54,521 nt of DNA from Acidimicrobiia bacterium (GTDB lineage: Bacteria; Actinomycetota; Acidimicrobiia; Acidimicrobiales; Poriferisodalaceae): positions 1 through 54,521 of the forward strand of contig JAJDZE010000130.1 of NCBI GenBank assembly GCA_022824805.1, read 5' to 3'. The notes under the pieces are model-generated. The model ran no database searches. It was not told where the DNA came from and saw only the letters and a list, made by a program, of their open reading frames with translations. The position numbers were made by a program, and so were the translations under genes. This document shows, one piece after another, positions 1-54,521 of the stretch; position 1 is the stretch's first letter; each line of letters opens with the position of its first letter.

Positions 1-117
1 TACATCGGAATCGCCAGCAACCAGCACTGGCTGCGGCTGCGCGCCGCCGCCGTCAACCTCCAACGCCTCACCAGCCTCGGCCTGCACCACAACGGCACCA
101 ACTGGGCCACCACCTGA
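1..117 (+). CDS. Transposase, C-terminal end only (cut by window edge)
   Basis: The first 38 codons form an open frame ending at TGA 115-117. The peptide contains an arginine/alanine-rich stretch ending in the pattern AAAVNLQRL, which resembles the last helix of DDE transposases of the IS1182/IS5-like groups, where a late 'AAxxNLxRL' helix is typical. The catalytic DDE residues lie outside the window, so the family assignment rests on this short tail only. The gene reads toward the drmB remnant, and no other gene lies between them. It could also be the tail of another alanine/leucine-rich protein. Confidence 0.45.
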   Translation, partial: YIGIASNQHWLRLRAAAVNLQRLTSLGLHHNGTNWATT

Positions 118-221
118 CCCCCCACCGCCGCCAGCACCCCGACGCCAGCCACCGAACACCCCGACCGCGCCACAACCCCCAGACCCCCACCCACAACACC
201 CGATTGCTCAGCAGTCTCCTA
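1..221 (+). mobile_element. Probable right end of an insertion sequence
   Basis: A transposase-like tail is followed by about 85 bp of very C-rich non-coding DNA. Near position 200-221 base composition changes abruptly to the roughly 50% GC typical of the following drmB remnant. The stretch CGATTGCTCAGCAGTCTCCT (201-220) is a plausible terminal inverted repeat, but its partner would lie left of the window. The junction position is therefore inferred, not seen. Confidence 0.4.
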
Positions 222-1537
222 GCCGAACTCTCGCGAGTATTACCGAGGGAACTGCTGACCGCTCATTCCTCTCTAGCAACCTCTCGGACGACGAACCTTA
301 TAGATGCCCCGGTCTCGTTCCCTGGCATGGTACCGAGCAGGCGGACGGATGTGGCTTGCCGATTAAAGGTTCGTTGCGTTCAGCCAGCAATGTATATTAC
401 GCTGTTACGCGCAGCTCTATCTACTTGCCACAATCCGAAGACCCAGCTGTAGAGAGCATTCTTGAGTTATTTTCTGCGCATAGTGGACTAAGAAGGATCC
501 TTGAACTTCTTGAGAGTTCAGATAATGACCGTCGGATCTCCGCAATTCGAGATACGGCGCGAGCTGATCTCGAAAAATGGGACGATCGCAAGATTGAACA
601 GGCGCTAACGGCCCACTATTCTGATCCAGAAGATGCACCAAGTAGCGATGCGGATGAGGCCAAAGAAGCGGAAACTGACTTCAGAAGAGCGGAGTACGAT
701 ACTCTTGTGGTGCCGCGGCGTCACAAGGAACTAGAGAGTCGTGTGCTGCCGGTTGAGAATTACGGCGATTGGATTGCTCAGCATTTTGATCGAATCGTTC
801 TAGTGGAGCGCTTACGTGAAACTAAAGCGATGGTAGGTTTTGAGAGGATAGTGCCTGAAACGCCGTTGCAGATTGAAGAGCGCAAGAAGCAACTTAGGAA
901 ACAGCACAATGAGTTCGGCGCTAGCTGGTTGCCTGCGACGCTAGTGTATGGGGAGGGGATCTTTCTGGTATTGAGGGAAGACCGGCTAGCACATTGGGAG
1001 AGTCGACGTGATGTACAGGACCGTGCATCGCGTTTGCAAACGAACTATGGAGAAGCAGCGGAGCTTCGTGGCTTGCAAAATCGAGATCTCGCTAGCAGAC
1101 TGCCGATGATTCATACGTTTGCGCATCTCGTAATGAACCGACTGACTTTCGAATGTGGCTATAGTTCTGCTTCACTGAGAGAGCGTTTGTATGTGAGTCA
1201 TGGATCGAATCCTATGGCCGGAGTATTGATCTACACGGCGGCCGGTGATTCAGAAGGTACGATGGGGGGGCTCGTGCGAATGGGTCGTCCTCGGCACCTG
1301 GCACGTATCGTTCTCTCGGCTCTCGAAGATGCAATGTGGTGCTCCGCTGATCCGGTATGTATGGAAATTGGTAGCACAAGCGGCCAAGGCCCTGATTCCT
1401 GCAACTTGGCAGCTTGTCACAATTGCGCGCTTGTTCCCGAGACTGCATGTGAGCAGTTCAACCGCTTTCTGGATCGGGGTCTTGTAGTCGGATCACATGA
1501 CAATCAATCGCTTGGCTACTTTGATCTTCCGGCGTAG
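222..1537 (+). pseudogene. drmB: DrmB (DISARM defence, DUF1998 domain), 5'-truncated remnant
   Basis: DrmB is the DUF1998 partner of the DrmA helicase in the DISARM anti-phage system. The frame is open from the insertion-sequence junction to TAG at 1535-1537, about 438 codons, whereas intact DrmB is typically longer. Visible DrmB hallmarks are ASNVYYAVTRS near the new N-end, then near the C-end HTFAHLVMNRL, ECGYSSASLRERLYVS, AGVLIYTAAGDSEGT and the Cys cluster DSCNLAACHNCALVPETACE, probably zinc-binding. A TTG at 356 could serve as a start, but homologous sequence extends upstream of it (around RCPGLVPWHG), so the true N-terminus has been lost. GC is about 50% against about 68% in neighbours, indicating acquired DNA. 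No drmA, drmC or drmMI/II is in the window. Identification as DrmB is firm. Loss of function is inferred from the missing 5' part. Confidence 0.82.
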
Positions 1538-1640
1538 TTGCGTGCAACTCACCAATGCAGCACGGTTGGCGGGGTGAGTCGGCCCTTATGAGGTGACGTT
1601 GAAGGATCGGATCGAATGGCGAGACAGTGGCCTGGGTCCG

Positions 1641-1659
1641 GGCCGCGAGAACAGCGGCC
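1641..1659. terminator. Small hairpin in the drmB-lpd gap
   Basis: GGCCGC (1641-1646) and GCGGCC (1654-1659) form a perfect 6-bp stem with a 7-nt loop in the 203-bp gap between the drmB remnant and the Lpd-like gene. There is no T tract, so a terminator role is only a possibility. No gene is visible elsewhere in this gap. Confidence 0.2.
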
Positions 1660-1740
1660 GAGTCCGAGGCGCGGCTGAGTCAGCTCTGATTCCGCCTCGC
1701 GACGGCAGCGGCGCTGGGGGTACCGGTACGCTGCGGGACC

Positions 1741-3108
1741 ATGGCCCAGAAGCGGTTCGTCGTGATCGGCGGTGGCCCGGCGGGTCACTCGGCGGCTACC
1801 TATGCGGCGCGCTACGGCGCAGACGTGACGCTCATCGAGCGCGACATTGTGGGCGGTTCCGCGCACCTGCGAGATTGCGTGCCGTCCAAGACCATGATCG
1901 CCACCGGCTCGGCGCTCAGCTTCGCCGGCCATCTCGACGAGCTGGGTCTCGCCAATGTGTCGACATCGGTGGACACCCCGCACCTCCGCCAGCGCATCGG
2001 CGACATCGAAGAGCGTCTCGCCGAGGTTGCCCGCCAGATGCTGGTCAGCCAAGGTGTGCGGATCCTGTCGGGCTCGGGCCGCCTGCTCGGGCCCAACGAG
2101 GTCTGCGCAGATACCGCGGATGGGGCGGTGGAGCTCTCGGCCGATGTCGTCGTGCTGTCGACCGGCAGCCGTCCCCGCATCCCCGAGTGGGCGCCCATCG
2201 ACGGCGAGCGGGTGCTGACTACCCGCGATGCGTATCCGCCCGCAGAGCTGCCCGAACACCTCGTGGTGGTGGGCTCGGGGGTGACCGGTGTCGAATTCGT
2301 GCACATGTTCACCTCGCTGGGCTCCCAGGTCACGCTGATCGTGAGCCGGCAGCAGGTGCTGCCACACAAAGACCCCGAAGCCGCCGCAGTGCTGGAGCAG
2401 ACCTTCAGCGATCTCGGTGTGGCCATGCTCAAGGGCGCACGTGCGGTGGACATCGTGCGTGACGGCGACGGCGTCGAGGTGGTGTGCAGCGACGGCCGCA
2501 CGGTTCGGGCAACGCACGCTCTGCTCGCCATCGGCTCGATACCCAACAGCGACGGCTTGGGGCTCGAGAACACCGACGTGCGAGTCGATGGCGAGGGCTA
2601 TGTGGAGGTGGACCACAACCTGTGCTCGTCGGTGCCGGGCATCTATGCGGCGGGCGACCTGTCGGGCAAGCTGCCGCTCTCGTCGGTGGCGGCGATGCAG
2701 GGTCGCAAGATCGTCGAGCACGCGATGGGCCTGCACGAATCCCGCCCGCACCGCCATCTCGACTACGACAAGGCGGCGTCGGCCATCTTCACCGAGCCCG
2801 AGATCGCCGATGTCGGGCTGGCCGAGGCGGAAGCGTTTGCCACTGGCCGCAAGATTCGCGTCACGAAGGTGCCGTTCGGCGCGAACGCCAAGGCGCTGAT
2901 CGAAGAGAACCCCCGCGGTTTCGTGAAGATCGTCTCCGACCCGCTGACCGGCCAGGTGCTGGGCGGTTCCATCGTGGGCCGCCACGCGGCCGAGCTGATC
3001 TCGGTGGTGGCTCTCGCTGTCAGCGCGAACCTGCGCGTTCAGGACATCGCCGAGAGCCTGTTCGTGTATCCGTCGTTGAGCGAGGCCCTCTCCGAGGCAG
3101 CTGAGTGA
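1741..3108 (+). CDS. Lpd-like pyridine nucleotide-disulphide family flavoprotein (quinone reductase type)
   Basis: 455-residue FAD/NAD(P)-dependent oxidoreductase of the dihydrolipoamide dehydrogenase superfamily. Visible features are the N-terminal FAD dinucleotide fold VIGGGPAGHSAA (residues ~7-18), a second nucleotide-binding fold VVVGSGVTGVEF (~175), the FAD-contacting GIYAAGDLSG (~300) and a C-terminal dimerisation domain. The usual redox motif GGTCLNVGCIPSK reads GGSAHLRDCVPSK here, so the first cysteine of the disulphide is alanine. Loss of that cysteine is also seen in mycobacterial LpdA (Rv3303c), which behaves as a quinone reductase rather than a lipoamide dehydrogenase. ATG 1741 directly precedes the FAD motif. 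The next gene overlaps its stop by 4 bp. Activity on a quinone or other acceptor is inferred. Confidence 0.85.
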   Translation: MAQKRFVVIGGGPAGHSAATYAARYGADVTLIERDIVGGSAHLRDCVPSKTMIATGSALSFAGHLDELGLANVSTSVDTPHLRQRIGDIEERLAEVARQMLVSQGVRILSGSGRLLGPNEVCADTADGAVELSADVVVLSTGSRPRIPEWAPIDGERVLTTRDAYPPAELPEHLVVVGSGVTGVEFVHMFTSLGSQVTLIVSRQQVLPHKDPEAAAVLEQTFSDLGVAMLKGARAVDIVRDGDGVEVVCSDGRTVRATHALLAIGSIPNSDGLGLENTDVRVDGEGYVEVDHNLCSSVPGIYAAGDLSGKLPLSSVAAMQGRKIVEHAMGLHESRPHRHLDYDKAASAIFTEPEIADVGLAEAEAFATGRKIRVTKVPFGANAKALIEENPRGFVKIVSDPLTGQVLGGSIVGRHAAELISVVALAVSANLRVQDIAESLFVYPSLSEALSEAAE

Positions 3109-4709
3109 GCCACCGCAGCTGGCGGACTCGCCTCATTCTTGTCGCGCTGGCGGTTCTGACCTTGGTCACCGCAGCTGCCACCGGCGTATCGGCCTACGTG
3201 CTGGTGCAGCTCGGACGGATCGAACGACATGAGCTGGCGGGTGTGCTGACACCTGCTCCCCAGCAGCCGGTGACAGCAGCCGACGTGCTGATCGGGCAGT
3301 CGGCCGCAGTCGCGGCGAACACTGACAGTGCTGCCGGCGAAGACAGCGCCGGCAGTGACGAAGCGGGAATCGCAGGTGATGGCGTCGCATCAGGTGACGA
3401 GTCGGACTCCTCGTCGGACCCGTCACGTGCCGCTGACCCGCCTGCTGGCCAGCCTGTCCTGCCGGGTGGCCCGACCGGAGAGAACTACTTGCTTGTCGGC
3501 ACGGACAGCACTCTGGGACTCGCTGCCGACGATCCGCTGCGTGCCGGCCACTCGGACAACAACCGGCTGGCGGACGTCATCATGGTGATCCGGCTGCGCG
3601 ACGACGGCACCGCCGCGATGATGTCCATCCCGCGGGATCTGGCGGCAGAGATCGCCGGCACGAGCGACATCGCCGGCACCGGCGTCATCGCCAAGATCAA
3701 CAGCGCGTACAACCGCGACCGCACCACGGCGGGACGCGCCGCCCGCATGATCGACACCGTCGAGGACAACCTCGACATCACCCTGCAGCATTTCGTGGAG
3801 GTGGACTTCGAGGCATTCCTGAGGCTGGTCGACGCCATCGGGGGTGTCGAGATGACATTCGACCGACCGTTGCGCGACGAGCCGAAGGAGAATGCAACCG
3901 ACCCGACTGACAGCCGCAGCGGCTTCGTGACGGCGGCGGGCACCCATCTCTTGGACGGGCGGCAGGCGCTTGCCTACGTTCGCAGCCGCCATCTCGAGGA
4001 GCAATTGCCTGACGGGACCTGGCAACGGCATGGCGCCTGGAACGATCTTGCACGCAACGACCGCCAACGGGAGTTCTTGCGCACCGCCGTCGCTCAGGTC
4101 GCACCCGCGTTGCTGGCCAACCCGATCCGCCTGCTCGCCGTGCTGGACATCGCAGCCGACCACCTGTCCACGTCGGACACGCTGGGCATTGTGAACGATG
4201 GCCGGAGACTCGCGGGCAGATCCATCGGAGTCGATGTGGAAGCCGGTGTCGAGGACTACAAGCTCCGGGTTGTGGACGTGCACGAACCGGTGCGCTGGTC
4301 GCTGGGGCTCGACCCACAGCACGCCGAGCACAATCAGCGGGTTCTGGACATATTCCGGGGCATCGGCTGGGACGACATCGTCGAATCGCGTGTGCGGGTG
4401 CAGGTCACCGGAGCGGCGCGCCACCAGGTGGCTGCACGGCTGAGCGAGCTTGGGTTCGACGCGCAGGCAGCGGGGCCGATGCCCGAGGGCATCTCGCACG
4501 CCCCGGAAGGCACCGTCGTCTATCTGGCCCCGCAGGGGCGGCTCGCTGCCGGCCTGCTGGTCAGTCACCTGCTGCCTGTGCCAGACTTCGCCGGCCATGC
4601 CGAGCTTGACGCAACCACGGTGATCCTGCACATCGGCGACGAGCCGCCTCGCATCGACCCCGGCTACCGGAGGGTCGACGTGCCTTCCGCCGACCAGCTG
4701 GCGCCATGA
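3105..4709 (+). CDS. LytR-CpsA-Psr (LCP) family cell-wall glycopolymer transferase
   Basis: 534-residue single-pass membrane protein. A transmembrane helix lies at about residues 9-32, followed by an acidic, alanine-rich linker to about 120. The LCP domain spans ~125-320 with the polyprenyl-phosphate-binding signatures SIPRDL, KINSAYN, LAYVRSRH and RNDRQREFL. A C-terminal LytR_C-like domain (around VQVTGAARHQVAARL) follows. LCP enzymes act outside the membrane and transfer lipid-linked polymers to peptidoglycan or arabinogalactan. GTG 3105 overlaps the previous stop as GTGA, and the next gene overlaps this one's stop as ATGA, so the three genes look translationally coupled. The setting among sugar-nucleotide genes fits wall-polymer attachment. 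The polymer itself cannot be deduced. Confidence 0.9.
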   Translation: MSHRSWRTRLILVALAVLTLVTAAATGVSAYVLVQLGRIERHELAGVLTPAPQQPVTAADVLIGQSAAVAANTDSAAGEDSAGSDEAGIAGDGVASGDESDSSSDPSRAADPPAGQPVLPGGPTGENYLLVGTDSTLGLAADDPLRAGHSDNNRLADVIMVIRLRDDGTAAMMSIPRDLAAEIAGTSDIAGTGVIAKINSAYNRDRTTAGRAARMIDTVEDNLDITLQHFVEVDFEAFLRLVDAIGGVEMTFDRPLRDEPKENATDPTDSRSGFVTAAGTHLLDGRQALAYVRSRHLEEQLPDGTWQRHGAWNDLARNDRQREFLRTAVAQVAPALLANPIRLLAVLDIAADHLSTSDTLGIVNDGRRLAGRSIGVDVEAGVEDYKLRVVDVHEPVRWSLGLDPQHAEHNQRVLDIFRGIGWDDIVESRVRVQVTGAARHQVAARLSELGFDAQAAGPMPEGISHAPEGTVVYLAPQGRLAAGLLVSHLLPVPDFAGHAELDATTVILHIGDEPPRIDPGYRRVDVPSADQLAP

Positions 4710-6079
4710 GCGGCACATCGCCTGAGCAACGCATCCTCGTCATCGGCGCGGGTTATGTCGGACTGACGACGGCGGCGTGCTTCGCCCACCTCGGCCATGA
4801 CGTCATCTGCGCGGACATCGACCGGGCCAAGGTGGCGTCCCTGTCGGCTGGCGTGGTGCCCATACGCGAAGTCGATCTGGATCGGCTCGTGGCCGAAGGC
4901 ATCGCTGCGCGACGCCTCCGGTTCGTGATCTCGGCCGAGGCCGTAGCCGCCACGTGCGACTTCGTCTTCGTCTGCGTGCCGACTCCGTTGCGTGCCGACG
5001 GCGAGACCGAGCTCAGCTACTTGCTGGCAGCGCTCGATTCGGTGGCGCCTCGCCTGCAGCCCGGCTCGGTGGTGGTGACGAAGTCGACCGTGCCGGTGGG
5101 AACAGCGCCCAAGATCGCGGCGGCCTTGGGGCGCACCGATGTGGCGCTGGCGTCGAATCCCGAGTTCCTGCGGGAGGGCAGCGCAGTGGCCGACTTCCTG
5201 TCACCCGATCGGATCGTCATCGGGGCCGAGGATCTCTCGGTGGCACGCCGGGTCGCGGCGCTGTATGCCCGCGTGGAAGCACCGGTCATCCTGAGCGATC
5301 CCACCTCGGCCGAGACTGTCAAGTACGCGGCAAATGCCTTCCTGGCCGCCAAGGTCTCGTTCGTGAATGCGCTGGCCGCCGTCTGCGAAGCGGTCGGCGC
5401 CGACGTCGACACGGTTCTTGCCGGGGTCGGCACCGATCACCGCATCGGCTCGGCATACCTGCAACCCGGCCCCGGCTGGGGCGGCTCGTGCCTGCCAAAG
5501 GACACCCGCGCCTTGGTATCGGTCGCCAACGACGCCGGTTATGTCTTCGACCTGCTCGAAGGCGTCATCGCGGTCAACGAGCAGCAGCTCGACCGGGTGG
5601 TGGCGAAGGTTGCTCGCATGGTTGTGGCCGAGCCGGACAAGGTGACGGATCCGGGTGCCGCTGACGGGGCCCCGGCATCTGTTGACCTCGACGGTGTCAC
5701 GGTGGCCATGCTGGGCCTCACCTTCAAAGCCGGCACCGACGACCTGCGCGGCTCTCCCGCACTGCGGGTCGCCGAGCGGCTGAGCGCGACCGGGGGGCGC
5801 CTCGTGGCGTACGACCCGGCGCTGGTCGACCTTGACGTCCGGCCCGACATCGCGTCACAGCTGCCGGCGGCCGTGCACGTCCGAGGCTCGGCGATCGAGG
5901 CCCTGAACGGCGCCGATGTGGCGGTCGTGCTGACCGAGTGGCCCGAGTTCGCGGGCCTCGACTGGGAGCGGGCGGCATCGGAGATGGCCGCAGCTCGCAT
6001 CGTCGACGCCCGCAACCTGCTCGACGCCAACCAGCTACGCGCCGCAGGCTTCACCTACGAGGGCCTCGGACGGCGCTGA
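4706..6079 (+). CDS. ugd: UDP-glucose/GDP-mannose-type 6-dehydrogenase
   Basis: 457-residue NAD-dependent nucleotide-sugar dehydrogenase that oxidises the C6 hydroxyl of a UDP- or GDP-sugar to a uronate. The N-terminal Rossmann motif is GAGYVGLTTAACF, followed by CVPTPLR and the NPEFLREGSAV segment. The catalytic cysteine lies in GPGWGGSCLPKDTRAL at about residue 260, and a C-terminal UDP-binding domain contains LTFKAGTDDLRGSPAL. Length is normal for the family (about 430-460). It overlaps the LCP gene by 4 bp. UDP-glucose is the likelier substrate from the overall pattern, but GDP-mannose cannot be excluded and would suit the GDP-mannose genes nearby. The product would feed an acidic wall or capsular polymer. 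Confidence 0.87.
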   Translation: MSGTSPEQRILVIGAGYVGLTTAACFAHLGHDVICADIDRAKVASLSAGVVPIREVDLDRLVAEGIAARRLRFVISAEAVAATCDFVFVCVPTPLRADGETELSYLLAALDSVAPRLQPGSVVVTKSTVPVGTAPKIAAALGRTDVALASNPEFLREGSAVADFLSPDRIVIGAEDLSVARRVAALYARVEAPVILSDPTSAETVKYAANAFLAAKVSFVNALAAVCEAVGADVDTVLAGVGTDHRIGSAYLQPGPGWGGSCLPKDTRALVSVANDAGYVFDLLEGVIAVNEQQLDRVVAKVARMVVAEPDKVTDPGAADGAPASVDLDGVTVAMLGLTFKAGTDDLRGSPALRVAERLSATGGRLVAYDPALVDLDVRPDIASQLPAAVHVRGSAIEALNGADVAVVLTEWPEFAGLDWERAASEMAAARIVDARNLLDANQLRAAGFTYEGLGRR

Positions 6080-6185
6080 GCGCAGGCGCAGCAGACACAT
6101 CTGCCGCTAACCGCCCGAGGATGCCCTGCCGCCCCCGCAGCGGGCGCACCCATTGACGCTGAGCGCCGGTAGCTTGTCGCCCCGT

Positions 6186-7010
6186 ATGGCGAGATCAGCC
6201 GCTGCCAAGAAAGTCGCCAAAGCAGCGAGTGCCGGCGGAAGCGGCAGGAGCTTTCGCCCCCGGCGCGACATCCTGTTCCCGGCGGCGATGCTGCTCGTCG
6301 TCCTTCTGGGCGTCGTGCTGATCCTGGTGGCCCGCAACGAACGGTCCTCGAACGCGCCGGCAGGCCCGCCGCGCCTCGGCGATCACTGGCACTCGCTCTA
6401 CGCGATCTACGACTGCGACGAGTTCATCCTCGACCTGTACCCCAACGACGTCGACGACCAGTCGGGCATCCACACGCATGGCGACGGGCTCATCCACATC
6501 CACCCGTTCCACACCGGCGTGACGGGTCAGTTCGCCACCGTCGGTGCGTTCATGCGCGAGATCGAGTTCGAGCTGACCGACTCGAGGATCGAGCTGCCCG
6601 ACGGCAGCATCCTCGACGAGTCCGGCGAAGGCTGCGCGTCTCCTGATCCCGACAGCGACGATCCCGCCATCTCCGAACCGGGGGCAGAGCTGCGGATCAT
6701 GCGCTGGGAGACGCTGCAGGCAGAGAAGGCGCTGGCGTTCACCGAGGATCTGCGCGATGTGCGCTTCCTGGACGACGGGCAGATCTTTGTGTTCGCATTC
6801 GTCCACCCGAGCGTGGAGAACGCAGACGTTCCGCGACCCGACGACGCATTCCTGCGGTCCTACCTCAATCTGCCGCCCGAGGATCAGCCGCTGATCGACG
6901 GCTTGACCGAAGAGGGACCGGTGCTTGACGACGGCAGCGAGAGCGAGCCGGTCGAGGGCGATCTCCCGGTCACATCCGAGCCCTCGGAGACATCCGAGCC
7001 CGCTGAGTGA
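6186..7010 (+). CDS. Membrane-anchored His-rich protein of unknown function
   Basis: 274 residues from ATG 6186; an in-frame upstream start at 6153 is possible but its N-terminus is unconvincing. Residues ~1-33 are basic (Lys/Arg/Ala/Gly), followed by one transmembrane helix (AAMLLVVLLGVVLILV) and an extracytoplasmic domain. The domain begins LGDHWHSLYAIYDCDEF and contains the histidine-rich cluster IHTHGDGLIHIHPF, a likely metal or ligand site. The last ~35 residues are a Ser/Glu/Pro tail with repeated SEPSE-like units. I do not recognise the family. It lies inside the envelope-sugar operon, with the next gene overlapping its stop as GTGA, so co-expression with ugd and the pyrophosphorylase is expected. 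A sensor or metal-binding envelope role is speculation. Confidence 0.75.
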   Translation: MARSAAAKKVAKAASAGGSGRSFRPRRDILFPAAMLLVVLLGVVLILVARNERSSNAPAGPPRLGDHWHSLYAIYDCDEFILDLYPNDVDDQSGIHTHGDGLIHIHPFHTGVTGQFATVGAFMREIEFELTDSRIELPDGSILDESGEGCASPDPDSDDPAISEPGAELRIMRWETLQAEKALAFTEDLRDVRFLDDGQIFVFAFVHPSVENADVPRPDDAFLRSYLNLPPEDQPLIDGLTEEGPVLDDGSESEPVEGDLPVTSEPSETSEPAE

Positions 7011-8065
7011 AAGCGATCCTGCTGCTGGGCGGCTTCGGCACCCGGCTGCGCCCGCTGACCAACGACACCCCCAAGCAGATGCTGCCGGTGTGCGGGCGGC
7101 CGATGATCGAGTGGGTCTGCGAGCACCTGCACCGCCACGGGATCGATGAGATCGTGCTCTCGCTGGGCTACCGGGCCGAGGCGTTCACCGCCGCCTACCC
7201 ACACGGCCGCATCGGACAGCTCGCATATCAGGTGGCAGTCGAGCCCGACCCGCGCGGCACAGCGGGAGCTGTGCGATTTGCCGCAGAGGCCAGTGGCATT
7301 ACGGGCACGTTCCTGGTGCTCAATGGCGACGTGCTGACCGACCTCGACATCGGTGCTCTTGCGGGCATTCATGAGCGTTCAGGAGCAGAAGCCACCATCG
7401 CGCTGCAGCCGGTGGCCGATCCGGCGCCCTACGGCCTCGTGGTGGCCGATCCGGCGGGTCGGGTGCTGTCGTTCTCGGAGAAGCCGGCGCCGGGCTCGAC
7501 CCCCGCGGCGCTGCCGCGAAGCGAGCGGCCCACGATCAGCGCCGGTACCTACGTGCTGACCGAAGCAGTGCTCGCTCGCATCGCGCCCGACCGGCCCGTC
7601 TCCATCGAGCGCGAGATCTTCCCCCAGCTCGTCGCGGACGGGGCGCTGGCGGCGCTGGTTGCCGACACGTACTGGCTCGACACTGGCGCGCCGCAGCAGT
7701 ACCTGGCTGCCAATCTCGACATCCTCGAAGGACGCCGGCCGCTCGCCCATGTCGTCGACGGCGGGGCTGTTCCCGGCGTGCCGCCACCAGAGAAATCGGG
7801 TGGAGGAGTTCATCCCCAGGCACAGATCCGCACATCGGTGGTCGGCCGCGGGTGCCAGATCGGTCCTGGCGCAGTCGTGCAGCGATCAGTCGTGGGGGAC
7901 CGCTGCCGCCTCGCCGCCGGCGCCATCGTGATCGACTCGGTGCTCGGCCCGGGCGTTGTCGTGGGCGCGGGGGCAGCGCTCTGCGATTTCTCGGTGGTCG
8001 GCGGCGGAGAGCAGGTCGCACCGGGGGCCGTGCTGCGTGCGCAGCGCCAACCGCCCCCCGACTGA
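7007..8065 (+). CDS. Sugar-nucleotide pyrophosphorylase (mannose-1-phosphate guanylyltransferase-like)
   Basis: 352-residue two-domain NDP-sugar pyrophosphorylase. The N-terminal nucleotidyltransferase fold carries GGFGTRLRPLTNDTPKQMLP (nucleotide loop and activating Lys), NGDVLTDLD (metal-binding Asp) and FSEKP. From about residue 265 a left-handed beta-helix is suggested by hexapeptide-like repeats (VVGRGCQIGPGAVVQ, AGAIVIDSVLGPG). The reaction is NTP plus sugar-1-phosphate giving NDP-sugar plus pyrophosphate. Mannose-1-phosphate/GTP is favoured because mycobacterial manB (Rv3264c) sits beside an LCP gene and the F420 genes in a similar neighbourhood, but glucose-1-phosphate specificity cannot be excluded from motifs. 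GTG 7007 overlaps the preceding stop. The downstream cofE gene is convergent. Confidence 0.85.
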   Translation: MKAILLLGGFGTRLRPLTNDTPKQMLPVCGRPMIEWVCEHLHRHGIDEIVLSLGYRAEAFTAAYPHGRIGQLAYQVAVEPDPRGTAGAVRFAAEASGITGTFLVLNGDVLTDLDIGALAGIHERSGAEATIALQPVADPAPYGLVVADPAGRVLSFSEKPAPGSTPAALPRSERPTISAGTYVLTEAVLARIAPDRPVSIEREIFPQLVADGALAALVADTYWLDTGAPQQYLAANLDILEGRRPLAHVVDGGAVPGVPPPEKSGGGVHPQAQIRTSVVGRGCQIGPGAVVQRSVVGDRCRLAAGAIVIDSVLGPGVVVGAGAALCDFSVVGGGEQVAPGAVLRAQRQPPPD

Positions 8066-8147
8066 GCGATCGGGCCGAGCGGCTGAGCCGAGCTCGAGGC
8101 GCCTGTGGGCCGAGCCGCGTATGAGCAGCAGCAACGCCGCGCCGGCT

Positions 8148-8858
8148 CTAGCGGAACAGGTCCTCGGCGGGATCCCTGACGATCTCCGAGCGCACCGAGG
8201 CACGCCGCAGCCAACTCGGGTCGACCCCGCGCACGATCGCAACCGGCACGCCCCGCGCCTTGCCGCACACCAAGTCGGCAGCTGATGCGATCTCATCGGC
8301 CACGCACACCTCGGTGACCATCAGCTCCCGCCCCAGTGCATCGGCAGTGCCCTTCAGGTCGACGACGGCGGCGATGCCCGCGCAGCCGATGGCCACATCG
8401 GTGACGCCGCGCCGCCACGGGCGCCCGAACGTGTCGGAGACGATCACCCCGACGGTCCGGCCCGACAGCGCCCGTATGCGGTCTCGGATCTTGTTGGCGG
8501 AGCGGTCGCTGTCGTCGGGCAGCAGCGCGGCGTAGCCCCGCTCGACGTTGGACAGGTCGATGCCTGCGTTTGCGCAGATGAACCCGTGCTTGGTCTCGCT
8601 GATGATGAGGTCGCCGCGCCGGCGCAGGATGCGGACTGACTCACGCTCGACGAGGGGCTTGTGCGACAGCGGATCGTCGGCGTCGATCTGCTCCATGGCG
8701 CCCTCAGCCTTGGAGACGATCTTCTGCGTCACGACGAGCACATCGCCGTCGCGCAGGCCGGCAGGTGACGCTTCGCAGGCGCCAGCGATGACGGCGCCCA
8801 GATCGGCACCGAGCGTGATCTCGCCGATGCCTTCGAGCGGATGCAATTCGATGGTCAT
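8148..8858 (-). CDS. cofE: Coenzyme F420-0:L-glutamate ligase
   Basis: 236-residue CofE-family enzyme that adds glutamate residues to F420-0 by GTP-dependent ligation. Recognisable elements are an early DGDVLVVTQKIVSKAEGA, then RRRGDLIISETKHGFICANA and IVSDTFGRPWRRGVTDVAIG. Length matches stand-alone archaeal-type CofE. The C-terminal nitroreductase-like FMN domain of mycobacterial FbiB (~450 residues) is absent, so the FbiB redox step must be supplied elsewhere. It overlaps cofD by 4 bp and is last in the leftward CWB2-cofD-cofE unit. F420 supports deazaflavin enzymes such as the Ddn-like protein at 52529-52981. Confidence 0.93.
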   Translation of the reverse strand: MTIELHPLEGIGEITLGADLGAVIAGACEASPAGLRDGDVLVVTQKIVSKAEGAMEQIDADDPLSHKPLVERESVRILRRRGDLIISETKHGFICANAGIDLSNVERGYAALLPDDSDRSANKIRDRIRALSGRTVGVIVSDTFGRPWRRGVTDVAIGCAGIAAVVDLKGTADALGRELMVTEVCVADEIASAADLVCGKARGVPVAIVRGVDPSWLRRASVRSEIVRDPAEDLFR

Positions 8859-9826
8859 GTGCTCATTCTTGCGCTGACGGCCTCCAACGTCGCTCGGGCC
8901 AGCCCGGCTGCGCGGTCGGGGTCGGCCATGATCGTGTCGGTCACCACCGGTGTCATTCCCGCCTGGGCCACGGCGGGAGCGAGTTCGGCGTCGGCATGGT
9001 CGATCACCAGCGTGCCGGCGAAACCGGTGTAGAGCCGCGCCACGCCGACGACGCTGGGCTCGTGGCCCAGCTCGCGCATCATGGCGCCGGCAGGCCCCTT
9101 GATCGATGCGCCGCCCACGATGGGTGATACGGCCACGACGCTGTCCCGCCGGTCCCGCAGCGTCTCGCGCACCTGGGGCACTTCGATGACGGGGCCGATC
9201 GAGACGAACGGGTTTGACGGCGCGACAACCACCGTGCCGGCGGTGCTCAGGGCATCCAGCACGCCCGGTGCCGGCCTGGCCCCCTTGATGCCCGCGAAGC
9301 GAACCGACCGCACGGCGATGCCGTGCTGGTGAGCCACGAAGTAGTCTTGGAAGTCGATCTCGGTTGCTCCGTCGGGTTCAGCCGGCGTGATGCGGGTGGC
9401 GATGGGATCGTCGCTGACCGGCAGCAGCGTCAGCTCGAGCCCGAAGCTGGCAGCAATCTCACCGGTCACCTGCGACAGGGATGCACCCTCGCTGCGTCGC
9501 TGTGTGCGGAACAGGTGCAGTGCAAGATCCAGGTCGCCGAGCTTGAACCAGTCCTGCCCGCCGAGCCGTCCCAGCTCGGTGAGCACACGCCAGGTCTCGC
9601 CGGCGCGGCCCCAGCCGGTCTCGGGGTTGATCTGCCCGGCGAGCGTGTAGGTGACCGTGTCGAGATCGGGGCTGATGCGCAGGCCGTGCAGCGTGAAGTC
9701 GTCGCCGACGTTCACGATCGCGGTGACATCGGCGGGCCGGCAGACGCGAAGCAGCCCGCTGAGGAACCGGGCGGCGCCGACACCGCCGGCCAGCACGGCG
9801 ACGGCTCGAGAACTCGAGGCGATCAT
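8855..9826 (-). CDS. cofD: 2-phospho-L-lactate (or phosphoenolpyruvate) transferase of F420 biosynthesis
   Basis: 323 residues from ATG 9826 (complement). An upstream in-frame start at 9991 exists, but that sequence is Arg/Gly-rich and lies inside the CWB2 gene, so it is rejected. CofD/FbiA joins the lactyl- or enolpyruvyl-diphosphoguanosine moiety to Fo, giving (dehydro)F420-0. Family marks are the N-terminal VLAGGVGAARFLSGL, the NVGDDFTLHGLRISPDLDTV block (Fo binding), FKLGDLDLALHLFRT and VVVAPSNPFVSIGPVIEVP. Actinobacterial FbiA uses the phosphoenolpyruvate-derived donor, so that substrate is expected here. The start overlaps the stop of the upstream CWB2 gene as ATGA, an unusual coupling of a surface protein to cofactor synthesis. 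Confidence 0.93.
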   Translation of the reverse strand: MIASSSRAVAVLAGGVGAARFLSGLLRVCRPADVTAIVNVGDDFTLHGLRISPDLDTVTYTLAGQINPETGWGRAGETWRVLTELGRLGGQDWFKLGDLDLALHLFRTQRRSEGASLSQVTGEIAASFGLELTLLPVSDDPIATRITPAEPDGATEIDFQDYFVAHQHGIAVRSVRFAGIKGARPAPGVLDALSTAGTVVVAPSNPFVSIGPVIEVPQVRETLRDRRDSVVAVSPIVGGASIKGPAGAMMRELGHEPSVVGVARLYTGFAGTLVIDHADAELAPAVAQAGMTPVVTDTIMADPDRAAGLARATLEAVSARMST

Positions 9827-11352
9827 GCCGAGGTCGGTCCGGGTGGGCAGTCGGGTGTTGCGGTGGTGGCCTGCCGGCCGGCGGCCAGCGATACAGCGGT
9901 GGCACGCGGGCTGCGGCTCGCGCTGCCCGGCGCTGAGTGTGCCGGCACACCCACCGCGTCCGACGGCGTTGCGTAGCTGCTCGGGCTCCACACCTCATAA
10001 CCGCTGCCGTCGGCGCGTACCTGCACCTCATAGAGGGCAGTGTTCTGGAGTCCCGGGATGGTTGCGGGCGAGCTGACATTGCGCATCGTGATCCACTGCC
10101 TCCCGACGGGCCGGTACCGGATCCGGTAGCCGTCCGGGTCGCCGCTGCCTCCTGCAGCCGGGGCATCCCAGCGGACTTCGAGGGCGCCGTTGAGCGGCTG
10201 CACTGTCACATCACGCGGCGCTCCGGGTGCGTCGGCGCGGGGGTCGCATTCGCGGTCCAAGCCTCTCAGTGCGTCAGTTGCCGCCGCTGCAGCGGATTCG
10301 GGCACCGCGGCGGGCCCGCCGAAGATCGTGAGCTGTACGGTGCCCGCATCGGGAACCGGTCCGGCCAGGAAACTGCGTGTTGCATCGGGCAGGGCCGGCT
10401 CAGACAGCAGCAGCGGTGCCCGTCGCAGACCCAGCAGCGGGCCGCCGACCAGCGCGTCAGGGAACTTGCGGCCGTCGGCGAGGCCGAATTCATCGGACCC
10501 GAAGCAGCGATCGGCCAGTGCATCGGCGATCTCCACGGCGGTCTCGAAGCGGTCGCGTCCCCACAGGCGCTCGACCCTGATGCCGAGGTCGGAAATCTCC
10601 GCCTCGACCGAGTCCGCAATCGCTGCAGTTCCACCGGCAATCACCACCTGTTCGATCGCGTAGTCGACGAAGTAGTTCCTCACCGACGCCGGGAGCCGGT
10701 CGGGTTCGGAGAGCAGCACGGGATGCGGGCCTGAGAAGGCGAGCGGGGCCAGCGCCAGGGCATCGGCGAACTTCTCGCCGGTTGCCAGCAGGGCAGTGCG
10801 GTGCCCGTCGCCGCAGTACTCGCCGATCTCGTCGGCATCGATCTCGCGGGCGATGCCGACCACGGTCAGGTAGCGGTCGGCGCCTTCGAGCCGGGTGAGT
10901 CTGCCGCTGATCAAGCCGGCCAGTGCAGCTTCGACATCATCGGAGATGGCCGTGGCGCCGCCGGCGATGATGATGTCGTCGACCCGGTGCCGCTCGATGA
11001 AGCTGCGGGTTGCTTCGTGCAGCTCATCGGGCGCCGACAGCAGGATCGGCGCGTTGCGCACGCGTGCCAGCGGGGTGGCAGCCAGGGCGTCGGCGAAGGT
11101 CTCGCCTGACGCCACAATGACGGTGTCGATGGCGCCGGCAGCGGCTGCGTATTCCTCTGCTATCTCTGCCGCCGTCTCGTAACGGTCGGCACCCGACAGC
11201 CGGTCGGCATTGATACGCGACGCGGCGCCCGCTGCGTTTCCGAACCCGATGATCGCAGTTGCGGCCAGCAGCACTGCCGCTGCCGCCCGCAACGGGCGAA
11301 CCCAGCCAGTGTGTGGGCGGCGTGCCATCCGTGGCACCGTACCGGAACCCAT
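9823..11352 (-). CDS. Secreted cell-wall-binding protein: CWB2 repeats plus fibronectin type III domain
   Basis: 509 residues from ATG 11352; ATG 11328 (complement) is an equally plausible start. A signal peptide (PLRAAAAVLLAATAIIGFGNAAGAA) is followed by three cell-wall-binding 2 repeats beginning RLSGADRYETA, RLEGADRYLTV and RLWGRDRFETA. Each has the paired FADAL/FPDAL and IAGG/IFGG signatures. Residues ~385-480 form a fibronectin type III-like domain (DVTVQPLNGALEVRWDAP ... ALYEVQV), then a Ser/Ala/Pro tail. CWB2 triplets anchor proteins non-covalently to wall polymers in Gram-positive bacteria. The gene is first in a leftward unit with cofD and cofE. Its upstream region contains a copy of the dispersed repeat described at 11380-11450. 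Confidence 0.87.
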   Translation of the reverse strand: MGSGTVPRMARRPHTGWVRPLRAAAAVLLAATAIIGFGNAAGAASRINADRLSGADRYETAAEIAEEYAAAAGAIDTVIVASGETFADALAATPLARVRNAPILLSAPDELHEATRSFIERHRVDDIIIAGGATAISDDVEAALAGLISGRLTRLEGADRYLTVVGIAREIDADEIGEYCGDGHRTALLATGEKFADALALAPLAFSGPHPVLLSEPDRLPASVRNYFVDYAIEQVVIAGGTAAIADSVEAEISDLGIRVERLWGRDRFETAVEIADALADRCFGSDEFGLADGRKFPDALVGGPLLGLRRAPLLLSEPALPDATRSFLAGPVPDAGTVQLTIFGGPAAVPESAAAAATDALRGLDRECDPRADAPGAPRDVTVQPLNGALEVRWDAPAAGGSGDPDGYRIRYRPVGRQWITMRNVSSPATIPGLQNTALYEVQVRADGSGYEVWSPSSYATPSDAVGVPAHSAPGSASRSPRATAVSLAAGRQATTATPDCPPGPTSA

Positions 11353-11379
11353 CGTCAATACGGTTGAGGCCTTCGAGGA

Positions 11380-11450
11380 CCCGCTCTTGTCGGCGATTCT
11401 CACGCGCTGGGGCTCTCGGGCCGCTCGGGCCACGGCTTCGCCTCATGCTG
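11380..11450 (-). repeat. Dispersed intergenic repeat, copy 1
   Basis: On the complement this copy shares a 26-base identical core (GGCGAAGCCGTGG... to ...GCGGCCCG) and a terminal ACAAGAGCGGG block with the copy at 14711-14775. It differs by an insertion between the two blocks. It lies between the divergent CWB2 gene and gmd, so it may overlap promoters, or it may simply be a repeat that tolerates gene boundaries. Confidence 0.6.
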
Positions 11451-11532
11451 ACTTCACACCATCGGCGGTGAGCCGTACCCTGAACTGCGCCCCTACACGC
11501 CCGCCCTGCCATCGCAGAACCGGAGCAGACCC

Positions 11533-12513
11533 GTGCCGACGGCCCTCATCACCGGAATCACCGGCCAGGACGGCCAATACTTGGCCGAGTACTTGCACAG
11601 CGAGGGCTACCGGGTGGTCGGGCTGATCACGGGCCAGCGCAATCCGCGCTCAGAGACGATGGCGACCGATCTGCCCTATGTCGAGCTCGTGCCCGGCGAC
11701 CTCGCCGACCTCGCGTCGCTCATAGCGGCACTCGAGTACACCCAACCCGACGAGGTGTACAACCTCGGCGCCATTAGCTTCGTGGCGCTGTCGTTCAAGC
11801 AGCCCGAGCTGACGGCCAACGTCACCGGATTGGGTGTGCTGCGACTGCTCGAGGCCATCCGGCTCGTGGGCGGTGTAGACAATCCGATCCGCTTCTATCA
11901 GGCCTCCTCCAGCGAGATGTTCGGCAAGGTACGCGAGACCCCCCAGAACGAGCTGACGCCGCTGCACCCGCGCAGCCCCTACGGCTCGGCCAAGGTGTTC
12001 GGGCACAACACCACCGTGAACTACCGGGAGAGCTACGGGCTGTACGCCTGCAGCGGCATCCTGTTCAATCACGAGTCCCCCCGGCGCGGTCTCGAATTCG
12101 TGACGCGCAAGGTCACCAACGCCGTCGCACGCATCAAGCTCGGACTGCAGGACGAGGTGGCACTCGGCAACCTCGACGCCAAGCGCGATTGGGGATTCGC
12201 CGGCGACTACGTGCGAGCGATGCATCTCATGCTCTCCCAGCCCGAGCCCGATGACTACGTCATCGCAACGGGCCAGACGCACGCCGTGCGCGATTTCGTG
12301 CAGCTCGCCTTCGCCGCAGCCGGCATCGAAGATTGGGAGCGTCACGTGCGGATCGACGCCCGGTTCTTCCGGCCTGCGGAAGTCGACCTGCTGGTCGGCG
12401 ACGCCTCCAAGGCAGCCAGGGAACTGGGGTGGGTGCCGCAGATGTCATTCGAAGAACTGGTGACGTCGATGGTCACGAACGACATCGAGATCGAGCGGCG
12501 CAAGCTGAAGTGA
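11533..12513 (+). CDS. gmd: GDP-mannose 4,6-dehydratase
   Basis: 326-residue short-chain dehydrogenase/reductase of the extended type. It converts GDP-mannose to GDP-4-keto-6-deoxymannose, precursor of GDP-fucose, GDP-rhamnose and related sugars. The NADP-binding loop is [16 protein letters not shown]. The catalytic residues appear in [11 protein letters not shown] and in [20 protein letters not shown] (YxxxK as YGSAK). [18 protein letters not shown], typical of Gmd, is also present. GTG 11533 immediately precedes the Rossmann motif. The following gene starts inside this stop codon. The pmm, SIS isomerase and pyrophosphorylase genes in the window could provide its GDP-mannose. Confidence 0.93.
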
Positions 12514-14711
12514 CGGCTCGGGTGCGGGAACTCCCGATGTCGCGGCGCGTCGCGGCCAGGCGGCGCCGGCTCGCCGGCATGGCTGTGGCGTGTGCGGTGG
12601 CGGCTGGATCCCTGGCGCTAGCGGTGCCGCCGGCCGGCGCACAGACCGCGGAGCTGGCCCCGAGTGTGATCGTCGTGCAGGGACGGGGTTTCGGGCATGG
12701 CAACGGGCTCAGCCAGTGGGGTGCGCTGGGCTATGCCGTCGACCATCGCTGGACAAGCGACCAGATCGTTGAGCACTACTACAGCAACACCACCCGGTCC
12801 ACTGTGAGCAATCCCGATGTCTGGGTGCATCTCACGGGCAATGATCGCAACGACCTGCTGGTCACGTCTGCCGCGGCGTTCAGCGTGGCAGACGAGCAGT
12901 TCGACGGCGGCGACGTCGTGCGGATCGGCGTCAGCTCCGGCGCTTTCTGGGTGCGCTCGAACGCCGGCTGCGGGCGTCGTGGCGACCTCGCCGCCGACGG
13001 GCTGTCCGCGTCGAGCCGCCGCGGCGATCGGTACATCGAAGCCGTCCCGTCCAACAGCAACTACGCCGTGGATGACCAGTCGCAGCTCCTGGTGATGATC
13101 TACTGCGACGGCCGCGACCCGGCGGTGGAGTCGAGGCGGACCGCCTACCGGGGCGCCCTCGGCGTGGTGGATCAGAACGGCCCGTTCTCGTTCAACCGCG
13201 TCCCGCTGGAGCAGTATCTGCGCGGCGTCGTGCCCCGCGAGAGCATTCCCGAGTGGGGCGCGGCGGGCGGTGGACGTGGCATCGCCGCGCTCGAAGCGCA
13301 GGCCATCGCGGCACGCTCGTATGTGCTCTCGCTGGCAGCCGCGCGCGCGCGCAGCGGAAGCCAGGGGAGGTTCACCGACACCTGCGACTGGTGGAATTGT
13401 CAGGTGTACGGCGGCGCCGCCCGCGACGGGAACGCGCTCGATCACGGATCCCGGTATATCCACACCAACACCGCGATCCTGAACACGGCAGGCCATGTGC
13501 GCGTCCATGAAGACGGATCGATTGCGTTCGCCGAATTTCACGCGTCGAGCGGCGGCTGGACGGCCGGCCTTGACGAGGGTTCCCGATTCCCTGGCGTCCA
13601 GGATCTCGGCGACGCGACGAAGGGCAATTCCAACCATGCATGGGAGTTTCGCATCAGCAGGTCGGACATTGAGGCGGCCTATCCGAGCATCGGCAGCCTC
13701 GTCTGCATCCAGGTCACCCACCGTAATGAGAAAGGCGCATTCGGCGGGCGGACCCGCGGCATGCGCATCGTGGGAACCGACGGCATCGAGGACTTCGAGG
13801 GGCACTCCGGCGTCGAGAACGGTCAGTGGAACCGCTGGGCACGCGATCCGTTCCGCAAGAGGTTCTCCCTGCGGTCGGACTGGTACCGCTTCCCGCAGTT
13901 CCCCGACGGCGAGCCGTGCGAGCGGCCTGCCTCTGGCACCCCCGATCCACCGGCAGAAACAGACGGCCCCGGCCTATTGGTGCTGAAGTCCAATGGCGCC
14001 GTCATCGCCGAAGGGACCGCGGTGCACCTCGGCAACGGGACGCTGCGGTCGTCATCTGACCGGTTCACGGCCATGGCTGCGCATCCGGACGGCGGCGGCT
14101 ACTGGCTCGCGACGTCCGGCGGCGACGTTCAGTCCTTCGGCGACGCCGATTATCACGGGAACGCGGTCGGTGCCCGAAGCGCCGAATCCGTGGTGGCGAT
14201 GGCGGCCCATCCAGATGGGAACGGTTACTGGCTCGCGACCAGCGGGGGCAACGTGTTCGCCTTCGGAGCTGCTGGGCACTGGGGCGCCGTCGCGCACCTC
14301 CGGCTGGCTGCGGAGGTCGTCGACATCGAGGCCTCGCCGACCGGCGACGGCTACTGGCTGGCGCTCGATGACGGGCGCGTGCTGGCATTCGGCGACGCAA
14401 GCGATCTCGGATGCGGACCGCTGCTGCGCTCTGGCATGGCCGGCATCGGTCTTGCAGCCTCGCCGGACGGCGGCGGCTACTGGCTCGCGGGCGCCGACAC
14501 AGCAGTGCACGCCATTGGCGCGGCAGACCACCATGGCGATCGCGCCGACCGCCAGAACCGGCTGCGAGCGGTCGGATTCGCCGCCACCGCCAGCGGCAAC
14601 GGCTACTGGCTGGTGTGGAGCGACGGCACCAGCTTCAACTACGGGGACGCGCCGGACTACCGCACCTCCCGGGCGGGACTCGGCGTCGTCGCTGCCGAAT
14701 CCGTGCCCTAG
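12510..14711 (+). CDS. Secreted SpoIID/LytB-domain protein with GxGYWL beta-propeller-like repeats
   Basis: 733 residues from GTG 12510, which overlaps the gmd stop as GTGA; ATG 12537 is the alternative. A basic N-terminus and hydrophobic segment ending in AGAQ form a signal peptide. The SpoIID domain spans ~45-440: [19 protein letters not shown] opens it, and [31 protein letters not shown] and [12 protein letters not shown] follow. SpoIID enzymes are lytic transglycosylases acting on stem-peptide-free glycan in spore formers; related domains occur in non-sporulating actinobacteria. From ~510 to the end there are five repeats of about 45 residues with [20 protein letters not shown] cores, likely a propeller or wall-binding module. 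A repeat element begins at its stop codon. Confidence 0.87.
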
Positions 14712-14778
14712 GAGGCTGAGCCGCATGGCGAAGCCGTGGCCCGAGCGGCCCGTGAGCGCAGCGAACAAGAGCGGGAAA
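14711..14778 (+). repeat. Dispersed intergenic repeat, copy 2
   Basis: Begins at the stop codon of the SpoIID gene with GGAGGCTGAGCCGCATGG, continues GCGAAGCCGTGGCCCGAGCG and ends ACAAGAGCGGG. The gap to the next start (98 bp) is mostly this element. Related copies are at 11380-11450 (complement), 22179-22225 and 28754-28804 (complement). Confidence 0.6.
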
Positions 14779-14809
14779 TAATGGCGATACGACGAGAACT
14801 GAGCTGGCC

Positions 14810-17800
14810 GTGAGTTCGCCAACCTCGGAGGAGCTGCCGCTGTCCGCTGAGACGGAACCAGCCGTTCTGGTGCCTCGGCCTGCGGTTGCTGCCATCGTCA
14901 CGACGGGCTCGCAGTGGTCTGATACCGAATTCACCCTGCGGGCGCTCGCCGCCCAGGACTACCCGCGGCTCGCGGTGCTGGTGCTGTGCGATGCCGAAGG
15001 GGAGCAGGGTCGCCGGGTTCGAGAGCTGCTTCCCACCGCCGCCGTGACGGATCCCGTGTCGTCTCGCAGGAGTCGAGGCCGTGGGACGCAGCGCGGGCGG
15101 ATGGGCGCTGTCAACAACCGGGGAGCCTCGCTGGTCCGGGGCGCCGATTACCTCCTCTTCCTGTCCGATCGCGTCGCGCTGGCGTCCGATGCCATCAGCA
15201 TCCTCGTCGACGATGCCGAGAACGTCCCGGGCCGGATCGTCGGTGTCGCCGGTCCCAAGCTGCTCGACGCCAGCGACGGTCTGACGCTGCGCGATCTTGG
15301 CGGCACCGCTGACCGCCTCGGGGTCCGGATTCCTGTTGCCGGTCAGGACGAACTCGACCAAGAGCAGCACGACGAGGCCCGCGATCTGTTCGTGGCGCCC
15401 AGCGAGGCAATGCTGGTGCGGGAGGACATCTTCCGCATCGTCGGCGGCTTCGATCCAGCGCTCGAAGGCGACGGCGCTGTTGTCGACTTCTGCTGGCGGA
15501 TCCAGCTCTGCGGCGCACGGGTGCGGGTGGTGCCGTCGGCAACCGGGACGGTGCAGTCAGATGCAGCGCCGGCCGCTCACGGACCCTCGGCACGACAGCA
15601 TGAGCATCGAGCCCGGCTGCGCACCGTGGCGAAGTGCTACGGGTGGGTGCACCTGCTGCCTGCGGTGCTTCTTGCGGCAGTGCTGGCTGCGGGCGAGGTG
15701 CTGCTGGCCGCGCTGCGCGGGCGGTTCGCCCAGGCCTCGGACGTGGCGCTGGCATGGCTGTGGAACGCCCGCCACCTCGGCGGCACGTTCGCACTACGCG
15801 GCGCTGCCAAGCGCTACCGGCGGGTGCGAGATGCCGATCTGCGCCGATTGCAGCAAGGCGGTTCGGTGCGTGTCGCCGACTGGTTCCGCTATCGCCTGAG
15901 TCCCGAAGGCGGGCTGGCGGCACGGACCACGATCGACGAGAGCATCCTGGGCACCTGGCGACGCAATGCGCACCGGACAGTGTGGGTGGTCTGGCTGGGG
16001 GTGCTCGGGCTGATCGCCTTCGGCTCACGCCACCTGCTCACGGGCGGCATCGGGGCATACGGCCAGTTCGCACAGTTCCCCGACGCCGCCACGATGCTCG
16101 GTGCATATCTGGACGGCTGGCGTGACAACGGGGTCGGTGCAGCCGGGATCGGCCCTCCCGCAATGGGCCTGCTGGGCCTCGCTGGCGCTGTGCTGCTGGG
16201 CGCTGTCGGGACTCTGAGGAACATCGCCATCTGGGGCCCGGTGCTCGCGGGCCCCGTCGGCATGTGGCGGTTGTGCGCCACCGGTTCGGGCGCACGCGGG
16301 CCGAGCCGCAATGGCCGGCTGGTGGCTCTCGTGCTGTACGCCGTGTGCCCATTGCCGTACAACGCGCTGGCGGCCGGCCGCTGGGACGTACTGCTGGCAT
16401 ACGGAACTGCGCCTGCGATCGTGCTGCTCACCAGCCGCCTGGTGGGCAGCTCGGCTGCTCGGCCGCCACGCGACGGCTCTCGGCGCGGCGCCGCAGCCAG
16501 GCTGGCCTCGCTCGCCTTGCTGCTTGCTGTTGCGGCAGCGTTCGAGCCGTTCATCGTGGTGCTGGCCGCCGCGGCGGGGGTGGCCCTCACCGTTGTCGAG
16601 CTGGTGCGCCGTGCGCTGCGGCGCGAGCCGCTCGGTGCGCCGGTCGCCGGATTGCTGCGGGTCGCTGTGGCCGTGGCGCTCGCGGCAGTGGCGCATCTTC
16701 CCTGGCTGTTCGAGTTCGGTTCATTGCGCGCTTTGGTTGAAGTCTCGCTCGGCGGCTCCACCCCCTCGACGCCGTCGTCGCTGGGGGAGCTGTTGCGGTT
16801 CCAGACCGGTCCGCTGGGCGATCTGCCGCTCGGCTGGGGTCTGCTGGCTGCAGCGGCAGTGCCGCTTCTGGTCGGGAGCGGGGCCCGGCTGTGGCTGGCG
16901 GTGCGCGGCTGGCTGGTAGCGCTGGCCGGCTTCGCGCTCGCATGGGTCATCGTGGCCGGCTGGGCGGATGAGCTGTTCGCCAGCGCAACGCCAGGGCTCT
17001 CGCTCGCCGAGGTATCGCTGGCATTCGGGGCCGTCGGCCTGTGCTGGGCCGCCGCAGGAGGACCGGCAGCCCTGGCGACCGCCGACGGAGACGCACCGCC
17101 CCGGATCCGCAGCGCCATGGTCGTGCTGAGCGGCATTGCGGTAGGCGCCATGGTGGTCCCGACGGCGTGGGCGTCGATCGACGGCGATTGGTCGGCACCG
17201 AGCTTCGACCACCGGGTGCCGTTAGGGCTGGTCGATGATCGCGATGTCGGGCCCGACTACCGGGTGCTCTGGCTCGGCGCCCCTGAGGTCTTGCCGCTGC
17301 GCGGTGCCGACCTCGGTGTGGAGGGACTCGCCGTGGGGATGTCGGTGCGGGGGTATCCCGACATCCGGCACTCGTGGGCGACACCGCAGGCACCCGGCGA
17401 TGAACGCCTGGCAAACGCCGTGCGGATGGGGCTGGCGGGCGACACGCTGCGATTGGGACGGCTGCTGGGCTCTTTCGGCGTCCGGTATGTCGTGGTAGTG
17501 GAACGTTCCGGGCCCTCCTATGCCGAGGGATGGGCACGACCGGTGTCTGCGGCGGTCTCCGAGGCGCTCGCCTCACAGATCGATCTGCGCCCGCTGGCGG
17601 CAGATCCCTCGGTGCAAGTGTTCCGCAATGAGGCATGGTGGTCGTCGCGGTCACAGTTCTCCCGGCCGATTCCGGCGGGCTTCGCCGACGACCCGGTGGA
17701 TCTCGTGGTGAGCGATTTGACCGACGGCATCGGCGTGCTCACCGACTACCGGTCGGCCACAAGCCAGTTCGGACCGGTGGGCGCCGGCACCGTGCTGGTC

Positions 17801-18130
17801 GCCGAGTCCTACGATCCGGGCTGGCGACTCCACATCGGCACCGCGGACGACGCGGACGGCGCAGGCGCTGCTGCAGTCGAGCCGGCACCGGCGCTGGGCT
17901 GGGCGATGCGATTCGATCCGCCCCAAGCCGGCCCGGCCGAGCTGCGCTTCGAGCGCTCGACCGTGGCATCCAACCGGATCGCTGCGCAGGTGCTGATCTG
18001 GCTTGCGCTGATCTGGTTGGCGATCGGCCAGCCCACCCCCCTCGCCGACCGGCTCGCTGCGCTCATGAGAAGGACAGTACGGAGGTCGCAGCGGCGCGGC
18101 GTTTCCGGCGGTACGGCGGTGGACCAGTGA
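14810..18130 (+). CDS. Giant membrane glycosyltransferase: GT2-like N-domain plus polytopic membrane region
   Basis: 1106 residues. The N-terminal ~270 residues look like a family 2 glycosyltransferase (VAAIVTTGSQWSDTEFTLRALAAQDYP; GGFDPALEGDGAVVDFCWR). The DxD region is weak (LFLSDRVAL), so catalytic competence is uncertain. Residues ~280-780 contain roughly a dozen hydrophobic helices. About 300 soluble, probably extracytoplasmic residues follow, and a last helix (AQVLIWLALIWLAIGQP) precedes a basic tail. Proteins of this size and layout sit beside DUF5719-like and F420/LCP genes in other actinobacteria, as here. GTG 14810 was chosen as the first start after the repeat. A role in exporting or assembling a wall polysaccharide is inferred. 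Confidence 0.78.
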   Translation: MSSPTSEELPLSAETEPAVLVPRPAVAAIVTTGSQWSDTEFTLRALAAQDYPRLAVLVLCDAEGEQGRRVRELLPTAAVTDPVSSRRSRGRGTQRGRMGAVNNRGASLVRGADYLLFLSDRVALASDAISILVDDAENVPGRIVGVAGPKLLDASDGLTLRDLGGTADRLGVRIPVAGQDELDQEQHDEARDLFVAPSEAMLVREDIFRIVGGFDPALEGDGAVVDFCWRIQLCGARVRVVPSATGTVQSDAAPAAHGPSARQHEHRARLRTVAKCYGWVHLLPAVLLAAVLAAGEVLLAALRGRFAQASDVALAWLWNARHLGGTFALRGAAKRYRRVRDADLRRLQQGGSVRVADWFRYRLSPEGGLAARTTIDESILGTWRRNAHRTVWVVWLGVLGLIAFGSRHLLTGGIGAYGQFAQFPDAATMLGAYLDGWRDNGVGAAGIGPPAMGLLGLAGAVLLGAVGTLRNIAIWGPVLAGPVGMWRLCATGSGARGPSRNGRLVALVLYAVCPLPYNALAAGRWDVLLAYGTAPAIVLLTSRLVGSSAARPPRDGSRRGAAARLASLALLLAVAAAFEPFIVVLAAAAGVALTVVELVRRALRREPLGAPVAGLLRVAVAVALAAVAHLPWLFEFGSLRALVEVSLGGSTPSTPSSLGELLRFQTGPLGDLPLGWGLLAAAAVPLLVGSGARLWLAVRGWLVALAGFALAWVIVAGWADELFASATPGLSLAEVSLAFGAVGLCWAAAGGPAALATADGDAPPRIRSAMVVLSGIAVGAMVVPTAWASIDGDWSAPSFDHRVPLGLVDDRDVGPDYRVLWLGAPEVLPLRGADLGVEGLAVGMSVRGYPDIRHSWATPQAPGDERLANAVRMGLAGDTLRLGRLLGSFGVRYVVVVERSGPSYAEGWARPVSAAVSEALASQIDLRPLAADPSVQVFRNEAWWSSRSQFSRPIPAGFADDPVDLVVSDLTDGIGVLTDYRSATSQFGPVGAGTVLVAESYDPGWRLHIGTADDADGAGAAAVEPAPALGWAMRFDPPQAGPAELRFERSTVASNRIAAQVLIWLALIWLAIGQPTPLADRLAALMRRTVRRSQRRGVSGGTAVDQ

Positions 18131-18143
18131 GGACAGCACGGTG

Positions 18144-19808
18144 ATGGGCGTTGTCCGGTGGCTGCCGCGGCTGCTGATTCCGCTGGCGCTTGCAGCAGCG
18201 CTGGTGATCGACGCCCGCGACGACCGGGCGCCGGCCTCCGTTGCGGCCGAAGGCCCGCAGGCGCAGACGCAGGTCGCAGTGCCGCCCCCCGATGCGCTGA
18301 CTTCGAGTTGGTTCTGCCCTCTCGTCGGCATGCGGGGACCAGTCCAGGGCTTCGGCGAGGTCACCACAGAGGTGCTGCTCACCAACATGACGGCCGAGGT
18401 GGCATCGGTGTCGGTCGAGTTCCGAGGACGCACAACGGGACGGCAGTATGTGATGGCCGATGTTGCGCCGCATAGCACCGGGGTGGTCAGCATGTCTGAC
18501 TATGTGCGTGACGAGGTCACCGGCGCAGTGGTGGAGGCTTCGTCGGGCGGGCTGGCAGTGACGCGCAGGTTCGCCTCGCCGCTCGGGATCGACGAGGCTC
18601 GCTGTTCGAGCGTGCTGGCGCCGGATTGGTACGTTCCCGTCGGCGATACGCAGAGCGACGCGCTGGCGGTGCTGGCCGTCATGAATCCGCTGCCCCGGGA
18701 CGCGATCGTCGATGTCACGTTTGCTTCGGAAGCAGAATTCGGCCCGTTTGTGGCGCCGGCGCTGACGGGGGTCGTGGTACCGGCGTGGAGCACTGTCGCC
18801 GTCGATATCGGCGAGCATGCGCGCCGTCGGGATGTTGTGGCCGCATCGATTCGGGCCCGCGCGGGCCGAATTGCCGTGGACTCGCTCGTGGCCTATGACG
18901 GGAGCGTCGGCCGCCGCGGCCTGGCTGCCGAGTTGGCGTCCGTGGCTGCCGACCGACGCTGGCTTGTGCCGGTGGCCGGCATCGATGACAGCACGCGGTT
19001 GTGGGTGCGGATCTTCAACCCGTCCGGCGATGTGGCGGAAGTCGCTGCGTCCATCGTGTCCGACGACCCGCTCGGTGACCATCTGGCCTTCGCCGTGGCG
19101 TCGCACGACGTGGTGGAGTTGACAGTCGCCCCGCCCAGTGAGCTGTCACCGGGACTTGAAACGCTTCTCGCCACGCCCGGCGCCCCCTTCGGGGTGTCGG
19201 TTGTCTCGCGGAATGACGTTCCCATTGTCGTGTGGGCGGAAACGCTGGTGGGCAGTGCGACGAGCCCGCTCACCGACCTCGGGGCCGATCCGGCTGCTGC
19301 CGCTGAAGCCGAGCCGGGGGACGAGTCCGTCACGGTGGTTGCCCAGACCGGCGACCCCAACGGCGCCGCCGAGCCTGACGCTGCTGGCGAAGCTGTCGAC
19401 GAGCCGACAGTCGAGGCCCGCCCCCCAGTGCTGCGGGCGCGGTCGGGCTTGGCTGTTGTGCCGGGTGTTGTCCAGACGGGCGACCGGTGGCTGGTCGTCA
19501 TTGCGCCCCAATCCGGCGGCGAGGCGTTTGTGACCATCATGACGGATCCGTCCGCGCCGGCCGAAACCGATGCCTCCGATGACGGCGCTTCAGCTGCGTC
19601 GGCAGGCGGCGACGGCCGCGTGGTCGTCGCGACGCTGAGCCGCGAGACCGTGGCCGTCATCGACGTGCCTGCATCGGGTGTGATCACTCACCGGTTAGCC
19701 AGCGCCACGGCCCGCCTCCTTGTGTCCGACACGCCGTTCGCAGTGCTGCTGTGGCAGGCACGAGTGTCCGATGCAGGCCTGAGCGTGGCGCATCCGGTGG
19801 CCTGGTGA
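18144..19808 (+). CDS. DUF5719-like secreted/anchored protein
   Basis: 554 residues from ATG 18144, with GTG 18141 one codon earlier and a GAGGA ribosome site at 18129-18133. An N-terminal hydrophobic segment (LPRLLIPLALAAALVI) suggests a signal anchor. The body consists of beta-rich segments such as SSWFCPLVGMRGPVQGFGEV, EVLLTNMTAEVASVSVEF and WLVPVAGIDDSTRLWVRIFN, interspersed with acidic Ala/Glu/Asp linkers (~385-425 and ~470-490). This pattern and the position directly after the giant glycosyltransferase match the DUF5719 family of actinobacteria. No enzymatic motif is seen. A structural or partner role for the upstream transferase is inferred from conserved adjacency. Confidence 0.68.
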   Translation: MGVVRWLPRLLIPLALAAALVIDARDDRAPASVAAEGPQAQTQVAVPPPDALTSSWFCPLVGMRGPVQGFGEVTTEVLLTNMTAEVASVSVEFRGRTTGRQYVMADVAPHSTGVVSMSDYVRDEVTGAVVEASSGGLAVTRRFASPLGIDEARCSSVLAPDWYVPVGDTQSDALAVLAVMNPLPRDAIVDVTFASEAEFGPFVAPALTGVVVPAWSTVAVDIGEHARRRDVVAASIRARAGRIAVDSLVAYDGSVGRRGLAAELASVAADRRWLVPVAGIDDSTRLWVRIFNPSGDVAEVAASIVSDDPLGDHLAFAVASHDVVELTVAPPSELSPGLETLLATPGAPFGVSVVSRNDVPIVVWAETLVGSATSPLTDLGADPAAAAEAEPGDESVTVVAQTGDPNGAAEPDAAGEAVDEPTVEARPPVLRARSGLAVVPGVVQTGDRWLVVIAPQSGGEAFVTIMTDPSAPAETDASDDGASAASAGGDGRVVVATLSRETVAVIDVPASGVITHRLASATARLLVSDTPFAVLLWQARVSDAGLSVAHPVAW

Positions 19809-19815
19809 GCGAGCG

Positions 19816-20231
19816 ATGGAACGTCTCGTCATTGCCGCAGTCCTGATCGTGATCGCGATTGCGATCGCGTCGCTCGCCCAGCGCCGCCGCAGTGCGTCAG
19901 CCACGGCAGTGCCGAGGTCGGAGCTGCCTCCGGTGGTCGATCTTGTGGCGGTGGGCATCCCGGAAGGCCCCGCGCTGGTGGTCTTCACCGAAGAGACCTG
20001 CCGCACCTGTCAATCGGCCATCGCCGTGGTGCGGGGTCCCGCCGGCGCAGGGCTGCCCGTCGCTGAAGTGCCGTTCGGCATCGAGCGGGAACTGCATCGC
20101 CAGCACGGCATCGACACCGTGCCGACGACGGTGGTGGCCGATGTCGGCGGCCGGGTGGTCGATGGCTGGGTCGGTAGCGTCGACCTGTCTGGCCTGGCCG
20201 CGGCCTTGGCGCAGGTCGCGCCCCGCGCCGA

Positions 20232-20235
<4 letters not shown>
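19816..20235 (+). CDS. Membrane-anchored thioredoxin-fold protein
   Basis: 139 residues. An N-terminal helix (LVIAAVLIVIAIAIASLA) is followed by a compact thioredoxin-like domain: ALVVFTEETCRTCQSAIAVV carries a CxxC motif (CRTC) after a beta strand, and IDTVPTTVVADVGG supplies the conserved cis-proline. It should reside at the outer face of the membrane and act as a thiol oxidoreductase or reductant carrier. It begins 8 bp after the DUF5719-like gene, so the two are probably co-transcribed. Its stop overlaps the convergent ftsH stop by 3 bp. It uses two ordinary cysteines, a useful contrast to the UGA-containing relative at 44665-45783. Confidence 0.82.
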
Positions 20236-22166
<1,931 letters not shown>

Positions 22167-22178
22167 GGGTTCATGCTA

Positions 22179-22225
22179 AGAGGCTGAGCCGCTATGCGGC
22201 GATGCCGTGGCCCGAGCCGGCCGCG
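22179..22225 (+). repeat. Dispersed intergenic repeat, copy 3
   Basis: AAGAGGCTGAGCCGCTATGC then GATGCCGTGGCCCGAGC occupies most of the 94-bp divergent gap between ftsH and the membrane-GT2 fusion gene. It aligns with the first two thirds of copy 2 (14711-14778). Confidence 0.5.
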
Positions 22226-22260
22226 TCGTCGCCTCTCCGCCGGGCCTCTAGCCTGCGCAG

Positions 22261-25200
22261 GTGGCCGCACTGACCACGCGCCCCCCTCGCCCGGGGTCGG
22301 TGCTGCGAGCGTGGGTCGAGGCTGCGGTGGTCGTGGCGAGCTGCGCGGCAGTGGTGGCGTGGCTCGACCCAGGCGGCATCGTGTCGGCGTCGACGCCGAC
22401 CGGCGGCGATATGGGCGCCCACGTCTGGGGCCCGGCGTTCTTGCGCAACGAACTTCTGCCGGCCGGCTCGCTGCGCGGCTGGTCGCCGGAGTGGTACGCG
22501 GGCATGCCCGCCATGCAGTTCTACATGGTGCTTCCGTACCTGATGATCGTGGCGGCGGACGTGGTGCTGCCCTACGGCGTGGCATTCAAGCTGGTGGCGA
22601 TCAGCGGCGTCGTGTCGATGCCGGCCGCTGCCTGGCTCATGGGCCGGCTGGCGGGCTGGGCACAGCCGCTGCGGATGCTGCTGCCCGCGGCGCTGCTGCT
22701 GTTCGTCTTCGATGTCAACTTCACCATCTACGGCGGGAATGCTGCCTCGACGCTGGCAGGGGAGTTCGCGTTCTCGATCGCGCTGTCGGCGACGCTCGTG
22801 TACCTGGGAATGCTCTGGCGCTCGCTGGAACGGGGGACCGGGCGGGCACGAGCGAGCTTGGTGCTGGCGTTCGTGGCCCTGTGCCATCCCATCCCGCTGG
22901 CGTTTGCTGTCACCGCCAGCGTGCTGATGGTGGCGGTGCGCGGCCTCCATGGGCTGCCTGGCCGCATCGGCCGGATCCCGGCGCTGGGTGCGTCTGTCGC
23001 GACGATCATGCTGTGGGCCGCCGTCTGGAACCTCGCCGAGTCTCCGCTGGCTCGCCTGGCGGTGCCTGCGGGAGCCGTCGTGGCGCTGGTGGCGATGGAG
23101 TGGCGCCGATCGTGGCACGCACTGGTCATCGGCATCATCGGCGGCGCGCTGTCGGCATTCTGGACGGTGCCGTTCGCTGCCCGGCGGGCGTATCTCAACG
23201 ACATGGGCTGGGAGCGGCTCACCTCGGTCCGGGAGCACCTGTTCTTCACCGACGAGATCAGCGGTGACGGGGCGCACCACAGCATCACCTGGCTGCTCGT
23301 GCTTGCGGGCGTCGGCGCCGTGGTCGGCCTCGCACGCTGGTACCGCCCGGCCCTGACGTGGACGGTCATTGCCGTCACGATGGCCATGGGGTTTGTCCAC
23401 TGGCCTCAGCACCGGCTGTGGAACGCACGCATCCTGCCCTTCTGGTACTTGGCGCTGTACGTGCTGGCGGCGATCGGCCTCTGGCTGCTCGTCGAGGCTC
23501 TGACCCAGGCAAGTCCAACCCAGAGAGACTCGACACAGGAAGGCTCGGCCCAGGACGACTCGGCTCGACCCCGGGGCGTAGGCGCCCAGCTCGCCCCCGC
23601 ATCGCACTGGGTGCGCATGCTCGTTCCGGTCGTGGCGCTGGCAGCGGCGGCAAGCCTGCTGTCACTGCAACTCGGCAACGCGCCCGGCGCGAGACTCAAC
23701 GCCGAGGGCGCATATCGCTGGGGTCCGTTCACGGTGTCGTCGGAGGACCGCAATTTCGTCTCCGGCTGGGCTCGCTGGAATTTCCGCGGCTACGAGAGTC
23801 GCCCGGCGTATCCCGAGTACCGCGAATTCGTCACTGCGATGGGCGATATCGGCGAGACGCCTGAATACCGCTGCGGGCGCCTGCTGTGGGAGTACGACCG
23901 GGACATCGTGGGCGCGTACGGCACGCCGATGGCCCCGATGCTGCTGCCGCACTGGACGGATGGCTGCATCGCCTCCATGGAGGGCCTCTACTTCGAGTCG
24001 TCGCCCACGGTGCCGTTCCACTTCCTCATGCAGTCGGAGCTGTCGGCATCGCCCTCGCGTCCGATGCGCGGCCTTCCTTACAACGCCCTGAACTTCGAGC
24101 TGGGCGTTGCGCACCTGCAGATGTCGGGCGTGCGCTACTACGCGGCCTTCAGCTCCGAGGCCACCGCCGCCGCACTGGGCTCGGCCGACCTGAGGCACAT
24201 TGCCACGGCGGGGCCGTGGTCGATCTTCCTCGTCGCCGACAGCGATCTGGTGTCGCCGCTGCCGTTCGAGCCGGCCGTGGCCCACAATGCGTCGCATGCC
24301 GGACGAGCGTGGACCGATCCGGCCGCAATCTGGTGGAACGACCCGGCGGCGTGGGCTGTGCCGATTGCTGCTGATGGGCCCGAGCACTGGTCCAGGGTGT
24401 CGCTGCTGGCGCCCCCCAACCCCGATGGAGCGCCGCCTGCTTCGTTGACGCGATTCAGTGCAGCACCGAGGCGCGCCCTGCCGCCGGTTGACGTCAGCCC
24501 CCCTGAGGTGGAGCGGGACCGGCTGTCGTTCTCGGTGGATCGGACGGGTGTCCCGGTGCTGGTGAAGGTGTCGTACTTCCCGAACTGGTCCGTGCGCGGC
24601 GCTGAGGGTCCGTACCGGGTGACGCCCAATTGGATGGTGGTGATCCCGACCGAGGGGCGAGTCGAGCTGACCTATGGCGCCACCGCAGTGGAGTATCTGG
24701 CTTGGCTGGCAACTGTGCTCGGAGCGATAGCGCTCGCGCTCGTCGCCGTGCGGCCCCCGGTGCGCTTCGACCGGCGCCGCCCGCCCGATGAGGTCCCCGC
24801 CCCAGCGGCCCGTATGCAACCTCCCACCGCAATCGAGCCGCCGGAAACGGACCTGGCATCCGGCCCCGATCCAGCGCGGGACACCGGCGAGCAGGAGGCA
24901 GCGCTCTCGCCGCCGCCGGTTTCGGTCGTGCTGCCGGCGTACGAGGCAGCGCACCTCGTCGGCGCAGCCGTGTCAGAGGTCGGTGCAGCCCTGGGTGGCC
25001 ACGAAGCTCTGGATGGCCCGCTCGAGATCGTGGTGGTCGACGACGGCTCGACCGACGGAACCGCAGAGGCGGCCCGGCGAGCAGGCGCCGATGTGGTCGT
25101 GTCGCTGGAGGCCAACCGGGGCAAGGGCGCAGCGGTGCGCGCGGGGATGCTGGCAGCGAGCGGCCGTCTGCGCCTGTTCACCGATGTCGATCTCGCCTAC

Positions 25201-25680
25201 CCGCCCGGGCAGCTCACGTCGCTCATCGATGCGCTCCGAAACGGCGCCGATGTCGCGCTGGGCAACCGGCGCCACGCCGAAGCACGCACGATCAGCCCGG
25301 CGCGGCCCGCCAGGGCGTTCGCGAGCCGCATGTTCAACACCTTCACGCGCCTCGTGCTCCTGCGCCGCTACCGAGACACGCAGTGCGGCTTCAAGGGCTT
25401 CACCGCCGAGGCTGCGCGGGAGATCTTCAGCCGTGCAGTCATTGACGGGTTCGCCTTCGACGTCGAGGTGCTCTACCTGGTCGAGCACCTCGAGCTGACT
25501 GCCGCCGAAGTGCCCGTCAGCGTGGATCACTCAGCCGACACCACCGTCCGCCTGGTTGCCCAATCGCTCAAAGTTGTGGCCGACATCAGCCGCATCCGTC
25601 ACCGTGCCGCCGCCGGGGACTATGACGCCCCTCGAGTGCCTCCTGCCGCCGCCGCAGCGGGCGCTGCTGCTCAGGCTTGA
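22261..25680 (+). CDS. Polytopic membrane protein fused to a polyprenyl-phosphate sugar synthase-like GT2 domain
   Basis: 1139 residues from GTG 22261. Residues ~15-480 hold about a dozen transmembrane helices, resembling the 6-pyruvoyl-tetrahydropterin-synthase-related/YfhO-like membrane families. A soluble, probably external part (~480-810) and another helix (YLAWLATVLGAIALALVAV) follow. A Pro-rich linker leads to a complete family 2 glycosyltransferase (~880-1130) with VSVVLPAYEAA, VVDDGSTDGT, the DxD-like FTDVDLAYPPGQL and DTQCGFKGFTAEAA, the signature of dolichyl-phosphate mannose/glucose synthases. Activity would transfer a sugar from NDP-sugar to a polyprenyl phosphate on the cytoplasmic side, with the N-half perhaps using or flipping the product. 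The last 10 bp overlap the convergent kamA-like gene. The fusion order is unusual. Confidence 0.85.
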   Translation: MAALTTRPPRPGSVLRAWVEAAVVVASCAAVVAWLDPGGIVSASTPTGGDMGAHVWGPAFLRNELLPAGSLRGWSPEWYAGMPAMQFYMVLPYLMIVAADVVLPYGVAFKLVAISGVVSMPAAAWLMGRLAGWAQPLRMLLPAALLLFVFDVNFTIYGGNAASTLAGEFAFSIALSATLVYLGMLWRSLERGTGRARASLVLAFVALCHPIPLAFAVTASVLMVAVRGLHGLPGRIGRIPALGASVATIMLWAAVWNLAESPLARLAVPAGAVVALVAMEWRRSWHALVIGIIGGALSAFWTVPFAARRAYLNDMGWERLTSVREHLFFTDEISGDGAHHSITWLLVLAGVGAVVGLARWYRPALTWTVIAVTMAMGFVHWPQHRLWNARILPFWYLALYVLAAIGLWLLVEALTQASPTQRDSTQEGSAQDDSARPRGVGAQLAPASHWVRMLVPVVALAAAASLLSLQLGNAPGARLNAEGAYRWGPFTVSSEDRNFVSGWARWNFRGYESRPAYPEYREFVTAMGDIGETPEYRCGRLLWEYDRDIVGAYGTPMAPMLLPHWTDGCIASMEGLYFESSPTVPFHFLMQSELSASPSRPMRGLPYNALNFELGVAHLQMSGVRYYAAFSSEATAAALGSADLRHIATAGPWSIFLVADSDLVSPLPFEPAVAHNASHAGRAWTDPAAIWWNDPAAWAVPIAADGPEHWSRVSLLAPPNPDGAPPASLTRFSAAPRRALPPVDVSPPEVERDRLSFSVDRTGVPVLVKVSYFPNWSVRGAEGPYRVTPNWMVVIPTEGRVELTYGATAVEYLAWLATVLGAIALALVAVRPPVRFDRRRPPDEVPAPAARMQPPTAIEPPETDLASGPDPARDTGEQEAALSPPPVSVVLPAYEAAHLVGAAVSEVGAALGGHEALDGPLEIVVVDDGSTDGTAEAARRAGADVVVSLEANRGKGAAVRAGMLAASGRLRLFTDVDLAYPPGQLTSLIDALRNGADVALGNRRHAEARTISPARPARAFASRMFNTFTRLVLLRRYRDTQCGFKGFTAEAAREIFSRAVIDGFAFDVEVLYLVEHLELTAAEVPVSVDHSADTTVRLVAQSLKVVADISRIRHRAAAGDYDAPRVPPAAAAAGAAAQA

Positions 25681-27245
25681 GCGTCTTGTACAGCAGGTGC
25701 CGGGCCGCTCGCTCGGCCCTTGGGGTGCGGCCGGCGCTCGTTGCTTGCGACGACGGCCAGAAGCGGAGCAGGCCGTGCCTGAGGGGGCGTGCGCCCTTTC
25801 GGCGGTGCGTGGTGCCGTGATCGCGATCGCGGGATGGTCACGCCGCTGGGACGGGTCTGGGAGAACAGGCCCGCTTCGTCGAGCAGCACCCGGTCCTCGT
25901 ATTCGTCGAACCACAGTGCTTCGGAATTCCGCCCGACGATCGTGACCTTGCCTCGGTCTGGCGCGTGGGCCGGATTTCGCAGCACCTTGAAGATCACCAC
26001 GCCGTTCTCGGCACCCGGCAAGCCGGCAATCGGCTCGTCGGTCACCGCTGAGACCTCCGTCTTGCCCTTGTAATGCACGATGGTCAGCCGCGCATGCGAC
26101 TCCACACCCGAGAGCCCGCGCTGGGAATCGTTGAGGAGTTGCCACGCGGTCTCGATGGGCACATTGAATGCCTTGTAGGCAACGATGTTCCGCCCGCAGA
26201 AGAAGTAGTGGTTCTCGACGCCGACGCTCTTGAGCGTGCGCTGGAGGATTCGCAGTGAATCGGCGTCGTCGTTGACTCCCGCGATGATCGGTGTCTGGTT
26301 CTCGACACTGATCCAACCGCGTTCGACCAGTGAATCGACTGCCTGACGTGTGCTCGCACGCCACTGAAGGAATCCTTTCTCATCGGCGATATACCGCCCC
26401 TCGGCATCCTTCAGCAGGAACTCGTCTGGATGGTTGAAGTGGACCATGAACCGCATCGAGACGTCTGGATACACCTCGTGGAAGCGATCGATCATTGCAA
26501 AGAAGGCGTCATCGAAGCGGTCGGGGTAGAACGCCAGCTCCTTGGTGCCGACGCGGATTGCTTCGGCGCCCGCTTCGGCCAATGCCGTGAACCATCCTGC
26601 CAGCTTGGAATTCGGCAGCACCATAGGATCGCCGCCCGACAACAGAATCTCGCGTAGCTTCGGCCTGCCGGTCTCCGGATGTGTTCCGCCGTTCGTCGCA
26701 ACGGCCTCATTGTGTGACTGGATGTAGTTCACAATATCGCCGACTTGTGCGAGACCCTTTTTCTTGACAGTGCCGTCCGACCTTTCAATCTCTTTGCGCC
26801 CAATCAACTCCTCGCGATAGCAGAACCTGCAATGAGCGGAGCAAGTTGAAATAACGTACAGCAGCGCCATCTCATACTTGTGCAACAGTCCTTCGATGGG
26901 GCTGTAGTCAAGTTGATTCGCCGGGTCTGGATCACCCTCGAGATCCACAGTTTCATCAGGTGATGCTTTGACCAGTTTCTGAAGTGCCGAGCTTGACTTA
27001 GCCATTTCAAAGTAATGCCGTGTCAGTTTGACGGGCATTCTGTCTTCAACGTCACGGTCAGTGCCGCGCAGTTTGCCTAAGTCGCTGAGCTCCTTCTCGG
27101 TGTAGAAAGTACGGAAATCCTCAGGCGCGGAGCCACTCATGAAGGGTTCGAGACCATTGACAATTTGACGGTCGTACCTCGGGTTCTCGACCTCGTCAAG
27201 CACCAATTGTTCCCGATCTGTTGGCTGGTATTTTCTTTTCGTCAT
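25671..27245 (-). CDS. KamA-family radical SAM protein (lysine 2,3-aminomutase-like)
   Basis: 524 residues from ATG 27245 (complement), preceded by a GAGAGG ribosome site; earlier in-frame starts give no homologous sequence. The radical SAM cluster motif CSAHCRFC (CxxxCxxC) is at about residue 135, with LLSGGDPMVLP, VHFNHPDEF and QTPIIAGVNDD typical of the KamA family. The canonical C-terminal zinc and PLP-lysine region is altered: VHYKGKTEVSAV may hold the PLP lysine, but the Cys triad is not evident. The last ~60 residues are a basic Pro/Arg/His-rich extension. GC is near 50% in the 5' half and high in the 3' end, unlike neighbours. Function as an amino-acid aminomutase or protein-modifying relative is uncertain. 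Confidence 0.8.
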   Translation of the reverse strand: MTKRKYQPTDREQLVLDEVENPRYDRQIVNGLEPFMSGSAPEDFRTFYTEKELSDLGKLRGTDRDVEDRMPVKLTRHYFEMAKSSSALQKLVKASPDETVDLEGDPDPANQLDYSPIEGLLHKYEMALLYVISTCSAHCRFCYREELIGRKEIERSDGTVKKKGLAQVGDIVNYIQSHNEAVATNGGTHPETGRPKLREILLSGGDPMVLPNSKLAGWFTALAEAGAEAIRVGTKELAFYPDRFDDAFFAMIDRFHEVYPDVSMRFMVHFNHPDEFLLKDAEGRYIADEKGFLQWRASTRQAVDSLVERGWISVENQTPIIAGVNDDADSLRILQRTLKSVGVENHYFFCGRNIVAYKAFNVPIETAWQLLNDSQRGLSGVESHARLTIVHYKGKTEVSAVTDEPIAGLPGAENGVVIFKVLRNPAHAPDRGKVTIVGRNSEALWFDEYEDRVLLDEAGLFSQTRPSGVTIPRSRSRHHAPPKGRTPPQARPAPLLAVVASNERRPHPKGRASGPAPAVQDAQA

Positions 27246-27381
27246 CGCCTCTCTCGCTTGCTTCAGGCAGGGCCGCATCCCACTCTGTGGTGCCACCCTA
27301 GGGAAACGAGGGTGCGGATTGCAAACGAGTTGCGCGCGATGGCCGCGCACCGCTGCGCGGTCTTTTAGGCTTTGCAGGCGT

Positions 27382-28740
27382 ATGGCGGCCCGCATCGACT
27401 CTGTATCTACTGGCGTCTTGGCAGGCATTGTCAAGGCATATGACATACGTGGCATTTGCCCTGAGGAGCTCAGTCCGTCAGTGGCGCGCGGCATCGGCTA
27501 CGCCTTTGCCATGTGGTCGACAGCGCCGCAGATTGTCATGGCACGCGACATGCGGCCGAGCGGCATTTCGCTGGCCGAGGCGTTCGCCGATGGCGCTCAA
27601 GCGGCCGGGGTCGATGTCATCGACATCGGGCTGGCATCCACGGATCTGCTCTACTTCGCCTCCGGCAGCCTGGGCATGCCGGGTGCCATGCTGACGGCGT
27701 CGCACAATCCGGCGTCCTACAACGGCATCAAGCTGTGTGGGCCGGGTGCAGCGCCGGTGGGTGCGGGCAGCGGGCTCGACGAGATTGCAGAGCGGACGGC
27801 TCAGGGCGCCTCGTCGCCGCCAGGCGGCGGCCGGCTCACCCGCCGCGATCTGCTCGACACGTTCGCCGCCCACGTCCGCTCGTTCGTAGATGTCTCACGG
27901 CTCGGGCGGCTGCGCGTGGTGGCCGACACGGCGAACGGCATGGGAGGCCTGGTGGTGCCAGCAGTCTTCGACCCGCTGCCGTTCGAGTGGGAGCTGATGT
28001 ACGGCGAGCTCGACGGCACGTTTCCCAATCATCCCGCAGACCCGATCCAGCCCGAGAATCTGGTGGATCTGAGCGAGCGCGTGCGCGCTGTCGGCGCCGA
28101 CGTCGGCCTCGCATTCGACGGCGATGCCGACCGGGTGTTTCTCGTAGACGAGCGGGGCACGCCAGTCAGCGGATCGTTGCTCACGGCGCTGGTTGCACAG
28201 GCCATGCTGCGCCGCAGCGGGCCGGGCCCGATCCTGCACAACCTGATCTGCTCACGCGCTGTGCCCGAGGCGATCGTCGAAGCGGGCGGCCGGCCGGTGC
28301 GCACCCGGGTGGGTCACAGCTTCATCAAGACAGAGATGGCGCGCACCGGGGCCGTCTTCGGCGGCGAGCACAGCGGTCACTATTACTTCGCTGACAATTA
28401 CCGGGCAGATTCCGGCCTCATCGCGGCGCTCATCGCACTCGAGCAGCTGAGTGCCGCGCAGGTGCCGCTCTCGGAGCTGCTGGCGCCGCTCGACCGGTAT
28501 GCATCCTCGGGCGAGATCAACACTCGTGTTGCCGACGTCGTCGAGGTACTGCGGCGGGTCGGTACACACTTCGCGCCGTTCTCTCAGGACCACCTCGACG
28601 GCCTCACAGTCGACGGCGGCGACTGGTGGTTCAACTTGCGGCCGTCCAATACCGAGCCCCTGCTGCGGTTGAATCTCGAGGCGCCTGACGCCGGGGCGGT
28701 TGCCGAACGCGTGAGTGAGATCACGACATTGCTGGCATGA
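27382..28740 (+). CDS. Phosphomannomutase/phosphoglucomutase
   Basis: 452 residues from ATG 27382; an earlier in-frame start at 27319 lies in an Arg-rich, non-homologous stretch. It interconverts hexose 6- and 1-phosphates. The alpha-D-phosphohexomutase signatures are all present: KAYDIRG near the N-terminus, the phosphoserine loop TASHNPASYNGIK, the magnesium site DGDADRVFLVDE, the sugar loop GEHSGHYYF and the phosphate-binding RPSNTEPLLRLN. Mannose is the likely substrate because the actinobacterial ManB/PmmA gene has the same neighbours (SIS isomerase, sahH). It supplies mannose-1-phosphate for GDP-mannose, used by gmd and the glycosyltransferases. Confidence 0.9.
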   Translation: MAARIDSVSTGVLAGIVKAYDIRGICPEELSPSVARGIGYAFAMWSTAPQIVMARDMRPSGISLAEAFADGAQAAGVDVIDIGLASTDLLYFASGSLGMPGAMLTASHNPASYNGIKLCGPGAAPVGAGSGLDEIAERTAQGASSPPGGGRLTRRDLLDTFAAHVRSFVDVSRLGRLRVVADTANGMGGLVVPAVFDPLPFEWELMYGELDGTFPNHPADPIQPENLVDLSERVRAVGADVGLAFDGDADRVFLVDERGTPVSGSLLTALVAQAMLRRSGPGPILHNLICSRAVPEAIVEAGGRPVRTRVGHSFIKTEMARTGAVFGGEHSGHYYFADNYRADSGLIAALIALEQLSAAQVPLSELLAPLDRYASSGEINTRVADVVEVLRRVGTHFAPFSQDHLDGLTVDGGDWWFNLRPSNTEPLLRLNLEAPDAGAVAERVSEITTLLA

Positions 28741-28753
28741 TCGCCGCATGGAA

Positions 28754-28804
28754 CCGCTCACGGGTCGCCCGAGCCACGGTTTCGCCCGCCGGCTCAGCCT
28801 CTCG
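28754..28804 (-). repeat. Dispersed intergenic repeat, copy 4
   Basis: The complement reads GAGAGGCTGAGCCGGCGGGC, then GAAACCGTGGCTCGGG, CGACCCGTGAGCGG. It matches the order of blocks in copy 2 (14711-14778) with scattered substitutions. It fills the 86-bp gap between the phosphomannomutase stop and the Trm112-like gene. Confidence 0.5.
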
Positions 28805-28826
28805 GCGCCGCGTCCGGGATGTACGC

Positions 28827-29063
28827 ATGGGCCTTGACCCACTCCTGGCCGACGTGCTGGCGTGCCCGCAGGACAAGGGACCCCTCTACTTCGTGCCGGG
28901 CGACGATCTGCTGTACAACCCGCGTCTGCGCAAGACGTACGCCGTCGACGGCGGCATCCCGGTGTTGCTGATCGCCGAGGCCACCGACGCCGACCCGGCC
29001 GCCGCTGCGGCGCTCGACGCTCGCATTGCGAGCGGCGAACTCGCCCCCACATTCCAGCCGTGA
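28827..29063 (+). CDS. Trm112-family small protein
   Basis: 78 residues from ATG 28827. The N-terminus LLADVLACPQDKGPLYFV and LLYNPRLRKTYAVDGGIPVLL match the Trm112/YcaR fold, a small zinc-ribbon-like domain used as a methyltransferase activator or chaperone subunit. Only one of the usual cysteines is seen (ACPQDKG, the position of a CPxCKG motif), so zinc binding is probably lost. An in-frame start at 28737 would run through the repeat and is rejected. The next gene starts within the stop codon (GTGA). The position beside the mutase and SIS genes is conserved in actinobacteria, but its role there is unclear. Confidence 0.75.
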   Translation: MGLDPLLADVLACPQDKGPLYFVPGDDLLYNPRLRKTYAVDGGIPVLLIAEATDADPAAAAALDARIASGELAPTFQP

Positions 29064-30142
29064 CGTCGCTACGCGATGACGACCCTGTGACGACCGCCCC
29101 TGAGGCTGCGGTCGATTCCCTCCACTTGGCGCGAGCGGTTGCCGGTCTGCCCGAGCAGATGGAGGCCGCGCTTGCCTCGTCGGGGGCCACACCGGGAGCA
29201 GTCGACGGCAGCCGCATCGCCAACGTCGTGGTCATGGGCATGGGCGGTTCCGGTGTCGCCGGCGACATCGTCTCGGCGCTTGCGGCACCCCTGATGCCGG
29301 TGCCGGTCACCGTTGCCAAGGGCTACGAGTGTCCGGCGTTCATCGGCCCGACCACGCTCGTCATCGCGGTCTCATTCAGCGGCAACACCGAAGAGACGCT
29401 CACCGCCGCTACTGCTGCGCACCATGCGGGCGCCTCGGTGGTAGCCGTCACATCGGGCGGGCGCTTGGCTGAGCTGGCCGGCGAGTGGGCTGTACCCCTC
29501 TACGAGGTGGACAGCGCGATCCCGATGCCGCGGGCCGCGGTGGGCGCGATCTCCATCGCCCCGCTCGTCGCACTTGAGCGAGCCGGTCTGCTGTCTGGCA
29601 TTGCCGGCTGGGTGGACGCTGCGGCAGCCCAGCTGCGCACACGCCGCGATGCCGCCGGCGCCGGTGCAGACTCGCTCGAGGGCATCGTGAGCGCGGTGGG
29701 CAACGGCGAGATGACTCCCGTGTTCTACGGCGGAGGTGCGCTCGGTGCAGTGGCTGCAGGCCGCGCCAAGGCGCAGATCAACGAGAACGCCAAGATCCCT
29801 GCCTTTGCCAGCTTCATGCCCGAGCTGTGCCACAACGAATTGGCCGGATGGGACCAAGCCGGACGCTTGGTCGACGGATCGCCGCTGGCGGTGATAGCGC
29901 TGCGTCACGGCTTCGAGCACCCACAGACAGGTCGCCGCTTCGACTTCACCAGCGGTGTGCTCGACAGTGCCCGCATCGCCGTACCGCATGCCGAACTTCA
30001 CGCCGCGGGCGACGGCGCCATGGCGCAGCTGTTCGACCTCATCTATCAGGTCGACGTGCTGAGCCTTCGTGTGGCAGCAGCCGCCCGCCGCGATCCCGGC
30101 CCGATCCCCCTGCTCGAAGAGCTGAAGGCATTCCTTGCCTGA
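29060..30142 (+). CDS. SIS-domain phosphosugar isomerase (phosphoglucose/phosphomannose type)
   Basis: 360 residues from GTG 29060, overlapping the previous stop; upstream in-frame sequence is Arg-rich and non-homologous. Two SIS folds are visible. The first carries [18 protein letters not shown] and [17 protein letters not shown]. The second contains [30 protein letters not shown] and the [11 protein letters not shown] motif with the catalytic His/Glu of bifunctional phosphoglucose/phosphomannose isomerases. Such enzymes convert fructose-6-phosphate to mannose-6-phosphate, placing this gene one step before the neighbouring phosphomannomutase. Mycobacterial Rv3256c has the same context. Substrate preference cannot be read from sequence alone. 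Confidence 0.87.
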
Positions 30143-30182
30143 GACGGCAGGCTGTCGGCCGAACGGCGAACGAGGTGATCCC

Positions 30183-31643
30183 ATGACCAAGAGGCTGAGC
30201 CAAGACTTCGAAGTAGCCGATCTGAGTCTGGCGGCTGCTGGACGGCTCCAGATCGAGCTGGCCGAGACCGAGATGCCCGGGCTCATGGCGCTGCGCGCGC
30301 AGCACATGGACTCCCGGCCGCTCGCAGGCGCGCGCATCACGGGGTCGCTGCACATGACCGTGCAGACAGCAGTGCTGATCGAGACCTTGGTCGACTTGGG
30401 CGCGCAGGTTCGCTGGGCGTCCTGCAACATCTTCTCCACCCAGGACGAGGCCGCGGCTGCGGTCGTGGTGGGGCGCGACGGAACAGTGGACAGCCCCCAA
30501 GGCGTGCCCGTGTTCGCATGGAAGGGCGAGACGCTCGCCGAATACTGGCGCTGCAACTTCCGCGCACTCCGCTGGCCCGACGGTCCCGGCCCGACGCTGA
30601 TCGTCGACGACGGCGGGGACGCCACGCTGATCGTTCACCTCGGGGCTCGCTATGAGTCGCAGGGCAGCGTGCCGAGCCTGCAGGCCGACGGCCCGGAAGC
30701 GGCATCGCCCGACGAAGTGGCGGTGCACGAGCTGCTCGACGAGATCGGGCGCACCGAGCCCGGCCTGTGGACCGAGATCTCGGCCGGCCTGCGAGGTGTC
30801 TCCGAAGAAACCACTACTGGCGTCAACCGGCTCTACGAGATGGCAGCACGGGGGGAGCTGACCTTCCCGGCCTACAGCGTCAACGACTCGGTCACGAAAT
30901 CCAAGTTCGACAATCTCTACGGCTGCCGGCACTCCCTGATCGACGGCATCAACCGGGCGACCGACGTGATGCTGGGCGGCAAGGTGGCCTTGGTGGCGGG
31001 CTACGGCGACGTCGGCAAGGGGTGCGCGCAGGCGCTGCGCGGCCAGGGCTGCCGGGTCATTGTCTCCGAGATCGACCCCATCAACGCGCTGCAAGCTGCC
31101 ATGGAGGGGTTCGAGGTGGATCGGCTCGAGAACGTGCTCGACATCGCCGACATCTATGTGACCGCGACGGGCAACCGCGACATCATCTCGGCTGAGCACA
31201 TGTCGGCCATGAAGCACCAGGCGGTCGTTGCCAACATCGGCCACTTCGACAACGAGATCGACATGGCTGGGCTGGCCGCGATGTCCGATGTCCAGCGCCG
31301 ATCGATCAAGCCGCAGGTGGACGAGTTCGTGTTCCCGAGCGGGAACTCTGTGATCGTGCTGGCCGAAGGCCGCTTGGTGAATCTCGGCTGCGCGACCGGG
31401 CATCCGAGCTTTGTCATGTCGATGAGCTTCACGAACCAGGTGCTCGCTCAGCTTGAACTGCACGCTCATGCCGAGGAGTTGGCGGCCGATGTTCACGTGC
31501 TGCCCAAGCGGCTGGACGAGGAAGTGGCTCGGCTGCATCTTGATCGGCTGGGGGCGAAGCTCACGCGGCTGACGCCAGGGCAGGCTTCGTATCTCGGTTT
31601 GGATGTGGACGGTCCATACAAGGCGGATCGCTACCGCTACTGA
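30183..31643 (+). CDS. sahH: S-adenosyl-L-homocysteine hydrolase
   Basis: 486 residues from ATG 30183, with a GAGGTGA ribosome site at 30170-30176. It hydrolyses S-adenosylhomocysteine to adenosine and homocysteine with tightly bound NAD. Visible are [53 protein letters not shown] (substrate Lys/Asp), the NAD fold [18 protein letters not shown], and the C-terminal PYKADRYRY whose Lys/Tyr reach the partner subunit. The length includes the extra segment typical of many bacterial and mycobacterial SahH proteins. It follows the SIS gene by 40 bp. A structured repeat begins about 20 bp after its stop. Confidence 0.97.
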
Positions 31644-31662
31644 GCTTGCCGGCGGGCCCGCA

Positions 31663-31736
31663 GCGAGGGCGGCAGCGCCCTCTGCGACCAGCGATCCAGC
31701 TGGTCGCAACGTCGCCGAGTTCCCTGCCGCCCTCGC
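31663..31736. repeat. Structured repeat element, copy A
   Basis: A 13-bp perfect outer stem pairs GCGAGGGCGGCAG (31663-31675) with CTGCCGCCCTCGC (31724-31736). Inside is a second hairpin, GCGACCA (31684-31690) with TGGTCGC (31701-31707). A linker of 8 nt precedes the inner hairpin and one of 16 nt follows it. The same geometry and inner sequence recur at 42410-42483, with two compensatory base-pair changes in the outer stem. It lies between sahH and the ATG of the comF gene, so it could act in the mRNA. Confidence 0.65.
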
Positions 31737-31773
31737 CGCTCGGCTGTCTGCGCGTTCACCTGACCGCGTCGAA

Positions 31774-32520
31774 ATGCCGTTGGTGGTCGAGCTCGGCGCG
31801 CTTACGGTCGGGCGGGTGTTGTTCGAGGTTCGGTGTGCTGGGTGCGGGGTGTTGGGGTGGTGCCCTTGTCAGGCGTGCATCGAGGCGCTGGTTGATCCCG
31901 AGCCGGCATTGGTTCGGGGCGCACAGTCAGTCGCTCTGCTGTTCGCGCATTCCGATGTCGGGCGCGAGTTCATTCATGCTCTCAAGTACCGGGGCGAGCG
32001 GGCCATTGCCGGGTGGCTGGGCGAGTCGTTGGCGCTTGCTCATCTCGCCGCGCTGGGTTCGATCGCGCCAAGTGACACCGCGCCGGTTGGGCTGGCGCGG
32101 ATTGACACGGCGGCGGCTGGGCTGGCGCCGATCGACACGGCGGCGGCTGGGCTGGCGCCGATCGACACAGTGACGTGGGCGCCTACTACTGCGGCGCACC
32201 GGCGGGCACGCGGATTCGATCAGGCCGAGACGCTGGCGAGGGCCACTGCCAAGGCCTTGCGGGCACGTCCGATGCGGCTGCTGCGGCGGATCGGCGGGAC
32301 GGCGCAGTCAGGCGCGAGCCGGGAAGCGCGGCTGGCGGGCCCTCGTTTCGAGGGCCGCGCTCGCGCGGCGCAGCGGCGCATCCTGCTCGTGGACGACGTG
32401 GTCACGACCGGGGCAACGCTGCGGGCAGCGACCGCTGCGCTGACCGATGCCGGTGCGGCGGCGGTTCATGTGGCAGCGTGTGCTCGACGGGGTCGCGACC
32501 TCGCTCACGCAGGTGCCTAA
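31774..32520 (+). CDS. ComF-family phosphoribosyltransferase-like protein
   Basis: 248 residues from ATG 31774; a longer frame opens at 31603, but that part overlaps sahH and the structured repeat. CAGCGVLGWCPCQAC near residue 20 is a remnant of the ComF zinc-ribbon. HALKYRGERAIAGWLGE and RRARGFDQAETLARA follow, and ILLVDDVVTTGATLRAA is the PRPP-binding loop of type I phosphoribosyltransferases. ComF proteins are linked to DNA uptake and genetic exchange; the enzymatic reaction is unknown. A 30-bp tandem repeat inserts extra GLAPIDTAAA units in the middle. Its place before hpf and secA is conserved in actinobacteria. Confidence 0.85.
   Translation: MPLVVELGALTVGRVLFEVRCAGCGVLGWCPCQACIEALVDPEPALVRGAQSVALLFAHSDVGREFIHALKYRGERAIAGWLGESLALAHLAALGSIAPSDTAPVGLARIDTAAAGLAPIDTAAAGLAPIDTVTWAPTTAAHRRARGFDQAETLARATAKALRARPMRLLRRIGGTAQSGASREARLAGPRFEGRARAAQRRILLVDDVVTTGATLRAATAALTDAGAAAVHVAACARRGRDLAHAGA
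32071..32170 (+). repeat. In-frame 30-bp tandem repeat inside comF
   Basis: Units 32101-32130 and 32131-32160 are identical except for one base. 32071-32100 is a diverged third copy, and a partial fourth follows (ATCGACACAG). The protein gains repeated IDTAAAGLAP units in a surface loop between the N-terminal part and the phosphoribosyltransferase core. This looks like a recent slippage expansion that preserves frame. Confidence 0.85.
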
Positions 32521-32585
32521 CATGGCACTCCCTTCAGTTGGAGCAGAGCTGCAACCGCCGTGCAGATGCTCAGAAAGCCGAGGCA

Positions 32586-33185
32586 ATGCAGATCACCATC
32601 ACGGGTCGCAAAGTTCAGGTTCCCGACGATGTGCGGGCTGCGGTGGAGCGGAAGATCGGGGCACTGGACCGATTCGTCAGCGGGTTGGATCGTGCCGAGG
32701 TGGTCTTCCGTGAGGAGAAGAATCCTCGCATCGCCGAGCGGGAGCAGGTGGAAGTAACTCTGCTCGGGCACGGTCACCGTGTGCGCGCCTCGGTCGCGGG
32801 CGTCGACCAGCACCAGGCGGTCGATCTGGCGGTCGGCAAGCTGGGTAAGCAACTGCGCAAGCTCAAGACCCGTGTGGTGCGCCGGCACCGTCCCAACCTG
32901 CACCGCGACGAGGCGCATCATCCGCTGGCACGCCTCGAGAACGACCTCGTCAACGGCGCGTCGGCGCCTGAGGCCACCGCGGCGCCGGACGATCCCGAGT
33001 GGGTGCCGCGCATCGTGCGGCGCAAGAGCTTCGACCTGGAGCTGATGGATCCCGCCGAGGCCGTCACCCGCATGCAGCTGCTCGATCACGATTTCTTCCT
33101 CTTCGTGAACGCAGACACCAGCAAGCCCAGCGTGGTGTACCTCCGCTCCGACGGCGACGCAGGCCTCATCGAGATCGACGCCTGA
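32586..33185 (+). CDS. hpf: Long-form ribosome hibernation-promoting factor
   Basis: 199 residues from ATG 32586; a longer in-frame opening at 32175 falls inside comF in another frame and is rejected. The N-terminal ~100 residues are the S30AE/HPF domain (MQITITGRKVQVPDDVRAAV, then VEVTLLGHGHRVRASVAG), which binds the small-subunit decoding region. A linker leads to the C-terminal dimerisation domain with VRRKSFDLELMDPAEAVTRM and LLDHDFFLFVNADTSKPSVV, as in long HPF proteins that drive 100S ribosome dimers. The equivalent gene immediately precedes secA in mycobacteria, as it does here. Confidence 0.93.
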   Translation: MQITITGRKVQVPDDVRAAVERKIGALDRFVSGLDRAEVVFREEKNPRIAEREQVEVTLLGHGHRVRASVAGVDQHQAVDLAVGKLGKQLRKLKTRVVRRHRPNLHRDEAHHPLARLENDLVNGASAPEATAAPDDPEWVPRIVRRKSFDLELMDPAEAVTRMQLLDHDFFLFVNADTSKPSVVYLRSDGDAGLIEIDA

Positions 33186-33208
33186 GAGTCGACCTCGGGC
33201 GGTTAATT

Positions 33209-33226
33209 CTCGGCTCTGGCGCCGAG
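33209..33226. terminator. Hairpin between hpf and secA
   Basis: CTCGGC (33209-33214) pairs with GCCGAG (33221-33226) across a 6-nt loop in the 62-bp gap. There is no poly-T tract. It could attenuate hpf transcripts or influence secA translation, which starts 22 bp later at GTG 33248. Confidence 0.3.
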
Positions 33227-33247
33227 GGGCAGCGGTAGCCTGCGCTT

Positions 33248-36055
<2,808 letters not shown>

Positions 36056-36056
36056 G

Positions 36057-37190
36057 GTGAGCCGATCCTTGGGCGATCTTGCCGACGCGTTGACCGACTT
36101 GGATCGACGCGTCGGCGAGGCGCATCAGTACCTCGGGATCGACGAGGCGCGTGCGGTGGCGAACAGTCTGGAAACCGAGGCATCAGAGCCGTCGCTGTGG
36201 GACGAGCCCGACCGGGCCCGGGCGGTCACCACACGCTTGTCGCGGGTACGCGACGACATCGAGCGCTGGGAGCGGGCACGAGCCGAGGTCGATGACGCAA
36301 CGGCACTGGTCGAGCTGGCCCTCGAAGAAGACGACCCGGAGCTGCAGGCCGAGATCGACGAGGTGGTCACCGCTGCCGAGAGCCGGCTCGCGGACATCGA
36401 GCTGATGGCGCTGTTCGGCGGCGAGCACGATGAGAACGACGCCGTGTGCGAGATCAACTCCGGCGCCGGAGGCACCGACGCCTGCGACTGGGCCGAGATG
36501 CTGCTGCGCATGTACCAGCGTTGGGCCGAGCGCAACGACTTCACCGTGGAGCTGACCGAGGCGACCGACGGCGGGGAAGCCGGGATCAGCTCCGCGACGT
36601 TCTTGGTGAAGGGCCGCCACGCGTTCGGGTTCCTCGCAGCCGAACGGGGCGTGCACCGGTTGGTGCGCATCTCGCCGTTCGACTCGCAATCGCGCCGGCA
36701 CACGGCATTCGCGTCGCTGTCGGTGGTGCCGTTCTTCGACGAGGTGTCCGACGAGGTGCCCATCGACGAGAGCGACCTGCGCATCGACACCTACCGCTCG
36801 TCGGGCGCGGGCGGCCAGCACGTGAACGTCACCGACTCCGCCGTGCGCATCACACACCTGCCCAGCGGGATCGTCGTGGCCTGCCAGAACGAGCGGAGCC
36901 AGCACCAGAACAAGGACCGGGCGATGCAGATGCTGGCGGCCAAGCTGGCCGATCTGCAGCGCCAGGAGCGAGAGGCCGAAGTCGCGGCCCTCGCGGGAGA
37001 GCAGCGCGACGTCGCGTGGGGCAGCCAGATCCGTTCGTACGTGCTGCACCCGTACCAACAGGTCAAGGATCTGCGTACCGGCATGGAGATCGGCAACGTC
37101 GACGCCGTGCTTGACGGCGACCTCAGCGGCCTGATGGAGGCCTGCCTGCGCTGGCAGCGTTCGCAGCAGCCCGCCTCCGGCGAGACCTAG
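36057..37190 (+). CDS. prfB: Peptide chain release factor 2
   Basis: 377 residues from GTG 36057; a longer frame continuing back through the secA 3' end is rejected. RF2 reads UAA and UGA and triggers peptide release. The tripeptide anticodon SPF is in [12 protein letters not shown], and the catalytic GGQ is in [17 protein letters not shown]. The N-terminal coiled domain and the central [16 protein letters not shown] are typical of RF2 rather than RF1. There is no in-frame UGA or slippery CTT-T site in the first codons, so the programmed frameshift known from E. coli prfB is absent. An active RF2 would compete with selenocysteine insertion at the UGA in the gene at 44665-45783. Confidence 0.96.
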
Positions 37191-37319
37191 AGAACCGGGC
37201 CGATTGGTGACCGGGTTGCGGCGGGTCTCTGGCGTACCTTGGGAAGCGATTTGGTGATGTCGGCGCGGGCGAACCCGCCGCACAACTGATGACCGTCCGG
37301 CTCGGCCTCTGGGGCGCGC

Positions 37320-38054
37320 ATGATCCGCTTCGACAACGTCACGAAGATCTACAAGGGCGAGACGAGCGCGGTCGACGGCGTGACGCTGAACATCGAGAAG
37401 GGCGAATTCGTCTTCCTGGTGGGACCGTCGGGCTCTGGCAAGTCCACGATGCTGCGTCTCATGACCTGCGAGGAGAAGGTCACCGCCGGCGACATCCACG
37501 TGGCCGGCAAGGACCTGTCCAAGCTGAACAGCTGGCGCGTGCCATACCTGCGGCGGAACATCGGCTCGGTCTTCCAAGACTTCAAGCTGCTGCCGAACAA
37601 GACCGTCTACCAGAACGTGGCATTCGCACTCGAGGTCATCGGCCGCCCTGAGAACGTCATCCGCACGCAGGTGCCGGCGATCTTGGAGCTGGTGGGCCTC
37701 GAGGACAAGCACCGGCGGTTTCCCGACGAGCTGTCGGGCGGTGAGCAGCAGCGTGTGAGCATCGCCCGGGCATTCGTGAACCGGCCCCTGATCCTGCTCG
37801 CCGACGAGCCCACGGGGAACCTCGACCCCGACACCTCAGAAGAGCTCACGTCGCTGCTCGACCGGATCAATCGCACAGGCACCACCGTGGTGATGGCCAC
37901 TCACGACCGCACGATCGTGGATCGCATGCGGCGCCGGGTGATCGCGCTGCGCCACGGCGAACTCGTGCGTGACGAGCAGCGCGGCGCCTATGGCAGCGAG
38001 ACCGACTCGCCAGAGACGCTCGGGATCCATCCTGTCGATGGGGCGAGTCCGTGA
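37320..38054 (+). CDS. ftsE: Cell-division ABC transporter ATP-binding protein FtsE
   Basis: 244-residue ABC ATPase that, with FtsX, transmits ATP hydrolysis across the membrane to activate septal peptidoglycan hydrolases. Visible are Walker [11 protein letters not shown]-loop [19 protein letters not shown], the signature [15 protein letters not shown], Walker [12 protein letters not shown] and the H-loop MATHD. ATG 37320 gives the usual [11 protein letters not shown] start. A 129-bp gap after prfB could hold its own promoter. The stop overlaps the ftsX start by 4 bp. Order and overlap match the prfB-ftsE-ftsX run of actinobacteria. Confidence 0.96.
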
Positions 38055-38944
38055 GCCGGATCCGCTACTTCGCGCGGGAGACCTGGACCAACATCCGGCG
38101 CAACCTCACGCTGACATTCGCCGCGATTCTCACCGTGGCTGTCGGCGTGATGCTGGTGGGCATGGGGCTCATGGCGGGTTACGCCAGCGGGAACGCGCTC
38201 GATCGCTGGGAGGGCGGCGTCCAGTTCGAGGTGTTCCTGAATCCCCAGATCGACCCCAGTCAGATCGATGCGCTCGGCATCGAGCTGCAGACTCATCCCG
38301 AGATCGACCGCATCGAGTTCTTCAGTGCTGAGGAGGCCTACGCGCTGGTGTCCCAGCAGATGGCCGACCAGCCCGAGCTGCTCGCCCAAGTGTCACCCGA
38401 GGCGCTGCCCGCCTCATACCGCGTGGTGCCCCGGTCGGTCGAGGCAGAGCTGATCGAGTCGCTGGCCGCCCAGTTCCGCCAGCGACCCGGCGTGATGTCA
38501 GTGCAGACCGGGCGTGAGGAGGTCGACGCCATTCGCACCTGGTTCACGTCGTTCCAGGGCATCGTGCTGCTGCTGTCGATCGTGCTGTCGGGCGCGAGCG
38601 TCATGCTCATCTTCAACTCGATCCGCGTGGCGATGTTCGCCCGCCGACGCGAGATCGAGGTCATGAAGCTGGTCGGCGCCACGAACAGCTTCATCCGCTT
38701 CCCGTTCATGCTCGAAGGCATGCTGCACGGTCTCGCGGGCGGCATCATCGGTGCCATAGCCGCGGGAGCGCTGCGAGGTCATGTGGAGGGCCTGTTCTCC
38801 CGCTCGGACGTCCTGGCGTTCTTCCGGTCGTTCGTGGTCACGTCCAGTCAGTTCACAACCGTCGTGTTCGTGACGGTGATCGCCGGCGTGCTCGTGGGGA
38901 TGATCGGCTCGGCGTTCGCGGCCAGCCGCTTCCTCGACGTGTAG
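38051..38944 (+). CDS. ftsX: Cell-division protein FtsX
   Basis: 297 residues, GTG start in the ftsE stop. Typical FtsX topology: cytoplasmic N-tail ([20 protein letters not shown]), first helix ([20 protein letters not shown]), a large external loop (~45-165) that in other actinobacteria contacts hydrolase regulators, then three helices in the C-terminal half. The MacB-like segment [32 protein letters not shown] sits between helices. In mycobacteria smpB follows ftsX; here it does not, and a terminator-like hairpin is found instead. Confidence 0.95.
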
Positions 38945-38949
38945 CCGGG

Positions 38950-38988
38950 CCCGACTGCACCAGCCGCTCGACGTAGGGAGCGGTCGGG
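38950..38988 (+). terminator. Hairpin after ftsX
   Basis: Outer CCCGA (38950-38954) pairs with TCGGG (38984-38988). An inner CCGCTC (38964-38969) pairs with GAGCGG (38978-38983) across an 8-nt loop, with an unpaired 9-nt bulge on the 5' side. It lies 6 bp after the ftsX stop and has no T tract. It likely terminates or stabilises the ftsEX transcript. Confidence 0.45.
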
Positions 38989-39051
38989 CGTGTAGAAAAG
39001 CCGCCGACACCGCCGTCCGCCACCCGGACGGCCATTGCTTGAGGGGGCGCT

Positions 39052-39951
39052 GTGCCAGAGTTCGAGACGATCCTGTACGAGGTTGACGACCGCATCGCAA
39101 CGATCACGCTCAATCGGCCCGAGCGCCTGAACGCGTTCAACAGCCAGATGCTGCGTGATGTGATGGACGCCATCGACCTTGTCGATGCCGACGATGACGT
39201 GCGGGCGGTGATCTTCAGTGGCGCCGGCCGTGGCTACTGCGCCGGGGCCGACCTGAGCGGGGGCGCCGACACCTTCGACTTCGACAGCCAATCAGATGAG
39301 CGCAAGACCGAGCGAGCCTCCGAGCGGGGCGAGGGCGGCGATCTGGCGTGGATGCGCGACGGCGGCGGGCTGCTCACGCTGCGCCTGTACGAATGCAACA
39401 AGCCGCTGATCGCTGCGATCAACGGCCCCGCAGTCGGCGTGGGCGTCACGATGACGCTGCCCATGGACATCCGGCTGGCATCCACCAAGGCCCGTATCGG
39501 GTTCGTTTTCGCCCGCCGGGGCGTGGTGCCCGAGGCCTGCTCGTCGTACTTCTTGCCGCGCGTGGTCGGACTGTCGCGGGCGCTCGAGTGGTGCTTCAGC
39601 GGGCGGGTGTTCGACGCAGACGAAGCGCTCGAGGGCGGGCTGGTGCGCAGCCTGCATGAGCCCGACGACCTGCTGCCGGCAGCCCGAGCCATCGCAGCCG
39701 AGATCGCCGAGAACACCTCGGCCATCTCGGTGACGGTGATCCGCCACATGCTGTGGCGCATGCTCGCCGCCGACCACCCGATGGAAGCCCACAAGATCGA
39801 TTCCCGAGGGATCTTCCACCTCGGGCGGGGCGCCGACGCTCACGAAGGCGTTGCGTCGTTCCTCGAGAAGCGGTCGCCGGAATTCTCTCTGCGCCCCACC
39901 CAGGACCTGCCCGAGTACTTCCCCTGGTGGGACGAGCCCGAATTCAGCTGA
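39052..39951 (+). CDS. Enoyl-CoA hydratase/isomerase (crotonase) family protein
   Basis: 299 residues from GTG 39052, with a GAGGGGG ribosome site just upstream. The crotonase fold is clear: ITLNRPERLNAFNSQML (CoA/adenine contact), FSGAGRGYCAGADLSG (first oxyanion-hole strand) and INGPAVGVGVTMTLPMDIRL (second oxyanion strand). RIGFVFARRGVVPEACSSYF has the Glu position of many hydratases. It acts on enoyl-CoA thioesters in fatty-acid or branched-chain degradation; the exact substrate is unknown. Compared with typical crotonases (~260) it has a slightly longer central loop. It is convergent with the MFS gene, separated by a palindrome. Confidence 0.88.
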   Translation: MPEFETILYEVDDRIATITLNRPERLNAFNSQMLRDVMDAIDLVDADDDVRAVIFSGAGRGYCAGADLSGGADTFDFDSQSDERKTERASERGEGGDLAWMRDGGGLLTLRLYECNKPLIAAINGPAVGVGVTMTLPMDIRLASTKARIGFVFARRGVVPEACSSYFLPRVVGLSRALEWCFSGRVFDADEALEGGLVRSLHEPDDLLPAARAIAAEIAENTSAISVTVIRHMLWRMLAADHPMEAHKIDSRGIFHLGRGADAHEGVASFLEKRSPEFSLRPTQDLPEYFPWWDEPEFS

Positions 39952-39979
39952 CCCCGAATTCGGCTGGCCCGGGCCAGCC
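39937..39979. terminator. Bidirectional terminator palindrome with a 17-bp tandem repeat
   Basis: CCCGAATTCAGCTGACC (39937-39953) is directly repeated, with two changes, as CCCGAATTCGGCTGGCC (39953-39969). Overlapping it is the perfect 18-bp palindrome GGCTGGCCCGGGCCAGCC (39962-39979). It spans the stop of the crotonase and abuts the stop of the convergent MFS gene, the expected position for a shared terminator hairpin. Confidence 0.55.
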
Positions 39980-39982
39980 GGC

Positions 39983-41257
39983 TCAGGCCTCGGACTGCTC
40001 TCTGGGCACAGGGTCGTCGCCCCAGCCGGTCAGCGCGATGCCCGCGACGCACGCGGCAACGGCAAGCCCGAACGCGGGACCGAAGCTGTCGAACCAGTCG
40101 GCCGTCACGCCGCCGAGCCACGGCCCGGCAGCCAAGCCGAGACCGAACACAATCGTGGCCACCCCGTAGGCGGCGCCGAACTCGTTGCCCGAGAGGTTGT
40201 CGCTGACGCGGGCTGCGATCGAGGCAATGATGCCGGTGAAGGCCGTGCCGAAAATGAACGCCGCCGCCCACGCCAGCGCCTGCTTGCCTGCTTCGAGCAG
40301 GGGGTACGCGGTCATGAAGACGATGGAGATCATCGACACGCAGAACCCGATGGTGACGGTGCGCCGCCTGCCGAGCCGGTCAGCTGAGCGTCCGAAGATC
40401 GGCCCGCCGGCGATGCTGCCGATGCCGATCGACGAGAACGCGATGGCAGCGTCTCGAGAGCTGAAGAGGTCGGCGTAGCCCTCGAGGTGGTCCACGATGA
40501 ACGTGAGCACTGTCGTGACGACGAAAGCGTGCAGCGTGTAGGCGGTGATGAGCTGGCCCGCCCGGGGAATCTTGGCGAGAGCGCCGCGGGCACCCTCGAA
40601 ACCCATGCGACCGGGTGTGCGCGACCATCTGCGCACGGCGAGGGCGAGCGCGACCAGTATCGCCGCGCCGATGACGAGTTCGATCCGGTACACGTTGCGC
40701 GGATGGCTGAGGTCGGCCGCGATCAGCACCGCCTCGCCAGGCTCGGTGCCGTCGGAACGGCTCAGCAGCGCGTCGATTGCCGCCGCCGCGACCATGCCGC
40801 TGCCGACACCGCCGGTCATCCAGCCGGCCGCGGCGCCTCGCCGCTCGGGACCCAGCAGCTCCGCGGCGAGCCCGGGAGTGCCCACCCACACACCGGCCGC
40901 GCAGAAGCCCGTCAACGCCAGCGCGAAGGCCGCGACGCCCACATTCGGACTCCATGCCAGCAGGGCCAAGCCGGCCACGTTGCCGGCGAGACCGATCCGC
41001 ACGGCGCCGCTCAGGCCCGTGCGCCCCACCGTGAGGGCGACCACCAGCGAGCCCATCACGTACAGCAGCAGGTTCAGCGAGCCGAGAGCGCCGGCCACGG
41101 TGTTGGAAAGGCTGAACCCGTCGCGCATGTCGGCGTAGAGCAGCGAATAGGTGAAGCGGCCGAACGACTGCGACACCGCCGCCGCGGCCGCCAGCGTCAG
41201 CAGCGTGCCGATCCGGCGTGCGCGGCTGAACATCTCGGCATGGGGCGCGGCAGTCAC
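39983..41257 (-). CDS. MFS transporter (YbfB/YjiJ-like)
   Basis: 424 residues with about 12 hydrophobic helices, from GTG 41257 (complement). The first helix contains AVSQSFGRFTYSLLYADM and is followed by the loop LSNTVAGALGSLNLLLY. The central loop RSADRLGRRRTVTIGF is the MFS GxxxDRxGRR signature in the second half. It resembles the second MFS at 48886-50244, which shares the QSFGRFTYxxL start, so the two are probably paralogues. Substrate is unknown. The EthD-like gene follows upstream in the same orientation with a 66-bp gap, so the two may be co-transcribed. Confidence 0.85.
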   Translation of the reverse strand: MTAAPHAEMFSRARRIGTLLTLAAAAAVSQSFGRFTYSLLYADMRDGFSLSNTVAGALGSLNLLLYVMGSLVVALTVGRTGLSGAVRIGLAGNVAGLALLAWSPNVGVAAFALALTGFCAAGVWVGTPGLAAELLGPERRGAAAGWMTGGVGSGMVAAAAIDALLSRSDGTEPGEAVLIAADLSHPRNVYRIELVIGAAILVALALAVRRWSRTPGRMGFEGARGALAKIPRAGQLITAYTLHAFVVTTVLTFIVDHLEGYADLFSSRDAAIAFSSIGIGSIAGGPIFGRSADRLGRRRTVTIGFCVSMISIVFMTAYPLLEAGKQALAWAAAFIFGTAFTGIIASIAARVSDNLSGNEFGAAYGVATIVFGLGLAAGPWLGGVTADWFDSFGPAFGLAVAACVAGIALTGWGDDPVPREQSEA

Positions 41258-41323
41258 GATCGGCCCGCTGTGTGGTTCATGGCGCGAGGAAGGCGAGGCT
41301 CGGTGTGGGCAGGTGTGAGCGGA

Positions 41324-41935
41324 TCAGTCGTGCGGCCAGGTCACTGCCGGCAGCGGGGGACGCTGGCGGTAGATGGTCTCCGTCGCGATCACCCGCCGGG
41401 GCGAGCGTTCGGTGTCGGCGAACTTCGCCACGTCGGCACGGATCACGTCGCGGTCGTGGTCATCGCCGAAGAAGCGCTCACGCATGTCGTCGAGCGAGGC
41501 GAAAGCGACCAGGGCGAAGCCGTCATAGGACGGGCCGTTGAGTGTGGCCACCACGCTGAGCTGGGTGTAGTCCCACATGCCCGGGTGATGCTGCAGCGCC
41601 AGCGGAGCGTGGGTGTCGCGCCAGTGGCTGTCGCCTTGAGCGTGGGTCAGCCGAGGGTGATGGACCATGGGGAAGATGGCGGTGAGGCCCGGCGAGGCAG
41701 TGCCCGGGTCGGATCCCAGCGGGCGCTCGCGGATGACTCGTGAGAACGCCAGGTATGTGCCGATCGTCGCTGCGGGCGTCAGCAGGTCGGGGGAATCGGT
41801 CATGGCGCGCACGAGCGTGCGGAAGGGAAACTCGCGGCGATCGTCGGGGTCGGCTGCGTAACACACGCCCCCGAGGCTGGCCGCTACGTCCGCAGCGGCA
41901 TCCGGATCATTTCCCGTGACGACCAACTCGTGCAT
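41324..41935 (-). CDS. EthD-like dimeric alpha/beta-barrel protein
   Basis: 203 residues. The C-terminal half shows the EthD pattern: HPRLTHAQGDSHWRDTHAPL (conserved W..xHAPL) and LSVVATLNGPSYDGFALVAF, followed by SLDDMRERFFGDDH. This is the ferredoxin-like barrel seen in EthD and related stress or degradation proteins. The N-terminal ~90 residues may be a second, degenerate barrel copy. The family usually acts as a small oxygenase-type or ligand-binding protein, and no catalytic residues can be assigned. Its start overlaps nothing of known function, and the zincin gene is divergent from it. Confidence 0.7.
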   Translation of the reverse strand: MHELVVTGNDPDAAADVAASLGGVCYAADPDDRREFPFRTLVRAMTDSPDLLTPAATIGTYLAFSRVIRERPLGSDPGTASPGLTAIFPMVHHPRLTHAQGDSHWRDTHAPLALQHHPGMWDYTQLSVVATLNGPSYDGFALVAFASLDDMRERFFGDDHDRDVIRADVAKFADTERSPRRVIATETIYRQRPPLPAVTWPHD

Positions 41936-42028
41936 GCCTGCAACTTACTGCTGGCCCCAGCACAGCGCCCGACCCCCCAACAGTGCCTTGCCGCTGACGC
42001 GGGCCGGCTGGCCCGGCAGGATGGGGGC

Positions 42029-42373
42029 GTGCTCGAGATGGACGAGGCCCGCTTTGCCGACCTGGTGGAACAGGCGCTCGAAGACATACCGGACGCTCTG
42101 CGCTCGCTGATGGACAACGTGGCCATCTTCGTGGAGGACCGCGGGGAGGATCCGGACCTGCTCGGCGTCTATGAGGGCATCCCGCTGACCGAGCGCCACG
42201 ACTACGGCGGCCTGGCGATGCCCGACAGCATTGTCATCTACCGGCTGCCGATCCTGGAGATGTGCGAGACGGCCGACGATGTCGTCGAAGAAGTGCTGGT
42301 GACCGTCGTGCACGAGGTCGCCCATCACTTCGGCATCGACGACGACCGGCTGCACGAGCTCGGCTGGGACTGA
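42029..42373 (+). CDS. Small zincin-like metallopeptidase family protein
   Basis: 114 residues from GTG 42029, preceded by a purine-rich AGGATGGGGGC site; ATG 42038 is the alternative. The hallmark is the C-terminal VVHEVAHHFGIDDDRLHELGW, an HExxHxxG-type zinc site followed by the conserved DD.RL.ELGW of the short (~115-residue) metallopeptidase-family proteins common in actinobacteria and cyanobacteria. The N-terminal half reads FADLVEQALEDIPDAL and VAIFVEDRG, matching the same family. Members are cytoplasmic and their substrates unknown. The structured repeat copy B begins 37 bp after its stop. Confidence 0.88.
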   Translation: MLEMDEARFADLVEQALEDIPDALRSLMDNVAIFVEDRGEDPDLLGVYEGIPLTERHDYGGLAMPDSIVIYRLPILEMCETADDVVEEVLVTVVHEVAHHFGIDDDRLHELGWD

Positions 42374-42409
42374 CCCGGCCGAGCAGTTGGGTGCACATGC
42401 GCGCCCGCT

Positions 42410-42483
42410 GCGGCGGCGACAGAATCCTCAGCGACCAGCGATCCAGCAGGTCGCAACGTCGCAGAGTCTCCTGCCGCCGCCGC
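42410..42483. repeat. Structured repeat element, copy B
   Basis: The outer stem pairs 42407-42422 with 42471-42486 (15 of 16 positions). The inner hairpin is GCGACC (42431-42436) with GGTCGC (42449-42454). The 8-nt and 16-nt linkers are exactly as in copy A (31663-31736), and inner sequences such as CAGCGATCCAGC and GGTCGCAACGTCGC are shared. It occupies most of the convergent gap between the small zincin gene and the acyl-CoA dehydrogenase, a terminator-like position. Confidence 0.65.
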
Positions 42484-42523
42484 AGCTATGGCATCGGTGC
42501 CTGCAGCTTCGAGTCCTCGGTAG

Positions 42524-43648
42524 TCAGACGCGGCCGAGGCCGAGGTCGAGTTGACCGCGGGCCACATTCGCGGCCAGCACCTCTGTCGGCCCCTCTGCGA
42601 GCCGCAGGGCGCGCACGCGTCGCAAGATGTCGGCTAGGGGATGGCCGTCTACGAGTGCGGTTCCTCCGACGAGTTGCACGGCGTCGTCGCAGATCCGGCT
42701 CAAAGTCTCGGTGGCCAGCGACTTTGCGGCCATTACCTCGTTGACGGCGTTCTCGCCGTCATCGAGCAGGCGTGCCGTCCGGTAGAGCGCGCTACGAGCC
42801 GCATAGGCGGCGATCCGCATGTCTCCCAGTGCCACCCGCTCCAGGTCGGTGCCAACCTGTGCCGGCCCTTCGGTCGAACTGTGCCGTGCGGCCCGCTCGA
42901 CCAACGTCCGCTCGACGACGTCGATTGCGAATCGGCACTGGCCGATGCAGTCGGCTGCAATTGCCATACGCGTGGCGTTGATCTGGCTCATCGCCCGCCG
43001 CAGGCCGCGCCCAGCCTCGCCGATGACGTGAGTCGCCGGAATGCGCGCGTCGGTAAACGTGAAGGCAGCATGGTGGCTGCCGTCGAGGGTGCCGAATCGC
43101 TGCTCGAGCGTGACGCCGGCCCGGTCGGTCTCGATGAGCACCATCGCCGACCCGGTCCCTTCCAATTCGACCAGAGCGTTGATGAAGTCGGCGTCCGCGC
43201 CGCCGGTCACGTATGACTTCGCTCCGTTGACCACAAGGTCATCGCCGTCACGCCGCGCCCAGGTGTGGCGCGGGGCATTTGCAGGCTCGGTGAACCCGAA
43301 ACCGCTGCGCAGCTCCCCGGCCAGATACGGCAGCAGGAACTGGCTGCGCAGCGGCTCGCCGACATCGGCGAGCACTCCCGGCGACGGTCCGAAGACGCCC
43401 GGCAGATGGCCCACGTTGCGGCTTCCGAGTGTGTCACGCACGACGACCAGCTCCAGCGCGCCGGCCTCGGTGCCGCCGACCGACATCGGCTGGGTCATGC
43501 CGAACACCCCTGCCGACTTCGATGCGTTCCGCACCTCTGTCCTGACGTCGCTCTCGTCGACCCGGCCCGCCAGCGCCACCAGCTCGCCAGCCAGGCGTTC
43601 GGCGGTACGCAGCACCTCGGTGTGCTCAGTGTCGAGGAAGTCGGGCAT
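42524..43648 (-). CDS. Acyl-CoA dehydrogenase
   Basis: 374-residue flavoprotein that introduces an alpha-beta double bond into an acyl-CoA thioester. The N-terminal helical domain contains SAGVFGMTQPMSVGGTEAG. The middle beta domain has FGFTEPANAPRHTWARRDGD (flavin region) and KSYVTGGADADF, and the C-terminal four-helix domain ends RALRLAEGPTEVLAANVARG, the family's EGxxEVxxxxIAR-type signature. The usual catalytic Glu position in that last segment cannot be assigned with certainty. Electrons would pass to ETF. It is divergent from the hydrolase remnant, and no partner CoA ligase is adjacent. Confidence 0.9.
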   Translation of the reverse strand: MPDFLDTEHTEVLRTAERLAGELVALAGRVDESDVRTEVRNASKSAGVFGMTQPMSVGGTEAGALELVVVRDTLGSRNVGHLPGVFGPSPGVLADVGEPLRSQFLLPYLAGELRSGFGFTEPANAPRHTWARRDGDDLVVNGAKSYVTGGADADFINALVELEGTGSAMVLIETDRAGVTLEQRFGTLDGSHHAAFTFTDARIPATHVIGEAGRGLRRAMSQINATRMAIAADCIGQCRFAIDVVERTLVERAARHSSTEGPAQVGTDLERVALGDMRIAAYAARSALYRTARLLDDGENAVNEVMAAKSLATETLSRICDDAVQLVGGTALVDGHPLADILRRVRALRLAEGPTEVLAANVARGQLDLGLGRV

Positions 43649-43989
43649 CTCCGGTGCATGCCTCCGCGTTCAGCCCAGATTGCGTTCGTCGCCTGAGACG
43701 GTAGTTGCGGAGGGCGCGTGGCGGTCTAGCCCGTGTGGGTGCGGACCCAGTCGGCGATGAGGTCGGCGGCTTCGGCGCGGGCGCCAGCGGGCTCGGTCAG
43801 GTACGGGTCGCCCGAGATGGAGTGCACCGGGACGTCCGGCGCACCGGGCCGGCCGCACAACCTCTTGCTGCTCTGGCGTGGCCCGGACGGCGACGTGGTG
43901 AAGTCTCATGGCCCCCCAGCTGCGGTGTTCACCGCAGAGGTTCTCACCTCCAGCTACGCCGCTTCGCTCGGCCGGTCGGGCGAGCTGCG
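43649..43989. other. Gap of ~340 bp with no intact gene
   Basis: Between the acyl-CoA dehydrogenase start and the end of the 2'-5' RNA ligase gene there is no complete gene. The only protein-like signal is the short hydrolase remnant at 43726-43860. Open frames on both strands in 43860-43989 show no family resemblance and no convincing ribosome site. Confidence 0.6.
43726..43860 (-). pseudogene. Alpha/beta-hydrolase-like C-terminal remnant
   Basis: The complement frame ending at TAG 43728-43726 reads RPGAPDVPVHSISGDPYLTE then PAGARAEAADLIADWVRTHTG. This pattern (catalytic-His-type loop, then a final AADLIADWV helix) is typical of alpha/beta hydrolase C-termini. Going upstream the frame loses resemblance after about 45 codons and hits a stop at 43906-43908, with no start. 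It appears to be the tail of a deleted gene. The family call rests on a short stretch. Confidence 0.35.
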
Positions 43990-44472
43990 CTAGCTGAGCC
44001 CGAAGCTCGCCACATTCAGGTACTCGCCCCACGGAGCTGACTCAACCAGGCAGATCTCGCTGACGTCGAACGTCTCGCCGAGGCGTGGCCAGTCGACTGA
44101 TGGCCGCCCTTTGCGGAAGCGTGCGATGGTCAAGTGGCCCACGAATGGGTGGTCTGGCGGCGGGTCGCCGATGTAGCGCGTGCAGTCGATGACGGACGCA
44201 GCGAGCTCGTCGACCCCGGCAGCCGGAAGCATGAGCACGCCACGGCCCAGTCGTTCGGGGGCGGGACCGAGCGTTACCGATGTCTCGCCGAATGATTGTC
44301 CGCCGAGGGTGCTGAGCGCTTCGCCGGTGTCGCATTCGCCGAGGAACCGGAGCGTGATGTGCAAGCGGTGCGGCTTGGTCCAGCTGACGCCTGGCGCCGA
44401 CGGTCTTGGCAGCCCAGCCAGTTCGTCGACGACGGAGGGGGGCGGCCACATGGCGACGAACAGGCGCGGCAC
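43990..44472 (-). CDS. thpR: RNA 2',3'-cyclic phosphodiesterase (2'-5' RNA ligase family)
   Basis: 160-residue 2H phosphoesterase. The two catalytic HxT motifs are present as LHITLRFLG (residue ~39) and GHLTIARFRKG (~125), spaced as in bacterial ThpR/LigT. N-terminal RLFVAMWPPP is the usual first strand. The enzyme opens 2',3'-cyclic phosphates or joins tRNA halves in vitro; its physiological role is poorly known. ATG 44472 (complement) gives a standard-length protein. It is divergent from the UGA-containing lipoprotein gene, and the 192-bp gap holds the two 38-bp direct repeats. Confidence 0.92.
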   Translation of the reverse strand: MPRLFVAMWPPPSVVDELAGLPRPSAPGVSWTKPHRLHITLRFLGECDTGEALSTLGGQSFGETSVTLGPAPERLGRGVLMLPAAGVDELAASVIDCTRYIGDPPPDHPFVGHLTIARFRKGRPSVDWPRLGETFDVSEICLVESAPWGEYLNVASFGLS

Positions 44473-44557
44473 GGCGTGAACCTAGCGGTGTGTCGCCGCC
44501 TTGCCCAAGACCCTCCGCTCAGGATCTGGCCGGTTCTGCGCCAGCGCGCCTGAGACT

Positions 44558-44642
44558 CTCGGCTCCAGTTTCGACGCCGTTTCTGGGCCGGCATGCCCGA
44601 AGCGCTCGGTCCAGGGTTCGACGCTGCTTCTGAGCCGGCACG
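44558..44642 (+). repeat. Pair of 38-bp imperfect direct repeats upstream of the lipoprotein gene
   Basis: Copy 1 (44558-44595) and copy 2 (44605-44642) share CTCGG, TTCGACGC and CCGGCA blocks in order, with a period of 47 bp. Copy 2 ends 23 bp before the chosen start GTG 44665. They occupy the divergent promoter region shared with thpR, and could be binding sites for a regulator or a simple duplication. Confidence 0.5.
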
Positions 44643-44664
44643 GACGCGGGTTACGCTCGCAGTG

Positions 44665-45783
44665 GTGAAGCGGCTTGCGTGGCGAGTGACTTCGGTGGTC
44701 GTCTGCTGCGTCGTGGGAGCTGGCCTGCTGGCCGGTTGCAGCAGCGACAGCGACGAAACACCCCAGACGGTGGCTGCCAGCACGGCCGCACCAGCGGCCG
44801 CGACGACCGAGCTGCCAGCGAGTCCGACAACGGCCCCTGCATCTGCTGAGCAAGCAGCATCCGAAGGCTCTGCGCAGGACGCCGACACCGCTGACGAGAC
44901 GGGCGATGATGCCACCGACCAAACCGCCGCGCAGACCGATGACGGGGATGTCGGCGACGGCGCGGATCAGGCGGCTGTCTCGCAGCCCGGCGACGCAAGC
45001 GACGACCAGGCCCCGACTGACAGCGACGAAAGCGACGGTGGGGACCAGGCGGAACCGGCCGAAAGCGAATCCAGCGAGACCGCCGAACAGCCGGCCGACG
45101 ACGAGGGTGGGGAGGAGACCGACGAGAGCGCCACTGTCGACGAGGGGGCGGCTGAGGACATCACTGATGATCCAGCCGACGACAGGGCTGACGATGAATC
45201 CGACGAGGGTGAGGACGAGACCGACGGCAGTGAGGTGTCCGACGAGGAGGACGACGCCGAAGATGCCGAGGCAGACGATTCTGCAAGCACCGAGGACGAG
45301 GGCGATGCTGAGGAGGTCGAGCAAGACCCAGAGGGAGATGACGCCGAAGAGGCTGTCACCGATGCCGAGCCCAGCGAGGATCGGCCCAAGGTGCTTGCGC
45401 TGGCCGTCGCACAAGTCGACGGCACGACGCTCGACGTCAGTGCATTTGCTGGCCGCGACGTGCTGGTGTGGTTCTGGGCGCCGTGGTGACCGAATTGCCA
45501 GCGGGAGGCGCCTGCGGTCGCAGCGCTGAAGACACAACACGGAGGCAACTTGGCCCTCGTCAGCGTCGGGGGACATGACACCGCGTCGGCCATCTCACGC
45601 TTCGTGAGCTCCTACGGACTCGGCCACATGCCGAACTTGCCCGATACCGAGAATCAGCTCGCCAGAGCGCTCGGCGTCAGCTATCACCCCCGCTGGCTGC
45701 TGATCCGCGCGGACGCCACTGAGCAGGCGGGTGGCGGCGCGATCCCTGACGCTGTCGTGACCGACGCCCTCACCCCCGGCTGA
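44665..45783 (+). CDS. Candidate selenoprotein: thioredoxin-like (TlpA/ResA type) lipoprotein with in-frame UGA (Sec)
   Basis: 372 residues if UGA 45487-45489 is read as selenocysteine (residue 275). GTG 44665 is preferred (GTG 44662 adjacent). The N-terminus is a lipoprotein signal (VVVCCVVGAGLLAGC, lipobox LAGC). Residues ~30-240 are an acidic, low-complexity Asp/Glu/Ser/Thr/Ala linker. The thioredoxin domain starts around VLALAVAQVDGTTLDVSAFA and reaches WFWAPW-UGA-PNCQREAP, where UGA stands for the first Cys of the CxxC site (UxxC). The frame then continues 97 codons through ALVSVGGHD and the cis-proline GVSYHPRWLLI to TGA 45781-45783. A SECIS-like hairpin follows the UGA. Read conventionally, the protein would stop just before its active site. 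The alternative is a nonsense mutation of a Cys codon. It would act outside the membrane as a thiol/selenol oxidoreductase. Confidence 0.75.
45487..45489 (+). other. In-frame UGA at the redox-active cysteine position (proposed Sec codon)
   Basis: The codon follows GCG CCG TGG (A-P-W) and precedes CCG AAT TGC (P-N-C). In TlpA/ResA and thioredoxin relatives this position is the N-terminal, solvent-exposed Cys of WCxxC, the commonest place for selenocysteine in redox selenoproteins. Single-base change from TGC or TGT would also give TGA, so mutation must be considered. Confidence 0.7.
45507..45527 (+). promoter_or_regulatory. SECIS-like hairpin downstream of the UGA
   Basis: GCG (45508-45510) pairs with CGC (45524-45526), C45511 is bulged, CTGC (45512-45515) pairs with GCAG (45520-45523), and the apical loop is GGTC (45516-45519). 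E. coli fdhF has the same plan: a 3-bp lower stem, one bulged base on the 5' side, a short upper stem and a GGUC loop bound by SelB. Here the upper stem has one more pair, and the bulge is C rather than U. The loop starts 26 nt after the UGA, within the usual 16-37 nt range for bacterial SECIS elements. Confidence 0.65.
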
Positions 45784-45847
45784 TCGCTCTCGGCTTCAGC
45801 GCCTCGTTGATCGGATGCGCAACTCCCGGATGGGATCGGGCAAAGGG

Positions 45848-46603
45848 CTAGTCGTGTTCGGCGTCGGCGAGCAGATCTCTCAGGAGGGCCGGAGGATTGT
45901 CGGCGACGACCAGTGCCTCGCCGATCAGCGCAGCGTCGTAGCCGGCTTCGGCAATTGCTCGCATGGAAGTGCCGCCGGGCACGCCGATGCCTGAGGCAGC
46001 GATCAGCAGGATTCGGTCGTCGATGTTCTCGAAACAGCGGCTGACACGGACGGCCTTGTCGTAGTCGACGGTGAACTTGGTCGATTCGGGGTTGTCGCGC
46101 TGGTTGATGGCGATCATGTAGGCGCCGAGATCGACTGCCGCTTCCAGCTCTGCCTCGTCGCGGACCTCGGTGAGCACGTCGATGCCCAGCGACAGCGCCA
46201 GTTCTTGCATGGGCGGCAGCTGTGCCGGGTCGATGTCGGCGAGGATGACGAGCATTGCGTCGGCGCCCATGGCGTGGCTGTCGCGCACATCATCGAGCGC
46301 GCGCAGGAAGTCCTTGCGCAGCACCGGCAGACCCGTCACCGCCTTGGCGGCCTGCAAATCCTCTGGGGCGCCGCCGAACCGCTCGCGCTCGGTCAGCACC
46401 GACAGGCAGGCAGCCCCGCCCGCCTTGTACTCCGATGCCAGATCGGCAGCGTCGGCATCGGCGTTCAGTGCCCCGCGAGACGGCGAGCGCCGCTTGATCT
46501 CGGCGATGACCGACAGTCCAGCTTCCCGCAACGCCGTTGCAAACCGGTGCCCAACCGCGACCGAGCCCGGCTCGGCGTCGTCAGCGGGATTGTCTGCATC
46601 CAT
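45848..46603 (-). CDS. trpC: Indole-3-glycerol phosphate synthase-like protein
   Basis: 251-residue TIM barrel of the TrpC family, which closes the indole ring in tryptophan synthesis. Conserved: SVIAEIKRRSPSRGAL (Glu and first catalytic Lys), VLRKDFL (second Lys), LTEVRDEAELEAA (catalytic Glu) and the IGEALV phosphate loop. Altered: the usual INNRDL-type strand is INQRDN, and the SESGI segment reads AASGI, replacing a normally conserved catalytic-site Glu with Ala. No other trp gene is nearby. It may be a paralogue with changed activity rather than the housekeeping TrpC. ATG 46603 (complement) yields a somewhat acidic N-tail and near-normal length (family ~250-270). Confidence 0.78.
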   Translation of the reverse strand: MDADNPADDAEPGSVAVGHRFATALREAGLSVIAEIKRRSPSRGALNADADAADLASEYKAGGAACLSVLTERERFGGAPEDLQAAKAVTGLPVLRKDFLRALDDVRDSHAMGADAMLVILADIDPAQLPPMQELALSLGIDVLTEVRDEAELEAAVDLGAYMIAINQRDNPESTKFTVDYDKAVRVSRCFENIDDRILLIAASGIGVPGGTSMRAIAEAGYDAALIGEALVVADNPPALLRDLLADAEHD

Positions 46604-46751
46604 ACGACGATCTCATTCCGCGAGTTGGCCCGACCGATCAGCGACTCTACGCCGCCGCCAGTCACGTCGGCCCTCAGATTGGGCCGCAGCATCTGGCAGT
46701 TACGCCTGCAGCCGGGGAAGGCCTACCGCGACTGCAAGGTGGTAACGACAG

Positions 46752-46770
46752 ATGACTACACTGTAGTCAT
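46752..46770. promoter_or_regulatory. Operator-like inverted repeat at the toxin-antitoxin start
   Basis: ATGACTACA (46752-46760) and TGTAGTCAT (46762-46770) form a perfect 9-bp inverted repeat with a 1-bp centre. The right arm includes the first two bases of the antitoxin ATG (46769). This is the usual layout for autorepression of toxin-antitoxin operons by the antitoxin or complex. Confidence 0.65.
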
Positions 46771-47191
46771 GCCAGTTGTGTCGGTCCGCATTTCGGATAA
46801 CGAGTTGTATGACCGGCTTCGCCAGAACGCACGACGTCACAGTCAGGGAATCTCGACACTCGCGGAGCGTCTGATCGACGAAGGATTGCGCATGCAGGCC
46901 CATCCGGTGGTGATGTTTCGGAACGGTCCACGGGGCCGCCGGGCAGCGCTGGCAGCCGGACCGGAGATCGTCGATGTCATCGGAACGCTCATCGGGGGCG
47001 ATGTGCCGGCCGGTCAACGACGAACTCGAGCGGCTGAGCTGCTGAACATCAGTCCGGCCGCTGTAGACGCGGCCTTCACGTACTACGCCGAATTCACCGA
47101 CGAAATCGACGCGGAGATCGCCGAACGGGCGAGGGAGGCCGAAGAGGCTGAGGCTGCCTGGGTCCGCCAGCAGGCACTGCTTGAGGCGTGA
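46769..47191 (+). CDS. Antitoxin of a type II-like toxin-antitoxin pair (DNA-binding N-terminus)
   Basis: 140 residues from ATG 46769. The N-terminus PVVSVRISDNELYDRLRQNA followed by SQGISTLAERLIDEGLRMQ resembles a ribbon-helix-helix DNA-binding domain. The middle, HPVVMFRNGPRGRRAALAAG with DVIGTLIGGDVP and RTRAAELLNISPAAVDAAFTYY, resembles DUF433-type antitoxins. A Glu/Ala-rich C-terminal helix follows, suited to neutralising a toxin. The PIN-like gene starts inside its stop codon (GTGA). The perfect inverted repeat over the start codon supports autoregulation. The pair lies among unrelated genes in an accessory-looking stretch. Confidence 0.78.
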   Translation: MPVVSVRISDNELYDRLRQNARRHSQGISTLAERLIDEGLRMQAHPVVMFRNGPRGRRAALAAGPEIVDVIGTLIGGDVPAGQRRTRAAELLNISPAAVDAAFTYYAEFTDEIDAEIAERAREAEEAEAAWVRQQALLEA

Positions 47192-47553
47192 GGCTGCTCC
47201 TCGACGAAATGCATGCGCCGACGGTCGCTGCCGCACTCGTCGACGCAGGGCACGACGTCGTGGCCGTAGCGGCGGACTCCGCTCTTCGTGGGTGCAGCGA
47301 TGCGAGCCTGCTGCAGCACGCGATGGAATCTGGCCGGGCACTGGTGACCGAGAACGTCGGCGATTTCTCGGTGCTGGTGCAGCGCCGCGTGGCTGCTGGA
47401 GAGTCGCACCCGGGCGTCATCCTCACGAACCCCGCCCGCTTCAACCGGGCGTCGCTGGCCTATCCGGGAAATCTGGTAGCAGCGCTGACTGCCTTCCTCG
47501 CCGACCCGCCTGTCGACGGCGATTCGTGGATGTGGTGGCTTCAGCCTGCTTGA
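47188..47553 (+). CDS. PIN-like toxin (DUF5615-type)
   Basis: 121 residues, GTG start overlapping the antitoxin stop. MRLLLDEMHAPTVAAALVDA places an acidic LLDE motif at the end of the first strand. GHDVVAVAADSALRGCSDASL supplies a second acidic position, and ALVTENVGDFSVLV resembles the 'TxNxxDF' core of DUF5615/Mut7-C-like PIN nucleases. Such toxins cleave RNA, and the specific target is unknown. The order antitoxin-toxin with 4-bp overlap is typical of VapBC-like modules. A long AT-rich tract follows. Confidence 0.8.
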   Translation: MRLLLDEMHAPTVAAALVDAGHDVVAVAADSALRGCSDASLLQHAMESGRALVTENVGDFSVLVQRRVAAGESHPGVILTNPARFNRASLAYPGNLVAALTAFLADPPVDGDSWMWWLQPA

Positions 47554-47570
47554 GCGCTCGCCGGAAAATC

Positions 47571-47620
47571 GCTTGGAAGATTGGAAAATATTGAAGTAAA
47601 TTGAAATATATGGAAGATGA
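47571..47620 (+). promoter_or_regulatory. AT-rich iterated TTGGAA/TTGAAA tract
   Basis: In otherwise ~68% GC DNA this stretch reads TTGGAAGATTGGAAAATATT, then GAAGTAAATTGAAATATATG. Four or five TTG(A/G)A units are spaced by 8-12 bp, immediately before the small gene at 47610. It may be a promoter with operator iterations. Confidence 0.4.
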
Positions 47621-47864
47621 GCTCATGAACGATGACGGCGGCGAGCTGCAGCGTCGTCAGCTCCGTGCGGCTGGAGTATTGGTTGCCGCCGATGCACGCC
47701 TCCGGCCGACGACCACGATGGTCGCCGATGACGACACGGGTGCCACGGTCGCCGTTGCCACGCTGCTGCTCGACGTGACCCGCCCGGATTGCATCGACCG
47801 GGTCGTGAGCTGGATGCGCGACACCGCCACCCTCCTCGAAACCCTCCGCGAACTCGAACGCTGA
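47610..47864 (+). CDS. Small unknown protein downstream of the TA module
   Basis: 84 residues from ATG 47610; TTG 47601 and ATG 47625 are other in-frame choices. It starts MEDELMNDDGG, then RRQLRAAGVLVAADARLRPT, a strand TTMVADDDTGATVAVATLLLD and a C-terminal helix SWMRDTATLLETLRELER. Codon use after the start is high-GC, like neighbours, whereas the upstream leader is AT-rich. I do not recognise it. Position and size would fit a regulatory or antitoxin-like protein, but nothing in the sequence proves this. Confidence 0.5.
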   Translation: MEDELMNDDGGELQRRQLRAAGVLVAADARLRPTTTMVADDDTGATVAVATLLLDVTRPDCIDRVVSWMRDTATLLETLRELER

Positions 47865-48031
47865 CTACGCCCGAGTCTGAGGGTTAGCTGGGGCGCGGAT
47901 GGGCGGGATTGCCAGCACTCACGCTCCTGGTGTGGACGCTGCGCAAGCGGCTGCGTACCTACCGAGCCGTCGCCTGCCCGATTCTCGTCGCCTAATCGAG
48001 CATCGAGAGCGGGGCAGCAGAACGCCGGCGG

Positions 48032-48646
48032 TCAGTCGGGCGACGTGAGCTCGGCCCGGATCCGGTGGCGAGTGATCCACAATCGCAGCAGTATGAGCGC
48101 TGCGAGCAAGAACGCAGTGCTTCCGTACACCATGATCGGTATGGCCTTCACGAGCACCCCGTAGTAGCCCCACAAGATGCCTTCGCCTGCCGTAAGCACC
48201 TAGGTGAGCGAGGCCACGCCGACCGGCGCGTACGAACGCCAGGCGGCCCACACCGACGGCCCGAGGTACAGGCCGTTCGACAGGCCGAGCACCGTGCCCA
48301 GCACCGTCCAGCCCGCGACCAACTGCAAGCCCACTGATGCCACCCCCACGGCAATGCCGGCAATGACGGCGGCGCGGACCTCGGCGCCATTGCGCCAGAG
48401 CAGGTACAGCACGAGACCGAAGCCGATGACCGCCGCGAGCACCGCAGGAATGGTGACCCAGAGCTCCTCGGCGATCACGTACGCCGTCCAGCCGATGTTG
48501 ATCACCATGCCGATGGCCGCCCAGGCGGGCGAGGCGCCTTCGGTCCGCTTCAGGCGCACCAGCCGCACCACTTGGGGCACGACTTGCACGAACGTGACCG
48601 CAGTGGCCACGACGGCCACCAAGTTGGCGAACTGGTCCCCGCTCAC
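48032..48646 (-). pseudogene. PQ-loop/SWEET-like membrane protein interrupted by an in-frame amber codon
   Basis: From GTG 48646 (complement) the frame encodes 148 codons of hydrophobic helices, including TFVQVVPQVVRLVRLKRTEG and AAIGMVINIGWTAYVIAE. This PQVxxLxRxKxTxG pattern is typical of PQ-loop/MtN3-like carriers. A TAG at 48202-48200 then follows SYAPVGVASLT. The same frame continues with VLTAGEGILWGYYGVLVKA, another helix (STAFLLAALILLRLWI) and a basic tail to TGA 48034-48032. The continuation is clearly part of the same protein, so one substitution, perhaps TGG to TAG, broke the gene. Full length would be 204 residues. A truncated product could still be made. Confidence 0.7.
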
Positions 48647-48885
48647 GGCGCCCGCTGGCGGTCTCGCGCTGCGACATGCCGTGATGGTCGTGCCCGGCAG
48701 GCAGGTCGCACAGCGTCCATCCCGAGAGTGTCGCACCCGTGTACTCCGAAGACCGCCGCCCGGCGGATTCCTTCGCTGCCGGCTGTGAGTGCCCTCGTCA
48801 TCTTGCGAGCCCCGCATCCGACGCGGGCACCCGAGTTGCGGGCGACACGTGCACAACCGAGCGATTGCCTGTTGCATGGACACTT

Positions 48886-50244
48886 GTGACCGACCTCGGC
48901 AGCGAAGCGAAGATCCGTGGGCGCAGGCTGACCGGCGCCGCCGCGGTAGTGCTGATGGCGCTGGTCGCCGCCCTCGCCCAGTCGTTCGGGCGGTTCACCT
49001 ACGGGGTGCTGCTTCCCGCAGTGCGGGACGATCTCGGCCTGTCGAATACGGTCGCAGGGTCGCTCGCTACCGTGAACATGGCGGCCTACCTGGTGGGCAG
49101 CCTGATCGTGGCGACGGCATCCAGCCGGTTCCGCCTGCTGTCGGTGATGCGGGTCGGCATGGTGGTGGCAGTCCTCGGCCAAGCGCTCGCAACCATCTCG
49201 CCAGGACCGGTCGTGCTGGGAATCGGGCTGTTCACGCAGGGCCTCGGCGGCGCATTGACATGGATCCCCGCCCCGGTCGTCACCGCCGACGCGATAGCTC
49301 CCGAACGGCGCGGTCTGGCCGTCGGCTTTCTCGGCGCCGGCATGGGATTCGGCGTCGTCTTCGCCGGCCAGCTCTCGGGATTTGTCCGCTCGACGATGGG
49401 CGACGCCTCGTGGCGGACGGTGTACTTCGTGCAGCTCATCATCGGCGCGGCAGTGGTCGCCGCAGTGCTGCTCGCCATCGGCCACCGCCAAGAGCGCCTG
49501 GCGTCACGGACAGGTCTCGGCGGGTTCAGCGCCTTGCGGCGCGTACCGGGCTGGGCGCCGTTGGTGTCTGCGTTCTTCGTGTTCGGTCTGCTGTACCTGC
49601 TGGTCATCTCGTTCCTCACCACCCGGCTGGAGGACGACAGCGGTTGGACGAGCACCCAAGCGTCGCTGGCGTTCACGCTGGTCGGCGTGGCGATGATCTT
49701 CGGAGGGCCGCTGTTCATCGCCCTGTCGGAGCGCATCGGCGCCCGATCGACGCTCGCCATCTCCTTCGGCGGGTGGGCGGTGGTCACGACGCTCTTGCTG
49801 CCGGGATGGCTCGTGCCGACGATGGCTCTGTCGGTGGCCGTGGGTCTGCTGTTCGCTTCGATGCCATCGGTACTGACCGTCTATGTGGTCAACAACACCG
49901 CCACCGACGACTACGGACCGGCGTTCTCCGCTGTCACGTTCTCGTTCGGAATCGCCCAGATGATCTCGCCGCAGCTCGGCGGCTTCATCGCCGACACGGC
50001 CGGTACGTTCGCACCGGTGTTCCTGCTCTCGGCCGCGCTGGCGGTAGTCGGCATGTTCGCCTCGTTGGGCCTGCCGCGCCGACAGCGGCCGGGTTTTGCG
50101 GCCGTGCCGGCCCCGGTCGCCGCGCCGGGGGCAACGACCGAGCCTGCTGCCGCGGCGGCACCCGACTGGCGCCTCGTCAACATGACCTTCGACGTCATCG
50201 CCGCAGACGCCGCGGCCGACGCGATTGCACTCGGATCGCAGTGA
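48886..50244 (+). CDS. MFS transporter (YbfB/YjiJ-like), second copy
   Basis: 452 residues from GTG 48886, chosen because upstream in-frame sequence is not hydrophobic. About 12 transmembrane helices; the first contains VAALAQSFGRFTYGVLLPAV, echoing the MFS at 39983-41257, followed by LGLSNTVAGSLATVNMAAYL. The second half carries LSERIGARSTLAISFGG. An Ala/Pro-rich cytoplasmic linker and a short C-terminal segment (WRLVNMTFDVIAA) extend beyond the usual MFS end. Substrate is unknown. It is divergent from the broken PQ-loop gene and is followed by the ProX-like gene after 123 bp. Confidence 0.85.
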   Translation: MTDLGSEAKIRGRRLTGAAAVVLMALVAALAQSFGRFTYGVLLPAVRDDLGLSNTVAGSLATVNMAAYLVGSLIVATASSRFRLLSVMRVGMVVAVLGQALATISPGPVVLGIGLFTQGLGGALTWIPAPVVTADAIAPERRGLAVGFLGAGMGFGVVFAGQLSGFVRSTMGDASWRTVYFVQLIIGAAVVAAVLLAIGHRQERLASRTGLGGFSALRRVPGWAPLVSAFFVFGLLYLLVISFLTTRLEDDSGWTSTQASLAFTLVGVAMIFGGPLFIALSERIGARSTLAISFGGWAVVTTLLLPGWLVPTMALSVAVGLLFASMPSVLTVYVVNNTATDDYGPAFSAVTFSFGIAQMISPQLGGFIADTAGTFAPVFLLSAALAVVGMFASLGLPRRQRPGFAAVPAPVAAPGATTEPAAAAAPDWRLVNMTFDVIAADAAADAIALGSQ

Positions 50245-50318
50245 GGCACTGTCAGGGAACGACCTAGAGTCGGGTGCGGCGCAGCGGTGGCGTGCAGGCA
50301 AGTCGAGGCGCCGCAACC

Positions 50319-50368
50319 TCGCCTTCGAGGAGACGCTTTGCTCTCGCCTTTGAGGAGACGCTTTGCTG
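50319..50368 (+). repeat. 25-bp tandem duplication containing the ribosome-binding site
   Basis: 50319-50343 and 50344-50368 are near-identical 25-bp units (one internal and one terminal change), each holding GAGGAGACGCTTTGCT. The second GAGGAG lies about 9 nt upstream of the ProX-like start GTG 50368. The first copy has an equivalent TTG 50338 in the same frame, so two alternative starts may exist. Confidence 0.75.
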
Positions 50369-51552
50369 TGAGGAACCTGCGGATCTTCAGGGTTGCGGTG
50401 CTCATCGCAGCCGCAACATTTTTCGCTGCATCGTGTGGAGATTCCGGCGACGGCCAAGCGCCGGCGGCTACCACAGAACCCGCGCCGACCGAGGCCGCCA
50501 TGCCCGATGAGGCCGCGCTGACGCCGGGCGAGGGAGTGTCGGTCAACTTGGGCCGGCCGAACTGGAGCAGCGGCTACTTCCAGACCGAGATATTTCGCCA
50601 GTTGCTCGGAGAACTCGGCTACGACGTGTCCGATCCCGCAGAGCTGGAACTCGGCCCCAACGCTGCCTATGTCGCAATGGCGGAAGGCCAGATGGACTTC
50701 TGGGCGGACAGCTGGTACCCGCTGCACCTGTCGTGGCTCGCCGGCGAGCTGCCCGACGGTTCGCTCGTGCGCGATCACCTGACTGTTGTCGGCGAGCAGA
50801 TGATCGCCGGCGGCATCCAAGGCTTCCTCATCACCAAGTCGTTCGCGGATGAGTTCGGCGTGTACACGATGGATGAGCTCGACCGCAACGCGGACGCGCT
50901 GGCAGCCTTTGATGCGGCCGATCCGGTGCCCGGCAACGGCATCGCGGACATCTTCGGGTGTGCCGAGTCGTGGACCTGCGACAACATCATCGAGTCGCAG
51001 ATCGCGTTCTCGGGATGGGAAAACATCAAGCAGACGATCGCCGGGTACGACGCCATGTTCGCCCAAGCGGTGGACGATGCGGACGACGGCGCCCCGATGG
51101 TGATCTACACGTGGACGCCATCGGCGTACATCACGCTGCTCCGGCCCGGCGACAACGTGTACTGGCTGGGCGTCGAGCAGATTCTGGACGACTCGAATCC
51201 GACTGGCTTCGAGGGCGGCGAGGCACACGATCAGCGGGGCGCCGACGGGACCGGCGGCTATGCCGCTATTGGGCCAGATCTGTGTCCATCCGCCGCAGAC
51301 AACGCTGAGGGCCTGTGCCCGCTCGGCTGGGCCGCGGCCGACATTCTCGTCACCGCCAACACTGAGTTCCTCGAGGCCAACCCGGCAGCCGGGGCACTCT
51401 TCGAGGTGGTGACCCTGTCGGTGATCGAAGTGTCGTTGGCCAATGTGGCACAAGATGAAGGCGCTGCTCCTGCTGAGCTGGCCGCGGAGTGGATTGCGGA
51501 CAACCGCACCACGGTCGACGCTTGGCTCGACGTCGCTCGGGCCGCTTCGTAG
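50368..51552 (+). CDS. Glycine betaine/proline-type ABC substrate-binding lipoprotein
   Basis: 394 residues from GTG 50368. The signal peptide LIAAATFFAASCGDSG carries a lipobox ending in Cys. The mature protein resembles OpuAC/ProX: VSVNLGRPNWSSGYFQTEIF at the start, AEGQMDFWADSWYPLHLSWL in the middle and YTWTPSAYITLLRPGDNVYW later. Several Trp/Tyr residues could form the aromatic cage for a quaternary ammonium ligand. No permease or ATPase gene is adjacent, so partners must be encoded elsewhere, or the protein is an orphan. A cysteine-bearing insertion (GPDLCPSAADNAEGLCPLGW) is an unusual feature near the C-terminal lobe. Confidence 0.82.
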   Translation: MRNLRIFRVAVLIAAATFFAASCGDSGDGQAPAATTEPAPTEAAMPDEAALTPGEGVSVNLGRPNWSSGYFQTEIFRQLLGELGYDVSDPAELELGPNAAYVAMAEGQMDFWADSWYPLHLSWLAGELPDGSLVRDHLTVVGEQMIAGGIQGFLITKSFADEFGVYTMDELDRNADALAAFDAADPVPGNGIADIFGCAESWTCDNIIESQIAFSGWENIKQTIAGYDAMFAQAVDDADDGAPMVIYTWTPSAYITLLRPGDNVYWLGVEQILDDSNPTGFEGGEAHDQRGADGTGGYAAIGPDLCPSAADNAEGLCPLGWAAADILVTANTEFLEANPAAGALFEVVTLSVIEVSLANVAQDEGAAPAELAAEWIADNRTTVDAWLDVARAAS

Positions 51553-51630
51553 GCCAGCCCATCGAGGCGTCGTCACACCGGCGCGTCCTCAACCGGGTCG
51601 CAGGGGCGCCACGAACTAGCGTCCTCGTTG

Positions 51631-52500
51631 ATGTCTGGTCCGAGCGGGCCTCGTGTGCCAACCGGCAATCCCGTCGTGCCGTTGACGCCGTCGGACATCG
51701 CGACGCAGGTGTCGCACCTGGCCATACGCCGCGCAGCACTGAGCTTCGGTTCGATGTCGGTGCTGGCTGCGATGGCGGGCGTGTTCGTCGCGCTCGGCGC
51801 CATGTTCACCAGCACCATCTCGGCATCGTCGAGCCTTGGCCTCGGCCCCACCCGGCTGCTGATGGGTATCGGACTGTCGACAGGGCTGTTCCTGGTGGTG
51901 ATCACCGGCGCGGAGCTGTTCACCGGCAACAACCTCATGGTGATCGGGCTGCTCGACCACCAGATCACCGTCCGCCAGCTCATCCGGAATTGGATTTCGG
52001 TGTACCTGGGCAACTTCATCGGCGCCGTGGCCGTGGTGCTGGTGGTGTTCTGGTCGCGCTGGTGGGAGATCGCCGACTACTCGTTCGGCGCCGCGGCGCT
52101 CACGAACGCGCACGCCAAGATCGATCTCGGGCTCGGCACGGTATTCGCCCGGGGGATTCTCGCGAACGTGTTCGTGTGCTTGGCGCTGTGGCTGGCCACC
52201 GCAGGCCGCTCGCTCATCGACAAGCTGGTGGCGGTAGTGCTGCCGATCTCGGCGTTCGTGGCCGGCGGGTTCGAGCACAGCGTGGCCGACATGTACTTCG
52301 TGCCGATCGGCATGCTGGTCTCGGGTCAGTCCGAGGCGGTTGCGGCTGCCGGGCTCTCATCAGCCCAGCTCGACGGCCTGAACGCGGCGTGGTTCGCCGG
52401 TTTCCTGGCGATCGTGACGCTGGGCAATGTGGTCGGCGGCGTCGCGGTGTCGCTGGCCAACTGGTTCGTGCACCTGCGGAGAATTCCGACCGTCGGCTGA
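51631..52500 (+). CDS. Formate/nitrite transporter (FNT) family channel
   Basis: 289 residues from ATG 51631; TTG 51628 is one codon earlier. Six hydrophobic helices are apparent. FNT marks are ITGAELFTGNNLMVIGLL in the second helix region, SVYLGNFIGAVAVVL, and GFEHSVADMYFVPIGML near the central re-entrant loop, the last being a diagnostic FocA/NirC signature with its pore histidine in GFEH. These pentameric channels conduct formate, nitrite, hydrosulphide or lactate-type anions. The substrate is not decidable here. It is preceded by the ProX-like gene with a 78-bp gap. Confidence 0.93.
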   Translation: MSGPSGPRVPTGNPVVPLTPSDIATQVSHLAIRRAALSFGSMSVLAAMAGVFVALGAMFTSTISASSSLGLGPTRLLMGIGLSTGLFLVVITGAELFTGNNLMVIGLLDHQITVRQLIRNWISVYLGNFIGAVAVVLVVFWSRWWEIADYSFGAAALTNAHAKIDLGLGTVFARGILANVFVCLALWLATAGRSLIDKLVAVVLPISAFVAGGFEHSVADMYFVPIGMLVSGQSEAVAAAGLSSAQLDGLNAAWFAGFLAIVTLGNVVGGVAVSLANWFVHLRRIPTVG

Positions 52501-52528
52501 GCCTTCGCCGATCTCGGCCCAGGTGCGC

Positions 52529-52981
52529 TCAGCTGCCCCCGGCTTCGGCGCCTTCGGCGGGCTCGAGCATGACGATGGGGAATTCGCGGTCGGTCTTGCG
52601 CTGGAATTCGACGTAGTGATCACCCTGGCTGGCGATGTGGTCCCACAGCTCGGCACGCTCGTCACCCTGGGTGAGGCGAGCCGTCATCTGGCGGGTGCCG
52701 CTGCGGTTGCGCACGGTGACTGCAGGGTTGTCACGCATGTTCAAGAACCATGCGGGGTGATGGCCCGAGCCGCCACGCGAGCCGATGACGGCGAAGGCGC
52801 CGTGCCGCTCGGCGACCGCCGACAGCAGCGTCGTGCGGGGCTGACCGCTGCGGCGGCCCGTCATGGTCACCTCGATGATGGGGGTGCCCTTGTGGATCCA
52901 GCCGAGGCGACCGCCGCTCAGCCGGATTGCCGTGCGGTTCAGCCAGTTGGCCGCCTTGAAGGTGAAATCGTTTGTCCACAT
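52529..52981 (-). CDS. Deazaflavin (F420)-dependent nitroreductase-like protein, Ddn family
   Basis: 150 residues from ATG 52981 (complement); GTG 52987 is two codons earlier. Features of the Ddn/PF04075 fold are IEVTMTGRRSGQPRTTLL, VIGSRGGSGHHPAWFLNMR and a downstream strand VTVRNRSGTRQMTARL. The GGxxxHPAWxxN segment contacts F420 in characterised members such as mycobacterial Ddn. Activity is likely reduction of quinones or unsaturated substrates with F420H2, connecting it functionally to cofD and cofE in this window. It is convergent with the FNT gene and divergent from the unknown gene at 53060. Confidence 0.9.
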   Translation of the reverse strand: MWTNDFTFKAANWLNRTAIRLSGGRLGWIHKGTPIIEVTMTGRRSGQPRTTLLSAVAERHGAFAVIGSRGGSGHHPAWFLNMRDNPAVTVRNRSGTRQMTARLTQGDERAELWDHIASQGDHYVEFQRKTDREFPIVMLEPAEGAEAGGS

Positions 52982-53059
52982 AATCACCGCCGCTTCACTG
53001 CCACAGCGCCATTCTCGCCGCGCAATGTACGTGGAAGTGCGCGCAGTACTGTTGGCCGC

Positions 53060-53884
53060 GTGACGTCACAGCCCGAAACGGCCACTGTGGCCGAACTCAA
53101 AGAACTCCTCTCCGATCCGGCAGGGCGCATCGAGCTCCACGACTTCATCAGCGATGAGACGCTGCGAACCATCGACGCGCTCCGCAGCGCCGACTGCGAG
53201 GGATACGACGAGTGCCTGCGGGCCTACGAGCAGGCGTCCGCCGAACTGATCGGGCTGCTCGTCACCGGCTCGTACTTCTCCAACTGCGCCGATCACGACA
53301 AGGCCTGGGCTCACGCTGTGCGCCTGCTGGCCAACCGGATCCCCTACACGAGTTCCGAAGGCGGACCTGCCATCAATCTGCAGCACCACGTCACGCTGCT
53401 CGCGATCTACGCGGTGGCCTTCGGCGGCGCTGCTGCAGATCGGATCGATCCGCTCGCGAGGATCATCGGGACCGTGCGAGCCGAGGAGGACGGCAGGGTC
53501 GGGCGAGTCACCTACCTGGTCAACTGCGACCGCCTGAAGAAGCCCGACGAAGCGCCGATCCAAGCCTCGCTGCGGCTGTGGATGACGCTGCGCTCGATGA
53601 CCGACGAGTTCGTCCCCCGCACCACCGAGGACACGCTGTTCGATGCGATGCTCGACGAGATCGAATACTTGCTCGGCGTGACGCACGGCCGGAACACCGC
53701 AGAGGGCACAGGGCCCGTCGGCTACGGGGCGATCCAAGTGCTGGCGACCCGAGTGGCGCCCGATCGTCTCGTGCGGCGCAATCTCGACCTGTTGGTCGCC
53801 CACGAGGCCTTCCAGAGTGCCGACGAGTTCTACATCTGCCGGGAGCGGTACAACAAGGCCTACGCAGCAGAAGCTCGCGTCTGA
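53060..53884 (+). CDS. Unknown protein of 274 residues
   Basis: Start GTG 53060 was chosen because the following sequence (TSQPETATVAELKELLSDP) begins the conserved-looking, non-repetitive part; the long upstream open frame overlaps other genes. The protein is mostly helical, without signal peptide or membrane segments. It includes GLLVTGSYFSNCADHDKAWA, VTLLAIYAVAFGGAAADRI and VRAEEDGRVGRVTYLVNCDR. No catalytic motif or known family is recognised. A perfect palindrome TGACGTCA (53061-53068) overlaps its start and might be a binding site or chance. The divergent neighbour is the F420-dependent Ddn-like gene. Confidence 0.6.
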   Translation: MTSQPETATVAELKELLSDPAGRIELHDFISDETLRTIDALRSADCEGYDECLRAYEQASAELIGLLVTGSYFSNCADHDKAWAHAVRLLANRIPYTSSEGGPAINLQHHVTLLAIYAVAFGGAAADRIDPLARIIGTVRAEEDGRVGRVTYLVNCDRLKKPDEAPIQASLRLWMTLRSMTDEFVPRTTEDTLFDAMLDEIEYLLGVTHGRNTAEGTGPVGYGAIQVLATRVAPDRLVRRNLDLLVAHEAFQSADEFYICRERYNKAYAAEARV

Positions 53885-54162
53885 GCAGTTCGACGCCATG
53901 CCGATGATCCCCGGAGACGGGGTCGGGCGCTCGGAGAGCTCGGCAAGCACGGCTCGATCATCAACAGCGAACTCGGGTCGGGCGAGCACCGGGGCGATTG
54001 CACTTCTATGAGTGGAGATTTTGTATCATAGGGAGCCGAGATATTGTATTGTCAGCGTCGGAGAAAATGCAGCCTTGCATCAGTGCTGGGTTCCAGAGGA
54101 CCTTGCAACCGACAAGTCAGCTTGACAGACCGAAGATCATGAAGGACACCCGCAGGAAGGCC
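53885..54162. other. Gap without a gene, partly AT-rich
   Basis: After the unknown gene there is a hairpin CCCCGGAGACGGGG (53910-53923), a likely terminator. From about 54000 GC falls well below the local average (GATTTTGTATCATAGGGAGC, GATATTGTATTGTCAGC), signalling different ancestry. Short open frames here have no resemblance to known proteins. Confidence 0.5.
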
Positions 54163-54521
54163 TTAAGACGAATCGTCTCTGTCCGCTGCGGGCGCCGCAT
54201 TCCTGACTCGCTCGGCGATGAATTCGGCGAACGGCTCAATTGACTGCCCGACGCTCGCGAACTCCAATGCGTCCATGTACGCCTGCCTGTCTTCGATTCT
54301 CACCACGGTCCAGGCGTAGCCGCCCGAAGCGAGCATGGTGTTCATGATGAGCCGAGCCAAGCGGCCGTTGCCGTCCGGGTAGGGATGGATGTATGCGAAA
54401 CAGAAATGCCCCAGGACTGCACCCACCGACGGTTCGGTCTCGTCGCCCAGCAATTCGAACAACGTCTCCATGGCTTCCGGCACCGCTTCCCATCGCATCG
54501 GGACGTGACGCGAGCCGCTGA
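54163..54521 (-). CDS. Fic-domain protein, C-terminal part (N-terminus beyond the window)
   Basis: The visible ~118 residues end at TAA 54165-54163. The frame continues out of the window (SGSRHVP precedes the first internal Met at 54498), so that Met is not the start. The Fic core HPYPDGNGRLARLIMN matches HPFxDGNGRxxR, with the catalytic His and the phosphate-binding GNGR, so the active site looks intact. Fic proteins usually transfer AMP to target proteins, and many are toxins or effectors controlled by an inhibitory helix that is not visible here. The neighbourhood at the window end is lower in GC and accessory in character. Confidence 0.85.
   Translation of the reverse strand, partial: SGSRHVPMRWEAVPEAMETLFELLGDETEPSVGAVLGHFCFAYIHPYPDGNGRLARLIMNTMLASGGYAWTVVRIEDRQAYMDALEFASVGQSIEPFAEFIAERVRNAAPAADRDDSS

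What the first reader, a model, noticed from the sequence alone, without database searches (positions are those of the whole stretch)
44665..45783. UGA in place of the redox cysteine of a thioredoxin-like lipoprotein: probable new selenoprotein
Seen: two open segments in the same frame are separated only by UGA 45487-45489. The codon sits at WFWAPW-UGA-PNCQ, exactly where WCxxC thioredoxins have their first Cys. The 97 codons after it encode the rest of a thioredoxin fold, including the cis-proline segment. Known: selenocysteine most often replaces this catalytic Cys in redox proteins (UxxC). Inferred: a secreted, lipid-anchored selenol/thiol oxidoreductase on a long acidic tether. A recent nonsense mutation remains possible.
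Basis: partly seen in the sequence, partly recalled or inferred. Interest (0 to 1): 0.93.

Follow-up and report, generated by a model that had tools for sequence, protein, structure and literature searches.

The report
Tethered thioredoxin-like lipoprotein with selenocysteine
In this Acidimicrobiales bacterium a gene carries a UGA codon where related proteins have their reactive cysteine; all 11 genomes of its genus keep that codon and the genome encodes the selenocysteine machinery, so the gene likely makes a membrane-anchored selenium enzyme predicted to swap disulfide bonds, a product that the database copies seen here cut short at the UGA.

Summary
Confirmed. One frame, 44665-45783, is interrupted only by UGA 45487-45489, at WFWAPW-UGA-PNC. 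The genome has tRNA-Sec (anticodon UCA), neighbouring selA and selB, and a selD that itself carries an in-frame TGA. All 11 genomes of the genus keep the UGA at a syntenic locus and have a second, ~50% identical UGA paralogue. The 97 codons after the UGA are under purifying selection (pooled dN/dS 0.20). A 4-bp hairpin with a GGUC loop stands at a fixed place after the UGA in 32 of 32 sequences examined from this taxonomic family, but in 1 of 80 Cys homologues from elsewhere and 0 of 13 Cys paralogues of the family. TGA forms were listed in 61 of 87 selA-positive and 0 of 32 selA-negative genomes. The fold is closest to DsbF and MPT53. So this is almost certainly a real selenoprotein: predicted lipoprotein, UxxC thioredoxin fold, ~212-residue acidic tether. 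UxxC redoxin-type selenoproteins are a known kind; this clade passes no NCBIfam cut-off, and the database copies seen end at the UGA. Whether it reduces or oxidises substrates is open: CcdA/DsbD-type and DsbB-type partners are present, VKOR was not found. There is no protein evidence.

The parts
44665..45783 (+). Predicted selenoprotein coding sequence, 372 residues with Sec275, stop TGA 45781-45783 (start codon not certain)
   Evidence: TGA kept in 11 of 11 genus genomes; purifying selection on both sides of the UGA
44665..44739 (+). Signal-peptide-like stretch ending in lipobox LAGC; Cys25 (44737-44739) is the predicted lipidated residue
   Evidence: Sequence and motif pattern; same LL-A-G/S-C pattern in 10 of 11 genus loci, the eleventh (L024) having a run of N upstream; no signal-peptide predictor was run
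44740..45375 (+). Acidic, low-complexity tether, 212 residues, 81 Asp/Glu, 1 Lys/Arg
   Evidence: 195-223 residues and 33-43% Asp/Glu in the 10 genus loci measured, 36-71 residues with at most 18% in the other-genus loci measured
45376..45780 (+). Thioredoxin-fold (redoxin) domain
   Evidence: Pfam; AlphaFold2 model pLDDT 95.4; DsbF 3ios TM 0.82
45487..45489 (+). UGA codon predicted to encode Sec275, at the place of the first Cys of WCxxC
45496..45498 (+). Cys278, second residue of the UxxC pair (predicted resolving Cys)
   Evidence: Invariant in the 29-row alignment
45507..45527 (+). SECIS-like hairpin: 5 bp, one bulged C, 3 bp in the window's MFE; loop GGUC 45516-45519. Only the upper four pairs are conserved beyond the genus
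   Evidence: synonymous-change desert at codons +7 to +14
45688..45690 (+). Pro342, the cis-proline position of the thioredoxin fold
   Evidence: Invariant column P106 of the alignment; that it is cis is inferred from the fold family

Best explanation
The in-frame UGA at 45487-45489, kept in all 11 genomes of the genus, is very likely read as selenocysteine, and the gene would then make an exported, lipid-anchored thioredoxin-fold protein with a UxxC active site on a long acidic tether. SelA, tRNA-Sec and SelD would supply Sec-tRNA, and SelB would deliver it on binding the hairpin that follows the UGA: the genes and the hairpin are shown, the decoding is inferred. Outside the membrane the selenolate would attack substrate disulfides or oxidised thiols, and Cys278 would resolve the intermediate (inferred from the fold). 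I commit to a disulfide-reductase or repair role with electrons from the CcdA/DsbD-type membrane protein; direction and partner are the weakest step (about 0.55). The tether would let the domain reach away from the membrane (inferred).
For: Sec machinery: tRNA-Sec 66.3 bits, anticodon tca; SelB 268.4 and SelA 392.8 bits, neighbours on C178; SelD 339.7 bits with its own in-frame TGA. UGA in 11 of 11 genus genomes and in a paralogue in 11 of 11; synteny with a LigT-like gene in 10 of 10 genus relatives. dN/dS 0.203 after the UGA, dN below dS in 55 of 55 pairs. Hairpin in 32 of 32 sequences of the taxonomic family, 1 of 80 outside Cys homologues, 0 of 13 Cys paralogues of the family, with covariation and a synonymous-change desert. 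TGA forms listed in 61 of 87 selA-positive and 0 of 32 selA-negative genomes. Terminal stop is also TGA in 11 of 11. Role: fold; DsbD_TM match in 35 of 39 family genomes, 32 over cut-off, including 11 of 11 of the genus; no VKOR over cut-off in 39 of 39.
Against: No protein or expression data. MFE folding of the 60 nt after the UGA is no better than shuffles (z +0.87), the 21-nt hairpin alone only slightly (24 of 200 shuffles as good), and in several genus members the 60-nt MFE is another structure. GGTC stands at +30 in 18 of 80 Cys homologues too, so the loop alone is weak; two of five covariation measures do not exceed shuffles. Outside the family the strict hairpin was absent in 3 of 3 and in 8 of 9 TGA loci. 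For the reductase direction: DsbB is present in 11 of 11 genus genomes, DsbF/MPT53 are oxidants in vitro, and the CcdA-type gene has its own Cys-type thioredoxin-like neighbour.
Confidence: 0.9

Rival explanations
1. Same selenoprotein, but it works as an oxidant: a DsbF/MPT53-like enzyme that puts disulfides into exported proteins and is recharged by the DsbB-type membrane protein.
For: Best profile and fold matches are DsbF 3ios and MPT53 1lu4, both oxidants of hirudin in vitro and without insulin reductase activity (PMC3853704, passages). DsbB family in 11 of 11 genus genomes.
Against: Identity in the structural match is only 24-27%. CcdA/DsbD-type protein is present in 11 of 11 genus genomes. 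That Sec mostly serves reductive or peroxidatic chemistry is recalled.
Confidence: 0.35
2. Nonsense mutation or pseudogene: the UGA stops translation and the downstream half is decaying.
For: The database copies seen end at WFWAPW, but that is what gene callers do at any UGA.
Against: TGA at the same codon in 11 of 11 genus genomes and in the paralogue; downstream dN/dS 0.203, no other stop in the 97 codons; hairpin and Sec machinery.
Confidence: 0.02
3. UGA is read through as another amino acid, by code change or leaky suppression, and not as Sec.
For: None found; not excluded without protein data.
Against: The same gene ends in TGA in 11 of 11 orthologues; the UGA sits at the catalytic Cys column; TGA forms were listed only in genomes with SelA; tRNA-Sec(UCA) present.
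Confidence: 0.03
4. Both products matter: a truncated acidic lipoprotein ending at the UGA when selenium is scarce, and the full enzyme when it is plentiful.
For: The tether is long and acidic in the 10 genus loci measured; any Sec codon gives some termination (recalled).
Against: Tether sequence varies freely between orthologues, and the paralogues and other genera have short ones, so no sign of selection for a separate truncated product.
Confidence: 0.08

Closest known systems
'Redoxin family protein' (PF08534, UxxC) and 'Thiol-disulfide isomerase-like' (cd02966, UxxC) selenoproteins of the prokaryotic lists (PMC13188914, PMC9312934); Trx-like 1 (COG0526, UxxC) of the GOS survey (PMC2398784)
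   Same: Thioredoxin-like domain, Sec in place of the first Cys of CxxC; PF08534 matches this protein over its cut-off
Mycobacterial DsbF (3ios) and MPT53/DsbE (1lu4)
   Same: Best PDB relatives by profile and by fold; exported Actinomycetota enzymes with a WCxxC site
   Different: Cys, not Sec; solved proteins are single domains without a ~200-residue acidic tether; 24-27% identity in the structural alignment
NCBIfam selenoprotein models NF041054 (ResA-like WAxxUGC), NF041057 (Rcas_1661 (seleno)lipoprotein), NF053656 (TUGYCR)
   Same: Thioredoxin-like families named for Sec; NF041057 is a (seleno)lipoprotein
   Different: Far below cut-off: 33.9 bits against 300 for NF041054; 11.8 against 190 for NF041057, seen with the paralogue only; NF053656 matched 3 of 29 rows weakly and not the window protein

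Membership tests
Bacterial selenoproteins | In-frame UGA at a redox position that is Cys in homologues | tested here: met
Bacterial selenoproteins | Genome has selA, selB, selC, selD | tested here: met
Bacterial selenoproteins | SECIS hairpin just after the UGA, loop 16-37 nt away (rule from PMC10778597) | tested here: met
   GGUC loop at +30; conserved in 32 of 32 family sequences; energy alone not significant
Bacterial selenoproteins | Sec found in the protein | not testable with these tools
   No proteomic data at hand
Redoxin-type UxxC selenoproteins (PF08534) | PF08534 match over cut-off | tested here: met
   46 bits against 26.6
Redoxin-type UxxC selenoproteins (PF08534) | UxxC motif | tested here: met
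   U-PN-C
Redoxin-type UxxC selenoproteins (PF08534) | Sequence kinship with the listed reference protein | not tested
   Reference sequence not available here
DsbF/MPT53 disulfide oxidoreductases | Fold and profile kinship | tested here: met
DsbF/MPT53 disulfide oxidoreductases | Cys-X-X-Cys active site | tested here: not met
   UxxC, not CxxC; hence DsbF-like, not filed as a DsbF
DsbF/MPT53 disulfide oxidoreductases | Oxidative folding activity | not testable with these tools
   Needs purified protein; genome context is ambiguous
NCBIfam selenoprotein models | Score over the curated cut-off | tested here: not met
   no model over its cut-off for the window protein or the paralogue

The most novel reading that the evidence does not exclude
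Acidimicrobiales run an outward-facing selenium redox system of lipid-anchored Sec-DsbF-like enzymes, two in each genome of this genus. In this Poriferisodalis-like, probably sponge-associated genus one of them rides on a ~200-residue polyanionic arm that carries the selenol away from the membrane to substrates of the envelope or the host interface. Such exported selenoproteins would be the clients that explain why selA and selB are enriched in sponge symbionts.
Probability: 0.3. Interest if true: 0.7.

Novelty: new member of a known kind. Interest (0 to 1): 0.55.

Why it matters
It adds a well-supported selenoprotein clade that gene callers cut off at the UGA: the database copies seen (orthologues of 242 and 279 aa; five named Ca. 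Poriferisodalis paralogues of 116-126 aa) end at WFWAPW. It gives a concrete client for the selenocysteine trait, which is common in the 119 genomes of this order examined (SelA match in 87). A 2017 sponge-microbiome paper reported SelA and SelB co-occurring in most symbiont bins, in the passage read without naming the selenoproteins they serve (PMC5649159). It also raises a testable question: what a selenol does outside the membrane on a long acidic arm.

Tried and rejected
A tblastn of the plasmid collection found 14 records with relatives, all under 60% identity, and was not pursued. The genome-contig scan searched the Cys form of the motif, so it could return only Cys forms; its best 80 served as controls and gave named Actinomycetota, but no name for this genome. 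MFE folding of the 60 nt after the UGA gave no support; the evidence for the hairpin is comparative. A scan of the window for TGA followed by the same hairpin gave seven sites; 45487 has by far the longest open frames (311 codons up, 97 down), and the other six were not tested for homology. An alignment with one wrong coordinate (L030) was dropped and redone. Rows L033 and L037, which lack the hairpin, were left out of alignment A4, so the pair counts do not include them; they are counted in the 32 of 35. I first took the absence of VKOR as favouring a reductase; DsbB in all 11 genus genomes weakened that. The tree of Sec and Cys forms needs at least two changes of label, but its deep forks are weak, so I draw no conclusion on the number of Cys-to-Sec events. 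L143 and L145 escaped the first motif pattern and were looked at again: both have U at the same place; their hairpins were not scored.

Full report
What is there. The frame 44665-45783 is open except for UGA 45487-45489. The first part has a lipoprotein-type signal (LLAGC, Cys25) and then 212 residues with 81 Asp/Glu and 1 Lys/Arg. The second part is a thioredoxin-fold domain which the UGA interrupts at WFWAPW-UGA-PNC; Pfam redoxin families match across it. The AlphaFold2 model of the domain (29-row alignment, Cys for Sec) has mean pLDDT 95.4. Its best PDB matches are DsbF 3ios (TM 0.82, 27% identity) and MPT53 1lu4 (TM 0.79, 24%), then ResA; a profile search ranks the same two first.

The genome encodes the selenocysteine machinery. 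tRNA-Sec with anticodon tca lies at C163:51570-51661, 66.3 bits against a cut-off of 47. A second Rfam hit just over the cut-off (47.6 bits) is tRNA-Ser by ARAGORN. SelA (392.8 bits, cut-off 267.9) and SelB (268.4 bits, cut-off 242.25) are neighbours on C178, and the SelB frame has the SelB winged-helix domain. SelD (339.7 bits, cut-off 125) starts at the edge of contig C36 and carries its own in-frame TGA, at GAG-U-ACK.

The UGA is conserved and the second half is selected. All 11 genomes of the genus have TGA at this codon, and all 11 have a second gene, 48-52% identical over the domain, also with TGA. The locus is syntenic: the LigT-like gene stands near it in 10 of 10 genus relatives and TrpC in 9 of 10; in G001 the contig ends there, and in G005 TrpC is about 3 kb away. 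Pooled dN/dS is 0.203 over 97 codons after the UGA and 0.120 over 37 codons before it, with dN below dS in 55 of 55 pairs in each part. The gene's own terminal stop is TGA in 11 of 11, so UGA is not simply reassigned.

A SECIS-like hairpin. I had 35 TGA sequences in hand: 29 of the 30 loci returned (the thirtieth has Cys) and 6 more. In 32 of 35 a 4-bp stem with a GGUC loop stands at exactly +30: 32 of 32 from the same taxonomic family (10 genera) and 0 of 3 from elsewhere in the order. At the same place it stands in 1 of 80 Cys homologues from outside the family, although 18 of 80 have GGTC there, and in 0 of 13 Cys paralogues from the same family; two of the 15 stretches fetched gave no CxxC by the pattern. 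Those paralogues are more distant thioredoxin-like proteins, so they control for lineage, not for close kinship. Of nine TGA loci from elsewhere in the order and phylum one had the strict hairpin at +30, though five have GGTC there: the exact hairpin is a family-level trait. Counting pairs on 27 distinct rows, with the hairpin-lacking rows L033 and L037 left out beforehand, 97.2% of cells pair against 83.7% in shuffles. U-A, G-C and C-G alternate at pair 27-36, C-G and G-U at 26-37, with 11 double-changed cells against 2.5 in shuffles. Two of the five measures (pairs with a double change; number of pair types) do not exceed shuffles. Within the genus, codons +7 to +14 show no synonymous change in 8 of 8 amino-acid-invariant codons, against change in 56 of 75 elsewhere; a permutation of the longest run gives P 0.003. 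Folding energy alone gives no support, and in several genus members the MFE of the 60 nt is another structure. The loop distance fits the bacterial range of 16-37 nt in PMC10778597 (passages). Likeness of the loop to the E. coli fdhF SECIS is recalled only.

Co-occurrence. Of 119 genomes of the order examined, 87 have a SelA match (84 over cut-off). A TGA form is listed for 61 of these 87 and for 0 of the 32 without SelA. The match list was cut at about E 3e-9, so this counts listed matches only; among genomes with any listed row it is 61 of 77 against 0 of 18. In a sample of 296 genomes across the phylum, the listed rows include TGA forms in 19 genomes of other classes; in 11 of 11 loci fetched by that call (two of them from the order) the U is at the same place.

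Whose genome. Names are not given. G114 of the order has a contig of the same length (39,231) as a record titled 'uncultured Acidimicrobiales bacterium', and the two domain sequences are identical. The nearest TrpC bearing a genus name is from Candidatus Poriferisodalis sp., 88% identical; that genus lies in Acidimicrobiales. That the organism lives in sponges is inferred from that name. Database copies of the orthologue (P0033, P0034) and of the paralogue in Ca. Poriferisodalis (P0011, P0022, P0025, P0030, P0031) end at WFWAPW.

What it does. Shown: fold model, motif, lipobox pattern. Inferred: a selenol/thiol-disulfide oxidoreductase outside the membrane. Partner genes: DsbD_TM (CcdA-type) match in 35 of 39 genomes of the family, 32 of them over cut-off (own genome); VKOR over cut-off in 0 of 39, with one sub-threshold match in G005; DsbB in 20 of the 25 family genomes examined, including all 11 of the genus. 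Beside the CcdA-type gene lies a frame with a Cys-type thioredoxin-like motif. The nearest solved relatives are oxidants in vitro, with a DsbD-type protein thought to be their membrane partner (PMC3853704, passages). I favour a reductase at about 0.55, given the selenoprotein reading.

Known or new. Reviews list UxxC selenoproteins with PF08534 and cd02966 domains (PMC13188914, passages; PMC9312934, passages), and the GOS survey lists Trx-like 1 (PMC2398784, passages). Passages of PMC1794560 and PMC5029168 were also seen: the first counts 12 selenoprotein families in Actinobacteria, and the second has no occurrence of Acidimicrob. By domain and motif this protein belongs to the known kind. It passes no NCBIfam cut-off. 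A paper search for selenocysteine with Acidimicrobi gave 3 papers; I read passages of one (PMC5649159), which reports SelA and SelB in most sponge-symbiont bins. A search for Poriferisodal gave none; further searches were (listings). Only the open-licence library was searched, so earlier description elsewhere is possible.

Noticed in passing
G000:C162:25622-26023 (L049, UGA at 5734-5736): Second selenoprotein candidate of the same kind with the same hairpin and a short linker; on the other strand, upstream of it, lie lipoamide dehydrogenase, 2-oxoacid dehydrogenase E2 and lipoate genes.
   Followed up: partly
G000:C36:1-933 (L017): SelD itself has an in-frame TGA at its catalytic position (GAG-U-ACK), so it is probably a selenoprotein too; the contig begins inside the gene.
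   Followed up: partly
TGA loci outside the taxonomic family: L033, L037, L041, L144, L146, L147, L149-L153: These TGA forms lack the strict GGUC hairpin at +30, although several keep GGTC there; their SECIS must have another shape, not worked out.
   Followed up: partly
G000:C191:5666-6298 (L142): The CcdA/DsbD-type gene lies just downstream of a frame with a Cys-type thioredoxin-like motif (FFASWCVPC), which may be its usual partner.
   Followed up: no
L024 / L055 (G004:C18): In this orthologue the tether holds a run of N and an EEV repeat array, hinting at fast repeat-driven tether evolution.
   Followed up: no
G114:C190:7146-7493: One relative is listed with two in-frame TGA codons within the domain match, possibly two Sec residues.
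   Followed up: no
G007:C69 and G007:C71: This genome has two near-identical copies of the window-type gene on small contigs (97% and 96% identity to the window), a duplication or mixed strains.
   Followed up: no
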